Under the pieces are notes generated by a model. It did no database searches, was not told the origin of the DNA, and saw only the letters and a list, made by a program, of their open reading frames with translations. A DNA stretch of 45,120 nucleotides from a virus, in IMG/VR virus record IMGVR_UViG_3300035162_004390, positions 1 to 45,120 of that record; one strand, written 5' to 3'. The position numbers and the translations under genes are program-made. Of the stretch, positions 1 to 45,120 are shown piece after piece; within the stretch, counting starts at the first letter, position 1; each line of letters opens with the position of its first letter.

Positions 1-1
1 C

Positions 2-3000
2 TACAGCTACCAGTACGGCGACACCGGCCGCAGCGGCACGCAAACGGCCATGTTCGGTGAGACCGGCGAGCTGGCGACGCAACGCGCCAAGCGCGGCCCG
101 CGCACGAAGCGCCGTGAGAAGCCATCGAAGCAGATCGGCATGTTTGAGGCCATGACGGCGACGGCGCTTGATAGCGCAAGGCCCTCAGCCCCCGCACCGG
201 CCCCCATCCCCAAGATCACAGTCGCACCGCGCACACTGGCGCAGTACCCCCAAGCATTGAAGCGCGGAACGCTCGTTACAGTTGACGGCGTGCGACGCAA
301 GGTGACGTCGTCAAGTAGCAGGCCGGTAAGCGACGGCAGATCGTTCGGATTCGACGCAGACAACGGGTGGGATCTAACCTACACGGCGCGCACGTTGACC
401 CCCGACGAGGCCGCAGCGGACACCGAGAAAACCAACGCTGAAAGGGCGTTGGCGGAAAAAATCGAGGCGAAAGAAGCTGACGACGCACGGGCCAATAAGC
501 AGAGAGGCCACAACGCGGACACTGCGATCCGAGGACTGGGCGTCATTGAGGAGATCGGGCACGGCGGCAACGTGCCGGGCGAGCGTGGTCAAACGATGAG
601 CTGGACCGAGAGCGACGGCTACGTGGCATACACGCAGACCCCCGTGAAGATGGCCGCGGGGCGCAAGGCGTTCATTCGCACGAAAAAAGCGGGCGGGAGC
701 AACTGGGGTAGCGTATCGCTACATGCGGACCCGCTCACCTTAGAGGAGCTACGGGAGAAAGTAGCGCCCGGCAGGCCGCGCCTCCGAATCGTAAAAGGCT
801 CGTTTAGTTCCATGCTTATGGACATATTCAAGGGCGTGGGCCACAAGTACACGCGCCGCGAGGGCACACCCGGCAACTACCGCTACTACTACGGTGATTC
901 CGCAGCGATGCGGAGCGCCAAGACTGGCGACGAGATCAAGCTAGGCGAGCACACGGTGAAGATCGTGGGCCGCGATGCCGAGGGCATGACCGTCAAGGTC
1001 GATGGCCTACCGGCCCGGCGCATCGGCCACGATGAGTGGCAGGAGAAGCTCCGCCGCACGTACCGCGACAAATACTACCAGCAAGCCGATCGCCGCGCGC
1101 GAACGTGGGCCAACGCCGTTGCGAGGCATGTGCCGGCTGGCCTACTGGCGGAGCTGGCCGAGACCCCGCCTGAGCAGCGCCTAGCGCAACTGCAAGAACG
1201 CTATCCAAAGGTCTGGGCGCGGATGCAGCGGGCCGTGAAGCAATCCGGGCTGAATGAAGCCGACGCAAAACGGATGCTCGACTACACCATGCGTCGCCGC
1301 GGATGGTCCGAAGACGCGCGGCGCTCGCTACTGGGCGCGGCGCTGACCAAACAAGGCGCTTGGGTGCTGGCCAACTATCGCACGGTCGGCAACGCGGCCG
1401 AGCGACTGGCGGCCGACGACGGCGGCACACCGCACGTCGGCGATATGACCGCCAGCGGTGAGACGATCACCCGCGTCAACAAAGACGGCAGCAAGGCGAT
1501 GGTCGGCAAGAGCTGGAAGGCCGTCGCAGACATTCGCGCGTTCCGCGTGGAGCCTCGCCACATCGGCGCGGCCGTGGAGTTGATTAAGCCCACGTCCAGC
1601 TCCAACGTCATCGTTGGCGATCTCTTGGAGCGCAGCAAGGCCGAAGTCGCCGCGTTGAAGTCTGCCGAGGGCACCCCCGACAAGCTGCTAACCACGGCGC
1701 TCGCCGCTGACGCGCTGCACAAGATCGAGCTGCTGGCCCAAATGCAGCCCGAGCTACTTAACAACCCGGCGATCAAGGCGGCGCTCGATGCGCTGGCCGC
1801 GGTCAACGGCAAGGCCCCCGCGCACACCCCGAAGGCTCGCGGCAATAACATGCCGTTCTACATCGCCGGCAAGGGCGGCAAGCCGGTGGCCATCCCCGGC
1901 CATTACGAGCTGGTCGAAGCCGGTGACGCCATCGCCAGCCACAACCCTCTAGGCCAGTTCACGCCGAATAAGGCGTATCCCGAGGGGCTACAAGAGCGCA
2001 TGTACCATCAGGACAAGACCCTGAGCGACGGCGTCATGAACAATGCCAACCGTCTGGAGCCCGGATTCTTAATCAACACCAACGTCGATGCGACCAACGG
2101 CCCGCCCATGGTGGACGCGCGCGGTATCGTGCTGGGCGGTAACTCGCGCACCATGACGATGCAGGTTGTCTACGATAAGGGCGGCGAACACGCGGCCAAG
2201 TACCGCGACTATCTGACCGCTGGCGCGGAGAGCTTCGGCCTCAACGCGGCAGACGTCGCGGCCATGAAGCAACCGCTGCTAGTGCGCCGGCTGGACACCG
2301 AAGGCCACGACGCACACAAGCTGGTGCGCCAGATGAACGAATCGTTCACTAAGAGCCAGTCACCCGGCGCGATGAAGGTGGCGATGAGCCGCCGGCTAAC
2401 TGACGGCACGCTGAAACAACTGGTCGATAACATGGAAGCCGGCCAGACACTCAACGCCTACCTAACCGGCTCCGACGCCAAGAGCTTTGTTAGCGGCCTA
2501 CGCGACGACGGCATTATCGACGAGCGCAACGAAAATCACTACGTGAGCACGCGCAGCGGGACGCACGGCAACCTCAACGGCGAGGGTCGCGCGCTTGTCT
2601 CCGGGCTGCTAGTCGGCAAGCTGGTAGGCAACGCGGACACCATGAGCGATCTCCGACCGAGCATCGTAGACGCTGTGGCGGCGAGCGCGCCCGCGATCAT
2701 GCAGATGCACGCATTTGGCACGAAAAAAGGCTACGATATTCAACGGGCCTTGCGGGCTGCGCTCGACGGATACAACAACATGGACGCCCAAGGGCAGGTT
2801 GGCAAAACCACCGACTACAAGGGCGAAAAAGGCCAGACGGCGTTGAAGCTGGCCAAGAGTCGCGGCCTCCCGCGTGACTTGTTCCAGGGCGAGCATGCCG
2901 TGACCACCCTGCCGATCGCAGACGCGATTCTCGACGTGCTGCTAACCCGGCCCGGTATCAAGCAAATGCCTGCTATCTTCCGCATCGCGGCGGCGAAGGT

Positions 3001-3172
3001 GCAAGCTGCGGCTACTGGTAGTGATATGTTCAACCAACGCAGCGTGGCCGAGGCGATCAAAATCTCTGTTGCCGAAGGCAAGAGCAAGACGAAAGAGCCA
3101 GAGACCACCGACGTTGAAAAGGGCAGCTTTTCTGGCATGCTGACGGCCATCTTTCGGAGGCGCGCAGCATGA
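2..3172 (+). CDS. Large multidomain head-associated protein with ddrB-like ParB domain (5' partial)
   Basis: The reading frame is open to the left edge, so the true start lies outside the window; numbering here is from the first in-window ATG (base 50, 1040 residues). Residues about 615-740 match the ddrB-ParB superfamily domain found in phage polyvalent proteins: a YELVEAGD start, ASHN, YPEGLQER, and an NGPPMVDARGIVLGGNSRT core. Residues 250-330 carry a GHKYTRREGTPGNYRYYYGD stretch of the kind seen in phage head/portal-fused proteins. A short motif occurs twice, KGSFSSMLMDIF near 249 and KGSFSGMLTAIF at the extreme C-terminus. Such proteins are thought to be carried in the capsid and delivered with DNA; that role is inferred here from family and position (just before head genes). 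It ends with an ATGA overlap with the next gene. Confidence 0.7.
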   Translation, partial: YSYQYGDTGRSGTQTAMFGETGELATQRAKRGPRTKRREKPSKQIGMFEAMTATALDSARPSAPAPAPIPKITVAPRTLAQYPQALKRGTLVTVDGVRRKVTSSSSRPVSDGRSFGFDADNGWDLTYTARTLTPDEAAADTEKTNAERALAEKIEAKEADDARANKQRGHNADTAIRGLGVIEEIGHGGNVPGERGQTMSWTESDGYVAYTQTPVKMAAGRKAFIRTKKAGGSNWGSVSLHADPLTLEELREKVAPGRPRLRIVKGSFSSMLMDIFKGVGHKYTRREGTPGNYRYYYGDSAAMRSAKTGDEIKLGEHTVKIVGRDAEGMTVKVDGLPARRIGHDEWQEKLRRTYRDKYYQQADRRARTWANAVARHVPAGLLAELAETPPEQRLAQLQERYPKVWARMQRAVKQSGLNEADAKRMLDYTMRRRGWSEDARRSLLGAALTKQGAWVLANYRTVGNAAERLAADDGGTPHVGDMTASGETITRVNKDGSKAMVGKSWKAVADIRAFRVEPRHIGAAVELIKPTSSSNVIVGDLLERSKAEVAALKSAEGTPDKLLTTALAADALHKIELLAQMQPELLNNPAIKAALDALAAVNGKAPAHTPKARGNNMPFYIAGKGGKPVAIPGHYELVEAGDAIASHNPLGQFTPNKAYPEGLQERMYHQDKTLSDGVMNNANRLEPGFLINTNVDATNGPPMVDARGIVLGGNSRTMTMQVVYDKGGEHAAKYRDYLTAGAESFGLNAADVAAMKQPLLVRRLDTEGHDAHKLVRQMNESFTKSQSPGAMKVAMSRRLTDGTLKQLVDNMEAGQTLNAYLTGSDAKSFVSGLRDDGIIDERNENHYVSTRSGTHGNLNGEGRALVSGLLVGKLVGNADTMSDLRPSIVDAVAASAPAIMQMHAFGTKKGYDIQRALRAALDGYNNMDAQGQVGKTTDYKGEKGQTALKLAKSRGLPRDLFQGEHAVTTLPIADAILDVLLTRPGIKQMPAIFRIAAAKVQAAATGSDMFNQRSVAEAIKISVAEGKSKTKEPETTDVEKGSFSGMLTAIFRRRAA

Positions 3173-3390
3173 AAGTTATCATCGAAGAGTCCTACCCCGG
3201 CGAGCTGGACCTCCCTACCAGCGAGCTGCAAGAGAAGCTGCACAAGGCGCTGGCCGTCGCCACCGATGGCCGCCGCGGCGGTGAGGTGGACGTGATCGGG
3301 GAGCTGGCCACGCTGACGGTCGATAGCTACAATGCGCGCATGAACCTCATGACGGCCGACGTCGCCAAGCTGCTAGAGCCCGATGCGTGA
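3169..3390 (+). CDS. Small hypothetical protein in head operon
   Basis: This 73-residue acidic protein starts in an ATGA overlap with the large head-associated gene and overlaps the following minor head gene by 8 bases, so it is translationally coupled on both sides. It begins MKVIIEESYPGELDLP and has no membrane segment, cysteine cluster or motif that I recognise. Coupling and frame preservation make it likely real; its role is unknown. Its place between a DNA-associated head protein and the gpF-like minor head protein suggests a head-assembly accessory, but that is only inference. Confidence 0.6.
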   Translation: MKVIIEESYPGELDLPTSELQEKLHKALAVATDGRRGGEVDVIGELATLTVDSYNARMNLMTADVAKLLEPDA

Positions 3391-4354
3391 GGCAATCCGC
3401 CAGCTCATCGAAACGCACCACGCCGCGTTCGCCGTAGAGCTGCTGGGCGCGTCCGCATCCGGCGTCTCCGCCGATCAGATCGAGTCGATGCTAGCGGCCG
3501 GGCTGGTAGACCCCGCCAAGCTGGGCGGGTTCGTCATCCCCGGCATGGCCAACGCATGCGACCCGTTCTTATTCGCTCGCATGGTCGCGCGCCTCATGGC
3601 TGACGCAGCCCCCGACCTACGCGATTCAATGCGGTGGTGGACGCTGGAACAATGGCTACCGCATATCGACGGTGCGATCTCCGCGGCCCACGTGCAGGGC
3701 GCGCTGCCCATCGGCGCGAGCGTCACGATCCCAACCCCCAGCCCCAGCGGCGTTGAGGTGGCCAGCGCCAGTGCGGCAGAGCGAGCTGGTATCTACGCGC
3801 GCGGCTTAGGCAACGCCGCCGGTGCGGAGATCGACGCCGCGCTATCCGAAGTGTGGGAAGGTACGACCATCATCGAAGAGGTGCAGCCCCAGGTTCGCGC
3901 CGAGACGATCGAGCTGATACGCGACCGCGTCGCCGGTGGGCCTGGGCAAGACCCGCGCGCCGTCGCACGCGACCTCGCGCGCACCACCGAACGCTGGTCG
4001 CATGACTGGCAGCGCATCGCCGAGACCGAGATACAAGGGGCCTACAACGACGGCACCTTGACGGATGCCGTTGAGGCCTACGGTGCGGATGCGCTGGTAG
4101 CCCGCGTGCCAGAATCGGGCGCGTGCAAGAGCTGCCTGTCCCTGTTTCTCGACGGCGAGGGCAGGCCGATTGTGTGGCCGGTGGCCGAGCTGCTAGCCAA
4201 CGGCGTCAACGTAGGCCGGCGGCGGGCTGACTGGCGCGCGACAATATGGCCTATGCACCCGCGCTGCCGTTGCGATACGCTGACCGTGCCGCCGGGCATG
4301 TACGTGACAGAATCTGGACGGCTCCGAAAACTCAGAGGTATGGAAGATGAGTGA
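3383..4354 (+). CDS. Minor head protein, Mu gpF / SPP1 gp7-like head morphogenesis
   Basis: This 323-residue protein has the diagnostic C-terminal block of the phage head morphogenesis family. An ETEIQGAYNDG helix is followed by ESGACKSCLSLF (CxxC) and WPMHPRCRCDTLTV (HPRCRC), so the paired cysteines and His could bind metal. The family sits near the portal inside the procapsid and helps head maturation or DNA ejection. The N-terminal 200 residues are helical and alanine rich. It follows an 8-base overlap with the preceding gene and overlaps the protease gene by 8 bases, matching the usual portal - gpF - protease - capsid order. Confidence 0.85.
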   Translation: MREAIRQLIETHHAAFAVELLGASASGVSADQIESMLAAGLVDPAKLGGFVIPGMANACDPFLFARMVARLMADAAPDLRDSMRWWTLEQWLPHIDGAISAAHVQGALPIGASVTIPTPSPSGVEVASASAAERAGIYARGLGNAAGAEIDAALSEVWEGTTIIEEVQPQVRAETIELIRDRVAGGPGQDPRAVARDLARTTERWSHDWQRIAETEIQGAYNDGTLTDAVEAYGADALVARVPESGACKSCLSLFLDGEGRPIVWPVAELLANGVNVGRRRADWRATIWPMHPRCRCDTLTVPPGMYVTESGRLRKLRGMEDE

Positions 4355-5093
4355 CCTTTTTTCAATTTGGTGCGGCATGGAACCCCTTGGCAAGGCCAAG
4401 AATCCAGCCAACGGTGGCGGCGCGCAGAAAATGGTGGGCCGCGTCGGCGGCATTATCAGCACTGAGGCCCGCGATCAGCAAGGCGAGATCATCGTGCAAG
4501 AGGGTGTGGACTGGTCCTACCTGCTGGAAAAGGGCTGGCTCAACTGGGAGCACAAGGCTGGGCCTGAGAATGTGCTAGGCCACGTCGATCGCGTATTCCG
4601 CACGACACACCGCGGCGCTCCGGCCACGGGCATGGAAGGCGTTCTGTACCTGCACAAGGCGAAAGCGCGCGAGACCTATGAGACCGCCGAAGCGATGCAG
4701 AAGGCGGGCACGTCTCGCCGTATCGGTTTTAGCGTCGAAGGTGGCGTCGTGCTGCGCAGCTCACAGGATCGACGTCGCATCGAGAAATCCAAGGTGCTCA
4801 ACGTCGCGGTGACGGCGCACCCTGTCATGGCCGACGCGCGGCTACAGGTACTGGCAAAATCACTGTCTGCCGCCGGAGTGGGCTACCAGACGCCAGCTCT
4901 ACCCTACGGAAACGGCCTGTCTGTACTGACGCCGCAGTCGATTGCGGCAAGGCCGAGCAGTGCCACGTTTGGCGACATAACGAAGCGCATCACAAAATCT
5001 GAGTTGGTTTCGCGAATTCGCGTCCGATTCCCGCACCTTACAGCCAGTGAGGCCGGTCGCCTCGCGGGTGAGTGGATTAGTGCACTCGGTTGA
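4347..5093 (+). CDS. Prohead protease (HK97/XkdF-like serine protease)
   Basis: This 248-residue protein has prohead-protease hallmarks: GWLNWEHK with candidate catalytic His69, SRRIGFSVEG with candidate catalytic Ser129, and a strand ending LNVAVTAHPVM with His158. The family cleaves scaffold and capsid precursors during procapsid maturation. Start ATG 4347 overlaps the gpF-like gene end. After the protease core (to about residue 170), a tail at residues 177-208 strongly resembles residues 31-63 of the major capsid protein (shared GVGYQTP, GLS, PQSI, SSATF). This is unusual and may mark a cleavage or docking segment. The last 40 residues are basic and helical. The protease assignment is firm by motif and position; the tail's function is inferred. 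Confidence 0.85.
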   Translation: MSDLFSIWCGMEPLGKAKNPANGGGAQKMVGRVGGIISTEARDQQGEIIVQEGVDWSYLLEKGWLNWEHKAGPENVLGHVDRVFRTTHRGAPATGMEGVLYLHKAKARETYETAEAMQKAGTSRRIGFSVEGGVVLRSSQDRRRIEKSKVLNVAVTAHPVMADARLQVLAKSLSAAGVGYQTPALPYGNGLSVLTPQSIAARPSSATFGDITKRITKSELVSRIRVRFPHLTASEAGRLAGEWISALG

Positions 5094-5154
5094 CGTGCCG
5101 CCTCCCAGGCAGCACTTTTAACACCTCAAACGTGACCGCTCAGGAGAGCTGACT

Positions 5155-5781
5155 ATGAACATGCACCTTTTCGAGACCCTCATTGCCAAGGGCTTGTCCA
5201 CCGAGGACGCCACTTCTATTGCGTCTGAGCATGCTGAGGAGCCTACGGTTGACACCGACGCCCTGAGCAAGAGCTTAGACGGCCTGCGTGACACCTTCGA
5301 GAAGGGTGGTCAGGACGAGTACATCGCAGAGCTTCAGGCCAGCGTCGAAGAGTCGGCCAGCATCGTCGAAGCGGTGAGCAAGGGCGCAGACGCCGTGCTC
5401 GCCGAAGTCCGCGGCCAAAACGACGCACTCAGCAAGGCCATCCTCGCCATCGGCGAAGAGCTGCAAGCCCTCCGCGGCGGTTTCGACACCATGGCCAAGG
5501 GCGGCGACGTCCTCGCCAAGAGCATTCAGACTGCTACGAGCGCCCTAGGCGAGCCTGTGGTCAAGAGCGTGGATACCCTCACCCCGATCCCTGGCCCGCT
5601 CGACGCGGTGCTCAACGGGTTCAGCGGTGATCGCCCCGACCTGATCAACAAGGCCCTCGCGGTCATGCAGGCCGATGGCACCCCTGAGAGTCGCCAGCGC
5701 GATATGGGGCAAGCCGTGTCGCTGCTCGAAAGCGGCGCGAATCTCGGCGAAGTGGCCGCCGCTTACGGCCTCAACAACTAG
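5155..5781 (+). CDS. Putative capsid scaffold protein
   Basis: This 208-residue acidic, largely helical protein has heptad-like stretches (about residues 45-125, e.g. VEESASIVEAVSKGADAVLA). It lies exactly between the prohead protease and the major capsid protein, the normal position of a scaffold. A good ribosome site (AGGAG about 10 bases upstream) precedes ATG 5155. The N-terminal FETLIAKGLSTEDATSIASEH is helix-turn-helix-like, but I see no other DNA-binding sign. The C-terminal LLESGANLGEVAAAYGLNN is amphipathic and could contact capsid. No sequence family is recognised, so the call rests on order, coiled-coil content and length. Confidence 0.6.
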   Translation: MNMHLFETLIAKGLSTEDATSIASEHAEEPTVDTDALSKSLDGLRDTFEKGGQDEYIAELQASVEESASIVEAVSKGADAVLAEVRGQNDALSKAILAIGEELQALRGGFDTMAKGGDVLAKSIQTATSALGEPVVKSVDTLTPIPGPLDAVLNGFSGDRPDLINKALAVMQADGTPESRQRDMGQAVSLLESGANLGEVAAAYGLNN

Positions 5782-5828
5782 TCGCTTAGGCGCACCAAAC
5801 CCTGGCTCCCTGTTCTGGAGAAACCAAA

Positions 5829-7262
5829 ATGTCGATGATGCAACTGCCGCAGGCAAACTCGCTGGTCCCAGTGCAGGACCTGATCGCTCTCAACAACGTG
5901 CTCCGCAAGGCTGCCACGGGTGTTGGGTACCAGACCCCTACCGACGTGACTGCGGCCGGTGGCCTGTCCGCGCTGGTGCCTCAGTCGATTGAGGGTTCGC
6001 TTTCGAGCGCCACCTTCACGATGAAGGAGCTGGTGTTCTGGCCTGCGTTGGCGAAGACGAAGGTCGGGCAGACCGTTCACGAATTCAACGTGATCGAAGA
6101 GCACGGTATGGATCTCGACCCCTTCCTCGAAGAGGGTGGGTCAGGTGCCAATAACCGCACGACCTATTCCAGGAACCACGTCAAAGTAAAATTCCTCAGC
6201 GAAAGGCGCGAGGTTACCGATGTGGCCACAACTATCGGACTTCTTGGGCCTAATTCGTCTGCCATCGCCGAGGCCACCAACCGTGGCACCTTGCGCCTCA
6301 TGCAGAAGCTGGAGCACTCGTTGTTCCACGCTTCCGAAGCGGTCAACCCGCTGGCGTTTGACGGTGTGTTCACGCAGCTCGAAGCGGCTGGCGGCAACAA
6401 CATCACCGATATGGGCGGCGACAACGTCTCCCCCGACGTGCTCCAGTACATTCTGGGCGAGATGGGCGGAGCGCCGAAGTTCGGTCGCCCTGACTGCATC
6501 TACGTCGAGCCTCGCATCCACTCGGACCTGATTCGCCAGACCGTCGCGCACGGCCGCCACGATCAGGTCTCCAAGTCGGGCAGCGCGCTGACCTTCGGCA
6601 AGCGCGACATTATGATCTCCGGCCCCTACGGCGACGTCCCGGTCAAGTCGGCACCGTTCCTGTTCACGGCCTACGCACCGCCGACCGCGGCATCGAGCGC
6701 CGACACCGGTGTCCCGAAGATCCCCGAGATCGGCATCCAGCCGGCCGCTGGCGCGCACGCTTCGAGCAAGTTCGTCACGACCGACGCCGGTGACTACATC
6801 TACAAGATCTTGGCCATGACCAAGAAGGGCTACAGCGCCCCTCTGGAGACTGCCGTCGTTTCGGTGGTCGCTGGCGACCGCGTCACCATCGAGATCGACA
6901 AGACCTCCTACGGCCAGCTCGCAGATGCGTGGTACAAGGTCTACCGCAGCGACAAGGACTCCACTACTGAGTTTTCGCTGCTGGTCGAGATGGCCGCCAA
7001 CGCCACCGGTACAGCCGGCGCGGCGCAGATCTTCGACGCGAATGCGGTGAAGACTCGCAGCTCGAAGATCCTCTTCGCCAACCACAGCTCCGAGATCATG
7101 GAAGTCGCGCGCTTGCTCGATATGATCCGACGGCCGCTCGCCGAGGTTGCCACCTCCAAGCCGTTCTTGCTCATGCTTTTCGCCAGTCTCATGGTGAAGG
7201 TCCCTAGCAAGCTGTGGATGATGAAAAATGTGATCCCGACGCCTACCGACGTCTCGATCTAG
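5829..7262 (+). CDS. Major capsid protein with probable Ig/Fn3-like insertion
   Basis: The 477-residue protein follows the scaffold candidate and is preceded by a TGGAG ribosome site. Its layout fits an HK97-fold capsid subunit: an N-arm (1-65), an E-loop-like stretch with FLEEGGSG (about 99-106), a long spine-like helix region (IAEATNRGTLRLMQKLEHSLF, about 145-166) and a C-terminal segment. Residues about 315-403 read like a fibronectin/Ig domain (YIYKILAMTKKGYSAP, AWYKVYRSDKD, IFDAN) interrupting the C-terminal half. The N-arm at 31-63 is nearly repeated in the protease C-terminus. The capsid call rests on position, size and fold-like features rather than a recognised family signature. Confidence 0.75.
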   Translation: MSMMQLPQANSLVPVQDLIALNNVLRKAATGVGYQTPTDVTAAGGLSALVPQSIEGSLSSATFTMKELVFWPALAKTKVGQTVHEFNVIEEHGMDLDPFLEEGGSGANNRTTYSRNHVKVKFLSERREVTDVATTIGLLGPNSSAIAEATNRGTLRLMQKLEHSLFHASEAVNPLAFDGVFTQLEAAGGNNITDMGGDNVSPDVLQYILGEMGGAPKFGRPDCIYVEPRIHSDLIRQTVAHGRHDQVSKSGSALTFGKRDIMISGPYGDVPVKSAPFLFTAYAPPTAASSADTGVPKIPEIGIQPAAGAHASSKFVTTDAGDYIYKILAMTKKGYSAPLETAVVSVVAGDRVTIEIDKTSYGQLADAWYKVYRSDKDSTTEFSLLVEMAANATGTAGAAQIFDANAVKTRSSKILFANHSSEIMEVARLLDMIRRPLAEVATSKPFLLMLFASLMVKVPSKLWMMKNVIPTPTDVSI

Positions 7263-7301
7263 TTGGCGCGGCACGCACCACCTGAATTGGAGAGGTAGAT
7301 C

Positions 7302-7583
7302 ATGGGTAACTGGCATCACAAGACGCAAAGCGGCGGAGTCCTCGCATTCCGCGGAACCTCTTGCACCATCGGCGACGATGGCTTGTTGAGCCCGCAACCC
7401 CAGTCTACCGATCTGCTCCAACTCAGGTGGCTGCACGCCTACCCGCACGTCGAGCTGCGCGAGAATGTGATCAAGCCGGAGGATAAGCCGGCCCCGATCC
7501 CAGCGCCCCCGACGCAGGCCCAGCCTAAAGCCGTGGCTAAGGCCCGGAAACCTAGGGCCAAGAAACCCACACTCAAGAGGTAG
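7302..7583 (+). CDS. Small virion-associated protein with basic Pro/Lys/Ala tail
   Basis: This 93-residue protein starts after a GGAGAGG ribosome site. The first 60 residues are mixed (HHKTQSGGVLAFRGTSCTIGDDG). The last 35 are almost entirely Pro, Ala, Lys and Arg, ending KARKPRAKKPTLKR, so the tail is disordered and strongly positive. It sits between the capsid gene and the glycine-rich protein gene. Similar short proteins follow capsid genes in many myoviruses and a basic tail could contact packaged DNA, but that is inference. I do not recognise a family. Confidence 0.55.
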   Translation: MGNWHHKTQSGGVLAFRGTSCTIGDDGLLSPQPQSTDLLQLRWLHAYPHVELRENVIKPEDKPAPIPAPPTQAQPKAVAKARKPRAKKPTLKR

Positions 7584-7588
7584 AGACC

Positions 7589-8557
7589 ATGGCCATTCGT
7601 TCCGGCGCCACCACGCTGATTAACGCACTCCTAGCTAAGAGCGAGGATAGCATCAAGCGGCTCGACCGGGCCGATCCCAGCGCCTATCGAGCTGGTCTGT
7701 TTTCGCTGCTCTATGAGTTGTCGAAGGGCCTCCAGGCGACGGACGCTGCTGGTGCCCGATTCTTCGGAGACGGCTCCGACGGCAACGTCGTGGCGACTGG
7801 TACGACGACCCTGTCGCGGGATATGTACTACAACGACCTCACGGTCACTGGCGTCATCAAACCCGCCGGGTTCCGCATGTTCGTGCGCAACACGCTGACG
7901 CTGAACGGCGCCATCCTCTCTGAGGGTGCTGTAGCTGCCGGTAAGACGGCCGGCGCGATCGGCGCGACGGGCACGCTCAAGGCCGGTGTGGCCGGCGGAG
8001 CTGGCGGCGACGGAGCTGTTGGTACGGCCGGCACGGGCAACGCAAACAGTCTCGGCGGCAGCGGCGGAGCTGGCGGCACCGATGGTGCAGGCCGCGCAGG
8101 CGGCGCAGCCGGCGTGGCAGCGGCCCCGATCGCAGCGATTGGCAGCATCCGCACCGCAGACCTTGCGGTGCTGGGCTTGGCCATGGGCGCGGGCGGATCG
8201 CAATTCATCACTGGCGGCGCCAGTGGCGGCGGCGGCGGCGGAGCTGGCGGCGGCCTTGAGGGCGGCGGCGGCGGAGCTGGCGGTGGTGTGATCATGCTGG
8301 CGGCACGTCGCATCGTGGTCGGTAGCGCAGCCTCAGTATCGGCGAAGGGCGGCACAGGCGGCGCGGCCATCGGCGCCCATGCAGGCGGCGGAGCTGGCGG
8401 CGGCGGCGGCGTAGTGATCCTAGTCTCAGAGGAGTACACAGGTACAGCTCTGACGGCGGCCACATCGGCCCCAGGTGGCGCCGGTGGCGCCAAGACTGGC
8501 ACCGGCGTGGTCGGTGCTGCCGGTGCTGTCGGCACGCTGATCAACCTGGGAGTGTAG
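7589..8557 (+). CDS. Glycine/alanine-rich virion protein (head fibre or decoration candidate)
   Basis: This 322-residue protein has a helical N-terminus (1-60), a short beta-rich region around TGTTTLSRDMYYNDLTVTG (about 70-115), then about 190 residues dominated by Gly-Gly-Ala repeats (GGAGG, GGSGGAGG, GGGGGAGGG) broken by hydrophobic strands such as VIMLAARRIVVGS and VVILVSEEY. The pattern recalls polyglycine-helix sandwiches in phage adhesins and glycine-rich head or tail fibres. The 14-mer GGCGGAGCTGGCGG occurs at least five times in the gene. Location right after the capsid gene favours a head fibre or decoration role, but no family is recognised. Confidence 0.55.
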   Translation: MAIRSGATTLINALLAKSEDSIKRLDRADPSAYRAGLFSLLYELSKGLQATDAAGARFFGDGSDGNVVATGTTTLSRDMYYNDLTVTGVIKPAGFRMFVRNTLTLNGAILSEGAVAAGKTAGAIGATGTLKAGVAGGAGGDGAVGTAGTGNANSLGGSGGAGGTDGAGRAGGAAGVAAAPIAAIGSIRTADLAVLGLAMGAGGSQFITGGASGGGGGGAGGGLEGGGGGAGGGVIMLAARRIVVGSAASVSAKGGTGGAAIGAHAGGGAGGGGGVVILVSEEYTGTALTAATSAPGGAGGAKTGTGVVGAAGAVGTLINLGV

Positions 8558-8579
8558 CCCCCCAACGGGAGGCTTCCCC

Positions 8580-9545
8580 ATGGCGAGCATCTTTGACGAG
8601 TTGACGCCCGCATGGCTCAAAAACACCGTCCTATTCGGCGTAGATCTGACCGACGACTCCGGCAGCCCCTACCCCGACGAGATCTATACGGAGTCGATTG
8701 CGCAGGCCGTATCCTGGCTTGAGCACGAGATCGGTATCGTTCTCGATGAGGTGGACGTAGTCGCTGAGAATCACGACGCCTTTGAGCAGAACCGAAGCGC
8801 ATTCTGGCCCTTCACGTTAGATCACCGGCCGTTGGTTGACGTCACCAAGATCCGTATTAAATACGGCTCCTATGACGCAGTGAAACTGCCGGCCTCGTGG
8901 GTTAAGCGCGTGTCTGACACGCACTCCAAGATCCATTTGATCCCCAGCTCCGAAAACCTGGGCAGCTACTCGATCGCTGGCGGCGTTCCGATCTTGATCG
9001 GTGACGTTTTTCAGCCGCTGAGATACTTCCCAGGCTACTTCGAGTTCGACTACAGCGCCGGCTTCCGCTCGCAGCGTGGCACGATCACCGTGGCCGATGG
9101 CGTGGCCGGCGGCGACCTTGTCTACCCACTGCCCATGCCCAACAGCATGTATCGGATCGATATGACCGTCACCGGCAACGGCGCGGCCGGTGTGCGCCGC
9201 ACGGTGCGCAGCCCAACCGGCCTGAGCTGGGAGCTGGTAACGGCGCCAGACGGCGGCACCGCGACGATCACGTGGCACGTCACGATGATCCCCGCGGACA
9301 TTAAGCGCGCCATCGGCTACAAGGCCTCGCTGCTACCGCTGGACATTGCCGGTGATCTAATCGGCGGGGCCGGAGTGGCCAATTACAGCGTTTCCATGGA
9401 TGGTTTGAGTCAAAACTTAGGTACAACTTCCTCAGCAACTAACGCGGGTTACGGGGCACGAGTGCTCCAATTCGAGCGGGAATTAAAGAAGCTCCTACCG
9501 GCGCTGCGAGCACGCTACCGGTCGATCAACTTCGGGAGCATCTAG
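8580..9545 (+). CDS. Head-tail connector / neck protein
   Basis: This 321-residue protein starts at ATG 8580, preceded by GGGAGG. The C-terminal part contains IKRAIGYKASLLPLDIAGDL and SVSMDGLSQNLGTTSSA with YGARVLQFERELKKLLP, a pattern typical of myovirus neck/adaptor proteins that dock on the portal. The central region is beta rich. It is the first of four genes between capsid and tail sheath, where head-completion proteins normally lie. Function is inferred from order and that C-terminal pattern. Confidence 0.6.
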   Translation: MASIFDELTPAWLKNTVLFGVDLTDDSGSPYPDEIYTESIAQAVSWLEHEIGIVLDEVDVVAENHDAFEQNRSAFWPFTLDHRPLVDVTKIRIKYGSYDAVKLPASWVKRVSDTHSKIHLIPSSENLGSYSIAGGVPILIGDVFQPLRYFPGYFEFDYSAGFRSQRGTITVADGVAGGDLVYPLPMPNSMYRIDMTVTGNGAAGVRRTVRSPTGLSWELVTAPDGGTATITWHVTMIPADIKRAIGYKASLLPLDIAGDLIGGAGVANYSVSMDGLSQNLGTTSSATNAGYGARVLQFERELKKLLPALRARYRSINFGSI

Positions 9546-9547
9546 CC

Positions 9548-10366
9548 ATGCAGCTACCCTCCCGCGTCCCGCCGAAACTCAACCAGCGCGTTGACTTCCG
9601 GCCTCAAGATTATCGGAAAATGGTGCATACGCATGGGCTGCGGGCCACGTGGGAGCAATCCGCGGTGTGTCCGTGCCAGCGATCGAACCAAGATCTTGCG
9701 ACCGGCCTAGGGTTCGCAGATCAACCGACCACGCGCACGACGGGCGAGCCACGCACTGACTGCGTCGTCTGCAAGGGGATCGGCATCCTCTATCACAGCC
9801 CGCAGACCATCCTGGCGGTCATAACGTCGATGCGGAGCAAGCCGGAGCTTTTTCAAGCGTTCGGCGCGCGTGCTAACGGCATGGCCTCGATCAGCCTGCT
9901 GCCGGAGCATCTACCGCGCGTGCAGGATCGATTCCGGCTGCTAGATAGCTCTGTGATCTACTCTGAGCGGCGCATCCGCACGGCGGCAGCGGTGGAGTCA
10001 CTGCGATACCCCGTACTGACCCGCACGCTGGACCTGTCAACCGGTCTAACACCGGTCGGGGTGCTCTACGCACATCGGGCCGCGACGTCTGGCGTGGCTA
10101 CCGCTGGCGACGTCATGGTGGCCGGCGTAGATTTTGTCGTGAACGGCAACGGCGATATTGACTGGACCCTAGGCGATGGGCTGGGCAGCTCCCCAGCTAC
10201 TGGCGCTGGCTATAGCATGGTCTACAATACCGCCCCGACGTTCGTTGTGGTCGATCACCCGCATGTGATCCGAGATACGTGGATCGCTCAGAAAAAGCCC
10301 GCACCGGTGCATCAGGCCCTGCCGATCAACTGCCTCGCAGAGCTAGAGCAACTGGGGGCGCAGTGA
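9548..10366 (+). CDS. Neck/virion structural protein with Cys-pair motif
   Basis: This 272-residue protein is separated from the previous gene by 2 bases. Near the N-terminus it has CPC (residues about 39-41) and CVVCKGIG (about 70-77), a paired-cysteine arrangement that could bind zinc. The rest is mixed alpha/beta, with VLYAHRAATSG and DFVVNGNGDIDW segments that look like a beta-sandwich. Its last base is shared with the next gene's ATG (TGATG junction). Placement among neck genes suggests a head-tail joining role; no specific family is recognised. Confidence 0.55.
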   Translation: MQLPSRVPPKLNQRVDFRPQDYRKMVHTHGLRATWEQSAVCPCQRSNQDLATGLGFADQPTTRTTGEPRTDCVVCKGIGILYHSPQTILAVITSMRSKPELFQAFGARANGMASISLLPEHLPRVQDRFRLLDSSVIYSERRIRTAAAVESLRYPVLTRTLDLSTGLTPVGVLYAHRAATSGVATAGDVMVAGVDFVVNGNGDIDWTLGDGLGSSPATGAGYSMVYNTAPTFVVVDHPHVIRDTWIAQKKPAPVHQALPINCLAELEQLGAQ

Positions 10367-11085
10367 TGGCGGTGGAGATCGATCTAGCATCCTTCGGCCT
10401 CACGCCGGATGGCCGTAAAGCGCGCATGCGCCGCATCGGTGACGGCATCGTTGCGGAGTGGACCGCCGTTGCGAAAGAGAAACTAGGCCGACGGTCCCGC
10501 GGCAGCTACGTGAAGTCGATCGGCATCCGATCACTGAGCGAAGACACCGTCACGGTATCGCTCCCCGGCCCAGGCCAGGAGAGCACGGCGATGCTCGCGC
10601 TAATCGTGGAGCTGGGGTTCGGCGGCGGCGGCCTCGGCACCGAAGGGTCCTATGACGTGCGCCAGCACCTACTGAAATACAGCTCCAAAAACGTGAGGTT
10701 CGGTAAAAACGGGCCGTACATGAACGTACCGTTCGACCGGGCCGGCGCAGCGATCCAAGAGCTGGGCGGTAGCGGCGCGCGGGCCGCAGCTACTGCGCTG
10801 ATCGGCAGCTTCACCGGCAGCTCGCGTCCAGGCCCGGAGGGCTCGGGCCGTATGGTCGCGGGCATGGCCCCGAAGATCTCGCCTCACCACGTGGCCGATC
10901 CCCTGCAAGGCATGATCAAGCTGGTCTCTACATACGCCAGCGGTAAGATCCAGACCACGGGCTGGCGCATATGGCGTCGCGCGAGCTGGAACGGGCAGGC
11001 CTGGATGAGCAAGGGCGTCAAAGCACGCAATCTGGCCGGCATTGTTGAGAAAAAGCTACCTGAGATCGTGAGCGAGGCCCTATGA
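10366..11085 (+). CDS. Neck / tail-completion protein
   Basis: I place the start at ATG 10366, which overlaps the preceding stop as TGATG; the frame is open further upstream (to about 10279) but an earlier start would overlap a real gene. The 239-residue product is basic with a glycine-rich loop (LGFGGGGLGTEGSYD, residues about 84-98) and a C-terminal GWRIWRRASWNGQAWMSKG segment. It has the size and place of a tail-completion or head-closure protein. It overlaps the next gene by 4 bases. The function is inferred from order only. Confidence 0.55.
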   Translation: MAVEIDLASFGLTPDGRKARMRRIGDGIVAEWTAVAKEKLGRRSRGSYVKSIGIRSLSEDTVTVSLPGPGQESTAMLALIVELGFGGGGLGTEGSYDVRQHLLKYSSKNVRFGKNGPYMNVPFDRAGAAIQELGGSGARAAATALIGSFTGSSRPGPEGSGRMVAGMAPKISPHHVADPLQGMIKLVSTYASGKIQTTGWRIWRRASWNGQAWMSKGVKARNLAGIVEKKLPEIVSEAL

Positions 11086-11714
11086 GCGGCATCTTCGATC
11101 TACATGCTGTCGTGGTGATTAAACGTGGCGTGGCGCTATACCTCGCCGACGCGGCGAAGTTCGCCGGCCTATTTAGGGCCGTCGAGCCGTCTGTGATCAC
11201 AGAATGGTTCACGGAGTTGGCGCGGACTGGCGTGCACGTCCTCACCGGGTTCGATCAGTCGCCCCCCAAACCCCCGTTTATTCTGGTGTCGCTTACGGAT
11301 GAGACCCCGTCACAATCTGCGCTGGGCGACTACATAGGCGCCGACGACGACGGTGCGGAGCTGCTGGGATACTACGTGTCGCAGGGCGTGTCGGTAGGCT
11401 GCTGGACTAAGAGCGCGGAGCTGACGCGGGCGCTCGCCATCATAGTGAGAGCCTCGATGCTCCAGGCCACAAGGGCCTTAATATCAGCCGGATATGAGAG
11501 CGTTGATTATGGGGGCATGGAACCCCTAAGCCTCGAAGAGCGCCTGATAGCAGAATCTGGTGGTATGGCGCTCCGCGTCCTGCGCTGGGACGCAACGTCA
11601 ATCGTACAGGTGCGACACCTAGATGGAGCCCCCGCGTCGATTACGTGGTGGGTACAGGCGAGCGATTTGACAGTAGACGGGGAGCCGGGTGGTGTTGTAC
11701 CGTCCAGACCGTAG
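11082..11714 (+). CDS. Tail terminator / neck candidate
   Basis: This 210-residue protein starts in an ATGA overlap with the preceding neck gene and ends 9 bases before the tail sheath. It contains SPPKPPFILVSLTDETPSQSALGDYIG and GVSVGCWTKSAELTRALAIIVRASML, an alpha/beta mix compatible with tail-terminator proteins, which usually lie just before the sheath. No catalytic or metal motif is visible. The call is positional. Confidence 0.5.
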   Translation: MSGIFDLHAVVVIKRGVALYLADAAKFAGLFRAVEPSVITEWFTELARTGVHVLTGFDQSPPKPPFILVSLTDETPSQSALGDYIGADDDGAELLGYYVSQGVSVGCWTKSAELTRALAIIVRASMLQATRALISAGYESVDYGGMEPLSLEERLIAESGGMALRVLRWDATSIVQVRHLDGAPASITWWVQASDLTVDGEPGGVVPSRP

Positions 11715-11723
11715 GAGCCTAAA

Positions 11724-13748
11724 ATGCCAAGTTCAATAAATGTCAACGGTAGCACCAAATACGTCCCCGGCGTGTACGGCACGATCGACGCTTCGGCGCT
11801 CGGCGGCAAGGGCCTTGTGATCGGCCGTGTCGGCGTAGCCGGCGCGTTCCCCATGCTGCAATCCGACACCCCGACGCGGTTCAGCTCCGCGCGCAAGCTC
11901 GCCGCGTTGGACCCTACGAATAAAGATCTAGCACGCATCGCGCGGCTGCTTTTCTCGCCGTCGCTCGATGATGCGGTGCCGGGTGGTGCATCCGACGTGA
12001 CTTTGGTAAACGTCCAGACCAACACACAAGCTGGCTACACCTTCAAGGATTCGGCCGCGGCCGATTCCTTGAAGGTCTCGTCCCGCCTGTGGGGGCCACG
12101 CGGCAATGCCGTGCTCGCCACGATGGAGCAGAACGCCAGCGATGGGCAGCTAGTAGACGTCACGCTCAGTCGCGACGGCGTCACTGAGACGCTGACCGGC
12201 CTCGGTTCTGGCAATCTCGCCAGCCTCTACTACAACGGCGACGACCTCACCGCGTGCACGCTGACGATCGATCCGACTCAGCTCAAGTGGTTGTGGTCGA
12301 TCCTATCAACCGCCCTACCCACTGGCGCGGGCAACAAGGTCACGCACGCCATGACTGGTGACGTGATCGTCAACAGCACGGTTCTCAGCACCACGCTGAC
12401 CGTGGTGACGCCGGTCGGCAAGGTCACGACGGTCAAATTCACCGGCAAAAACGAGCTTGGCGTAGACACCGTCGAGACGGTCACATTCGCGGCCGGAGAG
12501 GGTGCAGTAGCCAAGCTGACTACTGAGAGCTGGTCGGAGATCACCGAGATCGAGACGGAGAGCGACGACGTCGCCTACATCGGCCAGTCCACTGTCACTG
12601 GCACGAGCTTTGATCTTGACCCTACGGCATACGCCAAGTTGACTGACTTGCTCGCCGCGGTGAATTTCCCATCTAAGGGCTACAACGCGACCTCGATGAG
12701 CCCACTGGCTGGGCAGGCCCCCGCCGACGAGCTGGACAAGCAGACCACCATCGACTGTTACGCGAAGGCTCCCGCCACCGCCAAGGTGACGGCGCGTGCC
12801 GATCTATGGAAGATCGCTGCACAAATCACCGCCAAGTCGGAGATTGCTACCGCAGCGCGCACCACCGGCGCCACCTTGCCGCCCAAGCATGTTGGCGGCG
12901 CGGCGGTGAAGGAAAGCGTGTTGTTGGCCGGCGGCGCGGCGTCTGCCGTTGGCATCGCCGACTGGACCGGTGCGTTTGCCCAGTTGCAGAGCCTGGATAT
13001 TCAGATCGTCGTGCCCTTCGATGAGACCGCAACGGTGCATGCGGAGGCGGTGACTCACTGCCGGTTGTCGGCGCTGGCCGGCTTCGAGCGCAACGCATGG
13101 TGCGGCGCTATCGCAGACCAGACCATTGCGCAGCTCTACGCGACGTATAGCGGCGTGCTCAACACGCGCAACACGCCGCTGGTGGGCGCCAGGATTCGAG
13201 TCGTGGACGCGGCCGGCAACCTCGAATGGCTGTCGCCTAAGTATTTCGCGCTGCAATGCGCTGGCATGCAGGCCGGCACCACCGTAGGGACGCCGCTGAC
13301 AAACAAGCGGCCCAACGTCTACGCATTCGATCAGAATTGGAGCACCGGCGAGGATGATGATGAGGTGATCAGCAAGGGCATCTGCGCCCTCACCAGCGAT
13401 GCGCTGGGGGTCAAGGTCCTGCGCAGCGTGACCACGTATCTCACCGACGACAACCCGTTTTTCTCTGAGGTGAGCGCCAACGAGTCGCTGAACACGTCGA
13501 TCCGCAGCCTACGCGGCGCGTTGGTTAGTAAGATCGGCAACCCCAGCACGACGTTGAGCCCGGCGCGGCTCCAGGCCACGGTGGAGGCGCAGCTCGACAA
13601 ACAGGTCACTGACGCGATCATCAAGGCCTACCAAAACGTCGTGATCGAAGACCTGGGCGACACCTACAACATTAACTACGAGGCGGCCCCGGTCGAGCCT
13701 CTGAATTTCATGCGTATCGGCCTGTCGGCTGTCCGCATCACCGCATAG
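11724..13748 (+). CDS. Contractile tail sheath protein
   Basis: The 674-residue product has the sheath family layout: an N-terminal VPGVYGTIDASALGGKGLVIGRVGVAG block, a variable central domain, and a C-terminal SIRSLRGALVSKIGNP ... NINYEAAPVEPLNFMRIGLSAVRIT block that forms the conserved sheath core and linker arms. Sheath subunits polymerise around the tube and contract on infection. The gene is directly followed by a tube gene. Within it, bases 12039-12076 form a 38-nt near-perfect palindrome coding TFKDSAAADSLKV, which is very unusual in a structural gene. Confidence 0.9.
   Translation: MPSSINVNGSTKYVPGVYGTIDASALGGKGLVIGRVGVAGAFPMLQSDTPTRFSSARKLAALDPTNKDLARIARLLFSPSLDDAVPGGASDVTLVNVQTNTQAGYTFKDSAAADSLKVSSRLWGPRGNAVLATMEQNASDGQLVDVTLSRDGVTETLTGLGSGNLASLYYNGDDLTACTLTIDPTQLKWLWSILSTALPTGAGNKVTHAMTGDVIVNSTVLSTTLTVVTPVGKVTTVKFTGKNELGVDTVETVTFAAGEGAVAKLTTESWSEITEIETESDDVAYIGQSTVTGTSFDLDPTAYAKLTDLLAAVNFPSKGYNATSMSPLAGQAPADELDKQTTIDCYAKAPATAKVTARADLWKIAAQITAKSEIATAARTTGATLPPKHVGGAAVKESVLLAGGAASAVGIADWTGAFAQLQSLDIQIVVPFDETATVHAEAVTHCRLSALAGFERNAWCGAIADQTIAQLYATYSGVLNTRNTPLVGARIRVVDAAGNLEWLSPKYFALQCAGMQAGTTVGTPLTNKRPNVYAFDQNWSTGEDDDEVISKGICALTSDALGVKVLRSVTTYLTDDNPFFSEVSANESLNTSIRSLRGALVSKIGNPSTTLSPARLQATVEAQLDKQVTDAIIKAYQNVVIEDLGDTYNINYEAAPVEPLNFMRIGLSAVRITA
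12039..12076 (+). repeat. 38-nt near-perfect palindrome inside sheath gene
   Basis: The outer arms ACCTTCAAGG and CCTTGAAGGT are exact reverse complements, and the 18-nt centre is self-complementary except for one T-T mismatched pair. In RNA this would fold as a very stable hairpin with a GC-rich tip; in DNA it could extrude as a cruciform. It lies wholly in frame inside the sheath coding sequence about 315 bases after the start codon. Confidence 0.9.
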
Positions 13749-13757
13749 GGGGCCTAG

Positions 13758-14183
13758 ATGGCACAGCGAAGAGGGTTCAGCGGGGCGCGGGCGCGTATTT
13801 CGTTCGACGGCAGCAAGGTTGTGGGCTGGGGCTCTGGGGTCAACGGCCAGGAGACCACGCAGCTCGCGCGTGTTGACGTCCTAGGTGACATTGACTCGCA
13901 AGAGATCGAGCCCGTAGGCCGCACCGTCACATTCAGCATGGATGTTGTACGCATCCTGAATGAGCCATTGCGTAAGATGGGACTCTGGCCGGAGGGCGGG
14001 ACCGCCGACGTGGTCAACTTCCCCGCGATGAGCGTGGAAGTGTACGACGCCGTGGGGGATACCGTGCTCTACAAGATCACCGGCTGCCGCCCTGAAACAC
14101 GTGGCTGGCGCGTCGATCGTGGCGATCTCATGCGCGTGAATTGCAGCTTCCAAGCCATTCGCATGATCGCCGGTGACGCTTAA
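13758..14183 (+). CDS. Tail tube protein
   Basis: This 141-residue protein directly follows the sheath gene, as in nearly all contractile-tailed phages. It starts with a basic ARARISFDGSKVVGWGSGVNG stretch, followed by IEPVGRTVTFSMDVVRI and a C-terminal beta-rich segment (GDLMRVNCSFQAIRMIAGD), consistent with a tube subunit of the gpFII/Hcp-like beta-barrel type. Its last base is shared with the next start codon (TAATG). The assignment rests on order, size and strand pattern. Confidence 0.75.
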   Translation: MAQRRGFSGARARISFDGSKVVGWGSGVNGQETTQLARVDVLGDIDSQEIEPVGRTVTFSMDVVRILNEPLRKMGLWPEGGTADVVNFPAMSVEVYDAVGDTVLYKITGCRPETRGWRVDRGDLMRVNCSFQAIRMIAGDA

Positions 14184-14641
14184 TGGCGGCGCTTGATCTA
14201 CGTGGCATAGCCGCAGGCGGGGAATCTCCGACTGCGGCAGCCCCCCTTGTGGGGCGCGAGCTGGCGATCAATGTGACTTACACGACGCCGGAGGGTGCGA
14301 CGCATAGCGGCGCGCTTATCAGTCGGATTCTGGACGGTGATAAGCGACTGCAACGTGCACGGGCGGCGGCGGCAACGGCGGCGATGCCGTGGGCGCACCT
14401 TCCACCACTAGAGGCGTCGCGGTGCTGGGCGCTGGCAACGGTGGCCGTCCAACTACTCGATCCCCCCGAATGGTTCAATCGCTGGGCCGTCGAAGACGAC
14501 GCGCTGCTGTACGGAGTGGCCAACGCATGCGGCGCACACGATGCGCAGTTTTTTCGCGGAATCGACGCAGAGAGCGACGGAATTGCGGGAATCCCCCGCG
14601 TGGTCATATCTACGCCGGAGCTTGACCCCGCCAGCGCGTAG
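14183..14641 (+). CDS. Tail assembly chaperone, first frame
   Basis: This 152-residue protein is coupled to the tube gene by a TAATG overlap and lies just before the tape measure gene, the standard place of the G/gpE-type chaperone that binds the tape measure. It is helical and alanine rich, with AAATAAMPWAHLPPLEASRCWAL and an acidic C-terminal region. A second frame (to 14786) overlaps its end and is best explained by programmed frameshifting, giving a longer minor product. No direct family motif is visible; order and overlap architecture support the call. Confidence 0.65.
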   Translation: MAALDLRGIAAGGESPTAAAPLVGRELAINVTYTTPEGATHSGALISRILDGDKRLQRARAAAATAAMPWAHLPPLEASRCWALATVAVQLLDPPEWFNRWAVEDDALLYGVANACGAHDAQFFRGIDAESDGIAGIPRVVISTPELDPASA

Positions 14642-14786
14642 TGCATGCGTAGCTGACCACGTTGAGCACGCACTGCTATCGCTGACAAACGAAGAGTGGG
14701 AAGCGCACACGAAGGCCGGGCATGCTGACCTAGATGACCCCGTATTGCACCGCTGGGAGCAACAAATCAGGGAGTCGTGGGCATGA
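14541..14786 (+). CDS. Tail assembly chaperone, second frame (probable +1 frameshift extension)
   Basis: This frame overlaps the end of the first chaperone gene by 100 bases and stops in an ATGA overlap with the tape measure gene. The overlapping part is basic and unconvincing as protein, but the part after 14641 (HVEHALLSLTNEEWEAHTKAG ... HRWEQQIRESW) looks like a genuine helical domain. No good ribosome site precedes ATG 14541. Relative to the first frame it is +1 (or -2), so a fusion of about 200 residues would be made by slipping near 14593-14597. An independent start cannot be excluded. Confidence 0.6.
   Translation: MRSFFAESTQRATELRESPAWSYLRRSLTPPARSACVADHVEHALLSLTNEEWEAHTKAGHADLDDPVLHRWEQQIRESWA
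14593..14597 (+). other. Candidate +1 frameshift slip site (run of five C)
   Basis: In the first chaperone frame the codons here are ATC CCC CGC. A tRNA on CCC can move one base forward and again pair with CCC, entering the second frame and giving 138 + 62 residues. An alternative is the later GAC CCC GCC at about 14624-14632. A -1 shift would meet a stop at 14625, so +1 (or -2) is required. Confidence 0.45.
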
Positions 14787-16390
14787 CAAGCAAAAGATCT
14801 GAAATTGAGCTAGTGATCAACGACGCGAGCGCGACGCAGAAAATCGACGCAATACTCAAGAAACTAGAGAGCGCACAACAGATCGGCGGCGGGCTGGGGC
14901 TGGGCGGTGGTGGCGGTGCTACTACCAGCACAGCACCCGGCGGCGGCGGCGGCGGCGGTGCACCCGGCGCCACCCCAGGTGGAGCCCCGGCCACGCATAG
15001 CACCGCATCCCGCGGCGGCCAGCGCGGCGTGGCGGCCGGTATTGATCGAGGGGTGGCCCAGCGGCAGCGGCAGCGAGAAGTGCGCGGCAACCGCGCGCTA
15101 GGCATGGCACGCGGCGCGGCCGGTGCTGTGGGCGAGGGCGCGGGTGGCGGCATGGGCGCGGCGGCCGGCGTCATGGGGCAGTTGGGCGGCACGGCTGCCA
15201 GGGCGGCGATAGCTGGTGCGAGCATAGGCGCTGTGGCCGCCACGGCCGGCGTTGCGGCCGTACTGCTGGGGGGTGCGGCTGTAGCCAAGGGCAGCTACCA
15301 AGGCAAACAAAAGCAATGGGAAGGCATGCAAGAGCTGGCCGGCATGGAGCGTGGGCAAGAGCTGGCGCGCGTGGCCAGCAGCGGGACGATGGATCTACCA
15401 GGGCTGGCCGGCGGGCCGGGGTTGGACATTGGCACCGGCTCCAAGACGGCCAAGCTCGCAGCTCGCTACGGCATGGCCCCCGGCCAAATGACGCAGACCA
15501 TGTCGCAGTATTTCTCAGGCATCGGCGTCGCCGGTTCTGCGGATTCCGCGCTCACTGGGGAAGATCTATTCTCGCTCCAGGCCGGTGGTCTGGACGCCGG
15601 ATCGATGGCCCGGTTTCAAGGGCTGGGCGGCCCCGGCATGGGCGCGGCCGGCGGTGTGGCCGGTGCCCAGCGTGGCATGATGGGCGCGCTGGGCAACGCG
15701 GCTGATATGGGGTTTCGCGGGCAGAAGGTGTCGGACCTCCTAAGCCGAATCGCCAGCGCGACTTCCAACATGGCGGAGCAAGGGCTGTCACTCGATCTCG
15801 ATAAGTACAACGCCGGGGTTGCAGGGCTATCAGGCCGCAAGGGTTTCGAGGGCATGAACGCCGTGCGCGGCGCGGGCAAGCTCGCCAACCTGGGCGACGG
15901 TGCCCTGGGCATGATCAAGAGCCAGTTCTCTGGCGTTGCCGATATGGCGATGCTGGCCAAGGCTTTCGAGGCCAGCGGTGGCGATCCCATGGGCGCGATC
16001 AAGTACCTTGAAAAGTCGAAGTCCGACCCGCTCGGCAACGCGGCGAACGTCATTAGCGTGGCCGGCAAGCAAGCTGGCGCGTTGGCGCTCACGACGAAGG
16101 GGTTCACGTCCACGCAGGCCGAGACGCTAGCCGCAGGGGGCATCCTACCCGGCACCCCAGGTGGCGTTGGCGCGTTGCGGGGCGACCCCGCAGGCCTCCG
16201 GCGCAGCGCGGCGCTCGCAGAGCAAAAGCGACAAGAGCTGGACGCCAGCGGTAGCATGATGCAATTCACGCGGATGCAGACTACGATCGCCAGTATGAAC
16301 ATGACCATGATCAAGCTGGGCGATCTCGGCACGGGGATTCACGATTCCCTGAACGTGTTGCTAGAAGTCATGGGGCGAACGGTACGATGA
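14783..16390 (+). CDS. Tail tape measure protein (short, glycine-rich)
   Basis: I place the start at ATG 14783 because AGGGAG lies 8 bases upstream and the ATG overlaps the preceding stop; a GTG six bases earlier is less likely. The 535-residue product opens with a helical segment (IELVINDASATQKIDAILKK), then a Gly/Ala-rich stretch, a hydrophobic segment (GAVAATAGVAAVLLGGAAV, about 148-166) and long helices to the C-terminus. Tape measures set tail length; at about 0.15 nm per residue this would predict a tail of roughly 80 nm. It follows the chaperone frames and precedes baseplate genes. Confidence 0.75.
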   Translation: MTSKRSEIELVINDASATQKIDAILKKLESAQQIGGGLGLGGGGGATTSTAPGGGGGGGAPGATPGGAPATHSTASRGGQRGVAAGIDRGVAQRQRQREVRGNRALGMARGAAGAVGEGAGGGMGAAAGVMGQLGGTAARAAIAGASIGAVAATAGVAAVLLGGAAVAKGSYQGKQKQWEGMQELAGMERGQELARVASSGTMDLPGLAGGPGLDIGTGSKTAKLAARYGMAPGQMTQTMSQYFSGIGVAGSADSALTGEDLFSLQAGGLDAGSMARFQGLGGPGMGAAGGVAGAQRGMMGALGNAADMGFRGQKVSDLLSRIASATSNMAEQGLSLDLDKYNAGVAGLSGRKGFEGMNAVRGAGKLANLGDGALGMIKSQFSGVADMAMLAKAFEASGGDPMGAIKYLEKSKSDPLGNAANVISVAGKQAGALALTTKGFTSTQAETLAAGGILPGTPGGVGALRGDPAGLRRSAALAEQKRQELDASGSMMQFTRMQTTIASMNMTMIKLGDLGTGIHDSLNVLLEVMGRTVR

Positions 16391-18588
16391 GCACTAGCAG
16401 CACGCCGATCCGCGTCGAGCTACACGGCTTCCTCCCAGGCGAGGAAGCCAAGGGCATTCGCTCAGACCTTAAAGCCGCGCGAGACGTCACACCGTTCGTC
16501 ACGTCGGTGCAGTTTCAATCCGGCGTGGCGGCACCCTGGGAGACCATCACCGTTCGCATGGATATTCCGTTGGAGCAACTGTCGAATGTGATCCCCGGCC
16601 GCGTGTATCTCGACAACGGCAAACACAAGCGACGCCAGCCGGAGACGGGGTTTTGGGTTGTGCTCCGCACCCGTGCGAAAGGGCCGGCGCTGGCCTGGGG
16701 GCGGTGTATCTCGATCGGAACGGGCCTCAAGGTAGACGCGGAAGGTGGCAACATACGATCGACGCCGGTGATTCTGAGCTGTGAGTCTTGGTTTTCGACG
16801 GTCCACAAATCGAGGATCGTGCTAGGCGTGGCGGGGTATTGGGCCATTCCGGGGTTCGTGTGGCTATACACCGGCTGGATAACCAGCATCAAAGGTGTAC
16901 TGGCCACGCTCCTAAAAAACACGCCGGGTCCGTCACTTAACAAGTTGTGGCAGAGTCTGGCCAATATGCGGATCCCCAGTTCGCTGGTCACAACGGCAAC
17001 CTACGGCGAGCAAATACCGCTGGTATTCGACCGAGAGACCATGGAGACGTTCGCGCCAATGCGCGCACCGCAGCACATTGACGTCCCAGGCCACGCAATC
17101 AACGCGCTGTCGAGCATCCTACCAGCCGGCACGCTGGGCGAATGGCTATCGGCCAGCTTTGCGGGGCCGGCGGAGCTGATCGAATTTTTCCCTTCGCTAG
17201 AGCACCCGCACTCAAACTATAAAGAAAACACAGACCTGACGGCGATAGGCGATGCGTTGGGCGGTGCACAGCCGGTGTTGGTCTACAGGATCAAGCCGCA
17301 CCTCCATGCCCCGATCTCGAAGGCGCGGGTTCAGGCGTTCATAGATCAAGATCAGAAGCTGACAGGCGTAAAAAAAACCTCCTTTAAGCCGGATTCCGAG
17401 ACCGTAGGGCTATGGCAGACGCCCAGTGTGCAAAAGGTAGACGTAGACTGGTACTACTTCCCGGCCGACGAGGTTCGCAGCATCTCGCTTCAGTGGAGCG
17501 ACGGCGACCGGGTTAATATGACCTACGCGCGAACGCCTATGAATCCAGGCTCCCAGTTCGAGCTGCGCGGTGCGTTCGGCACGCCGATCGTGGATAAGGG
17601 CGAGATTCTGAAGCATGGCCTACGCGCACGCGACATTCACTGGCCATTTTTTCCAACCGTCAAGACTCCGACCATCAAGACAGAGGCGATAGCGAGGCGG
17701 CACGTTGACGCCATCGCAGAGCTGGCGTGGGCATTCACGAGCGACGGCAGCACGCGCGCACGCGGCATCGTCGAGACGCTTTACAAACCATGGATCAAGG
17801 CCGGCTACTGGGTTTTCATCACACTGCCGGTTGGCGAGCTGACAGGCTACGTCGAAAACGTGCGGCATTCCGTCGAGGTAAACGGCGACAACGTATCGGC
17901 ACGTACAGAGCTGCAACTGTCGCGGATGCTCCTACGTGAGTCGTCGAAATTCATACAACCCTACTTCAACAGCCCCGACCACACTCAGCGCCAGTCCCAG
18001 CCAACGCGCACACGTGCCGGGCCGCTGCCTAAGACAATCACGCCGGCCTCCGAGAAGGCCGCACGGGCGAAAGATAAGAAAGACGGGCCGACTGAGCACT
18101 TCACGTGGTTCGAGCTGGACCGCTACGGAGACCGCGGGACCCTCCCAGGCAGCGAGGAAAACTTGATGGCGCTGGCGCTGGCGCTAGAGGAGATCCGCCT
18201 AACGGCTAACGTACCTATCTCTATAACCTTCCACGGCGGCCTGAACGGCAAGAAGATGGACGCATACCGACTACTGCACGGGTATGTGGAGGTCGGCGTC
18301 GTCGAGTACAAGAGGGACCCGATTGGCGTCTTTCTGATCGGTAAGGACGGCAAAAAGATCCGCAAGCCGGAGATCCGCAAAAAGACGTCACGGCACCGGG
18401 AAGGCACGGCCGCCGACCTGCGACCTAAAGGCATGACGGCGGCGGCGCTACACACCATCATCCTGGGGCTGATCTTAGACGGCACGATCCCCGACGGCGG
18501 TGTTGGCCTCTATGACACTTTCGTGCACTACGATCAGCGCACCAAGCCGGCCCGCTGGGATGAGCATACAAAGGGAGCTGACGAATGA
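16387..18588 (+). CDS. Baseplate hub protein with C-terminal M15-type peptidase domain
   Basis: This 733-residue protein overlaps the tape measure by 4 bases. Residues 1-540 resemble gpD/gp27-type hub proteins by position and beta-rich make-up (SVQFQSGVAAPWETITVRMD; GYVENVRHSVEVNGDNVSARTEL). From about residue 570 it matches the Peptidase_M15_3 pattern: EHFTWFEL, LALALEEIR, SRHREGTAADL (candidate zinc ligands His670 and Asp677) and GGVGLYDTFVHYDQR (His714), ending ARWDE. M15 enzymes cut peptide cross-links of peptidoglycan. A hub carrying its own peptidase would open the cell wall locally during DNA entry. The domain order is seen; the infection role is inferred. Confidence 0.75.
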   Translation: MSTSSTPIRVELHGFLPGEEAKGIRSDLKAARDVTPFVTSVQFQSGVAAPWETITVRMDIPLEQLSNVIPGRVYLDNGKHKRRQPETGFWVVLRTRAKGPALAWGRCISIGTGLKVDAEGGNIRSTPVILSCESWFSTVHKSRIVLGVAGYWAIPGFVWLYTGWITSIKGVLATLLKNTPGPSLNKLWQSLANMRIPSSLVTTATYGEQIPLVFDRETMETFAPMRAPQHIDVPGHAINALSSILPAGTLGEWLSASFAGPAELIEFFPSLEHPHSNYKENTDLTAIGDALGGAQPVLVYRIKPHLHAPISKARVQAFIDQDQKLTGVKKTSFKPDSETVGLWQTPSVQKVDVDWYYFPADEVRSISLQWSDGDRVNMTYARTPMNPGSQFELRGAFGTPIVDKGEILKHGLRARDIHWPFFPTVKTPTIKTEAIARRHVDAIAELAWAFTSDGSTRARGIVETLYKPWIKAGYWVFITLPVGELTGYVENVRHSVEVNGDNVSARTELQLSRMLLRESSKFIQPYFNSPDHTQRQSQPTRTRAGPLPKTITPASEKAARAKDKKDGPTEHFTWFELDRYGDRGTLPGSEENLMALALALEEIRLTANVPISITFHGGLNGKKMDAYRLLHGYVEVGVVEYKRDPIGVFLIGKDGKKIRKPEIRKKTSRHREGTAADLRPKGMTAAALHTIILGLILDGTIPDGGVGLYDTFVHYDQRTKPARWDEHTKGADE

Positions 18589-19382
18589 ACGGGCACCGCA
18601 TCGCCATCGTGCAAAGGGTGTATGCCAGCCGGGCCGGCTCGCCGGTCGCTGACATTCTCGACGAATACGGCGGTGTTTACATCGGCGTGCGGTTTCTCGG
18701 CCTGGGCGGCGGTGGCGACGCCTCCGACGCGCGCGTTTACATTCCGCCGACTGAGGCCAACCCCAACGCAACCCCCGACGCATCCGGGGGATCGGAGGTG
18801 TTGATCTCGATGCCCGATCGCGTCGGAGGCTGGCCAGTTATCGTCGGCAGCTTCCACAACGGGCAGGCCGATAGCCGCATGGTCAAGCGTGAGGAAAGCG
18901 TTGCGGCCGACGCGGAATTCCCCTCCACGAACGATCCCGCAGACGTGGCCATCGAAGCCGGCTCGGCCCGCATCGTGATCAGCAAAGACGGCGATATTGT
19001 GCTGGACACATCGGCCAGCGGTAAGCCGATCAGGCTACAACTCGGCGGCGAGCTGCGCATCAGTCGCAGCGGTGACAGCTCCGAAGGCCTGCTACTCTCT
19101 GGCCCGACGTTGCTCGCGCTGGGCACGATGATCGACAAGTACGATGCCATCGGAAAACGGCTGGCGGCCGTTGAAACAGCCTTAGCCGCTGCCCTTGCCG
19201 CGGGATCGGCCGCCGTCACGGACGCACCGGTGGCGATCAACGGGGGGTACATCGCGTTCGCCGCATCGATCGCCCCCGCATTGAGCGTGGCACCCTACAT
19301 CGGCAGCACAAAGCCGGGCGATGAAACGGTGTCTCGATCTGCTACTGTGCCAGCAGCCACGCGGGGGGATACACTGCCATGA
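18585..19382 (+). CDS. Baseplate spike / OB-fold central protein
   Basis: This 265-residue protein is coupled by a 4-base overlap to the hub gene. Its N-terminal half is consistent with the OB domain of gpV/gp5-type spike proteins (VADILDEYGGVYIGVRFLG, SEVLISMPDRVGGWPVIVGSF). It is followed by a short beta-helix-like segment (SARIVISKDGDIVLDTS, IRLQLGGELRISRSGDSS) and an alanine-rich helical part. Spike proteins form the trimeric tip that pierces the envelope. Position between hub and wedge genes supports the call. Confidence 0.7.
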   Translation: MNGHRIAIVQRVYASRAGSPVADILDEYGGVYIGVRFLGLGGGGDASDARVYIPPTEANPNATPDASGGSEVLISMPDRVGGWPVIVGSFHNGQADSRMVKREESVAADAEFPSTNDPADVAIEAGSARIVISKDGDIVLDTSASGKPIRLQLGGELRISRSGDSSEGLLLSGPTLLALGTMIDKYDAIGKRLAAVETALAAALAAGSAAVTDAPVAINGGYIAFAASIAPALSVAPYIGSTKPGDETVSRSATVPAATRGDTLP

Positions 19383-20935
19383 GCCTAGCAGACCTACAGA
19401 AAGTGCCGATCCCGTACATCATGGAAATATGGCACCGCGGCGGTATCGTCCGCAGCGTGTCACTACCCCGCGGCCCCTCATCCATGCAGTATTCGCGGGC
19501 CGGCGGTACGGTGCTCAGTCACACGCTCGGCAAGACGCCGATCCGCGAAGAGACCGAACATCGCGAATGGAAAATCAAGCTATCAGGCCGCAGCGGTACA
19601 GCTCGCAGGCCCGGCTATAACGAAAAGGGCGAAGTTCGGTCGCTCACCGGCCTTGAGGCCGTCGATGAATTCGGTTGGTTCCTCGATACGGTGCAAAACT
19701 ACACGGTGAAAAAGAGCGCGCACTACCTCTACAACCCCGATAAATACCGAAAGGGGCTGCGGACTACCGCGCTGGTATTCCGCGCGATCAATGAGAAAGT
19801 GCACCTGTTCGTCAAGGTCGATAGCTGGTCCTGGGATCGCGACGTGCAAAACAGCCGCATGGGCGCGGTGTGGAGCCTCAGCCTCACCGGCTGGGCCTAC
19901 GCGGCGGCACCTGTGCCGACTAGCATCTTCGGCGGCCTCGCGAAACTAACGGAGCTGGCGGCGGCGTTCATCCGCATCGGAACCGATCAAGCGGCGAAGG
20001 TTGAAAACGTGCTCACCAACACGCGCGGAGACCTCGAAGGGCTGCGCGCACCGGCGCGGGAGCTGTCCGCGCTGCTATCGTCATACACGCGATCTGCACA
20101 GCAAACCAACGCCATCGCCAGCCCGCTCACGTTCGCCTCCGACGTTTTCGTACTGGCAGACCAAGCGCAGGCCATTATCTACGAGCTGGGAAGCGGCATT
20201 GTCACCGGCGATGGGCTGCGAGGCCTAGACGAGATCCGCACGGGTGCCCTAGAGCTGATAGGCATGGCAGGCGGCGGGCCAAGCAACATTGCATCAGCCC
20301 GCATAAAAAGCGGCTTCCCGCTGGGCAACGGATCGAAGTACAACATTCCGTCGCTAGTCTGGACCCCCACCATCGTCGTGCTGCCAAACGACACGCTGCA
20401 ATCTATCGCGCTGCGGGCATACGGCGACGCGGCGCTATGGGTCCAGATTGCGATCCACAACGGCTGGCAAGACTCCCTACACGATGCCAACGGTAAGCCG
20501 CTGGCACCCGGCGACGAGCTGCTTCTACCGGGCACACCAAGCGCCGATGGGGCGCTAACGCCAGACCTTTACGGAACGGACCTCTACGTTGACGCAGACG
20601 GCAACCTTGAGCTGACGGATGACGGCGACGTCCGCACCGTTCGCGGCGTAGCGAACCTAACGCAGGCGCTCACCCGGCGGCTGACCACGCGGCTGGGGGA
20701 CGTCGCCACCGCACAGGGCTATGGGTTGGTCGTGGCCCCCGGAGATCTTATGTCCCTTGAGACCGCGGGCTACCTCGCGTCGCATTCCCGCGAACAGCTA
20801 CTAGCGGACCCCCGCGTCGGCGAGGTGTTGAGCCTCGCGGTGGTCGATCTAGGCGATACTCTTGACCTAGACGCGGCCATCGCCGTTGTAGGAGATACCG
20901 TACCCCTCAATATCGTTGCGCCGTTAGCCGTCTAG
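19379..20935 (+). CDS. Baseplate protein: N-terminal DNA-circulation-like domain, LysM, gp25-like wedge
   Basis: This 518-residue protein combines three parts. Residues 1-180 form a beta-rich virion domain (SMQYSRAGGTVLSHTLGK, WSLSLTGWAYAA). Residues about 329-387 match a LysM domain (VVLPNDTLQSIALRAYGDAA, then IAIHNGW and LAPGDELLLPG). Residues 388-518 match gp25/gpW-like baseplate wedge proteins (DLYVDADGNLELTDDGDVRTV, NLTQALTRRLTTRLGD). LysM domains bind peptidoglycan or act as assembly clamps near the hub. Finding LysM and gp25-like parts in one chain is a fusion of components often made by separate genes. It overlaps the spike gene by 4 bases. Confidence 0.7.
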   Translation: MSLADLQKVPIPYIMEIWHRGGIVRSVSLPRGPSSMQYSRAGGTVLSHTLGKTPIREETEHREWKIKLSGRSGTARRPGYNEKGEVRSLTGLEAVDEFGWFLDTVQNYTVKKSAHYLYNPDKYRKGLRTTALVFRAINEKVHLFVKVDSWSWDRDVQNSRMGAVWSLSLTGWAYAAAPVPTSIFGGLAKLTELAAAFIRIGTDQAAKVENVLTNTRGDLEGLRAPARELSALLSSYTRSAQQTNAIASPLTFASDVFVLADQAQAIIYELGSGIVTGDGLRGLDEIRTGALELIGMAGGGPSNIASARIKSGFPLGNGSKYNIPSLVWTPTIVVLPNDTLQSIALRAYGDAALWVQIAIHNGWQDSLHDANGKPLAPGDELLLPGTPSADGALTPDLYGTDLYVDADGNLELTDDGDVRTVRGVANLTQALTRRLTTRLGDVATAQGYGLVVAPGDLMSLETAGYLASHSREQLLADPRVGEVLSLAVVDLGDTLDLDAAIAVVGDTVPLNIVAPLAV

Positions 20936-20962
20936 GCGCTATGCTGCGCGCGGAGATCTACC

Positions 20963-22351
20963 ATGCCCTACACCCCAAAAAACGCGCAAGAGCTGCTACA
21001 AAGCCTCGCATCTCGGATTGTGGCGTTGACTAAGCTCACCGATCTCGCTGAGGGGTCCGTGCTCCGATTGATCGTGGAATCCGTCGCGGAATCACTGGCC
21101 GGCGTGGAGCTGCGCTTGAAGCGCATCCGCGATAGCTTCTATCTCGACAATCCAGACCTCGCCGGTGCGGACCTAGATGAGCGTCTAGGCGAGCTGCCAC
21201 TAGGCGGCGTGTCTCGGCAGGGGGAGTCTGCCGCTACCGGCGACGTGCTGTCCGTCACGCGGGTCAATGCGGCGGCGGCGCTCACCATCCCAGTGGGATC
21301 GCTGGTAGGTCGCCATGACGACGAAACGCTGCTCTACCGGGTTGCGCTCAACTACACGATGGGCATCGGCGTCACGACGTTGACCAACATTCAGATCACG
21401 GCGCTTGTGCTCGGAAGCGTGGGCAACGCGCCGTCTGGCACCATCACGCAACTTGTTGATATGCCTTCCGATCTAGTGGGTTGTACCAACGTCGGCCCGT
21501 TGATTAACGGCGTAGATGAGCAGCCCGACGATCAGGCTCGGGCGATGGGTATCAGCTACCTATCCAGCCTCGCGCGCACGCTGCCGGAGGCCCAGGTCTA
21601 CATGGCGAAAAGTTTCGTTGCCAGCGACTCGACGCAGGTGCGCTTCGCCAACGTCTGGGAAGATCCATCACGGCCCGCATACGGCCGGCTGGTAGTAGAC
21701 GACGGAACCGGCCTAGCAGGGCTCAAACGGGCCGGTGCTGCGTCCAGCGGCATCGTACCGGCCGCCGGCCAGCGCATCGTGTGGCATGAGGCCCCGGCCA
21801 CGGTGGAGATAGAGAATATCAGCGTCACCCGCGGAGCTGCGACGGTGGTGCTGTCGCGTGCGACTGGCGATTTTGTATCCATCCCGGAACGCGGCCTGTG
21901 CTACGTCGCGGCCGGTAAGCTGGTAAGCGGCGACGTATGGAACATTACAGGCTATTCCGTATATACGGGCATCCTGTCTGAGCTACAGTCTGAGGTGGAG
22001 GGTGATCCATCCGACGCGGCCCGGCCCGGATGGCGCGCGGCGACCACGCGCCTACAGGTTATGCCGCCTGTCGTCCAGATTGTGGGGATCGGATATACCA
22101 GCGTGCCGGTGTCTGGCTCGGATGCTGCGACGGTGTCAGCCGCTGCCAAGGATGCGCTCATCGCCTACCTCGCCACACTGGCGCCGGGTGCGCCGCTCTA
22201 CGTCGCGCAGCTCTACGATGCGATCATGAGCACCACCGACCTACTGTCGATCCGATTCTGGATGGGCGGTACCAGCACACCGCTGGACGACGTCTACCCC
22301 GCCGACGATACCGTTGTCCGATCGGACGCAGCCAACGTGAATGAGGTCTAA
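20963..22351 (+). CDS. Baseplate wedge protein, gpJ-like
   Basis: This 462-residue protein has the baseplate J family pattern: an N-terminal LLQSLASRIVALTKLTDLAEGSVLRLIVE block, DLDERLGELPLGGVSRQGES, then a beta-rich region with IPVGSLVGRHDDETLLYR and the VGSVGNAPSGTITQL-type segment, and an acidic C-terminus. J-like wedges bridge the gp25-like protein and fibres in the baseplate. The gene follows the gp25-like fusion after 27 bases. Confidence 0.85.
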   Translation: MPYTPKNAQELLQSLASRIVALTKLTDLAEGSVLRLIVESVAESLAGVELRLKRIRDSFYLDNPDLAGADLDERLGELPLGGVSRQGESAATGDVLSVTRVNAAAALTIPVGSLVGRHDDETLLYRVALNYTMGIGVTTLTNIQITALVLGSVGNAPSGTITQLVDMPSDLVGCTNVGPLINGVDEQPDDQARAMGISYLSSLARTLPEAQVYMAKSFVASDSTQVRFANVWEDPSRPAYGRLVVDDGTGLAGLKRAGAASSGIVPAAGQRIVWHEAPATVEIENISVTRGAATVVLSRATGDFVSIPERGLCYVAAGKLVSGDVWNITGYSVYTGILSELQSEVEGDPSDAARPGWRAATTRLQVMPPVVQIVGIGYTSVPVSGSDAATVSAAAKDALIAYLATLAPGAPLYVAQLYDAIMSTTDLLSIRFWMGGTSTPLDDVYPADDTVVRSDAANVNEV

Positions 22352-22353
22352 AT

Positions 22354-23673
22354 ATGCCACAGCAATCTATACAGTTCTACGATAACGAACGGCTAGACAA
22401 AATCGATGCCGACGCCATCCACGCCCTCGTGTATGCCCATATCGGCGAGGTCATGGGCGCACTGCTGGGGTTCTCAGCCGGCTGCCTGAGTGTGCCGTCG
22501 ATCACACTAAGCACGGCCGCGGGCAAGTTCTACATCAACTTCGGCCCGTTCATGTACGCGCGTTCGGTGCGTACCTTGGCAGACGGCGCCACGGGCCGGG
22601 CCTGGGCTACGGAGATCGGCACGGTCGATGTTGCCAGTGGCTCCCAACTCAGCACCCTAGAGTACAGCTCGGTGAGGGCCTACGCGGCCACGCAGATCGC
22701 GGGCGGTCTAGTGCCGGCAACGGCAACGGCGGCCTTCCCATTCCTCTGGGCGAGGCCCTACGATAACAACGAGGACTCCGATGGACGCCGTAAATGGGAC
22801 ACCGTTGGTGGATCAGAGGTGCCGTTTACGGCCACCACACGCACCACGCGCCGGTCATACCTGGGGTTGTCGGCGACTAACCCCGGCAGCGGCGCGACCG
22901 CGTGGTCGCCGATCGGCAAGATCGTGGACTGGCCAAACGTGGCCGGTGCCGACCCTGGCGATCCACTGATCGTCCCGCTCACCGTCTGGGACAACGAAGA
23001 GGCCCACGCGGCCGGTGGCTACCCTGCGAGCTGGTACACCTCAGCCTACGATGCGACCAACGACGCAACCGGTGTGGACGTCGCATCGCTGGCCTACGCG
23101 ACGCGCGAAGGTGTGACGATCCCAGACAACCTCGGCGGCGATGCCACTGGCGGGTTCGATGGCTCCAAGATCAACGAAAAGGGCCTGGGCCTAGTCCAGC
23201 TCCTAGCGTTCTCACGTGGGCGCATCCAGCGCATGCTGACAGGCAATAGCAGCAAACCGTGGTGGGAGGTGCCGTTAAGCACCGAAAACCTCGAAACGCT
23301 AGCACTCAGCGCAACGGGACAGGGGCTAGCACTCACAGTATTGCAGGCGCTCCCGGTGACGTGGTTCGCCGGGTATGTGCACTGGGACGGGGCGGCGTAC
23401 ACCCTCGCAGGCGGCAGTGGCGGCGGTAGCTACGGAATCGGCAGCATCAACCGGCTGGGGCAGGGTACCGTTGAGGTGTTCGCCTCGGCCGCGCTGCCGG
23501 GCGGCAGCACACTACTGTCGATCAGCGTGACGCCCACCCCCGGCGTCTACACCACGCGCACCGGCATGGCGGCGATCCACGGGGCTAGCCCTGGGGGCAT
23601 TGCGCAGCTCTTCGACGCTGCGGGCGCTCTACAGGATGGCCCATTCTACATCGTAGCCCAGCGGAGCGCATAA
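22354..23673 (+). CDS. Baseplate / tail fibre protein
   Basis: This 439-residue protein starts 2 bases after the J-like gene and ends directly against the next ATG. The N-terminus is helical (FYDNERLDKIDADAIHALVY), then beta-rich and Ser/Thr/Gly-rich segments follow (VPFTATTRTTRRSYLGLSA, GTVEVFASAALPGGST). Such composition fits a fibre or wedge-associated virion protein. I do not recognise a family. Confidence 0.55.
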   Translation: MPQQSIQFYDNERLDKIDADAIHALVYAHIGEVMGALLGFSAGCLSVPSITLSTAAGKFYINFGPFMYARSVRTLADGATGRAWATEIGTVDVASGSQLSTLEYSSVRAYAATQIAGGLVPATATAAFPFLWARPYDNNEDSDGRRKWDTVGGSEVPFTATTRTTRRSYLGLSATNPGSGATAWSPIGKIVDWPNVAGADPGDPLIVPLTVWDNEEAHAAGGYPASWYTSAYDATNDATGVDVASLAYATREGVTIPDNLGGDATGGFDGSKINEKGLGLVQLLAFSRGRIQRMLTGNSSKPWWEVPLSTENLETLALSATGQGLALTVLQALPVTWFAGYVHWDGAAYTLAGGSGGGSYGIGSINRLGQGTVEVFASAALPGGSTLLSISVTPTPGVYTTRTGMAAIHGASPGGIAQLFDAAGALQDGPFYIVAQRSA

Positions 23674-24426
23674 ATGACCGTCATTATGTACGCAAGCGGC
23701 GACTCTTCGCCGTTGGTGAGCCCAGACGTCAACCCTGAGATCGACCTATCCACCGGCGGTGGCCCGCTGCCGGTGACGTCCATCCAGCTCTACGGCAACG
23801 GCACGGATAGCACCGACGCATCGCCGACCTGGGTATACACCTGGGAGCTACTGGCTGTGCCGACTGGCAGCACTGCATCCCTCAGCTCTACCAGCGCGCA
23901 AAACCCGACGCTCAATGGTGTGGATCTGTGGGGCAACTACTTGATATACCTCAAGGGTGTGAACTCCAACAACGCCGCGGCAAGCCCCGTCGATCCGATC
24001 CAGTCTGAATCGGTGTCGTTTGTGACCGTCGAGGTCAAGAGCAGCATCCAGGCGCTTCGCAAGGTCGCACCCGGCCAGCGTGACTGGGTCACGGTCCTGC
24101 ACGACCTTGCGAGCGCCGTCGAGACTATGGGCGCGGCCCCCCTGTTGAGCCCCGTGCATGAATTCGCCACCACGCCAGTCGCCGTGCTCACGTCCCATCG
24201 CTACATACTACTGCGCAACTCGGCACCTATGACCGTGAATCTGCCGGTCGGTGTGGCCGGGCAGGTTTTCGCGATCAAGGACAAGGGCGGCAACGCGGGG
24301 ACGTGGCCGATCACTATCGTGCCCAACGGTGCGGAGACGATCGATTCTGCCGCAACCTACGCCTTCAACGCAGCATTCAAATCTATCGAGCTGGTATTTA
24401 GCGGCTCGGATTGGAGCGTGATCTAA
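23674..24426 (+). CDS. Tail fibre-like protein with Ig-like N-terminal domain
   Basis: This 250-residue protein begins with a beta-sandwich-like stretch (residues 1-120; PTWVYTWELLAVPTGSTASL, NPTLNGVDLWGNYLIYL) resembling PKD/Ig-like domains. It ends with a segment common to phage fibre tips: YILLRNSAPMTVNLPVGVAG, QVFAIKDKGGNAGTWPITIV, ETIDSAATYAF and SGSDWSVI. The tip pattern suggests receptor binding or trimer formation. Its last base is shared with the next ATG (TAATG). Confidence 0.6.
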   Translation: MTVIMYASGDSSPLVSPDVNPEIDLSTGGGPLPVTSIQLYGNGTDSTDASPTWVYTWELLAVPTGSTASLSSTSAQNPTLNGVDLWGNYLIYLKGVNSNNAAASPVDPIQSESVSFVTVEVKSSIQALRKVAPGQRDWVTVLHDLASAVETMGAAPLLSPVHEFATTPVAVLTSHRYILLRNSAPMTVNLPVGVAGQVFAIKDKGGNAGTWPITIVPNGAETIDSAATYAFNAAFKSIELVFSGSDWSVI

Positions 24427-26633
24427 TGTATCAGGGCAACGAACGCGACTACCGCTCCAACCTATCCGCCACGGTGGTCCCCACGGCATCCGATGATGAG
24501 ACGATCGGCTACCGGGTCGGCAGTCATTGGGTAGACACGGTGGTCGGCGCCATTTATGTGTGTCTCGATCAATCCACAGCCGCGGCTGTATGGTCGCGCG
24601 TAGATAACACAGGGGGCACCATATCGGTCCAGCTCCTACGGACGGGTGTACCCTCCGTGCCCTACGCCACCATATCTCTGGCGCTGGCAGCGGCTACCAG
24701 TGGCGACGTGGTGCTAGTCGGTAAGGGCACATATGCCGAAAATATCGCCATCCCGGCCGGGGTGGTGGTGCTAGGCGCGCTCGGGGATGACTCGACCGTC
24801 ACTATCCAGGGTGTGGCCGGAGGCCCAGCCGTCACGATGGATAGCGGATCAATACTGCGGTATATCCGGTGTATCGGGCATACGGACGCACACCCGGTGG
24901 TCTACACCACCGCCGCATCCGGCTCGGCTGGCCCAGTGATCGACGGGTGCTGCATATCCGGCGGCGGCGGCAGCAACACGCACGGGTTCCATCACGCGGG
25001 GGATGCGTTCTGTAAAATAAAGGGGTCCACCATCGACGGCACTGGCGTCCTCACCGGCTCCGCTCTGCGCATCACAGCGGCCGGCTCTGTGTTACTCGAT
25101 GACGTTATTTTTGCCGGCACAGCTCAGGATGCGATCTATGTGTCGGATGGCACCGTGCTAGTCCAGCAGATGCGGACCCTAGACACGAGCGTGTATGTCT
25201 ACGGTATCCACATCGCGGGCGGCGCTGCTGTGGTGGCCGACGTCCACAACGCACATATTGGGGTCGGGGTCGCTAACGCACTGTACTTCGGCGCGGCCTC
25301 GGATGGCTCGAACGTCCAGATCCACGGCGGCGAGCTGATAGGCGCGACCGCAGACGTGTCGAATCACGCATCTGCCGCGGGTACCGGCACGACGCTGGTA
25401 CTGACCGGTGTGGCCGTCCGCAACGAAAAGACCACGCTGATACCAGCGTGGCGGAGCACCGCATCGATCGCAGGGTTCATCGCAGATGAGGGCATCAACG
25501 ACGATCCCGCGCATAGGTTTTTGGGCAGCTTGGCGTTTGGCTCCCCAGGCCTCGCAGGCGTGACGTCATTCGGAGAGGGCGATCCAAGCACTCACGGCAT
25601 GTACGTTTTTGCACACGACGGCTCCGCCGCATGGGTAGACAATACCGCAGCTCTAGCGGCCAGTGGGGCCGCCACGGCCACCCTGTTCAACACGTTGAAT
25701 GCGGGAGGTATCGCGTATTTCGGCAGCCAATACCGCGCATTCCCCGACCTAGACGTGGTGGTCGGTACGGCGATCGACCTCGGCAGTGGCACCCTAGTGT
25801 GGGAATACTGGGATGGTACATGGGTCTCGATAGCCGTCATGGCTACCGATGGCGACCACCCGGCGGGCGGCGCGTACCACGAACACCAGTCATGGGCGCA
25901 GGTAGTCTTCGGGCGAGTGCAGAGCGACCACATATACCTAGAGCCACCATCCGGCTGGGCCGCGTCAACGATCAACAGCCAAAGTGCGTATTGGCTCAGG
26001 TGCCGCATCGCCACCGGTCCTATCACGACGGCGCCCGTCCTATCGCGGGTCAAGCTGGGCACCCACCGACGTGGGCTCGAAGGGGATGGGTACGCCGAAG
26101 ATCACGGCATGGCGCAAAAGCGTAAGTCGATCTGGCACTATCGCATGGGGGATGATCTCACAGGGGCATCACCGTCCAACGGTGCCGTGACTGAGGCAGC
26201 TAGTATATCCGGCGACGCCTTCGCCAGCGTGTTCTCGAACAGCGCGATAGATGGGCGTATAACGCGGATAAAGTTGCCAGTCGGCATCAATACAGCGCGT
26301 GCGTTGGAATTCTCGACGCTGTGGCACGCTAACCTGAACGGGGGGCCATCGGCCGTCGAGCTAGAGGCCCGATATTCGGTCTTCCGTGTAGGCTCCACCC
26401 TGGACGGATCGATCGCCAGCGTGGCGGCAGCGCCTGTGGTCACGACCGTCGGGGCCGCGGACGACAAAGTCGTGAAGGAAACCTCATTCTCGATCCCCAT
26501 CGCGGATATGGTGCCGGGGGACGTGTTGGTCATTGCGTTTTTCCGGGACGCCACCGCTGGCAACGGCGACGACACCCTAGCCGGCGGCGTCACTATACTA
26601 GTGCAAGATCTAACAGGTTATTATTGGGCCTAG
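24426..26633 (+). CDS. Tail spike with parallel beta-helix (pectate-lyase-like)
   Basis: I place the start at ATG 24426 in a TAATG overlap; the frame is open 15 bases upstream but inside the preceding gene. The 735-residue product contains, from about residue 75 to 330, repeated short strands typical of a right-handed beta-helix (ISLALAAATSGDVVLVGKGT, YAENIAIPAGVVVLGAL, GPVIDGCCISGGGG, IKGSTIDGTGVLTG, VLLDDVIFAG). After this comes a distinct C-terminal half with LVWEYWDGTWVSI and SAYWLRCRIA segments. Spikes of this type bind and often cleave surface polysaccharide. No catalytic residues can be assigned by eye. Confidence 0.7.
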   Translation: MYQGNERDYRSNLSATVVPTASDDETIGYRVGSHWVDTVVGAIYVCLDQSTAAAVWSRVDNTGGTISVQLLRTGVPSVPYATISLALAAATSGDVVLVGKGTYAENIAIPAGVVVLGALGDDSTVTIQGVAGGPAVTMDSGSILRYIRCIGHTDAHPVVYTTAASGSAGPVIDGCCISGGGGSNTHGFHHAGDAFCKIKGSTIDGTGVLTGSALRITAAGSVLLDDVIFAGTAQDAIYVSDGTVLVQQMRTLDTSVYVYGIHIAGGAAVVADVHNAHIGVGVANALYFGAASDGSNVQIHGGELIGATADVSNHASAAGTGTTLVLTGVAVRNEKTTLIPAWRSTASIAGFIADEGINDDPAHRFLGSLAFGSPGLAGVTSFGEGDPSTHGMYVFAHDGSAAWVDNTAALAASGAATATLFNTLNAGGIAYFGSQYRAFPDLDVVVGTAIDLGSGTLVWEYWDGTWVSIAVMATDGDHPAGGAYHEHQSWAQVVFGRVQSDHIYLEPPSGWAASTINSQSAYWLRCRIATGPITTAPVLSRVKLGTHRRGLEGDGYAEDHGMAQKRKSIWHYRMGDDLTGASPSNGAVTEAASISGDAFASVFSNSAIDGRITRIKLPVGINTARALEFSTLWHANLNGGPSAVELEARYSVFRVGSTLDGSIASVAAAPVVTTVGAADDKVVKETSFSIPIADMVPGDVLVIAFFRDATAGNGDDTLAGGVTILVQDLTGYYWA

Positions 26634-26642
26634 GGGGATTCG

Positions 26643-27188
26643 ATGAGCACGTGGGGAGCTGGAGATCCAACAAGCGCGTCGCCTGACGGGTATCACCCGT
26701 GGGGTGCTGGCGCCCCTACGCCGCCAACATTCTGGGCTCCACAGGGCGCGGATATTGGAGCTGGCGACCCCACGCTGTCGATCCTATCCGCGATGATCCT
26801 ACCAGCCCAGCCCGGCGACCACCTATACCCCGACGACGGCGGCGAGCTGCTACGCATCGCGGCGGCGTGGCCAGCTCCCGGCCCGTTCCGGGTGGCGATC
26901 GTAGAGGTGCACACCGGGCAGACATTCGACTGCTACGGTGGCCCCGGTAACGGCCTGGATTGTCAGATCACGCCCGATGGCGACCTCCTATGCGGACTGC
27001 CGGCGGCCCCTCCCGGATGGTATGACTTGGCCATCACGTGGGGCAGCGGCAGTCACACGGTAAGTTCGGCCTTGCGCGTGATCTGGCGCGGCCGTAGCCT
27101 AGACCAATGGGCGCTCGCAGCCCGCTTTCGTAGCGCAGACCACCCCGGCCCGCGCTCAACACGCACCGCCGCGCTACTGGGGGTCTAG
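26643..27188 (+). CDS. Tail-associated protein with repeated GAGDPT motif
   Basis: This 181-residue protein opens with WGAGDPTSASPDGYHPWGAG, followed by a further GAGDPT, a proline/glycine-rich N-terminus of about 45 residues. The rest is beta rich (FRVAIVEVHTGQTFDCYGG, WYDLAITWGSGSHTV). It lies between the spike and an Ig-like protein in the distal tail block, ends against the next gene, and is probably structural. No family is recognised. Confidence 0.5.
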   Translation: MSTWGAGDPTSASPDGYHPWGAGAPTPPTFWAPQGADIGAGDPTLSILSAMILPAQPGDHLYPDDGGELLRIAAAWPAPGPFRVAIVEVHTGQTFDCYGGPGNGLDCQITPDGDLLCGLPAAPPGWYDLAITWGSGSHTVSSALRVIWRGRSLDQWALAARFRSADHPGPRSTRTAALLGV

Positions 27189-27806
27189 ATGCCTAGCCTA
27201 TCAGGGGTTGCCGTGGCCTCGCGCGTTGCCGCCGTCGCAACCTTCGACGCAGACGTTGACCCCGCCACCGTAGAGGGCGCGGGGAGCTGGGCGCTAGCTG
27301 CGACCGGCGCTGGCGCTCCGGCGTCCGTTGTGCGTGCCAAGCTGCAAACCGGCAGCCTCCGGGTTGTGGACCTGTCGATTAGCCCGCCTATGAGCAAAAG
27401 CCAAGGATATTCCATATCTGCACCGCTCGCCACGGATGCTGCCGGCGTGGATATGGCGCCGGATGCCGCCGCCATCACCGCGACCGCAGAGCTGATACAG
27501 CCCGCGTTGCATCTGGCGCTATGGGAAGCACTCAGCCGCGCGATCGGGCTAGAGCTGCAACAACTCTCAGGCAAACCCACGACGCGCCTTGTCGCCGGGC
27601 TACAGCCGGGCGACACAACAGCGGCAGTCGAGACCACGCTGGGGTTCCCGGCATCCGGCCGATTCTGGGCTGGGGGCGTTCGCTGGACCTACACCGGGGT
27701 GACACCGACCACGTTCACCGGCGTCACCCCGTATCACATAAACGGGCAGACCGTGCCCACATACAGCGAGGTGCTCTGCGATGTTGCAGCCTATCTCCCA
27801 GACTGA
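27189..27806 (+). CDS. Tail protein with N-terminal Ig-like (Big_5-type) domain
   Basis: This 205-residue protein starts immediately after the preceding stop. Residues 1-100 fit a bacterial Ig-like fold (AAVATFDADVDPATVEGAG, LRVVDLSISPPMSKSQGYSI). The C-terminal part (LQPGDTTAAVETTLGFPASG, WTYTGVTPTTFTGVTP) is a pattern seen in several phage tail proteins. It overlaps the next gene by 26 bases. Likely a fibre-attachment or wedge component; the specific role is unknown. Confidence 0.55.
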   Translation: MPSLSGVAVASRVAAVATFDADVDPATVEGAGSWALAATGAGAPASVVRAKLQTGSLRVVDLSISPPMSKSQGYSISAPLATDAAGVDMAPDAAAITATAELIQPALHLALWEALSRAIGLELQQLSGKPTTRLVAGLQPGDTTAAVETTLGFPASGRFWAGGVRWTYTGVTPTTFTGVTPYHINGQTVPTYSEVLCDVAAYLPD

Positions 27807-28539
27807 AGAGGCCTTCAGGGACACCCTGATCACAAAGGCCGAAGGTGCCGCATTCGATCGGCTGGCTCGCATGTGGGGGTTCCCCCGGCTGGGGTCAATC
27901 TCCATATCCGCATGGCGCAAGGGCCTCCGCGCGACCGCGCTCGGCCCACGTGGGACACCCGGCGCGATACACGAGGCGATCGACGGCATCCTATCCGGCG
28001 GTGTCGTGTCCGTCACAGTAGATCAGGCCATCGCCAACCCCAGCCGGATCACCGCATCCGCTGGTGGCCCATTCACCGCCGACCACGTTGGGCGGCTGGT
28101 ACGTGTCGCAGGCCGGCTCTACTACTCGACGTCGTTTGCGGCGACGTACCTAGAGCTGGCCACTGTCGGCACGGCGCTATGGGATGCGGCGGCCTGGACG
28201 GTAGACGTCTCCGGCCTCACCGCTGAGGTGCTGCCCTACATTTATCACGACGGCGCGAGGCCCGGCGAGCTGCACTTGTTCTCGGGCTCGCTGGCGTATG
28301 CCACGCCTCCGACCTACTTGCTCGCATCCGGCGAGGTGCACCCCGGCGCTCCGCGGCCTCTCGGTGGGCACATACAGCCCGACGAATTCACCGCCGACGA
28401 CCCGGCCACTGGGCCGTGGCCTCTATACCTAGTCGGAGACGCCCTTGACGAGCTGGCCGCACGTCTGCGCTTGATCACAACGACGGGCGGTTATGTGAGG
28501 GCATGGTCTGCGGACTGGTCCGATTGGAGCACGCCGTGA
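27781..28539 (+). CDS. Distal tail / wedge protein
   Basis: This 252-residue protein starts at ATG 27781 inside the end of the preceding gene. The opening EEAFRDTLITKAEGAAFDRLARMWGFPR, followed by W-containing helix and GTPGAIHEAIDGIL, resembles the N-terminal pattern of phage tail protein I or similar wedge-connector proteins. The rest is beta rich. It ends in a GTGA overlap with the receiver-like gene. Confidence 0.55.
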   Translation: MLQPISQTEEAFRDTLITKAEGAAFDRLARMWGFPRLGSISISAWRKGLRATALGPRGTPGAIHEAIDGILSGGVVSVTVDQAIANPSRITASAGGPFTADHVGRLVRVAGRLYYSTSFAATYLELATVGTALWDAAAWTVDVSGLTAEVLPYIYHDGARPGELHLFSGSLAYATPPTYLLASGEVHPGAPRPLGGHIQPDEFTADDPATGPWPLYLVGDALDELAARLRLITTTGGYVRAWSADWSDWSTP

Positions 28540-29030
28540 AGGTTCTTATTATCGAAAACCATGACGGCGCGGCTGTGGCTATGACCCGGAGCCTGACCCG
28601 GTCTCTGCCCCCCCTCGTCGATGTTGCTGTCTCGTGCGCGCACACGCAGGGGGACGCGCTGCGCTCGCTGGCGATGCACGACTACGATGCGATCATCTAC
28701 GATACGGCGCTGTCGTGCAGCGAGGGCCTGATTGAGTTCGACCAAATTCAGTGCGCCGCTGGCGGCACGGCCGTTTTAGTATTTTCCACCTCGCTGGACT
28801 CGGTATTTGTGGCGTCGCTCTACCAAGCCGGGGCGCTCGTCGTCATGCACACCCCGCACATGGATACAGTACGCGCCATGACGCAGGCGGCATGCTCACG
28901 CACTCTGGCATTCCGGCCTGAGCGGCAGGAGGGATCGCGCCGCAAGTCTGCGCAGTTCACGACTAGTATCGCCTCGATACAGGACTACCTACATTCCAGG
29001 CTGGCTGAGGATACTCTCCATGCCATATGA
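28536..29030 (+). CDS. CheY-like pseudo-receiver domain protein
   Basis: I place the start at GTG 28536: it overlaps the preceding TGA (GTGA) and has GGAG 7 bases upstream; upstream in-frame codons lie inside the previous gene. The 164-residue product shows the full alternating beta/alpha order of a response-regulator receiver: KVLIIENHD, VDVAVSCA, YDAIIYDTA, TAVLVFSTS and ALVVMHTP strands, each followed by a helix. Asp56 matches the phospho-acceptor and Ser84/Thr85 the conserved hydroxyl. The second acidic residue is Asn8, and the invariant Lys before Pro is Thr106, so it is degenerate. A basic 40-residue tail follows. It lies between tail and lysis genes. The fold call is fairly sure; function is unknown. 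Confidence 0.65.
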   Translation: MKVLIIENHDGAAVAMTRSLTRSLPPLVDVAVSCAHTQGDALRSLAMHDYDAIIYDTALSCSEGLIEFDQIQCAAGGTAVLVFSTSLDSVFVASLYQAGALVVMHTPHMDTVRAMTQAACSRTLAFRPERQEGSRRKSAQFTTSIASIQDYLHSRLAEDTLHAI

Positions 29031-29442
29031 TGCAGCTATCCGCAGGATCGAGGCTAGGATGACTAGCGTAGAATCAGGGCTCGCTACGCTTAGTGCTGCG
29101 GCGAGCGACCTTGCGCGCCTTCAGGCCCGTGATCACGAGGCCCTATCTAATTTTCGAGAGGTGGCCTCACCCGCCAAAATTCAGGAGATCACAAACGCGC
29201 TCGCCAGCATCGAACGCAACCCGGCATCAAAAGATGCCCTGGCCCTTGCTATTTCCAGCTCCAAGGAAGCCGATGAATCGGCGGCCAAACAAATCGACGC
29301 CAACACGGCGGGCCTAATGTCGGTGTCCACCGACGTCACCAGTCTGAAATCACAAACGAAGATCATATTCCCCGTGCTCGGAGCCCTCGGTCTTGCGGCC
29401 CTCTCCGCGCTCGGAGCATGGATCTCCGGCCATGCAGGATAA
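29020..29442 (+). CDS. Coiled-coil protein with C-terminal membrane segment (XhlA/holin-type)
   Basis: This 140-residue protein overlaps the receiver-like gene by 11 bases and has GAGGA 8 bases before ATG 29020. Residues 1-110 are heptad-rich (IRRIEARMTSVESGLATLSA); residues about 113-135 form one hydrophobic helix (IIFPVLGALGLAALSALGAW). That layout matches XhlA-type lysis-associated proteins, which sit in the membrane by the C-terminal helix. Position just before the endolysin gene supports a lysis role. A structural tail-to-membrane protein is the alternative. Confidence 0.6.
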   Translation: MPYDAAIRRIEARMTSVESGLATLSAAASDLARLQARDHEALSNFREVASPAKIQEITNALASIERNPASKDALALAISSSKEADESAAKQIDANTAGLMSVSTDVTSLKSQTKIIFPVLGALGLAALSALGAWISGHAG

Positions 29443-29446
29443 AACA

Positions 29447-30154
29447 ATGAAACTCACGCGCGCGGCAAAGCGAGCACTCACCAAAACCCCGATCCATCTT
29501 TTTGATCTCATGGCTGATACCTACGGTCGCGGGGATGAGCCCGGTTCCATCAACATAGCCACCAGTCTCGCGACCCGCGGGCGAATCGTGGCCCGCTTCC
29601 AAGAGGTCCAGGGCCTCAAGGTGGACGGCCACCCCGGCGGTGAGACGTTCCGCAGCTTGTGGGCGTTGCTCAAGCCGACGCGCGAGGAGGCCATCGATCG
29701 AGCTGTAGAGGCGGCGGATGCGTCCGATGGCACCATCTACGATCTAGGGGATGGCGGGTTCGGCTGGCTACAGGCGGAGGTGGACGCGGAGTGTGACTGC
29801 TCCGGGTTGATCGCGCATATCCTGGGGCGCTCGCGTAAGCCAGCTCGTGACTGGGAGCTGGGCGGTGTCTGCTATTGGTTCTCCACCGATAGCATCTACG
29901 CCGACGCAACCAAGTATGGAAAATTGTTCCGGGTTATCGACAAGCCGGTTGACGGCTGCATCGCGGTCTACCCCGACCACGACGGTAAACAAGGGCATAC
30001 CGGGTTCATTATCACCGCTGCGGATATGCAGGGTGTAGATTGCAGTTGGTCGCAGTACCATCGCCACGGTGGTGATGCGATCACTGTGCGCGACCTCAGC
30101 TTTTTCAAGCGGAATTCGGCGGCTATTTTTTGTGTCCCGACGTGGTGGGAGTAG
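29447..30154 (+). CDS. Endolysin: peptidoglycan-binding domain plus NlpC/P60-like catalytic domain
   Basis: I choose ATG 29447 because AGGA lies 7 bases upstream; ATG 29432 is in frame but inside the preceding gene. The 235-residue product has a PG_binding_1-like segment (residues about 46-72, IVARFQEVQGLKVDGHPGGE) and a cysteine-peptidase domain with CDCSGLIAHILG (nucleophile Cys118) and KQGHTGFIIT (His184). This Cys-His pattern is that of NlpC/P60 enzymes, which cut peptidoglycan stem peptides. No signal peptide is seen, so release would depend on a holin. It lies in the lysis cassette. Confidence 0.8.
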   Translation: MKLTRAAKRALTKTPIHLFDLMADTYGRGDEPGSINIATSLATRGRIVARFQEVQGLKVDGHPGGETFRSLWALLKPTREEAIDRAVEAADASDGTIYDLGDGGFGWLQAEVDAECDCSGLIAHILGRSRKPARDWELGGVCYWFSTDSIYADATKYGKLFRVIDKPVDGCIAVYPDHDGKQGHTGFIITAADMQGVDCSWSQYHRHGGDAITVRDLSFFKRNSAAIFCVPTWWE

Positions 30155-30158
30155 GACG

Positions 30159-30494
30159 ATGCAAGACTGGATTATTTATACTGGGTGTGTGCTGCTCGGC
30201 ATCATCGCGGGCGGTGGTAGCTGCCTGGGCGCGGTGTGGTTGTACGGCCAGCTCGATGACCTGAAGCACTGGGGTAAGGCCCGCGACGCAATCGCGAAGG
30301 CCGCCCTCTACGTGGGCGCAGTTGCGCTGGCATGCGTGGTCGGTTGGATCTACGGCGGCGAGACTCCGATCATGGGGCATTCCGTTGGTGCTCTGTGGGG
30401 CGGGGCCGGTGGCATCCTCGGATGCGCTGGCCTATTCGGCAAGGTCCAGGCCGCCGCCGCCGCGCTAGTGAGTCGCAAAGGGGCGGCACTATGA
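30159..30494 (+). CDS. Holin candidate, three membrane helices
   Basis: The start is ATG 30159 with GGGAG 7 bases upstream; the open frame extends into the endolysin gene. The 111-residue product has three hydrophobic segments at about 5-29 (TGCVLLGIIAGGGSCLGAVW), 47-66 (AALYVGAVALACVVGWIYGG) and 73-94 (SVGALWGGAGGILGCAGLFG), and a basic C-terminus. Size, helix number and place right after the endolysin fit a class I holin. It ends in an ATGA overlap with the next gene. Confidence 0.65.
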   Translation: MQDWIIYTGCVLLGIIAGGGSCLGAVWLYGQLDDLKHWGKARDAIAKAALYVGAVALACVVGWIYGGETPIMGHSVGALWGGAGGILGCAGLFGKVQAAAAALVSRKGAAL

Positions 30495-30742
30495 GCGCCA
30501 TGGATGCTGTATTTGCCAGCGTGCTGGCGTTGTTTGCCCTGGTAGGCCTGGGGCTGCATGACCGCCGCAGCGTGCGTCTGCCCGATTCAGAAGACGATCG
30601 GCAACGGGCACAGGCCGAAGCAGATCACGCCGCAGCGTCTGCGGAGCTGGACGCCAGGGCGGCAGATCTGGCCACCAAAGCTGCGGAGGTGGCCGCGGCA
30701 GAAACAGGGGCGGAGGCATTCAATGCGGCGTTTGACGACTAG
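30491..30742 (+). CDS. Inner-membrane spanin-like protein
   Basis: The true start is ATG 30491 in an ATGA overlap; the longer open frame upstream is not used. The 83-residue product has one N-terminal membrane helix (MDAVFASVLALFALVGLGLH) followed by an alanine/glutamate-rich helix with heptads (AQAEADHAAASAELDARAAD), the layout of Rz-type i-spanins that bridge to the outer membrane. It overlaps the next gene by 20 bases in another frame, as spanin pairs often do. Together these suggest a Gram-negative host. Confidence 0.6.
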   Translation: MSAMDAVFASVLALFALVGLGLHDRRSVRLPDSEDDRQRAQAEADHAAASAELDARAADLATKAAEVAAAETGAEAFNAAFDD

Positions 30743-31097
30743 TATTATTCTGGCGATGTTGCTAGCAGCGCATCCGGCAGCGGCTGCTGACTGCGGGCGA
30801 GCTGTGCAAGTGAAGGCCGGTGCGGTTGTGCCGTGCTCCGGCACGCTGATCAGCGATGCACGCGCCCGGCAAGCTGCGGCCGTGAAGGTGGCGCTCGGCC
30901 GGTCGGAGCTGGCGCTTGCCCAGTCTGCCCTAGACCTCGGGCTGGCACGCCGGCTCGCGGAGCTGGATAGGGCGATGATGGCCGGCATGCGCGCGGAGCT
31001 GGCACAATTCCACAACCCGCCGCTGTGGCGCCAACCCGCGGTGGCCTTCGGCGCCGGGGGGCTGATCGTCGCGCTCATCGTGGTGCTTGTGCGATGA
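30723..31097 (+). CDS. Secreted lysis-associated protein with signal peptide and C-terminal TM (spanin partner candidate)
   Basis: ATG 30723 lies inside the i-spanin-like gene in another frame. The 124-residue product begins with a signal peptide (RRLTTSIILAMLLAAHPAAA, likely cut before Ala22 or Asp23), then a VKAGAVVPCSGTLISDARA motif common in phage lysis-module proteins (the G-x-APC/F-x-G-x-L pattern), a helical region, and a C-terminal membrane helix (about 105-123). There is no clear lipobox, so it is not a classical o-spanin. Cys24 and Cys38 could pair. Function in lysis is inferred from context. Confidence 0.55.
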   Translation: MRRLTTSIILAMLLAAHPAAAADCGRAVQVKAGAVVPCSGTLISDARARQAAAVKVALGRSELALAQSALDLGLARRLAELDRAMMAGMRAELAQFHNPPLWRQPAVAFGAGGLIVALIVVLVR

Positions 31098-31414
31098 ATT
31101 GCCCGAAATGCGGCTGCACCCGCACGCGCGTGCTCAACACTGCCACGCCGGGCCGGGACACTCGCGCAACGCATGGGCTAATCGCCAAGGCGGTATCTGT
31201 GATCGGATGGTGGGACCCCGTCGATCTACGGGCTCGGAGGCGGTGCTGCCTCCGCAAGAGCTGCGGCCGGCGATTCGATACCGTAGAGGTAGAAGTCGGA
31301 TCGCTCGGCGACGCGATCGGCGACGCCAAGCGCCAGCCCCTGGCCGATGGGCCGAAGGGGCTGACGTTCAGCGGGATGGTTACAGCCCCAGGTAGCCCCG
31401 CGCGCGAGCTTTGA
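31094..31414 (+). CDS. Zinc-ribbon protein resembling Ogr/Delta (late-gene activator type)
   Basis: The start is ATG 31094 in an ATGA overlap. The 106-residue product has CPKC at residues 3-6 and CLRKSCGRRFDTVE at 52-65, a CX2C...CX4C ribbon followed by F-x-T-x-E. P2 Ogr and Delta activators share CX2C, CX4C and the F-T-E tail; NrdR ribbons are similar but use CX2C in the second pair. The C-terminal 40 residues are not conserved-looking. It closes the late operon and overlaps the convergent HU-like gene by 35 bp. An activator role is plausible but unproven. Confidence 0.55.
   Translation: MNCPKCGCTRTRVLNTATPGRDTRATHGLIAKAVSVIGWWDPVDLRARRRCCLRKSCGRRFDTVEVEVGSLGDAIGDAKRQPLADGPKGLTFSGMVTAPGSPAREL
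31334..31363. terminator. Inverted repeat near the convergent operon end
   Basis: Arms CAGCCCCT and AGGGGCTG are exact reverse complements, with an inner GGCC/GGCC pair. The repeat lies inside the last part of the zinc-ribbon gene and just past the stop of the HU-like gene read leftward. There is no T-run on either side, so it is a weak terminator candidate serving both converging operons. Confidence 0.35.
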
Positions 31415-31601
31415 GGCTCGGCACGGCCTTGAATCGCACGGATGCCGCGACCTCTTTCATGCCGGAGCTGGGGTTGTGGAACGTGCGCTCGGCGAGCTTG
31501 AAGCGGCCGAATCCGTAGATCGACACCTCCCCGCTGTCCGCGAGTTCACGCTCCACGATGGTCATTGCCGCTTTTAGCACAGCTTTATCATTCGTAGTCA
31601 T
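31380..31601 (-). CDS. HU/IHF-like DNA-binding protein
   Basis: I choose ATG 31601, directly after the methyltransferase stop (TGATATG); an in-frame ATG at 31622 would overlap that gene. The 73-residue product carries the HU signature: VSIYGFGRFKLAERTFHNPSSG, i.e. the GFGxF turn, the R-x-x-x-NP arm tip, then a strand ending VRFKAVPSLK. HU proteins bend and compact DNA as dimers. It is shorter than the usual 90 residues because the N-terminal helices are trimmed. It is the last gene of the leftward operon. Confidence 0.7.
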   Translation of the reverse strand: MTTNDKAVLKAAMTIVERELADSGEVSIYGFGRFKLAERTFHNPSSGMKEVAASVRFKAVPSLKARARGYLGL

Positions 31602-31602
31602 A

Positions 31603-32220
31603 TCAGACACCCCGCGCCGCAAGGGCGCTCAAGTCGGCGGCAATATCACCGCCAGACGTTTCGTTGCCTAGCACCGTCCAGCCCTCGTGAGGCTCCCGGC
31701 TAAACAGCTCGATTCTTGGCCCGTGGCTCACCCGCTCGGCCCATTCGCGGAGCTGGGGCGGCTTGGCGCTATGCTTGCGATCTGGATGCCCCCACACGTC
31801 TAGCAGCGTGGTCCCCTGGCCTCGCTTGCCTTCCGCGGTGGTGCGGTAGGGCAGCACCTTTTTTGTGCGTGCGAACAACACGTGCTCGCTTTGCCCGCGG
31901 AAATACTGGCCTATGCCCATGCGCGGCTTCGGCCACGTGATCATGGTGACGAATTGAAAGCCCCAGGCCTCTAGGACCCGGAAGCCATCCTGCAAAAAGT
32001 TATTTGTTACCCATAGATACAGGTGGCACCCGTCGTCGTGCGCGAGCTGGGCCACCGGCAACGCGGCAATGTCGCGAGTGTGCATCAACGGATAGTGTCG
32101 ATCAGCTCCGCGCTTCACCTTGCCGCTGCCACGTTCGAGCCACGGGGGGTCTGCAAGAATCGTTCGGTATTTCACCGGCGGGGTGGCCTTTGCTTCGAGC
32201 ATGGCTAACAGACGGCTCAT
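31603..32220 (-). CDS. MT-A70-like adenine N6-methyltransferase
   Basis: The true start is ATG 32220, coupled by ATGA overlap to the upstream gene and preceded by a GGGGGAG ribosome site; the much longer open frame upstream is a shadow. The 205-residue product has ILADPPW (residues 21-27, catalytic DPPW), followed by YLWVTNNFLQDGFRVLEAWG, FVTMITWPKPRMGIG and GQSEHVLFARTKK, the order expected of MT-A70/ParB-associated phage methyltransferases. It would methylate adenine in phage or host DNA, often to evade restriction. No restriction partner is seen. The N-terminus SRLLAMLEA resembles that of the helicase. Confidence 0.85.
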   Translation of the reverse strand: MSRLLAMLEAKATPPVKYRTILADPPWLERGSGKVKRGADRHYPLMHTRDIAALPVAQLAHDDGCHLYLWVTNNFLQDGFRVLEAWGFQFVTMITWPKPRMGIGQYFRGQSEHVLFARTKKVLPYRTTAEGKRGQGTTLLDVWGHPDRKHSAKPPQLREWAERVSHGPRIELFSREPHEGWTVLGNETSGGDIAADLSALAARGV

Positions 32221-32570
32221 ACTCCCCCCGTGCGAAGCTGGTACTTCGGCAGATTGCGCTCGACGTAGGGCACGCCGCGATGTACCGCGTAACCGCGTGC
32301 GGCTTCCATCCCGCGGGACCATCCCCGATCGACGTAGAAGACAATTAGGTCCGCGGCGGTGTGCCACGCCACCCCGGCGGCAATGCCCATCTTGCGTTGG
32401 GCGGGATCGGTGTCGTCGAGTACCTGCGTGTGAAGTAGATGCGAGGCGATCGGGGCCTCGCCACGGTTCAAGCTGTCGAGTAGACACATGCGCGCATAGA
32501 GCACGTTTGCGGCCAGTTCGTTGCCTTCGATGCTGCCGGCATACGGCGATTCAATGACTACACGTTTCAT
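32217..32570 (-). CDS. DUF7768/DUF4406-like (nucleoside 2-deoxyribosyltransferase-related) protein
   Basis: I start at ATG 32570 (ATGA overlap with the upstream gene); the upstream open frame is a shadow. The 117-residue product has VIESPYAGSIEGNELAANVLYARM, GEAPIASHLLHTQVLDD, RKMGIAAGVAWHTAADLIVFYVDRG and SRGMEAARGYAVHRG, a pattern widespread in phages and related to nucleoside 2-deoxyribosyltransferases. A role in nucleotide metabolism is possible, but the biochemical function of this subgroup is not established. Confidence 0.7.
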   Translation of the reverse strand: MKRVVIESPYAGSIEGNELAANVLYARMCLLDSLNRGEAPIASHLLHTQVLDDTDPAQRKMGIAAGVAWHTAADLIVFYVDRGWSRGMEAARGYAVHRGVPYVERNLPKYQLRTGGV

Positions 32571-32842
32571 GATCGGCCCCCCCGGCTTCCCTTGCCGATC
32601 TTCCGAATCGCGGCCTCCACGGCACGTTTCGCGCGGTTGGAGCACCCGTAACACTTCAGGGGCTTCGAGTCCGCCGCGCCATTGAGGCAGCTCGCCGTGC
32701 ACGGCGGCACGCGGCCGGTGTATTCCTGCCGCGTGTGGAGGTCTGAGATCTCCCACCGGCCGGTACCGTTCACCTTGGCGCGGTATCGCTGGCCTCGGTA
32801 GACGTTGCGGTGGTCGCCGTACTGGCGAAACCAACCGCGCAT
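32567..32842 (-). CDS. Small Cys-rich (zinc-binding candidate) protein
   Basis: This 91-residue basic protein starts in a TAATG overlap with the small basic ORF upstream and ends in an ATGA overlap with the DUF7768-like gene. It contains four cysteines, at about 48, 52, 64 and 67 (CTASC and CYGC), which could hold zinc, and a basic C-terminus ending RKIGKGSRGGRS. It probably binds nucleic acid, but I recognise no family. Confidence 0.55.
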   Translation of the reverse strand: MRGWFRQYGDHRNVYRGQRYRAKVNGTGRWEISDLHTRQEYTGRVPPCTASCLNGAADSKPLKCYGCSNRAKRAVEAAIRKIGKGSRGGRS

Positions 32843-32982
32843 TAGAGCACGCCGCCGGCTTTCACCTCGGCCCCTTTCTTGGCCCCTTTCTTGGCCCCTT
32901 TCTTGGCCCGCTGCGCAACCTCTTCATACTTGGCGCGCATCCTCTCTTGTTTCGCCTGTGCTCGCCGTTGGTGCCTGTTCAT
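32842..32982 (-). CDS. Short highly basic ORF with KKGA repeat (46 residues)
   Basis: This 46-residue ORF begins MNRHQRRAQAKQERMRAKYE and continues with three KKGA units before a short EVKAGGVL end. A GGAGG ribosome site sits 6 bases before its ATG (32982), and its stop overlaps the next ATG as TAATG, so it fits the operon's coupling. The KKGA stretch is encoded by a 12-bp tandem repeat. It could bind DNA or RNA by charge; no family is recognised. Confidence 0.5.
   Translation of the reverse strand: MNRHQRRAQAKQERMRAKYEEVAQRAKKGAKKGAKKGAEVKAGGVL
32869..32904 (-). repeat. 12-bp tandem repeat, three copies
   Basis: GGCCCCTTTCTT (plus strand) occurs three times head to tail at 32869-32880, 32881-32892 and 32893-32904 with no change. 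It encodes the KKGA repeats of the small basic ORF. Confidence 0.95.
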
Positions 32983-33136
32983 ACGATTCCTCCAATATGC
33001 GGACGATCGCCGCGTGAATTTCCGCCGGGGGGTATCCGGCTCGTGTTAGCTCGGCCACGGCTGGCCGCAGCTCCCCTTCGATGGTGATCTGCCGGGCCAG
33101 CCAGTTACCTACCGTGCCGTTGGCGGTGGTGATCAT
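32924..33136 (-). CDS. Small hypothetical protein
   Basis: This 70-residue protein has a GGAGGG ribosome site 7 bases before ATG 33136 and overlaps the small basic ORF by 59 bases in another frame. It is helical (NWLARQITIEGELRPAVAELTRAGYPPAEIHAAIVRILEESY) with no recognised motif. Its role is unknown. Confidence 0.5.
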   Translation of the reverse strand: MITTANGTVGNWLARQITIEGELRPAVAELTRAGYPPAEIHAAIVRILEESYEQAPTASTGETREDARQV

Positions 33137-33139
33137 GAT

Positions 33140-33874
33140 TTAGCCCTCCGAGTTTCGAGCCCAGATCCGGCGTTCGACCTTCCGCGCCTCTTCGTAGGGC
33201 ATGGTCGATCGATCGGTGAACAGCTCGCACAGGTCCCAGCCGGCGCGGTGTGCGGCGTCAACTTCGCTCTTGTGGCGTTTCTTGAGCATGGCGATCTCGC
33301 CAATGTGGAGAATGTTCGCGACCACGGCCGGCGGAGCCTTCACGACCGGTGGAGCCTCCACGACAGTGAGCTTCAGTTGTGCCGGCGGGGCCTCCACGAC
33401 AGCGGCCTTGAGGTTGCCATCTTCAATGTAATATTTGTGGGCCTCGAATGCCTGCCCGGCGGATGGCGCGTCGTTGTCGATCCCCCAGCGCATGATCTGC
33501 GCCAGCTTTTCCCGATCGCCGCCGACGTGATCCCGTTGCAGGAAACGATACAGGCAGGACGTCAGCACCCCGCCGTTATTCAGCCTGTCCAGCGCCTTGC
33601 GTGCGGTGATCCCCTTGTTGCTGTGGCCGCGCCAGAAGATATGGGCGGGCAGGTGCTCGCGCCCACCGTCTTTCAGTTTCGAGACCGACCCGCAGACGCC
33701 AAGGTACGGTAGATGCAGCGATCTAGCCGCCCTGCGCGCTTCCGCATCGCGGCCGGGCGACGGCGCAAATACGCCCTCTGTGTGTCCGTCCGACGTGTCT
33801 ACGATCTCAATCCGCGCCCTCCGCGCAGCGGGGATCAAGCTGTTATTGGTGCCGACCATAAGTAGGGTGATCAT
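33140..33874 (-). CDS. Hypothetical early protein with VVEAPP linker
   Basis: The start is ATG 33874 with GGAGG close upstream; the long open frame before it is a shadow. The 244-residue product opens with a beta/alpha segment (ITLLMVGTNNSLIPAARRARIEIVDT) and continues to GITARKALDRLNNGGVLTSCLYRFL, then a low-complexity linker containing repeated VVEAPP units (about residues 165-192) and a charged helical C-terminus. It overlaps the transglycosylase-like gene by 32 bases. I recognise no family. Confidence 0.55.
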   Translation of the reverse strand: MITLLMVGTNNSLIPAARRARIEIVDTSDGHTEGVFAPSPGRDAEARRAARSLHLPYLGVCGSVSKLKDGGREHLPAHIFWRGHSNKGITARKALDRLNNGGVLTSCLYRFLQRDHVGGDREKLAQIMRWGIDNDAPSAGQAFEAHKYYIEDGNLKAAVVEAPPAQLKLTVVEAPPVVKAPPAVVANILHIGEIAMLKKRHKSEVDAAHRAGWDLCELFTDRSTMPYEEARKVERRIWARNSEG

Positions 33875-34220
33875 TGGAGCCTCCCAAAATTTTGTTGGCA
33901 TACCACTCGCCCTCCCCTCGGAGGCCGGCGTTACCGTGTGAATAGGCCCGCAGCGCACATCGCAGCGAGCCTTTGCATCGGTGTTGCCACCGTCGCAGGA
34001 TTCGGCAGCCTTCCCAGCGGGAGACGACCGGTATTCTGAGCGCCCAGCGCGGCGCGTAGCTGTACTTCGGCTGGACCTGATGCAGCCCAACGCAACCGAC
34101 TGGCGACGTGGCCCAGACGCTGCCACGGCTCTCTACGTGGGCAATCCGGGCCATGAGCTGCGGTGCGCAGGGCTGGGGTTGGCCGTACAGCGCGAACGTG
34201 ATCAGCAGGTAGGCAATCAT
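33843..34220 (-). CDS. Lytic-transglycosylase-like protein (SLT pattern), membrane-targeted
   Basis: This 125-residue protein starts in an ATGA overlap. Residues 1-13 (MIAYLLITFALYG) form a short hydrophobic signal or anchor. RIAHVESRGSVWATSPVGCVG, continuing LHQVQP, then ALRAYSHGNAG and WYANKIL, match the SLT lysozyme-like order, with catalytic Glu30 (HVESRG). Such enzymes cleave the glycan strand. It is unusual that it sits in the replication-side operon, away from the NlpC/P60 endolysin. It could act on the host wall early, or be loaded into virions. Confidence 0.65.
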   Translation of the reverse strand: MIAYLLITFALYGQPQPCAPQLMARIAHVESRGSVWATSPVGCVGLHQVQPKYSYAPRWALRIPVVSRWEGCRILRRWQHRCKGSLRCALRAYSHGNAGLRGEGEWYANKILGGSNDHPTYGRHQ

Positions 34221-34528
34221 GCTTCCGCCACCGTGCGCGCCATACGCGCCGTGCCAACTTTGTCGGGCTCGGTAATCGCCGCATGCAAGAACGAAACAAG
34301 CGCCCTGGCCTCGTCGGTATTGGCGAAGGCGGCGTCAAGCTCTACGTCCAGCTCCGCATCTTCGAGGGTGATCACGCAAAATAGCGCCATATCTGTGAGG
34401 CGGTAGACCCCCCACTTCGGCCCCAACGACGTAACCCCGACTGCCACGGCATCGGCGAAAACACCAACGACCGGCAGTACCACGCGGCCCGGCGCCAGGA
34501 ACCGGCTCAGTATCTGGATCGTGTTCAC
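34217..34528 (-). CDS. Hypothetical protein
   Basis: This 103-residue acidic protein is coupled by 4-base overlaps to genes on both sides. It has a hydrophobic stretch (VVLPVVGVFADAVAVGVTSL) near the N-terminus and an acidic helix in the middle (LEDAELDVELDAAFANTDEA). No family is recognised. Confidence 0.55.
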   Translation of the reverse strand: MNTIQILSRFLAPGRVVLPVVGVFADAVAVGVTSLGPKWGVYRLTDMALFCVITLEDAELDVELDAAFANTDEARALVSFLHAAITEPDKVGTARMARTVAEA

Positions 34529-34794
34529 TGGGACCTCCGACCTAGGTAGAAGGCGTGGAGCACAACCGCCGCGGTGAGCAACGCCATGCCGACGCCATAG
34601 GCCAGCGCGGGCGCGACGGCAGCTACCAGCGACGCCTGCGAGGGGCTGCCTGTTGCGGCGAGCAGTACCGAAGAGCTGGCGGCGAAGATCGTGTAGGCTA
34701 TCAGCCAGCGCAGCGAGCCCCAGTCCCGCGCGCGGCGGTGCAGCTCGGCCAGTCGGTTTTGTCGCCCTTTTGCTTTTTGCAACGTGTCAATCAT
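34525..34794 (-). CDS. Small membrane protein, two helices
   Basis: This 89-residue protein has a basic N-terminus followed by two hydrophobic helices at about residues 30-47 (WLIAYTIFAASSSVLLAATG) and 54-82 (SLVAAVAPALAYGVGMALLT). It is coupled to its neighbours by short overlaps and lies next to the transglycosylase-like gene by one small ORF. It might be a membrane partner of that enzyme, but no evidence beyond position supports this. Confidence 0.5.
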   Translation of the reverse strand: MIDTLQKAKGRQNRLAELHRRARDWGSLRWLIAYTIFAASSSVLLAATGSPSQASLVAAVAPALAYGVGMALLTAAVVLHAFYLGRRSQ

Positions 34795-34990
34795 CGGTGA
34801 TCTCCAATGGCTCTGTGCCGTCTGCCGGCCCTTGGTGCTCCCAGTTATGCCGGTCCCATCGCAGCCGCTTGTTGCCCCTCTTGGCCGGGCTGGGCAGCGC
34901 GTCGATCCGCTGGGCAGACATACGGCGCAGGGCTGCGACAGTGACGATCTGCGGTGGCGGCAACTGTAGGGGGTTTTTCTCGCTTACCAT
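34787..34990 (-). CDS. Small hypothetical protein
   Basis: This 67-residue basic protein starts with MVSEKNPLQLPPPQIVTVAA and overlaps genes at both ends by 7-8 bases. It has no membrane segment or cysteine. Its role is unknown; coupling supports that it is expressed. Confidence 0.45.
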   Translation of the reverse strand: MVSEKNPLQLPPPQIVTVAALRRMSAQRIDALPSPAKRGNKRLRWDRHNWEHQGPADGTEPLEITDD

Positions 34991-35415
34991 CCCATACCCC
35001 GCTCGGCCCGTGCGATCACACTGCTCAATCTGATCCCATAGCGCGCGAGCTGGGGCAGCATCCCCTTGATGGTCGGTAGGCCGTTGGTCTCTGCCAGCGT
35101 GTAGCCGAATTTCCGTCCGAATACCTGAGACTCGCTGAAACCGGCTTCATCCAGCTCGGCGCTGATCGCGTCGAGTAGGTGTTCGCGCCAGTCGGTCGGC
35201 AGCGGTAGCGGTGCCACCTCGGTCGGCGGAGGCTTTGGGGCCTCGCGCTGGCGCAGCCGGGACCGCTCATTGCTGCGGAGTCGGGACCTTTTTTGGGCTG
35301 TGGCCTCGCAGACTAAGCAACGCCGGCCGTTCAGCGGCCGGGACGTGCTGAACATAGCGATCAATAAGATCTTTCCGCACTCTCGGCACGTAGCCACGTG
35401 GGGGTTGTAACTCAC
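34984..35415 (-). CDS. Zinc-ribbon-like protein
   Basis: I prefer GTG 35415, which overlaps the upstream stop (TAGTG) and has GAGG 7 bases before it, over ATG 35439 inside the upstream gene. The 143-residue product has CRECGK and RRCLVCEA near the N-terminus, a CX2C...CX2C arrangement about 20 residues apart. A basic linker (KRSRLRSNERSRLRQREAP) and a helical C-terminal domain follow. It probably binds DNA or RNA; the specific role is unknown. Confidence 0.55.
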   Translation of the reverse strand: MSYNPHVATCRECGKILLIAMFSTSRPLNGRRCLVCEATAQKRSRLRSNERSRLRQREAPKPPPTEVAPLPLPTDWREHLLDAISAELDEAGFSESQVFGRKFGYTLAETNGLPTIKGMLPQLARYGIRLSSVIARAERGMGW

Positions 35416-35747
35416 TATATGGCCTCGACGCCGTTGCACAGCTCGCCACTGAGCGTGCGGCCCGTGCCGTTGAGCGGCGGGAACAGGTAGCTGTTCTTGG
35501 CTGCCGCTCCGGGCACACCGCCGAACACGCCCATCGACACGTGGATCACGTACCGGTCGCAGTCGGGGAAGTGGGCATGCACCACGGTCGGATCGCCGTA
35601 GTTACGGCGCGTGCCGGCCGGCAGAATATCGACTAGATCGCCTTCGATGAAGCACGCGCGGTCGCCGGTGAGATCGCGGCCGGCGAAGTCGAAACTACGC
35701 ACGCGGTCTCCGATCTTCGGCTCGCGCGCTGGGGTTGTGTCGGTCAT
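35415..35747 (-). CDS. Phage hypothetical protein, first gene of small-gene operon
   Basis: This 110-residue protein is preceded by GGAGG 7 bases before ATG 35747. It contains KIGDRVRSFDFAG and DRACFIEGDLVDIL, a beta-barrel-like arrangement seen in small phage proteins of unknown function. It is the first gene after a terminator and a probable promoter region, so it leads the leftward accessory operon ending at the HU-like gene. Upstream lies a hairpin leader with CGGGGTGT. Confidence 0.55.
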   Translation of the reverse strand: MTDTTPAREPKIGDRVRSFDFAGRDLTGDRACFIEGDLVDILPAGTRRNYGDPTVVHAHFPDCDRYVIHVSMGVFGGVPGAAAKNSYLFPPLNGTGRTLSGELCNGVEAI

Positions 35748-35758
35748 GAGGCCTCCAG

Positions 35759-35771
35759 GGGGTTACACCCC
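35759..35771 (-). promoter_or_regulatory. Leader hairpin GGGGTGTAACCCC before ribosome site
   Basis: A GGGG/CCCC hairpin with TGTAA-type loop sits immediately before GGAGG of the accessory operon's first gene. The identical 13-mer occurs at 41978-41990 before the coiled-coil gene. It may affect ribosome access. Confidence 0.5.
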
Positions 35772-35774
35772 GAA

Positions 35775-35802
35775 ACCCCCCATGCGCGAAGCATTGGGGG
35801 GT
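35775..35802 (-). terminator. Hairpin terminator after polymerase transcript
   Basis: Six C and six G form the stem (ACCCCCC with GGGGGGT), extended by ATGC/GCAT with one bulge and a short loop. Read leftward it ends in TTT, then runs into CGGGGTGT. It would stop or attenuate transcription from upstream, just before the first accessory gene. Confidence 0.55.
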
Positions 35803-36008
35803 CCAGCCGACCGGTGGTCGCCGTGGGGTAGGAGCTGCCTAGGTGGTCGGGGTGTGCGCCTCGCCTCGCGACTACGCGGCGCACTGTCCTAGGGGCTGGG
35901 GTGGTAGACACTGTGGGCTCATTGAGGAAGTTGAGAAATCACGCGAGTTGGCAGGCGACCTTGTTTCGAGGCCTAGGCCGACGCGGGATGGAAACACCCC
36001 GCGCCAGC

Positions 36009-36037
36009 AAGCTAGACAACCGTGCACTACACGTCAA
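36009..36037 (-). promoter_or_regulatory. Candidate sigma70-type promoter for leftward accessory operon
   Basis: Read leftward, TTGACG (36037-36032) and TAGCTT (36014-36009) are separated by 17 bases. They lie right after the polymerase stop codon. CGCGGGGTGT follows at the expected transcription start. A nearly matching pair occurs before the DUF932-like gene. Confidence 0.45.
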
Positions 36038-36041
36038 GTAT

Positions 36042-37979
36042 TTATAGGGCGACGGGGCCATTTTCCGTCCAGATAGCGAGCTGGCCGTCAATACACACAG
36101 GCTCCGCGTCCTTGTACCAGCGATCCATAATGTGGGCGTCTGCGGTGATCCGCACGTCGGGGCACACAATCTGTAGCTCGCGCGTCATGACCTTGCTCAA
36201 CTCGGCAGCGGCGGCGGCAGCTTTGGAGCGGTGCGCGGCAATGATGATCTCGTCGTGTACGAAATTCCAAGGCCGGGTGCCGTACAGCGGCGAGCCCAGC
36301 CGCTTATCGTAGGCGGCCCGGTTGACGGCCCACGCGGCGGCCTTTGCGCCAACCGATACGCGATGCTGGAAGGGATGGTTGCAGCCGTCGTTGAAGCCGA
36401 TCCCTCCGCGGGTGTACCCCGACACCGGGTCGGTGTAGGTGTAGTCCCCGTGGCCGGCTGCGACCATATCCGCGACGCCGGCAAAATAAAGCTCCATTTC
36501 TGGATACCGATCGAGCCAAGCGGTTTTCAGCTCTTCGGCTTCATCCTGGGCGATCGTCACGCCGAACCCGGCGGCGTAGCTGACCATGCCGCGGCTGCTG
36601 AGTCCTCCGGGGAATCCGAAATTCGCCACTTTCGCTAATTGTCTCGCATGTTTAGCCTGCGGGTCGCCGTTGCGGTATGCGTTCAACGCTCGCTCATACG
36701 TCCAGCCTAGAATCCCGGCGGCGGTCTCGATGTGCAGCTCCCGGCCGTCGTTGATCGCGTCTGCCATCGCGGAGCTGCCAAACGATTCGACTAGCACCTG
36801 GGCCAGCGCGCACATTTCTGCCACGTGGTAGTCGCAGGCGATGAAAACCCAATCCTCCAACCGGGGCCGGAAGCATTCGCGCACGCCGCCCTTGCGGGCC
36901 GGGTTCTGTAGGTTCGGCTTGGCGCAGCTTGTGCGCGAGGTCTCTTTGATCACGGTGAATCGAGCGTTGAGCACTTCGGTGGTGCCGCGCACAAGATGCT
37001 TCAGGTAGTGCGACTTGATCTGCTGAACCTGCCCCACGCTGGCCAGTAGTAGCAGCTCCGGGGCGCCGCTGGCCTCTAGCGTATCGCGCGCGGTGGACAC
37101 GCCGTCACCATCGGTCAACGGCGGGTTGTCGTTGTAGGCCTTGGTCACTAAGGCCTTGACGACCCGCGTGTCTTTCTTGCGGTTTGGGCGGTAGATGCCG
37201 TACTTAATCAGCCCGTCATAGGCGGCTTCGCGCAGAGACTCGGGCAGGCCGGAGTCTTCAAACTGGGCCGGTGTCATGCCGTCGAGCGTGTGATTGATCT
37301 GGGCTTCGATCGCCAGCTCCAGCTTGGCAACGCGCGCGGGGTCCGTGCGGACTCCCCAGCAGCTCATGAGGTGCAGCCCCCAGGCCGCGCGAATCTGCGC
37401 TGGTAGGTACTCCCCGCCGAATTCATCGGCGCACTGATCGAGCCACAAGCGAAGGTGGTACTCGGCATCTAGAAGCGCGTAGATCAAGGCCTCTTGTGGC
37501 CAGTCTTCGAGATCGACCCCATCTAGCTCGTGGTACCGAAAGCGCCAAGCGTCGCCGCCCTTGCCCACCATGGTCTCACCGAATGCCCGCAGGATGCAGT
37601 CTGCGAGGCTGTACTTTGTGGGCTTGCCATCCGGGCCGAATCGCCCGTAGCCGTGCGCGGTGCACCGCTGGACCTCGCGTAGCTGCGAGCATCCCAGGCG
37701 GTCACTGGCCAGCGCATCGAAGATGAGTGGTAGCAGCGAGGGGTCATGATGCGCCAGCACCCCCAGGTCGAAGGTGAGGTTGTGGCACACGAGGAAGACG
37801 GCCGGGTCTTCGAGCCACGCGCGGAAGATGCGCGCCATATCAGCGCCCACGGCGATCTTTGGGTCCCCCACCCGTTCGCAGTACGTGAGGCATACCAGCG
37901 GCGGAGCGAGCCGGCCCGCTGCGATTAGGTGTGTTTCGGTGTCGAACGCAATGGTGCGCCGCGGTGAGCTGTCAGACAT
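36042..37979 (-). CDS. DNA polymerase, family A (pol I-type) with 3'-5' exonuclease
   Basis: This 645-residue protein has the proofreading motifs FDTET (Asp13/Glu15), CHNLTFDLG (Asn67/Asp71) and YALLDAEYHL (Asp171). The polymerase motifs are TSRTSCAKPNLQNP, motif A ACDYHVAEM (Asp383), motif B RQLAKVANFGFPGG (Arg446, Lys450, Phe454) and motif C NFVHDEIII (His575-Asp576-Glu577). Phe454 corresponds to E. coli pol I Phe762; the Tyr766 position is Gly, as in many phage enzymes with NFGFPGG. It is the replicative polymerase of the phage. The gene stands alone between two hairpins. Confidence 0.95.
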   Translation of the reverse strand: MSDSSPRRTIAFDTETHLIAAGRLAPPLVCLTYCERVGDPKIAVGADMARIFRAWLEDPAVFLVCHNLTFDLGVLAHHDPSLLPLIFDALASDRLGCSQLREVQRCTAHGYGRFGPDGKPTKYSLADCILRAFGETMVGKGGDAWRFRYHELDGVDLEDWPQEALIYALLDAEYHLRLWLDQCADEFGGEYLPAQIRAAWGLHLMSCWGVRTDPARVAKLELAIEAQINHTLDGMTPAQFEDSGLPESLREAAYDGLIKYGIYRPNRKKDTRVVKALVTKAYNDNPPLTDGDGVSTARDTLEASGAPELLLLASVGQVQQIKSHYLKHLVRGTTEVLNARFTVIKETSRTSCAKPNLQNPARKGGVRECFRPRLEDWVFIACDYHVAEMCALAQVLVESFGSSAMADAINDGRELHIETAAGILGWTYERALNAYRNGDPQAKHARQLAKVANFGFPGGLSSRGMVSYAAGFGVTIAQDEAEELKTAWLDRYPEMELYFAGVADMVAAGHGDYTYTDPVSGYTRGGIGFNDGCNHPFQHRVSVGAKAAAWAVNRAAYDKRLGSPLYGTRPWNFVHDEIIIAAHRSKAAAAAAELSKVMTRELQIVCPDVRITADAHIMDRWYKDAEPVCIDGQLAIWTENGPVAL

Positions 37980-38006
37980 TTTGGAGCCTCTAGCTGGGGT
38001 GAGTAG

Positions 38007-38014
38007 ACACCGCG
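38007..38014 (-). promoter_or_regulatory. CGCGGTGT leader motif upstream of polymerase
   Basis: Immediately after the hairpin T-run and 27 bases before the polymerase start, CGCGGTGT matches the CG(G/C)GGTGT motif found in the leaders of other leftward genes. It may be a regulatory binding site or part of an RNA structure. Confidence 0.35.
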
Positions 38015-38049
38015 AAACCCCCCACGGCCGTCACGCCGTTGGGGGGTTT
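38015..38049. terminator. Bidirectional hairpin terminator between SSB-like and polymerase genes
   Basis: AAACCCCCC (38015-38023) and GGGGGGTTT (38041-38049) are exact reverse complements with further complementarity inside (ACGGC/GCCGT). The stem is flanked by A- and T-runs on opposite strands, as in a rho-independent terminator active both ways. Confidence 0.65.
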
Positions 38050-38064
38050 GCGGAGCTACTAGCT

Positions 38065-38592
38065 CTAGGCCTCGGCAGCCTCAGCCTCCGCCGCGGCGGC
38101 CTTGACGGACACGGCGTGGGCCTTGAGGGCCTCAGCCTGATCGGCGTCGGAAACCGGGCTCCAATTCACGACGGTGAAATCCTTGCCGCTTTTGGTCACG
38201 GTGTTGTAGCCCTCGGCATCCACGACCTTGCCGGCGAAGGGCTGGCCCTCACCGACGATCTGCTCCGCCAGCTCTTCGGTGATGTCCGTGGACTCACAGC
38301 CGGCCACCCCGCAAATGAACCCGCTGACGTTATCCATGGCGGTATCGCCCCACTTGGTGATGTTGGTCATCCACGTGGTTTTGTCACCGACGCGGTAGGC
38401 CGGATCAACGCCAACCGGGGGCTTGTAGGTCAGAATCTCGCACTCCACGATGTAGAGATCGTCGCGAGTTTTGCGGCTGACCTTGGAGATCACCTTTGTG
38501 ATCAACAGACGGTGGTGTCCGGGCTGAATGTAGCTACCGGTGCCCCCGCCCTGTTTGCGCTTGCCAATTCCGCCAAAAAGTGAACGTCCCAT
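38065..38592 (-). CDS. SSB-like / DUF669-type single-stranded DNA-binding protein
   Basis: This 175-residue protein has an N-terminal KRKQGGGTGSYIQPGHHRLL segment, beta strands with TRDDLYIVECEILTYK and YRVGDKTTWMTNITKWG, and an acidic alanine/glutamate tail (AAAEAEAAEA) like those of SSBs. Phages often encode such a protein between helicase and polymerase. Its leader carries an AGAGG ribosome site and a GCGGGACACCCCGC inverted repeat. The SSB call is by layout and context. Confidence 0.6.
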   Translation of the reverse strand: MGRSLFGGIGKRKQGGGTGSYIQPGHHRLLITKVISKVSRKTRDDLYIVECEILTYKPPVGVDPAYRVGDKTTWMTNITKWGDTAMDNVSGFICGVAGCESTDITEELAEQIVGEGQPFAGKVVDAEGYNTVTKSGKDFTVVNWSPVSDADQAEALKAHAVSVKAAAAEAEAAEA

Positions 38593-38641
38593 TTTCTTTT
38601 ACCTCTTCTATACTTGCGGGGTGTCCCGCCCTTCAATTTCA

Positions 38642-38698
38642 GCTCGCCCCTACCTGGGGTCCGCTCCCTTCGGCTCGCCCCTACCTGGGGTCCGCTCC
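38642..38698 (-). repeat. Direct repeat of 26 bp at helicase 3' end
   Basis: A 26-mer starting GCTCGCCCCTACCTGGGG occurs at 38642-38667 and again at 38673-38698, separated by CTTCG. Each copy contains a small CCCC/GGGG hairpin. The second copy encodes the last helicase residues (GADPR) and stop; the first lies in the gap before the SSB-like gene. Confidence 0.9.
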
Positions 38699-40513
38699 TA
38701 CAACGTCGGCAAAACACAGTTTCTGCGCGTTGCCGGTCGTCGATTCGATGAACGCTGCGGTATCACAGGCCTTGTCTAAGGCGTGCCGCAGCGGTTCGGT
38801 GTGTGTGTGCACGTAGACGTTGACTGCGTCTGCCGTCTGGCCTTGGCGGTGGAGCCTGCCGATCAACTGTTCCGCGACCTTGCCGGAGCTGGGGAACGCG
38901 GGCACTAACATAGCACACCATGCCTGCAAGTTGAGCCCTGTACCGTGCGATTGTATCGACGCGGCGCATGTGTGTGCGGTCTGATCTGGTATGCGTTCAC
39001 CGGCCCGGTAGACCTTCATTCCGGCGGCCTCTAAGGCATCGGCCACCGCGATCGTGTCATACCAAACGATGGCCGGCGTTCGCTGGCGAGCTGCCCACGT
39101 GGCGACGTCGTGGATCGCGTACTTATCGAGCCACACGGCCAACGTGGGCGGAGCTGGGCGATGCTTCACCGCGGCCCAGGTATCCCAGGCGCGGTGAATC
39201 ACGCGCGGGAAGCTCCCGCCGGCCGCGTCGATCTCGCGCTGTAGCCGGGATGCGATCAGAAACGGGCTGTCATACCCCTCACCACTGGCGTGCTCTAGCT
39301 CGGCACGCACGCACCGGTGCCATTCCTTGCGGGCGTCTAGCCATTCCATATCGGGATCGCCGGGCCAGTCCCAAATGTAATAGAATCCCATACTTGCGTT
39401 ACGCGCGAGACGCCATGCTGTGACGTCGTCGGGGATGGGGTCGCCGGCTGGATCTTCGCCATCCTCGATCATATCCAGGGCCTTCGCGACGATCTCCGGC
39501 GGCTCCAACGTATCCACGGCGTGGAGTATCAGCGAGCTGCCGAGACTGCCGGCCCGGCTGGCGACGACGCCAGGGGATGAACGCATGCGGAGCTGCCACG
39601 CCTCGCGAGCCATGGCTTGCCGGCGGGCCACCGGGTAAACCGACGACGGGTGCGCCGCGCCGGGGTAAGTCGCGGCCCATAGCGGGAAAAATTCAATCCA
39701 GTCGCTACCGCTGGCCTGCCCGTCTGGATCGAGGCATCGCGCCCACGCCAGCATATCATCGCGGCCCCGCGGGATCGGCGAGCTGTCGCGGAGCGCCCAT
39801 TCTGCGAGGTGGCCTAGATCGGCCAAGCTCTTGCCCAGTAGCGTGCCGGAGGTGACGACCACGCGAACGTCGGGGTTTTCGTGCACGTACCGCTTGACGC
39901 GCTTTGTTCGCGCGGCGTTGGCGTTGGCGATCTTATGGCCCTCATCGAATACCAGCACTAGCCGCTTCGGATCGATGCCCTTGGCCAGCTCGGCGATCAT
40001 CGCCGTGCCCCCAGGCCTCGACAACATCGAATAGCTCTGGACCACGACGCGGCAGCTCATGCGGAAGTGAACCCGTGTGGAGATCACCGTATGGCGGAGC
40101 TGCGACACCGTGCCCGCTGGCGTGAAAACGATCGCCAGCTCCGCGCCTAATACCGTGCCGGCGAGGGCACAAACAAAGCTCTTGCCGTGGCCCACGCCGA
40201 TCGGCAGTAGACCTCCGCCGGCATCCTCGATTGCAGCTAGGGCCTGATGCTGGATCGGGCGCAGATTGATCGCCCCGCTGCGCTCTAGGTGGCTGTAGTC
40301 TGCGGTGCCGTAGTCCGCAGTCCGTAGCCGGGCGATGCGGAAGGCCTCAGCCGGCCCTACGGTGGACGTCAACTCGCCGCGGCGGATCACTTCGTCCAGC
40401 GCCCGCGCCGCCGGGGTAAGCTCCGGCGGCGCGGCCTGCGTCGCCTGGATCATCGCGGCGAGCGGGTTGGCCGCCTTCGGCGCGCTTTCGATCATGGCAA
40501 GTAGGCGGTTCAT
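38681..40513 (-). CDS. SF2 DNA helicase (DEAD/SNF2-like)
   Basis: This 610-residue protein has LRPIQHQALAAIEDAGGG, Walker A GVGHGKS (residues 106-112), Walker B VFDEGH (Asp190-Glu191), TSGT (motif III), HGTGLNLQ (motif V) and EQLIGRLHRQGQ (motif VI with Arg finger). It would unwind DNA at the phage fork. It overlaps the coiled-coil gene upstream by 4 bases. The N-terminus MNRLLAMIES, with NPLAAMIQA at 16-24, is shared in short form with the methyltransferase and an internal start in the nuclease gene. Confidence 0.9.
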   Translation of the reverse strand: MNRLLAMIESAPKAANPLAAMIQATQAAPPELTPAARALDEVIRRGELTSTVGPAEAFRIARLRTADYGTADYSHLERSGAINLRPIQHQALAAIEDAGGGLLPIGVGHGKSFVCALAGTVLGAELAIVFTPAGTVSQLRHTVISTRVHFRMSCRVVVQSYSMLSRPGGTAMIAELAKGIDPKRLVLVFDEGHKIANANAARTKRVKRYVHENPDVRVVVTSGTLLGKSLADLGHLAEWALRDSSPIPRGRDDMLAWARCLDPDGQASGSDWIEFFPLWAATYPGAAHPSSVYPVARRQAMAREAWQLRMRSSPGVVASRAGSLGSSLILHAVDTLEPPEIVAKALDMIEDGEDPAGDPIPDDVTAWRLARNASMGFYYIWDWPGDPDMEWLDARKEWHRCVRAELEHASGEGYDSPFLIASRLQREIDAAGGSFPRVIHRAWDTWAAVKHRPAPPTLAVWLDKYAIHDVATWAARQRTPAIVWYDTIAVADALEAAGMKVYRAGERIPDQTAHTCAASIQSHGTGLNLQAWCAMLVPAFPSSGKVAEQLIGRLHRQGQTADAVNVYVHTHTEPLRHALDKACDTAAFIESTTGNAQKLCFADVVGADPR

Positions 40514-41967
40514 TCGGAACCCTCACGGAAACCGCGGTCTTCGGCGGCCTGTACCAGCTTTTGAATCAGTACCGTCTCGACGTGCGACCACTCGGAACCC
40601 TCAGACGCGCCAACCATGGTGGCCGCGGTGCGCCCCAGGTGGTGTAGCGGCGTGTCGAAGTCGCACGACGTCGCCGCTTCGAGCTGCGCAATGGCGGTCT
40701 TGAACACGTGATCTTCATGGGCATGTGCGGCCACCCCTACCGCCGCGCGTAGCAGCTCAATCGGTTCCATCCGCCGGGCGCGTAGGTTGTCGGCGTTCTT
40801 GAGGTAATCCAGGGCCTGGGAGTGATTGAGGCGGTAGTCGATACGCGCGGCGGTGCGCAGCTCGCGCAGCTTGTTTTCTACCGTGGCCCGTAGGGCGGTC
40901 TCGGTAGTCAGTGTGGCCATTGTGATGGTGTCGCCGCGGTGGTGTGCATCCGCGGCGGCCTGTACCCCAGCCCCCGCGGCGGCTATTGCCCCCTCCCACG
41001 ATGAACTGCGCGGTACGTTGGCGGCGTCGCATAGGATCTTGTGGTGTTCCTCACAGGCGTCCAGATCCGCGCGGAGATCGTCACACTCACACTCATTCCA
41101 CACGCCCATGGCCTGCGAGAGTCGGAGCCACACCGCATCCATGCTCGCGACGTGGCCCATACCGGCAGTGGCGCGGGCACGGGCCATCGTCTTGTCGAGC
41201 TGGCGCAGCAGCTCATTGAGGCGGCCGGTCAACTCTTCGGACTTGTTGGCGAGGATGCGTTGTTTCCGCATGTACTCGACCGTGCGGTCAGTCCCCCAGT
41301 CGCCTATGATGCCGGCCGCGTCGAGTATGGCGGCGGTTAGGTTGGAACGCTCGCGTTGTCGCGTCATTCGCTCAACCGCATTGCCGTGGTGGAAGTACGA
41401 TTTAATACCAGCGGCGGTGCGCAGCTCACACACCTTGGCTTCGGATGCCTCTTGCGAGGCGATCAAGGCCTTCGCCCGCTCCACGTAGCGAGCGTCAACG
41501 GCTGCGGCTTCGGCGGTTAGGTCCGCTATCGCAGACTCCGCGGCCAGCGCACGGTCGAGCATGGCCGTGTAGCGCGCCTCTACCGTTTCGCGTTCGGCCT
41601 CTACCGTTTCGATCTTATCGCGGAGCTGGCGTCGCGCTTCGGCCTCAGTGACCAACCGGTCGTGAAGGCCTGTCGTGAGGCGTTGGTTGTAGACCGCGCT
41701 TTGCGCTTCGATGTGCGCCAGTAGCTCTCGGAAACCCTCTGTGCACCCGGCGGCGATGTGCACCCTGCCCATCTTGCGCGTCGATTCTGCGAGCTGCGCA
41801 CGTAAGCGGGCCTCCGTGGCGATGGCCTTCGCAGCGGCCTCCGAAGTCCTACCTACCCAGCCGATCACGTGATCCGCTTGGTGCTCCGGGGACACCCCCG
41901 GAGGCACCCCCAGTCGATCGAGGATGCGCTTGAACTCTCGCGCGTGTTGGTCGGGGAATGTCGTCAT
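40510..41967 (-). CDS. Coiled-coil protein of unknown function
   Basis: This 485-residue protein is mostly helical, with heptad-rich stretches at about 45-185 (RLRAQLAESTRKMGRVH, RDKIETVEAERETVEARYTA) and 230-270 (KSEELTGRLNELLRQLDKTM). An N-terminal segment (EFKRILDRLGVPPG) precedes them. It is coupled to the helicase by an ATGA overlap and preceded by a GGGGTGTAACCCC leader. It may be a helicase partner or replication scaffold; I recognise no family. Confidence 0.6.
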   Translation of the reverse strand: MTTFPDQHAREFKRILDRLGVPPGVSPEHQADHVIGWVGRTSEAAAKAIATEARLRAQLAESTRKMGRVHIAAGCTEGFRELLAHIEAQSAVYNQRLTTGLHDRLVTEAEARRQLRDKIETVEAERETVEARYTAMLDRALAAESAIADLTAEAAAVDARYVERAKALIASQEASEAKVCELRTAAGIKSYFHHGNAVERMTRQRERSNLTAAILDAAGIIGDWGTDRTVEYMRKQRILANKSEELTGRLNELLRQLDKTMARARATAGMGHVASMDAVWLRLSQAMGVWNECECDDLRADLDACEEHHKILCDAANVPRSSSWEGAIAAAGAGVQAAADAHHRGDTITMATLTTETALRATVENKLRELRTAARIDYRLNHSQALDYLKNADNLRARRMEPIELLRAAVGVAAHAHEDHVFKTAIAQLEAATSCDFDTPLHHLGRTAATMVGASEGSEWSHVETVLIQKLVQAAEDRGFREGSE

Positions 41968-41977
41968 GGGAACCTCC

Positions 41978-41990
41978 GGGGTTACACCCC
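41978..41990 (-). promoter_or_regulatory. Leader hairpin GGGGTGTAACCCC upstream of coiled-coil gene
   Basis: This 13-mer is identical to the one at 35759-35771 and sits directly before GGAGG of the coiled-coil gene and directly after the T-run of a terminator-like hairpin. Confidence 0.5.
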
Positions 41991-41993
41991 GAA

Positions 41994-42024
41994 AGCCGCC
42001 CGGCGCACTGGGCGCGGGGCGGCT
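41994..42024 (-). terminator. Hairpin terminator between DUF932-like and coiled-coil genes
   Basis: AGCCGCCC (41994-42001) pairs with GGGCGGCT (42017-42024), with an inner GCGC/GCGC pair. Read leftward it ends in TTT before CGGGGTGT. It lies in the 75-base gap after the DUF932-like gene. Confidence 0.55.
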
Positions 42025-42042
42025 GGCGGAGCTGGCGAGCTG

Positions 42043-42774
42043 CTATGCGGCGAGCAGGATGCGCTGGCGTGCGAATGCGTGGATACCAGTGTGCGCGTCC
42101 AGCTTCGCACCGGCGGCGCCCTTCTTGGCGCCCTCGGTCATGGCGTTGTAGAGGCTCCACCCGTTGCGCGGGGCGAATTCCTCTTGCGGTGCGTTGCGCC
42201 ACGCTCGCAGCGCGGCGTGTGTCTGCCGCTGGGACAGGACGCCCGTACCAGCGGCGACACCGATCAGGCCGTAGCCCTCATCCTGATCGACGTCCACAAG
42301 GTGCAGCGCGGCGAGCTGTTTGGTCATGACACCATACTGCTCATCGGCTTTCGCCAGCGCGTTGACGACAAGGCCTTCCCAGCTCTCCCAAAACTGCGAC
42401 GTGTGCTTACGCATGAGGGTCACGGAGTCGCCGGAGAAACACAGGTTGCTACAGACAAACACGCTCGCGCCGACGGCGATGCCGACCGAAAGCGAGCTAT
42501 CGTGCGAGCTGCGCAGACCGATCGCCAACCCGTGGTCGCTGTGGCCGGTGTCGAACGTCATGGTGCCGAAGAGCTGCTTACCCTTGGCGGCCAGCGCCCA
42601 ACTCTCGCTGCGGTAGGCGTCGGAGCCCAGCGCGTCGGCGGCGTTCTTGCGAACGGAGCTGATCAAGTCGCCATAGGCGGCGGCCTGATAGGTCTCGGTG
42701 GATTCTGGGGTCTCGACGGCTAGCACCTCGGCTAGGTCTGCGCGGTATGCGCCGGTGTCGGCATAGACGGTCAT
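42043..42774 (-). CDS. DUF932-like (phage/plasmid-related) protein
   Basis: This 243-residue protein has HGLAIGLRSSHDSSLSVGIAVG, then ASVFVCSNLCFSGDSVTLMRKHT, which is the pattern of DUF932/phage-plasmid-like proteins common in phages and mobile elements. It is predicted cytoplasmic; no catalytic motif is known. Its leader contains a promoter-like pair, a hairpin and a 12-bp perfect palindrome, suggesting regulated expression. Confidence 0.7.
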   Translation of the reverse strand: MTVYADTGAYRADLAEVLAVETPESTETYQAAAYGDLISSVRKNAADALGSDAYRSESWALAAKGKQLFGTMTFDTGHSDHGLAIGLRSSHDSSLSVGIAVGASVFVCSNLCFSGDSVTLMRKHTSQFWESWEGLVVNALAKADEQYGVMTKQLAALHLVDVDQDEGYGLIGVAAGTGVLSQRQTHAALRAWRNAPQEEFAPRNGWSLYNAMTEGAKKGAAGAKLDAHTGIHAFARQRILLAA

Positions 42775-42793
42775 TGTGGGCCTCTTCGGTAAA

Positions 42794-42805
42794 AGTTGAT
42801 CAACT
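42794..42805 (-). promoter_or_regulatory. 12-bp perfect palindrome, operator candidate
   Basis: AGTTGATCAACT is fully palindromic and lies 20 bases before the DUF932-like start, between a hairpin and the ribosome site. Such a dyad could bind a repressor. Confidence 0.45.
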
Positions 42806-42811
42806 GCGGGG

Positions 42812-42834
42812 GCTGGCCTTGTTTACAGGCCAGC
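42812..42834 (-). other. Leader hairpin upstream of DUF932-like gene
   Basis: GCTGGCCT and AGGCCAGC are exact 8-base inverted repeats around a 7-base loop. The structure overlaps the expected 5' end of the transcript from the promoter candidate at 42831-42858. Confidence 0.6.
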
Positions 42835-42858
42835 TATCGACACCCCGCGCGCCGTCAA
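42831..42858 (-). promoter_or_regulatory. Candidate sigma70-type promoter for DUF932-like gene
   Basis: Read leftward, TTGACG (42858-42853) and TAGCTG (42836-42831) are 16 bases apart, closely matching the pair at 36009-36037. CGCGGGGTGT lies between the two boxes at 42840-42849. Confidence 0.45.
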
Positions 42859-42955
42859 TCTATCGCTCCGCCTCAGTGAACAGGCTACCTAGCCCGGCAG
42901 AGATCGACTTGGACCCGGCTTTCATGAATGACCGGTTAGAGCGGGCAGGTAGCGT

Positions 42956-44287
42956 CTAGTAAAGGGCCTCGGTGATGGCCTTCGCGGCGTAGAAGCGGGT
43001 GAGCACCTCGATGCAGGCGTCCGCGGCCGGCGAGCGGCGGTGGACGACAAGCGCGGGCGGGATGGCCAGCTCTTTCGTCTGCAACATGAGGCGGAGCATT
43101 CCGGCGACGCGCGCTTTGCCCTCATACTTGATCATGAGGTAGTGCGGCACCTGTCCCTGTAGGGCCACCGCATCGAAGATCGGCTGCATCCACGCATCGA
43201 AGTGCACGAACCCGCCGGAGCGGGGCGCGCAGTTGATGTAGAGCTGCGGGCCGGCGGTCGCAGCCGGCGTCAGCTCCCCACCGGCTTTGACGGCATCGGC
43301 CACGGCGTAGGCTAGGTCCGCAGCCCCTTGCAGGCTGGGCATTCCCGACATGGTCAGCCCGTCATAACATGCCATGACGGCGGCGATCAGCTCGCCCGTT
43401 GGCGTGAGGGCGATCGACGCGGGCTGGCCGGGGATGCCGGCCAGCTCCGCGTCGGCATCCTTCCGCACGGCGGCGGCCTCATCCGGTGTGTTGGCGCGGC
43501 GATCGTCGAGTGTGATCACGGTCTCCACGACGGCCGGTGGTGCGGTCTCGACGGCCGGCGGTGCGGTCTCGACGACGGCCGGTGGTGCGGTCTCCACGAC
43601 GGTGGCGGTCTCCACGACGGTGGCGGTGGCGGTGGCGGTGGCGGTGCCAATGTGCGCGTGGAAGGCCTCAACCGCGGCCTTGACGTCACCACGCTTCGGG
43701 GCCTTGCCCTTGCATCCGCCCTCGAACCAACCGGTGGCGGCTCCCAGGTCCAGCCCTTCGAGGTGCTGGGGGGCCACGCTGGCGTACCAGCCCGGCGCGG
43801 CGGCATCCATATCTGCCTTTTTCCAGCTCTGGAGCCTGCGGCCATCGGCCATGATGAAGTCGGCGGCCTTGGCGCCGGTCTTATTCTGATCGGCGATCGT
43901 CACGAGGGTGGTGTCTGGCGTGCCATCGGGGGGATTGATCCCGGTGGCCTCAACGACGGCCTCAGTAGCGGCCTCGGCCTCGGCGGCCTCAATCGCGGTC
44001 TCGGCGGTCTCGGCGGCGGCCTTGGCTTTGATCTGCGCATAGAGATCGTCAACCATATCGAGCGAGGCGGCGACGTCGTCACCGCGGCCAATGAATATCA
44101 CCGTGGCTTCCCGGCCATCGGCATCGTAGGCGTCGAATCGTTCGGCCTGGGATGCGTCGTCAAAAACAACCTCCCAGTCGCCATCGCCGTTGGTGTCCGA
44201 CCATTCGCCGGTGCGGGTGATCGGCTCGGCCGGTGCGGCCGGCTCGGCGGCGGGTTTACCGCCGATCAACATGGCTAGTGGGTTCAT
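42956..44287 (-). CDS. Alternative internal product of the nuclease ORF (443 residues)
   Basis: ATG 44287 is in frame within the nuclease ORF and has AGAGGA 7 bases upstream, a better ribosome site than expected by chance inside a gene. The product would start NPLAMLIGGKP, matching the N-terminal motif of the helicase and methyltransferase. It contains an early beta-rich segment (GDWEVVFDDASQAERFDAYD), two low-complexity linkers (about residues 70-100 and 215-260) and a C-terminal helical domain. Whether it is made separately or only as the C-terminal half of a fusion is unknown. Confidence 0.45.
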   Translation of the reverse strand: MNPLAMLIGGKPAAEPAAPAEPITRTGEWSDTNGDGDWEVVFDDASQAERFDAYDADGREATVIFIGRGDDVAASLDMVDDLYAQIKAKAAAETAETAIEAAEAEAATEAVVEATGINPPDGTPDTTLVTIADQNKTGAKAADFIMADGRRLQSWKKADMDAAAPGWYASVAPQHLEGLDLGAATGWFEGGCKGKAPKRGDVKAAVEAFHAHIGTATATATATVVETATVVETAPPAVVETAPPAVETAPPAVVETVITLDDRRANTPDEAAAVRKDADAELAGIPGQPASIALTPTGELIAAVMACYDGLTMSGMPSLQGAADLAYAVADAVKAGGELTPAATAGPQLYINCAPRSGGFVHFDAWMQPIFDAVALQGQVPHYLMIKYEGKARVAGMLRLMLQTKELAIPPALVVHRRSPAADACIEVLTRFYAAKAITEALY

Positions 44288-45085
44288 GATCTTGTCCTCT
44301 CGTGGTGCGGAGGTGTCCGCAGGTTTTGCCGACGATATGCCGGCGAATAGTGACTCTGTGCGGACGCGCCCCAGCCCGTTGACGTCGCGGCCTAGCTGGC
44401 TGCATCGGCCCTTGTAGTAGCAGGGCTTGCCGTAGCTGTGACAGTCGTTTGTGTTGTGATCGACCTCTTCGATCGGCTTGTAGAAGTCGGCTACCAGCGG
44501 GCGAATGTCGTCGTCACATAGGTCTGCCCAGGCCTGATAAATGTCAACCTCGGTCCACTGCATGGATACAGGGAAGGCCCGCGCGCGGCCTCGCGTGGCG
44601 ATGGCTATCAGGCGAAACTCGACACCGGCGGTGCGGTATTTCTGGACGTACCAGTAGCTGTAGCTGATCGACTGGACGTCGGCGGGCAGCTCGGCCGCTT
44701 TCGCTACCCATTTTTCAGGGTTGGAGCTGGTTTTGTAGTCACTGATTCGGGCCTGTTCTACCTCGGTGAGATCGATGAACCCCAGCATCCTGGCGATGCC
44801 GTGGGGGGTCGCTATCTGTAGCAGCATGACCGCTTCGGGCAGCACGCCGGGCGTACCGGGATCGGGCGTGTAGTCCAGCGCGGGCAGCACCCAACGGCTA
44901 GTCGGCGGCTTGCTATCGGCCTGCCAGTCTTCTAGCTCTTGGTGCAGCTCGCGCCCCAGCTCCGCGGCCGGCTTCGGGCTGGGGTCTGTGATGCCTTGCG
45001 CCTTGGCGAAGTGCCAGCGGCTGGCACATGCACGGCGCGTCTTGATCTGCGAGGGCGACACATTCTTGAATGGTCTTCCATACAT
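42956..45085 (-). CDS. RecB/Cas4-like PD-(D/E)XK nuclease fused to a second domain
   Basis: This 709-residue ORF has an N-terminal nuclease (1-235): ELGRELHQELE (His48), GFIDL (Asp104), ISDYKTSS (Asp116/Lys118), then QSISYSYWYVQ, the PD-(D/E)XK order of RecB/Cas4 family. Cys20 plus Cys215, Cys222 and Cys228 could bind an iron-sulfur cluster or zinc. From residue 267 a different protein begins (NPLAMLIGGKP...), with acidic Ala/Glu linkers, Thr-Ala and VETAPPAV repeats, and a C-terminal domain ending LTRFYAAKAITEALY. An internal start with its own ribosome site lies at that junction. The nuclease probably processes DNA ends in replication or recombination. Confidence 0.85.
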   Translation of the reverse strand: MYGRPFKNVSPSQIKTRRACASRWHFAKAQGITDPSPKPAAELGRELHQELEDWQADSKPPTSRWVLPALDYTPDPGTPGVLPEAVMLLQIATPHGIARMLGFIDLTEVEQARISDYKTSSNPEKWVAKAAELPADVQSISYSYWYVQKYRTAGVEFRLIAIATRGRARAFPVSMQWTEVDIYQAWADLCDDDIRPLVADFYKPIEEVDHNTNDCHSYGKPCYYKGRCSQLGRDVNGLGRVRTESLFAGISSAKPADTSAPREDKIMNPLAMLIGGKPAAEPAAPAEPITRTGEWSDTNGDGDWEVVFDDASQAERFDAYDADGREATVIFIGRGDDVAASLDMVDDLYAQIKAKAAAETAETAIEAAEAEAATEAVVEATGINPPDGTPDTTLVTIADQNKTGAKAADFIMADGRRLQSWKKADMDAAAPGWYASVAPQHLEGLDLGAATGWFEGGCKGKAPKRGDVKAAVEAFHAHIGTATATATATVVETATVVETAPPAVVETAPPAVETAPPAVVETVITLDDRRANTPDEAAAVRKDADAELAGIPGQPASIALTPTGELIAAVMACYDGLTMSGMPSLQGAADLAYAVADAVKAGGELTPAATAGPQLYINCAPRSGGFVHFDAWMQPIFDAVALQGQVPHYLMIKYEGKARVAGMLRLMLQTKELAIPPALVVHRRSPAADACIEVLTRFYAAKAITEALY
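43520..43650 (-). repeat. Coding low-complexity repeats (VETAPPAV and Thr-Ala)
   Basis: About three near-copies of a 24-27 bp unit encode VETAPPAV, and a (GGCGGT)n run at about 43621-43647 encodes Thr-Ala pairs. They form a linker in the nuclease ORF's second half and are likely variable in length between relatives. Confidence 0.75.
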
Positions 45086-45120
45086 ATTGACGGCGAGCCA
45101 CTGGTGCTCGGGAATGTCGT

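Follow-up and report, generated by a model that had tools for sequence, protein, structure and literature searches.

A copy of the capsid N-arm in the prohead protease tail of SPO1/Twort/A511-type phages and its possible role in protease recruitment

Prohead proteases with C-terminal extensions

Herpesvirus UL26 and lambda C/Nu3 are protease-scaffold fusions. A C-terminal extension past the catalytic domain, a self-cleaved propeptide, is also found in the head proteases T4 gp21, phiKZ gp175, and SPN3US gp245, which cut after glutamate. In SPN3US gp245, the propeptide that the enzyme cuts from its own C-terminus is 64 residues long (PMC10052503), and the role of gp21 autocleavage has been described as a major gap (PMC9026906). 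The capsid targeting sequences of T4, which bring proteins into the head, are N-terminal, about 10 residues long, and part of a propeptide rather than of the mature capsid sequence (PMC9026906). The number of proteases per prohead is limited, at about 60 in HK97 and about 90 in D3, and in the procapsids of 80alpha, P22, and phi29 the scaffold touches a helix of the major capsid protein (MCP) N-arm (PMC12749128).

Here, we analyze a virus record of 45,120 bases, possibly a fragment (the whole stretch is called the window). Its prohead protease has a C-terminal extension, like gp21, gp175, and gp245, but its predicted cut motif is PhixK↓(S/A), where the arrow marks the cut, and its extension carries a segment resembling the N-arm of the major capsid protein. 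T4 gp21, unlike the proteases described below, bears no resemblance to gp23 or gp24, and HK97 gp4 has no arm copy of gp5, unlike the window protease. As in UL26 and C/Nu3, the extension would bring the protease into the procapsid interior, but theirs is a scaffold whereas here it is a capsid arm. The T4 capsid targeting sequences are short, bring a protein into the head, and are removed by the protease, as would hold for the segment copied here, which differs in being C-terminal and in beginning at the cut. No earlier description of an arm copy was found in the literature searched, mostly papers available without subscription.

The protease tail and the capsid arm in the window

The features of the locus are collected in Table 1. 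With its PHROG 1028 protease and PHROG 752 capsid, this is an SPO1/Twort/A511-type head module. The capsid model matches the SPO1 capsid 9vel in Foldseek (E 2.3e-30, TM 0.70-0.75), and the best matches of the protease model are herpesvirus proteases, with an E-value of 4.2e-4 but a TM of only 0.25-0.40, which is a weak likeness. Pfam S78 scores 20 bits against the protease, slightly under the cut-off of 21. Among 51 aligned proteases, D43, G63, H69, G78, S129, G132, and K171 are invariant, and H69 and S129 are the probable catalytic residues. The window has no protease-scaffold fusion but a separate scaffold-like gene (5155-5781), and the CampHawk gene at this position is annotated as a head scaffolding protein. 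Herelleviridae are defined as having genomes of 125-170 kb and Firmicutes hosts (PMC7414437); the window capsid forms a long branch beside Thermus and Pseudomonas phages.

Table 1 Coordinates of the head-module features in the window.
Feature	Position	Strand	Evidence
Prohead (head maturation) protease, 248 aa	4347..5093	+	PHROG 1028, E 2.9e-33; Foldseek top matches are herpesvirus proteases
Protease catalytic domain, residues ~29-170, conserved His69 and Ser129	4431..4856	+	Invariant columns; pLDDT 90-98 over most of it
Predicted self-cleavage site K171/S172 (VLAK↓S)	4857..4862	+	Invariant K171; fit to PhixK↓[SA]; A511 mature capsid start
Copy of capsid mature N-arm, protease residues 172-208	4860..4970	+	tblastn, alignment, shuffles, BLASTP; pLDDT ~47
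C-terminal helical mini-domain, protease residues ~205-248	4959..5090	+	Three helices, pLDDT 74-85; aligned in relatives
Probable scaffolding protein, 208 aa, 8 PhixK[SAG] sites	5155..5781	+	Between protease and capsid; annotation of CampHawk counterpart
Major capsid protein, HK97 fold, 477 aa	5829..7262	+	PHROG 752, E 8.7e-47; Foldseek SPO1 capsid 9vel
Predicted capsid propeptide, residues 1-27, uncopied in protease	5829..5909	+	Near-background identity upstream of the lysine in relatives
Capsid mature N-arm, residues 28-63, the copied segment	5910..6017	+	Alignments; pLDDT <50 at residues 25-56

Our re-alignment of protease residues 177-208 with capsid residues 31-63 has 20 identical positions among 33 columns and a single gap, in agreement with the first-pass annotation. 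BLASTP yields an E-value of 2e-7, and the local score of 92 compares with a maximum of 62 among 5000 shuffles of capsid residues 1-130. A tblastn search of the capsid on its own genome finds only the capsid itself and positions 4863-4973 (57% identity, E 1.6e-5). The match starts slightly further upstream than first delimited, at a PhixK↓(S/A) site shared by both proteins, which reads VLAK↓SLSAAGVGYQTP in the protease and VLRK↓AATGVGYQTP in the capsid.

This start is sharply defined across relatives. When the alignments are anchored on the lysine, tail and arm are identical at a rate of about 0.1 on the upstream side, with 0.24 at positions -2 and -3, and of 0.3-0.97 at +1 to +25; the identity fades beyond about +30. 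The A511 record annotates the mature capsid as starting at residue 24, directly after the lysine (ALK↓SFTTGYG), and the 812-type PDB chain 9row starts just past the lysine, since its length (439 residues) and alignment offset place it at residues 25-463 of a precursor of 463 residues. Since both starts fall at the start of the copy, the copied part is the mature arm and not the propeptide. The predicted cut at K171↓S172 leaves 77 protease residues downstream.

In the AlphaFold2 model of the protease, computed as a single chain, the arm copy has a pLDDT of ~47 and is flanked by a confident catalytic domain and a three-helix C-terminal domain. Residues 25-56 of the capsid model also have a pLDDT below 50 and lie outside the folded core. 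These low values fit a segment that would fold on a partner only, although low confidence is no proof of it.

The mini-domain (4959-5090) is conserved after the arm copy and does not resemble the scaffold. A second mimicry, of the scaffold by the protease C-terminal domain, was rejected, as the last 50 residues of the proteases showed likeness to their own scaffold in just 2 of 86 cases. Near the protease N-terminus, K16↓A17 (4392-4397) falls in a nearly invariant lysine column and is a possible second self-cleavage site by sequence; this candidate was not supported, since a control stretch contains the motif frequently as well. Gene 1 of the window (50-3172), which has a ddrB-ParB domain, contains the repeat KGSFSSMLMDIF and KGSFSGMLTAIF at positions 797 and 3122. 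Both occur at PhixK↓G sites, which may be cleaved by the protease and are followed by the repeated motif.

Spread through the family and co-evolution

When the segments were aligned across relatives, the copy proved to be family-wide, a spread that the first-pass annotation had not anticipated. It beat all 200 shuffles in 85 of 86 non-redundant protease-capsid pairs (a set from which L010, L061, and L114 were excluded) and in 128 of all 133 pairs, a total that includes three copies of the window. The carriers have SPO1/Twort/A511-type heads and include A511, 812, Twort, CampHawk, and Thermus and Pseudomonas phages. Each of the 12 annotated isolates first examined has a protease tail resembling its own capsid arm, and a profile built solely from capsid arms hits every whole record at exactly two places, the capsid and the protease tail. 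The window protease is missed by the arm profile and reached by its own capsid only, because both have diverged together. Conversely, a protease profile run against all PDB sequences finds three SPO1/812-type capsid sequences only, aligned at the N-arm. No copy is seen in the protease-capsid pairs of T4, HK97, and Javan400.

Scanning viral contigs for patterns from single window proteins gave no relatives; the contigs of relatives were obtained with closer sub-alignments, the broad alignments having no stretch conserved enough to search. L114 does not pass the pair test, owing to a wrongly chosen capsid frame, yet its protease tail visibly carries the copy. In L159 (SPO1L5, 2439-3199), the protease frame shifts right after the arm copy and the C-terminal domain expected there goes on in a different frame, through either a sequencing error or a real shift.

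The first-pass annotation had regarded relatives with an ordered capsid but no segment as evidence against a function of the mimicry, and such relatives exist in part. L010, L061, Chryseobacterium phage MA9V-3 (L157), and Bacteroides phage DAC19 (L158) keep the capsid and have no clear arm copy. They form one clade (support 100/99), with Bacteroidota as named hosts, nested beside the SPO1 branch. The protease is fused to a lysine-serine-rich scaffold in L061 (4468-5919) and MA9V-3 (4324-5922), whereas L010 and DAC19 have neither a clear copy nor a fusion, so that the family can assemble heads without the copy. A faint likeness to the arm, noticed by eye in the upstream 667-aa protein of L010, was rejected, since the arm profile hits only the capsid in that record. 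Provided that the two main branches are separated by the root, a loss in the Bacteroidota clade is more economical than several gains.

A swap test at 85 tree nodes asked whether tails fit the arms of their own genomes better than those of the sister clade. The outcome was positive at 67 nodes and negative at 16 (p 2e-10; p-values are approximate, as the tree is a simple average-linkage tree of the protease N-terminal part), with all 11 deepest nodes positive and no effect at the shallowest ones. Among the controls, shuffled arms gave no signal, and of two other capsid stretches only one showed a slight signal (mean 1.3, p 0.016). An earlier swap test using greedy nearest pairs was weaker (p 0.007) and is superseded by the node-wise test. 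Each tail fits its own capsid arm beyond what independent divergence allows.

Protease recruitment and alternative readings

The motif PhixK[SA] occurs 631 times in 86 scaffolds, versus 77 expected, which corresponds to an 8.2-fold enrichment with a median of 7 sites per scaffold and supports its being the cleavage motif of the protease. An arm copy was also sought in the scaffolds and rejected, as none of the 86 resembles the capsid arm. Since the scaffolds bear many cut-like sites without the arm, the latter is probably unneeded for cleavage. Of the two roles first suggested for the tail, docking and a shared cut site, both gain support from the exact boundary, the mature identity of the copied arm, and the co-evolution, but the cut site alone is insufficient.

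From these sequence comparisons, we propose, with a probability of about one in two, that the tail is a self-cleaved C-terminal propeptide docking the protease into the procapsid through the contact of the capsid arm. This propeptide would consist of three parts: the PhixK↓(S/A) cut site, the copy of the mature N-arm, and the small helical domain. Before maturation, the arm copy would fill the contact normally made by the capsid N-arm, on the scaffold or on a neighboring capsid subunit, and this contact would allow a limited number of proteases to be built into the procapsid. After assembly, the protease would cut scaffold and capsid at PhixK↓(S/A) and itself at K171↓S172, by which the catalytic domain would be freed. 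Recruitment is the best reading because the scaffold sites lack the arm, N-arm-scaffold contacts are known elsewhere, and a protease-scaffold fusion occurs in half of the copy-less clade. Nevertheless, AlphaFold2 gives the segment no confident structure in either protease or capsid, and recruitment might depend on the helical mini-domain instead of the arm copy.

Alternatively, the tail might be a tethered pseudo-substrate, the arm copy filling an exosite for the capsid arm as well as the active site. The protease would then stay a zymogen up to the point where assembly displaces the copy, upon which it would cleave itself. The copy indeed starts exactly at the cut site, with Ser or Ala at P1' on both sides, a single exosite binding both segments would also make tail and arm co-evolve, and for T4 gp21 autocleavage has been suggested as the activating step (PMC9026906). 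We nevertheless consider autoinhibition a real but less likely rival, as cleavage of armless scaffold sites would need no exosite, the protease model (one chain only) has a low-confidence tail outside the active site, and the scaffold fusion in part of the copy-less clade suits recruitment better.

It is quite improbable that the likeness reflects only an extended preference of the protease around the bond, without docking. Such a preference would agree with PhixK↓[SA] being common to protease, scaffold, and capsid and enriched in scaffolds, but the likeness extends to about +25 to +35 in the P' direction, hardly exceeds background in the P direction, and has no counterpart at the scaffold sites, which lack the extended sequence. 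The many scaffold sites without an arm copy mean that a shared cut site alone fails to explain 25-35 copied residues.

Gene conversion or a fairly recent duplication could be suspected from the strong amino-acid match and the distance of ~1 kb between the genes, yet codon identity at identical residues is 0.467 versus 0.460 expected (911/1952 versus 898.6), and there is no within-genome excess at the shallowest nodes. Within the window, 11 of 29 identical residues share their codon, versus 11.6 expected from codon usage, in agreement with the initial view that the duplication is not recent. Gene conversion was therefore rejected and has very little probability left; since the agreement of codons does not exceed the expectation from codon usage, the co-evolution is at the protein level. 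An ancient duplication persisting as a neutral relic, for which a single origin is plausible and the copy lies on both sides of the capsid tree, is the least probable of all, given the deep conservation and the co-evolution with the own arm.

Under the recruitment reading, the protease would enter the procapsid by imitating a shell subunit, a formulation we hold slightly more tentatively than the docking itself: its propeptide would be the mature N-arm, co-evolving with the capsid through most of the family's history and released by the cleavage that also serves capsid maturation. In T4, the entry of the protease into the prohead and the role of its self-cleaved tail have been named a major gap (PMC9026906), and here the sequence of the tail points to an answer, in phages (SPO1, 812, A511, and Twort) that commonly serve as models and for therapy. 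The analysis also yields a cut-site rule, PhixK↓[SA], and predicts the self-cleavage site precisely in many genomes. The arm copy might also be used as a handle to load other proteins into SPO1/812/A511-type heads.
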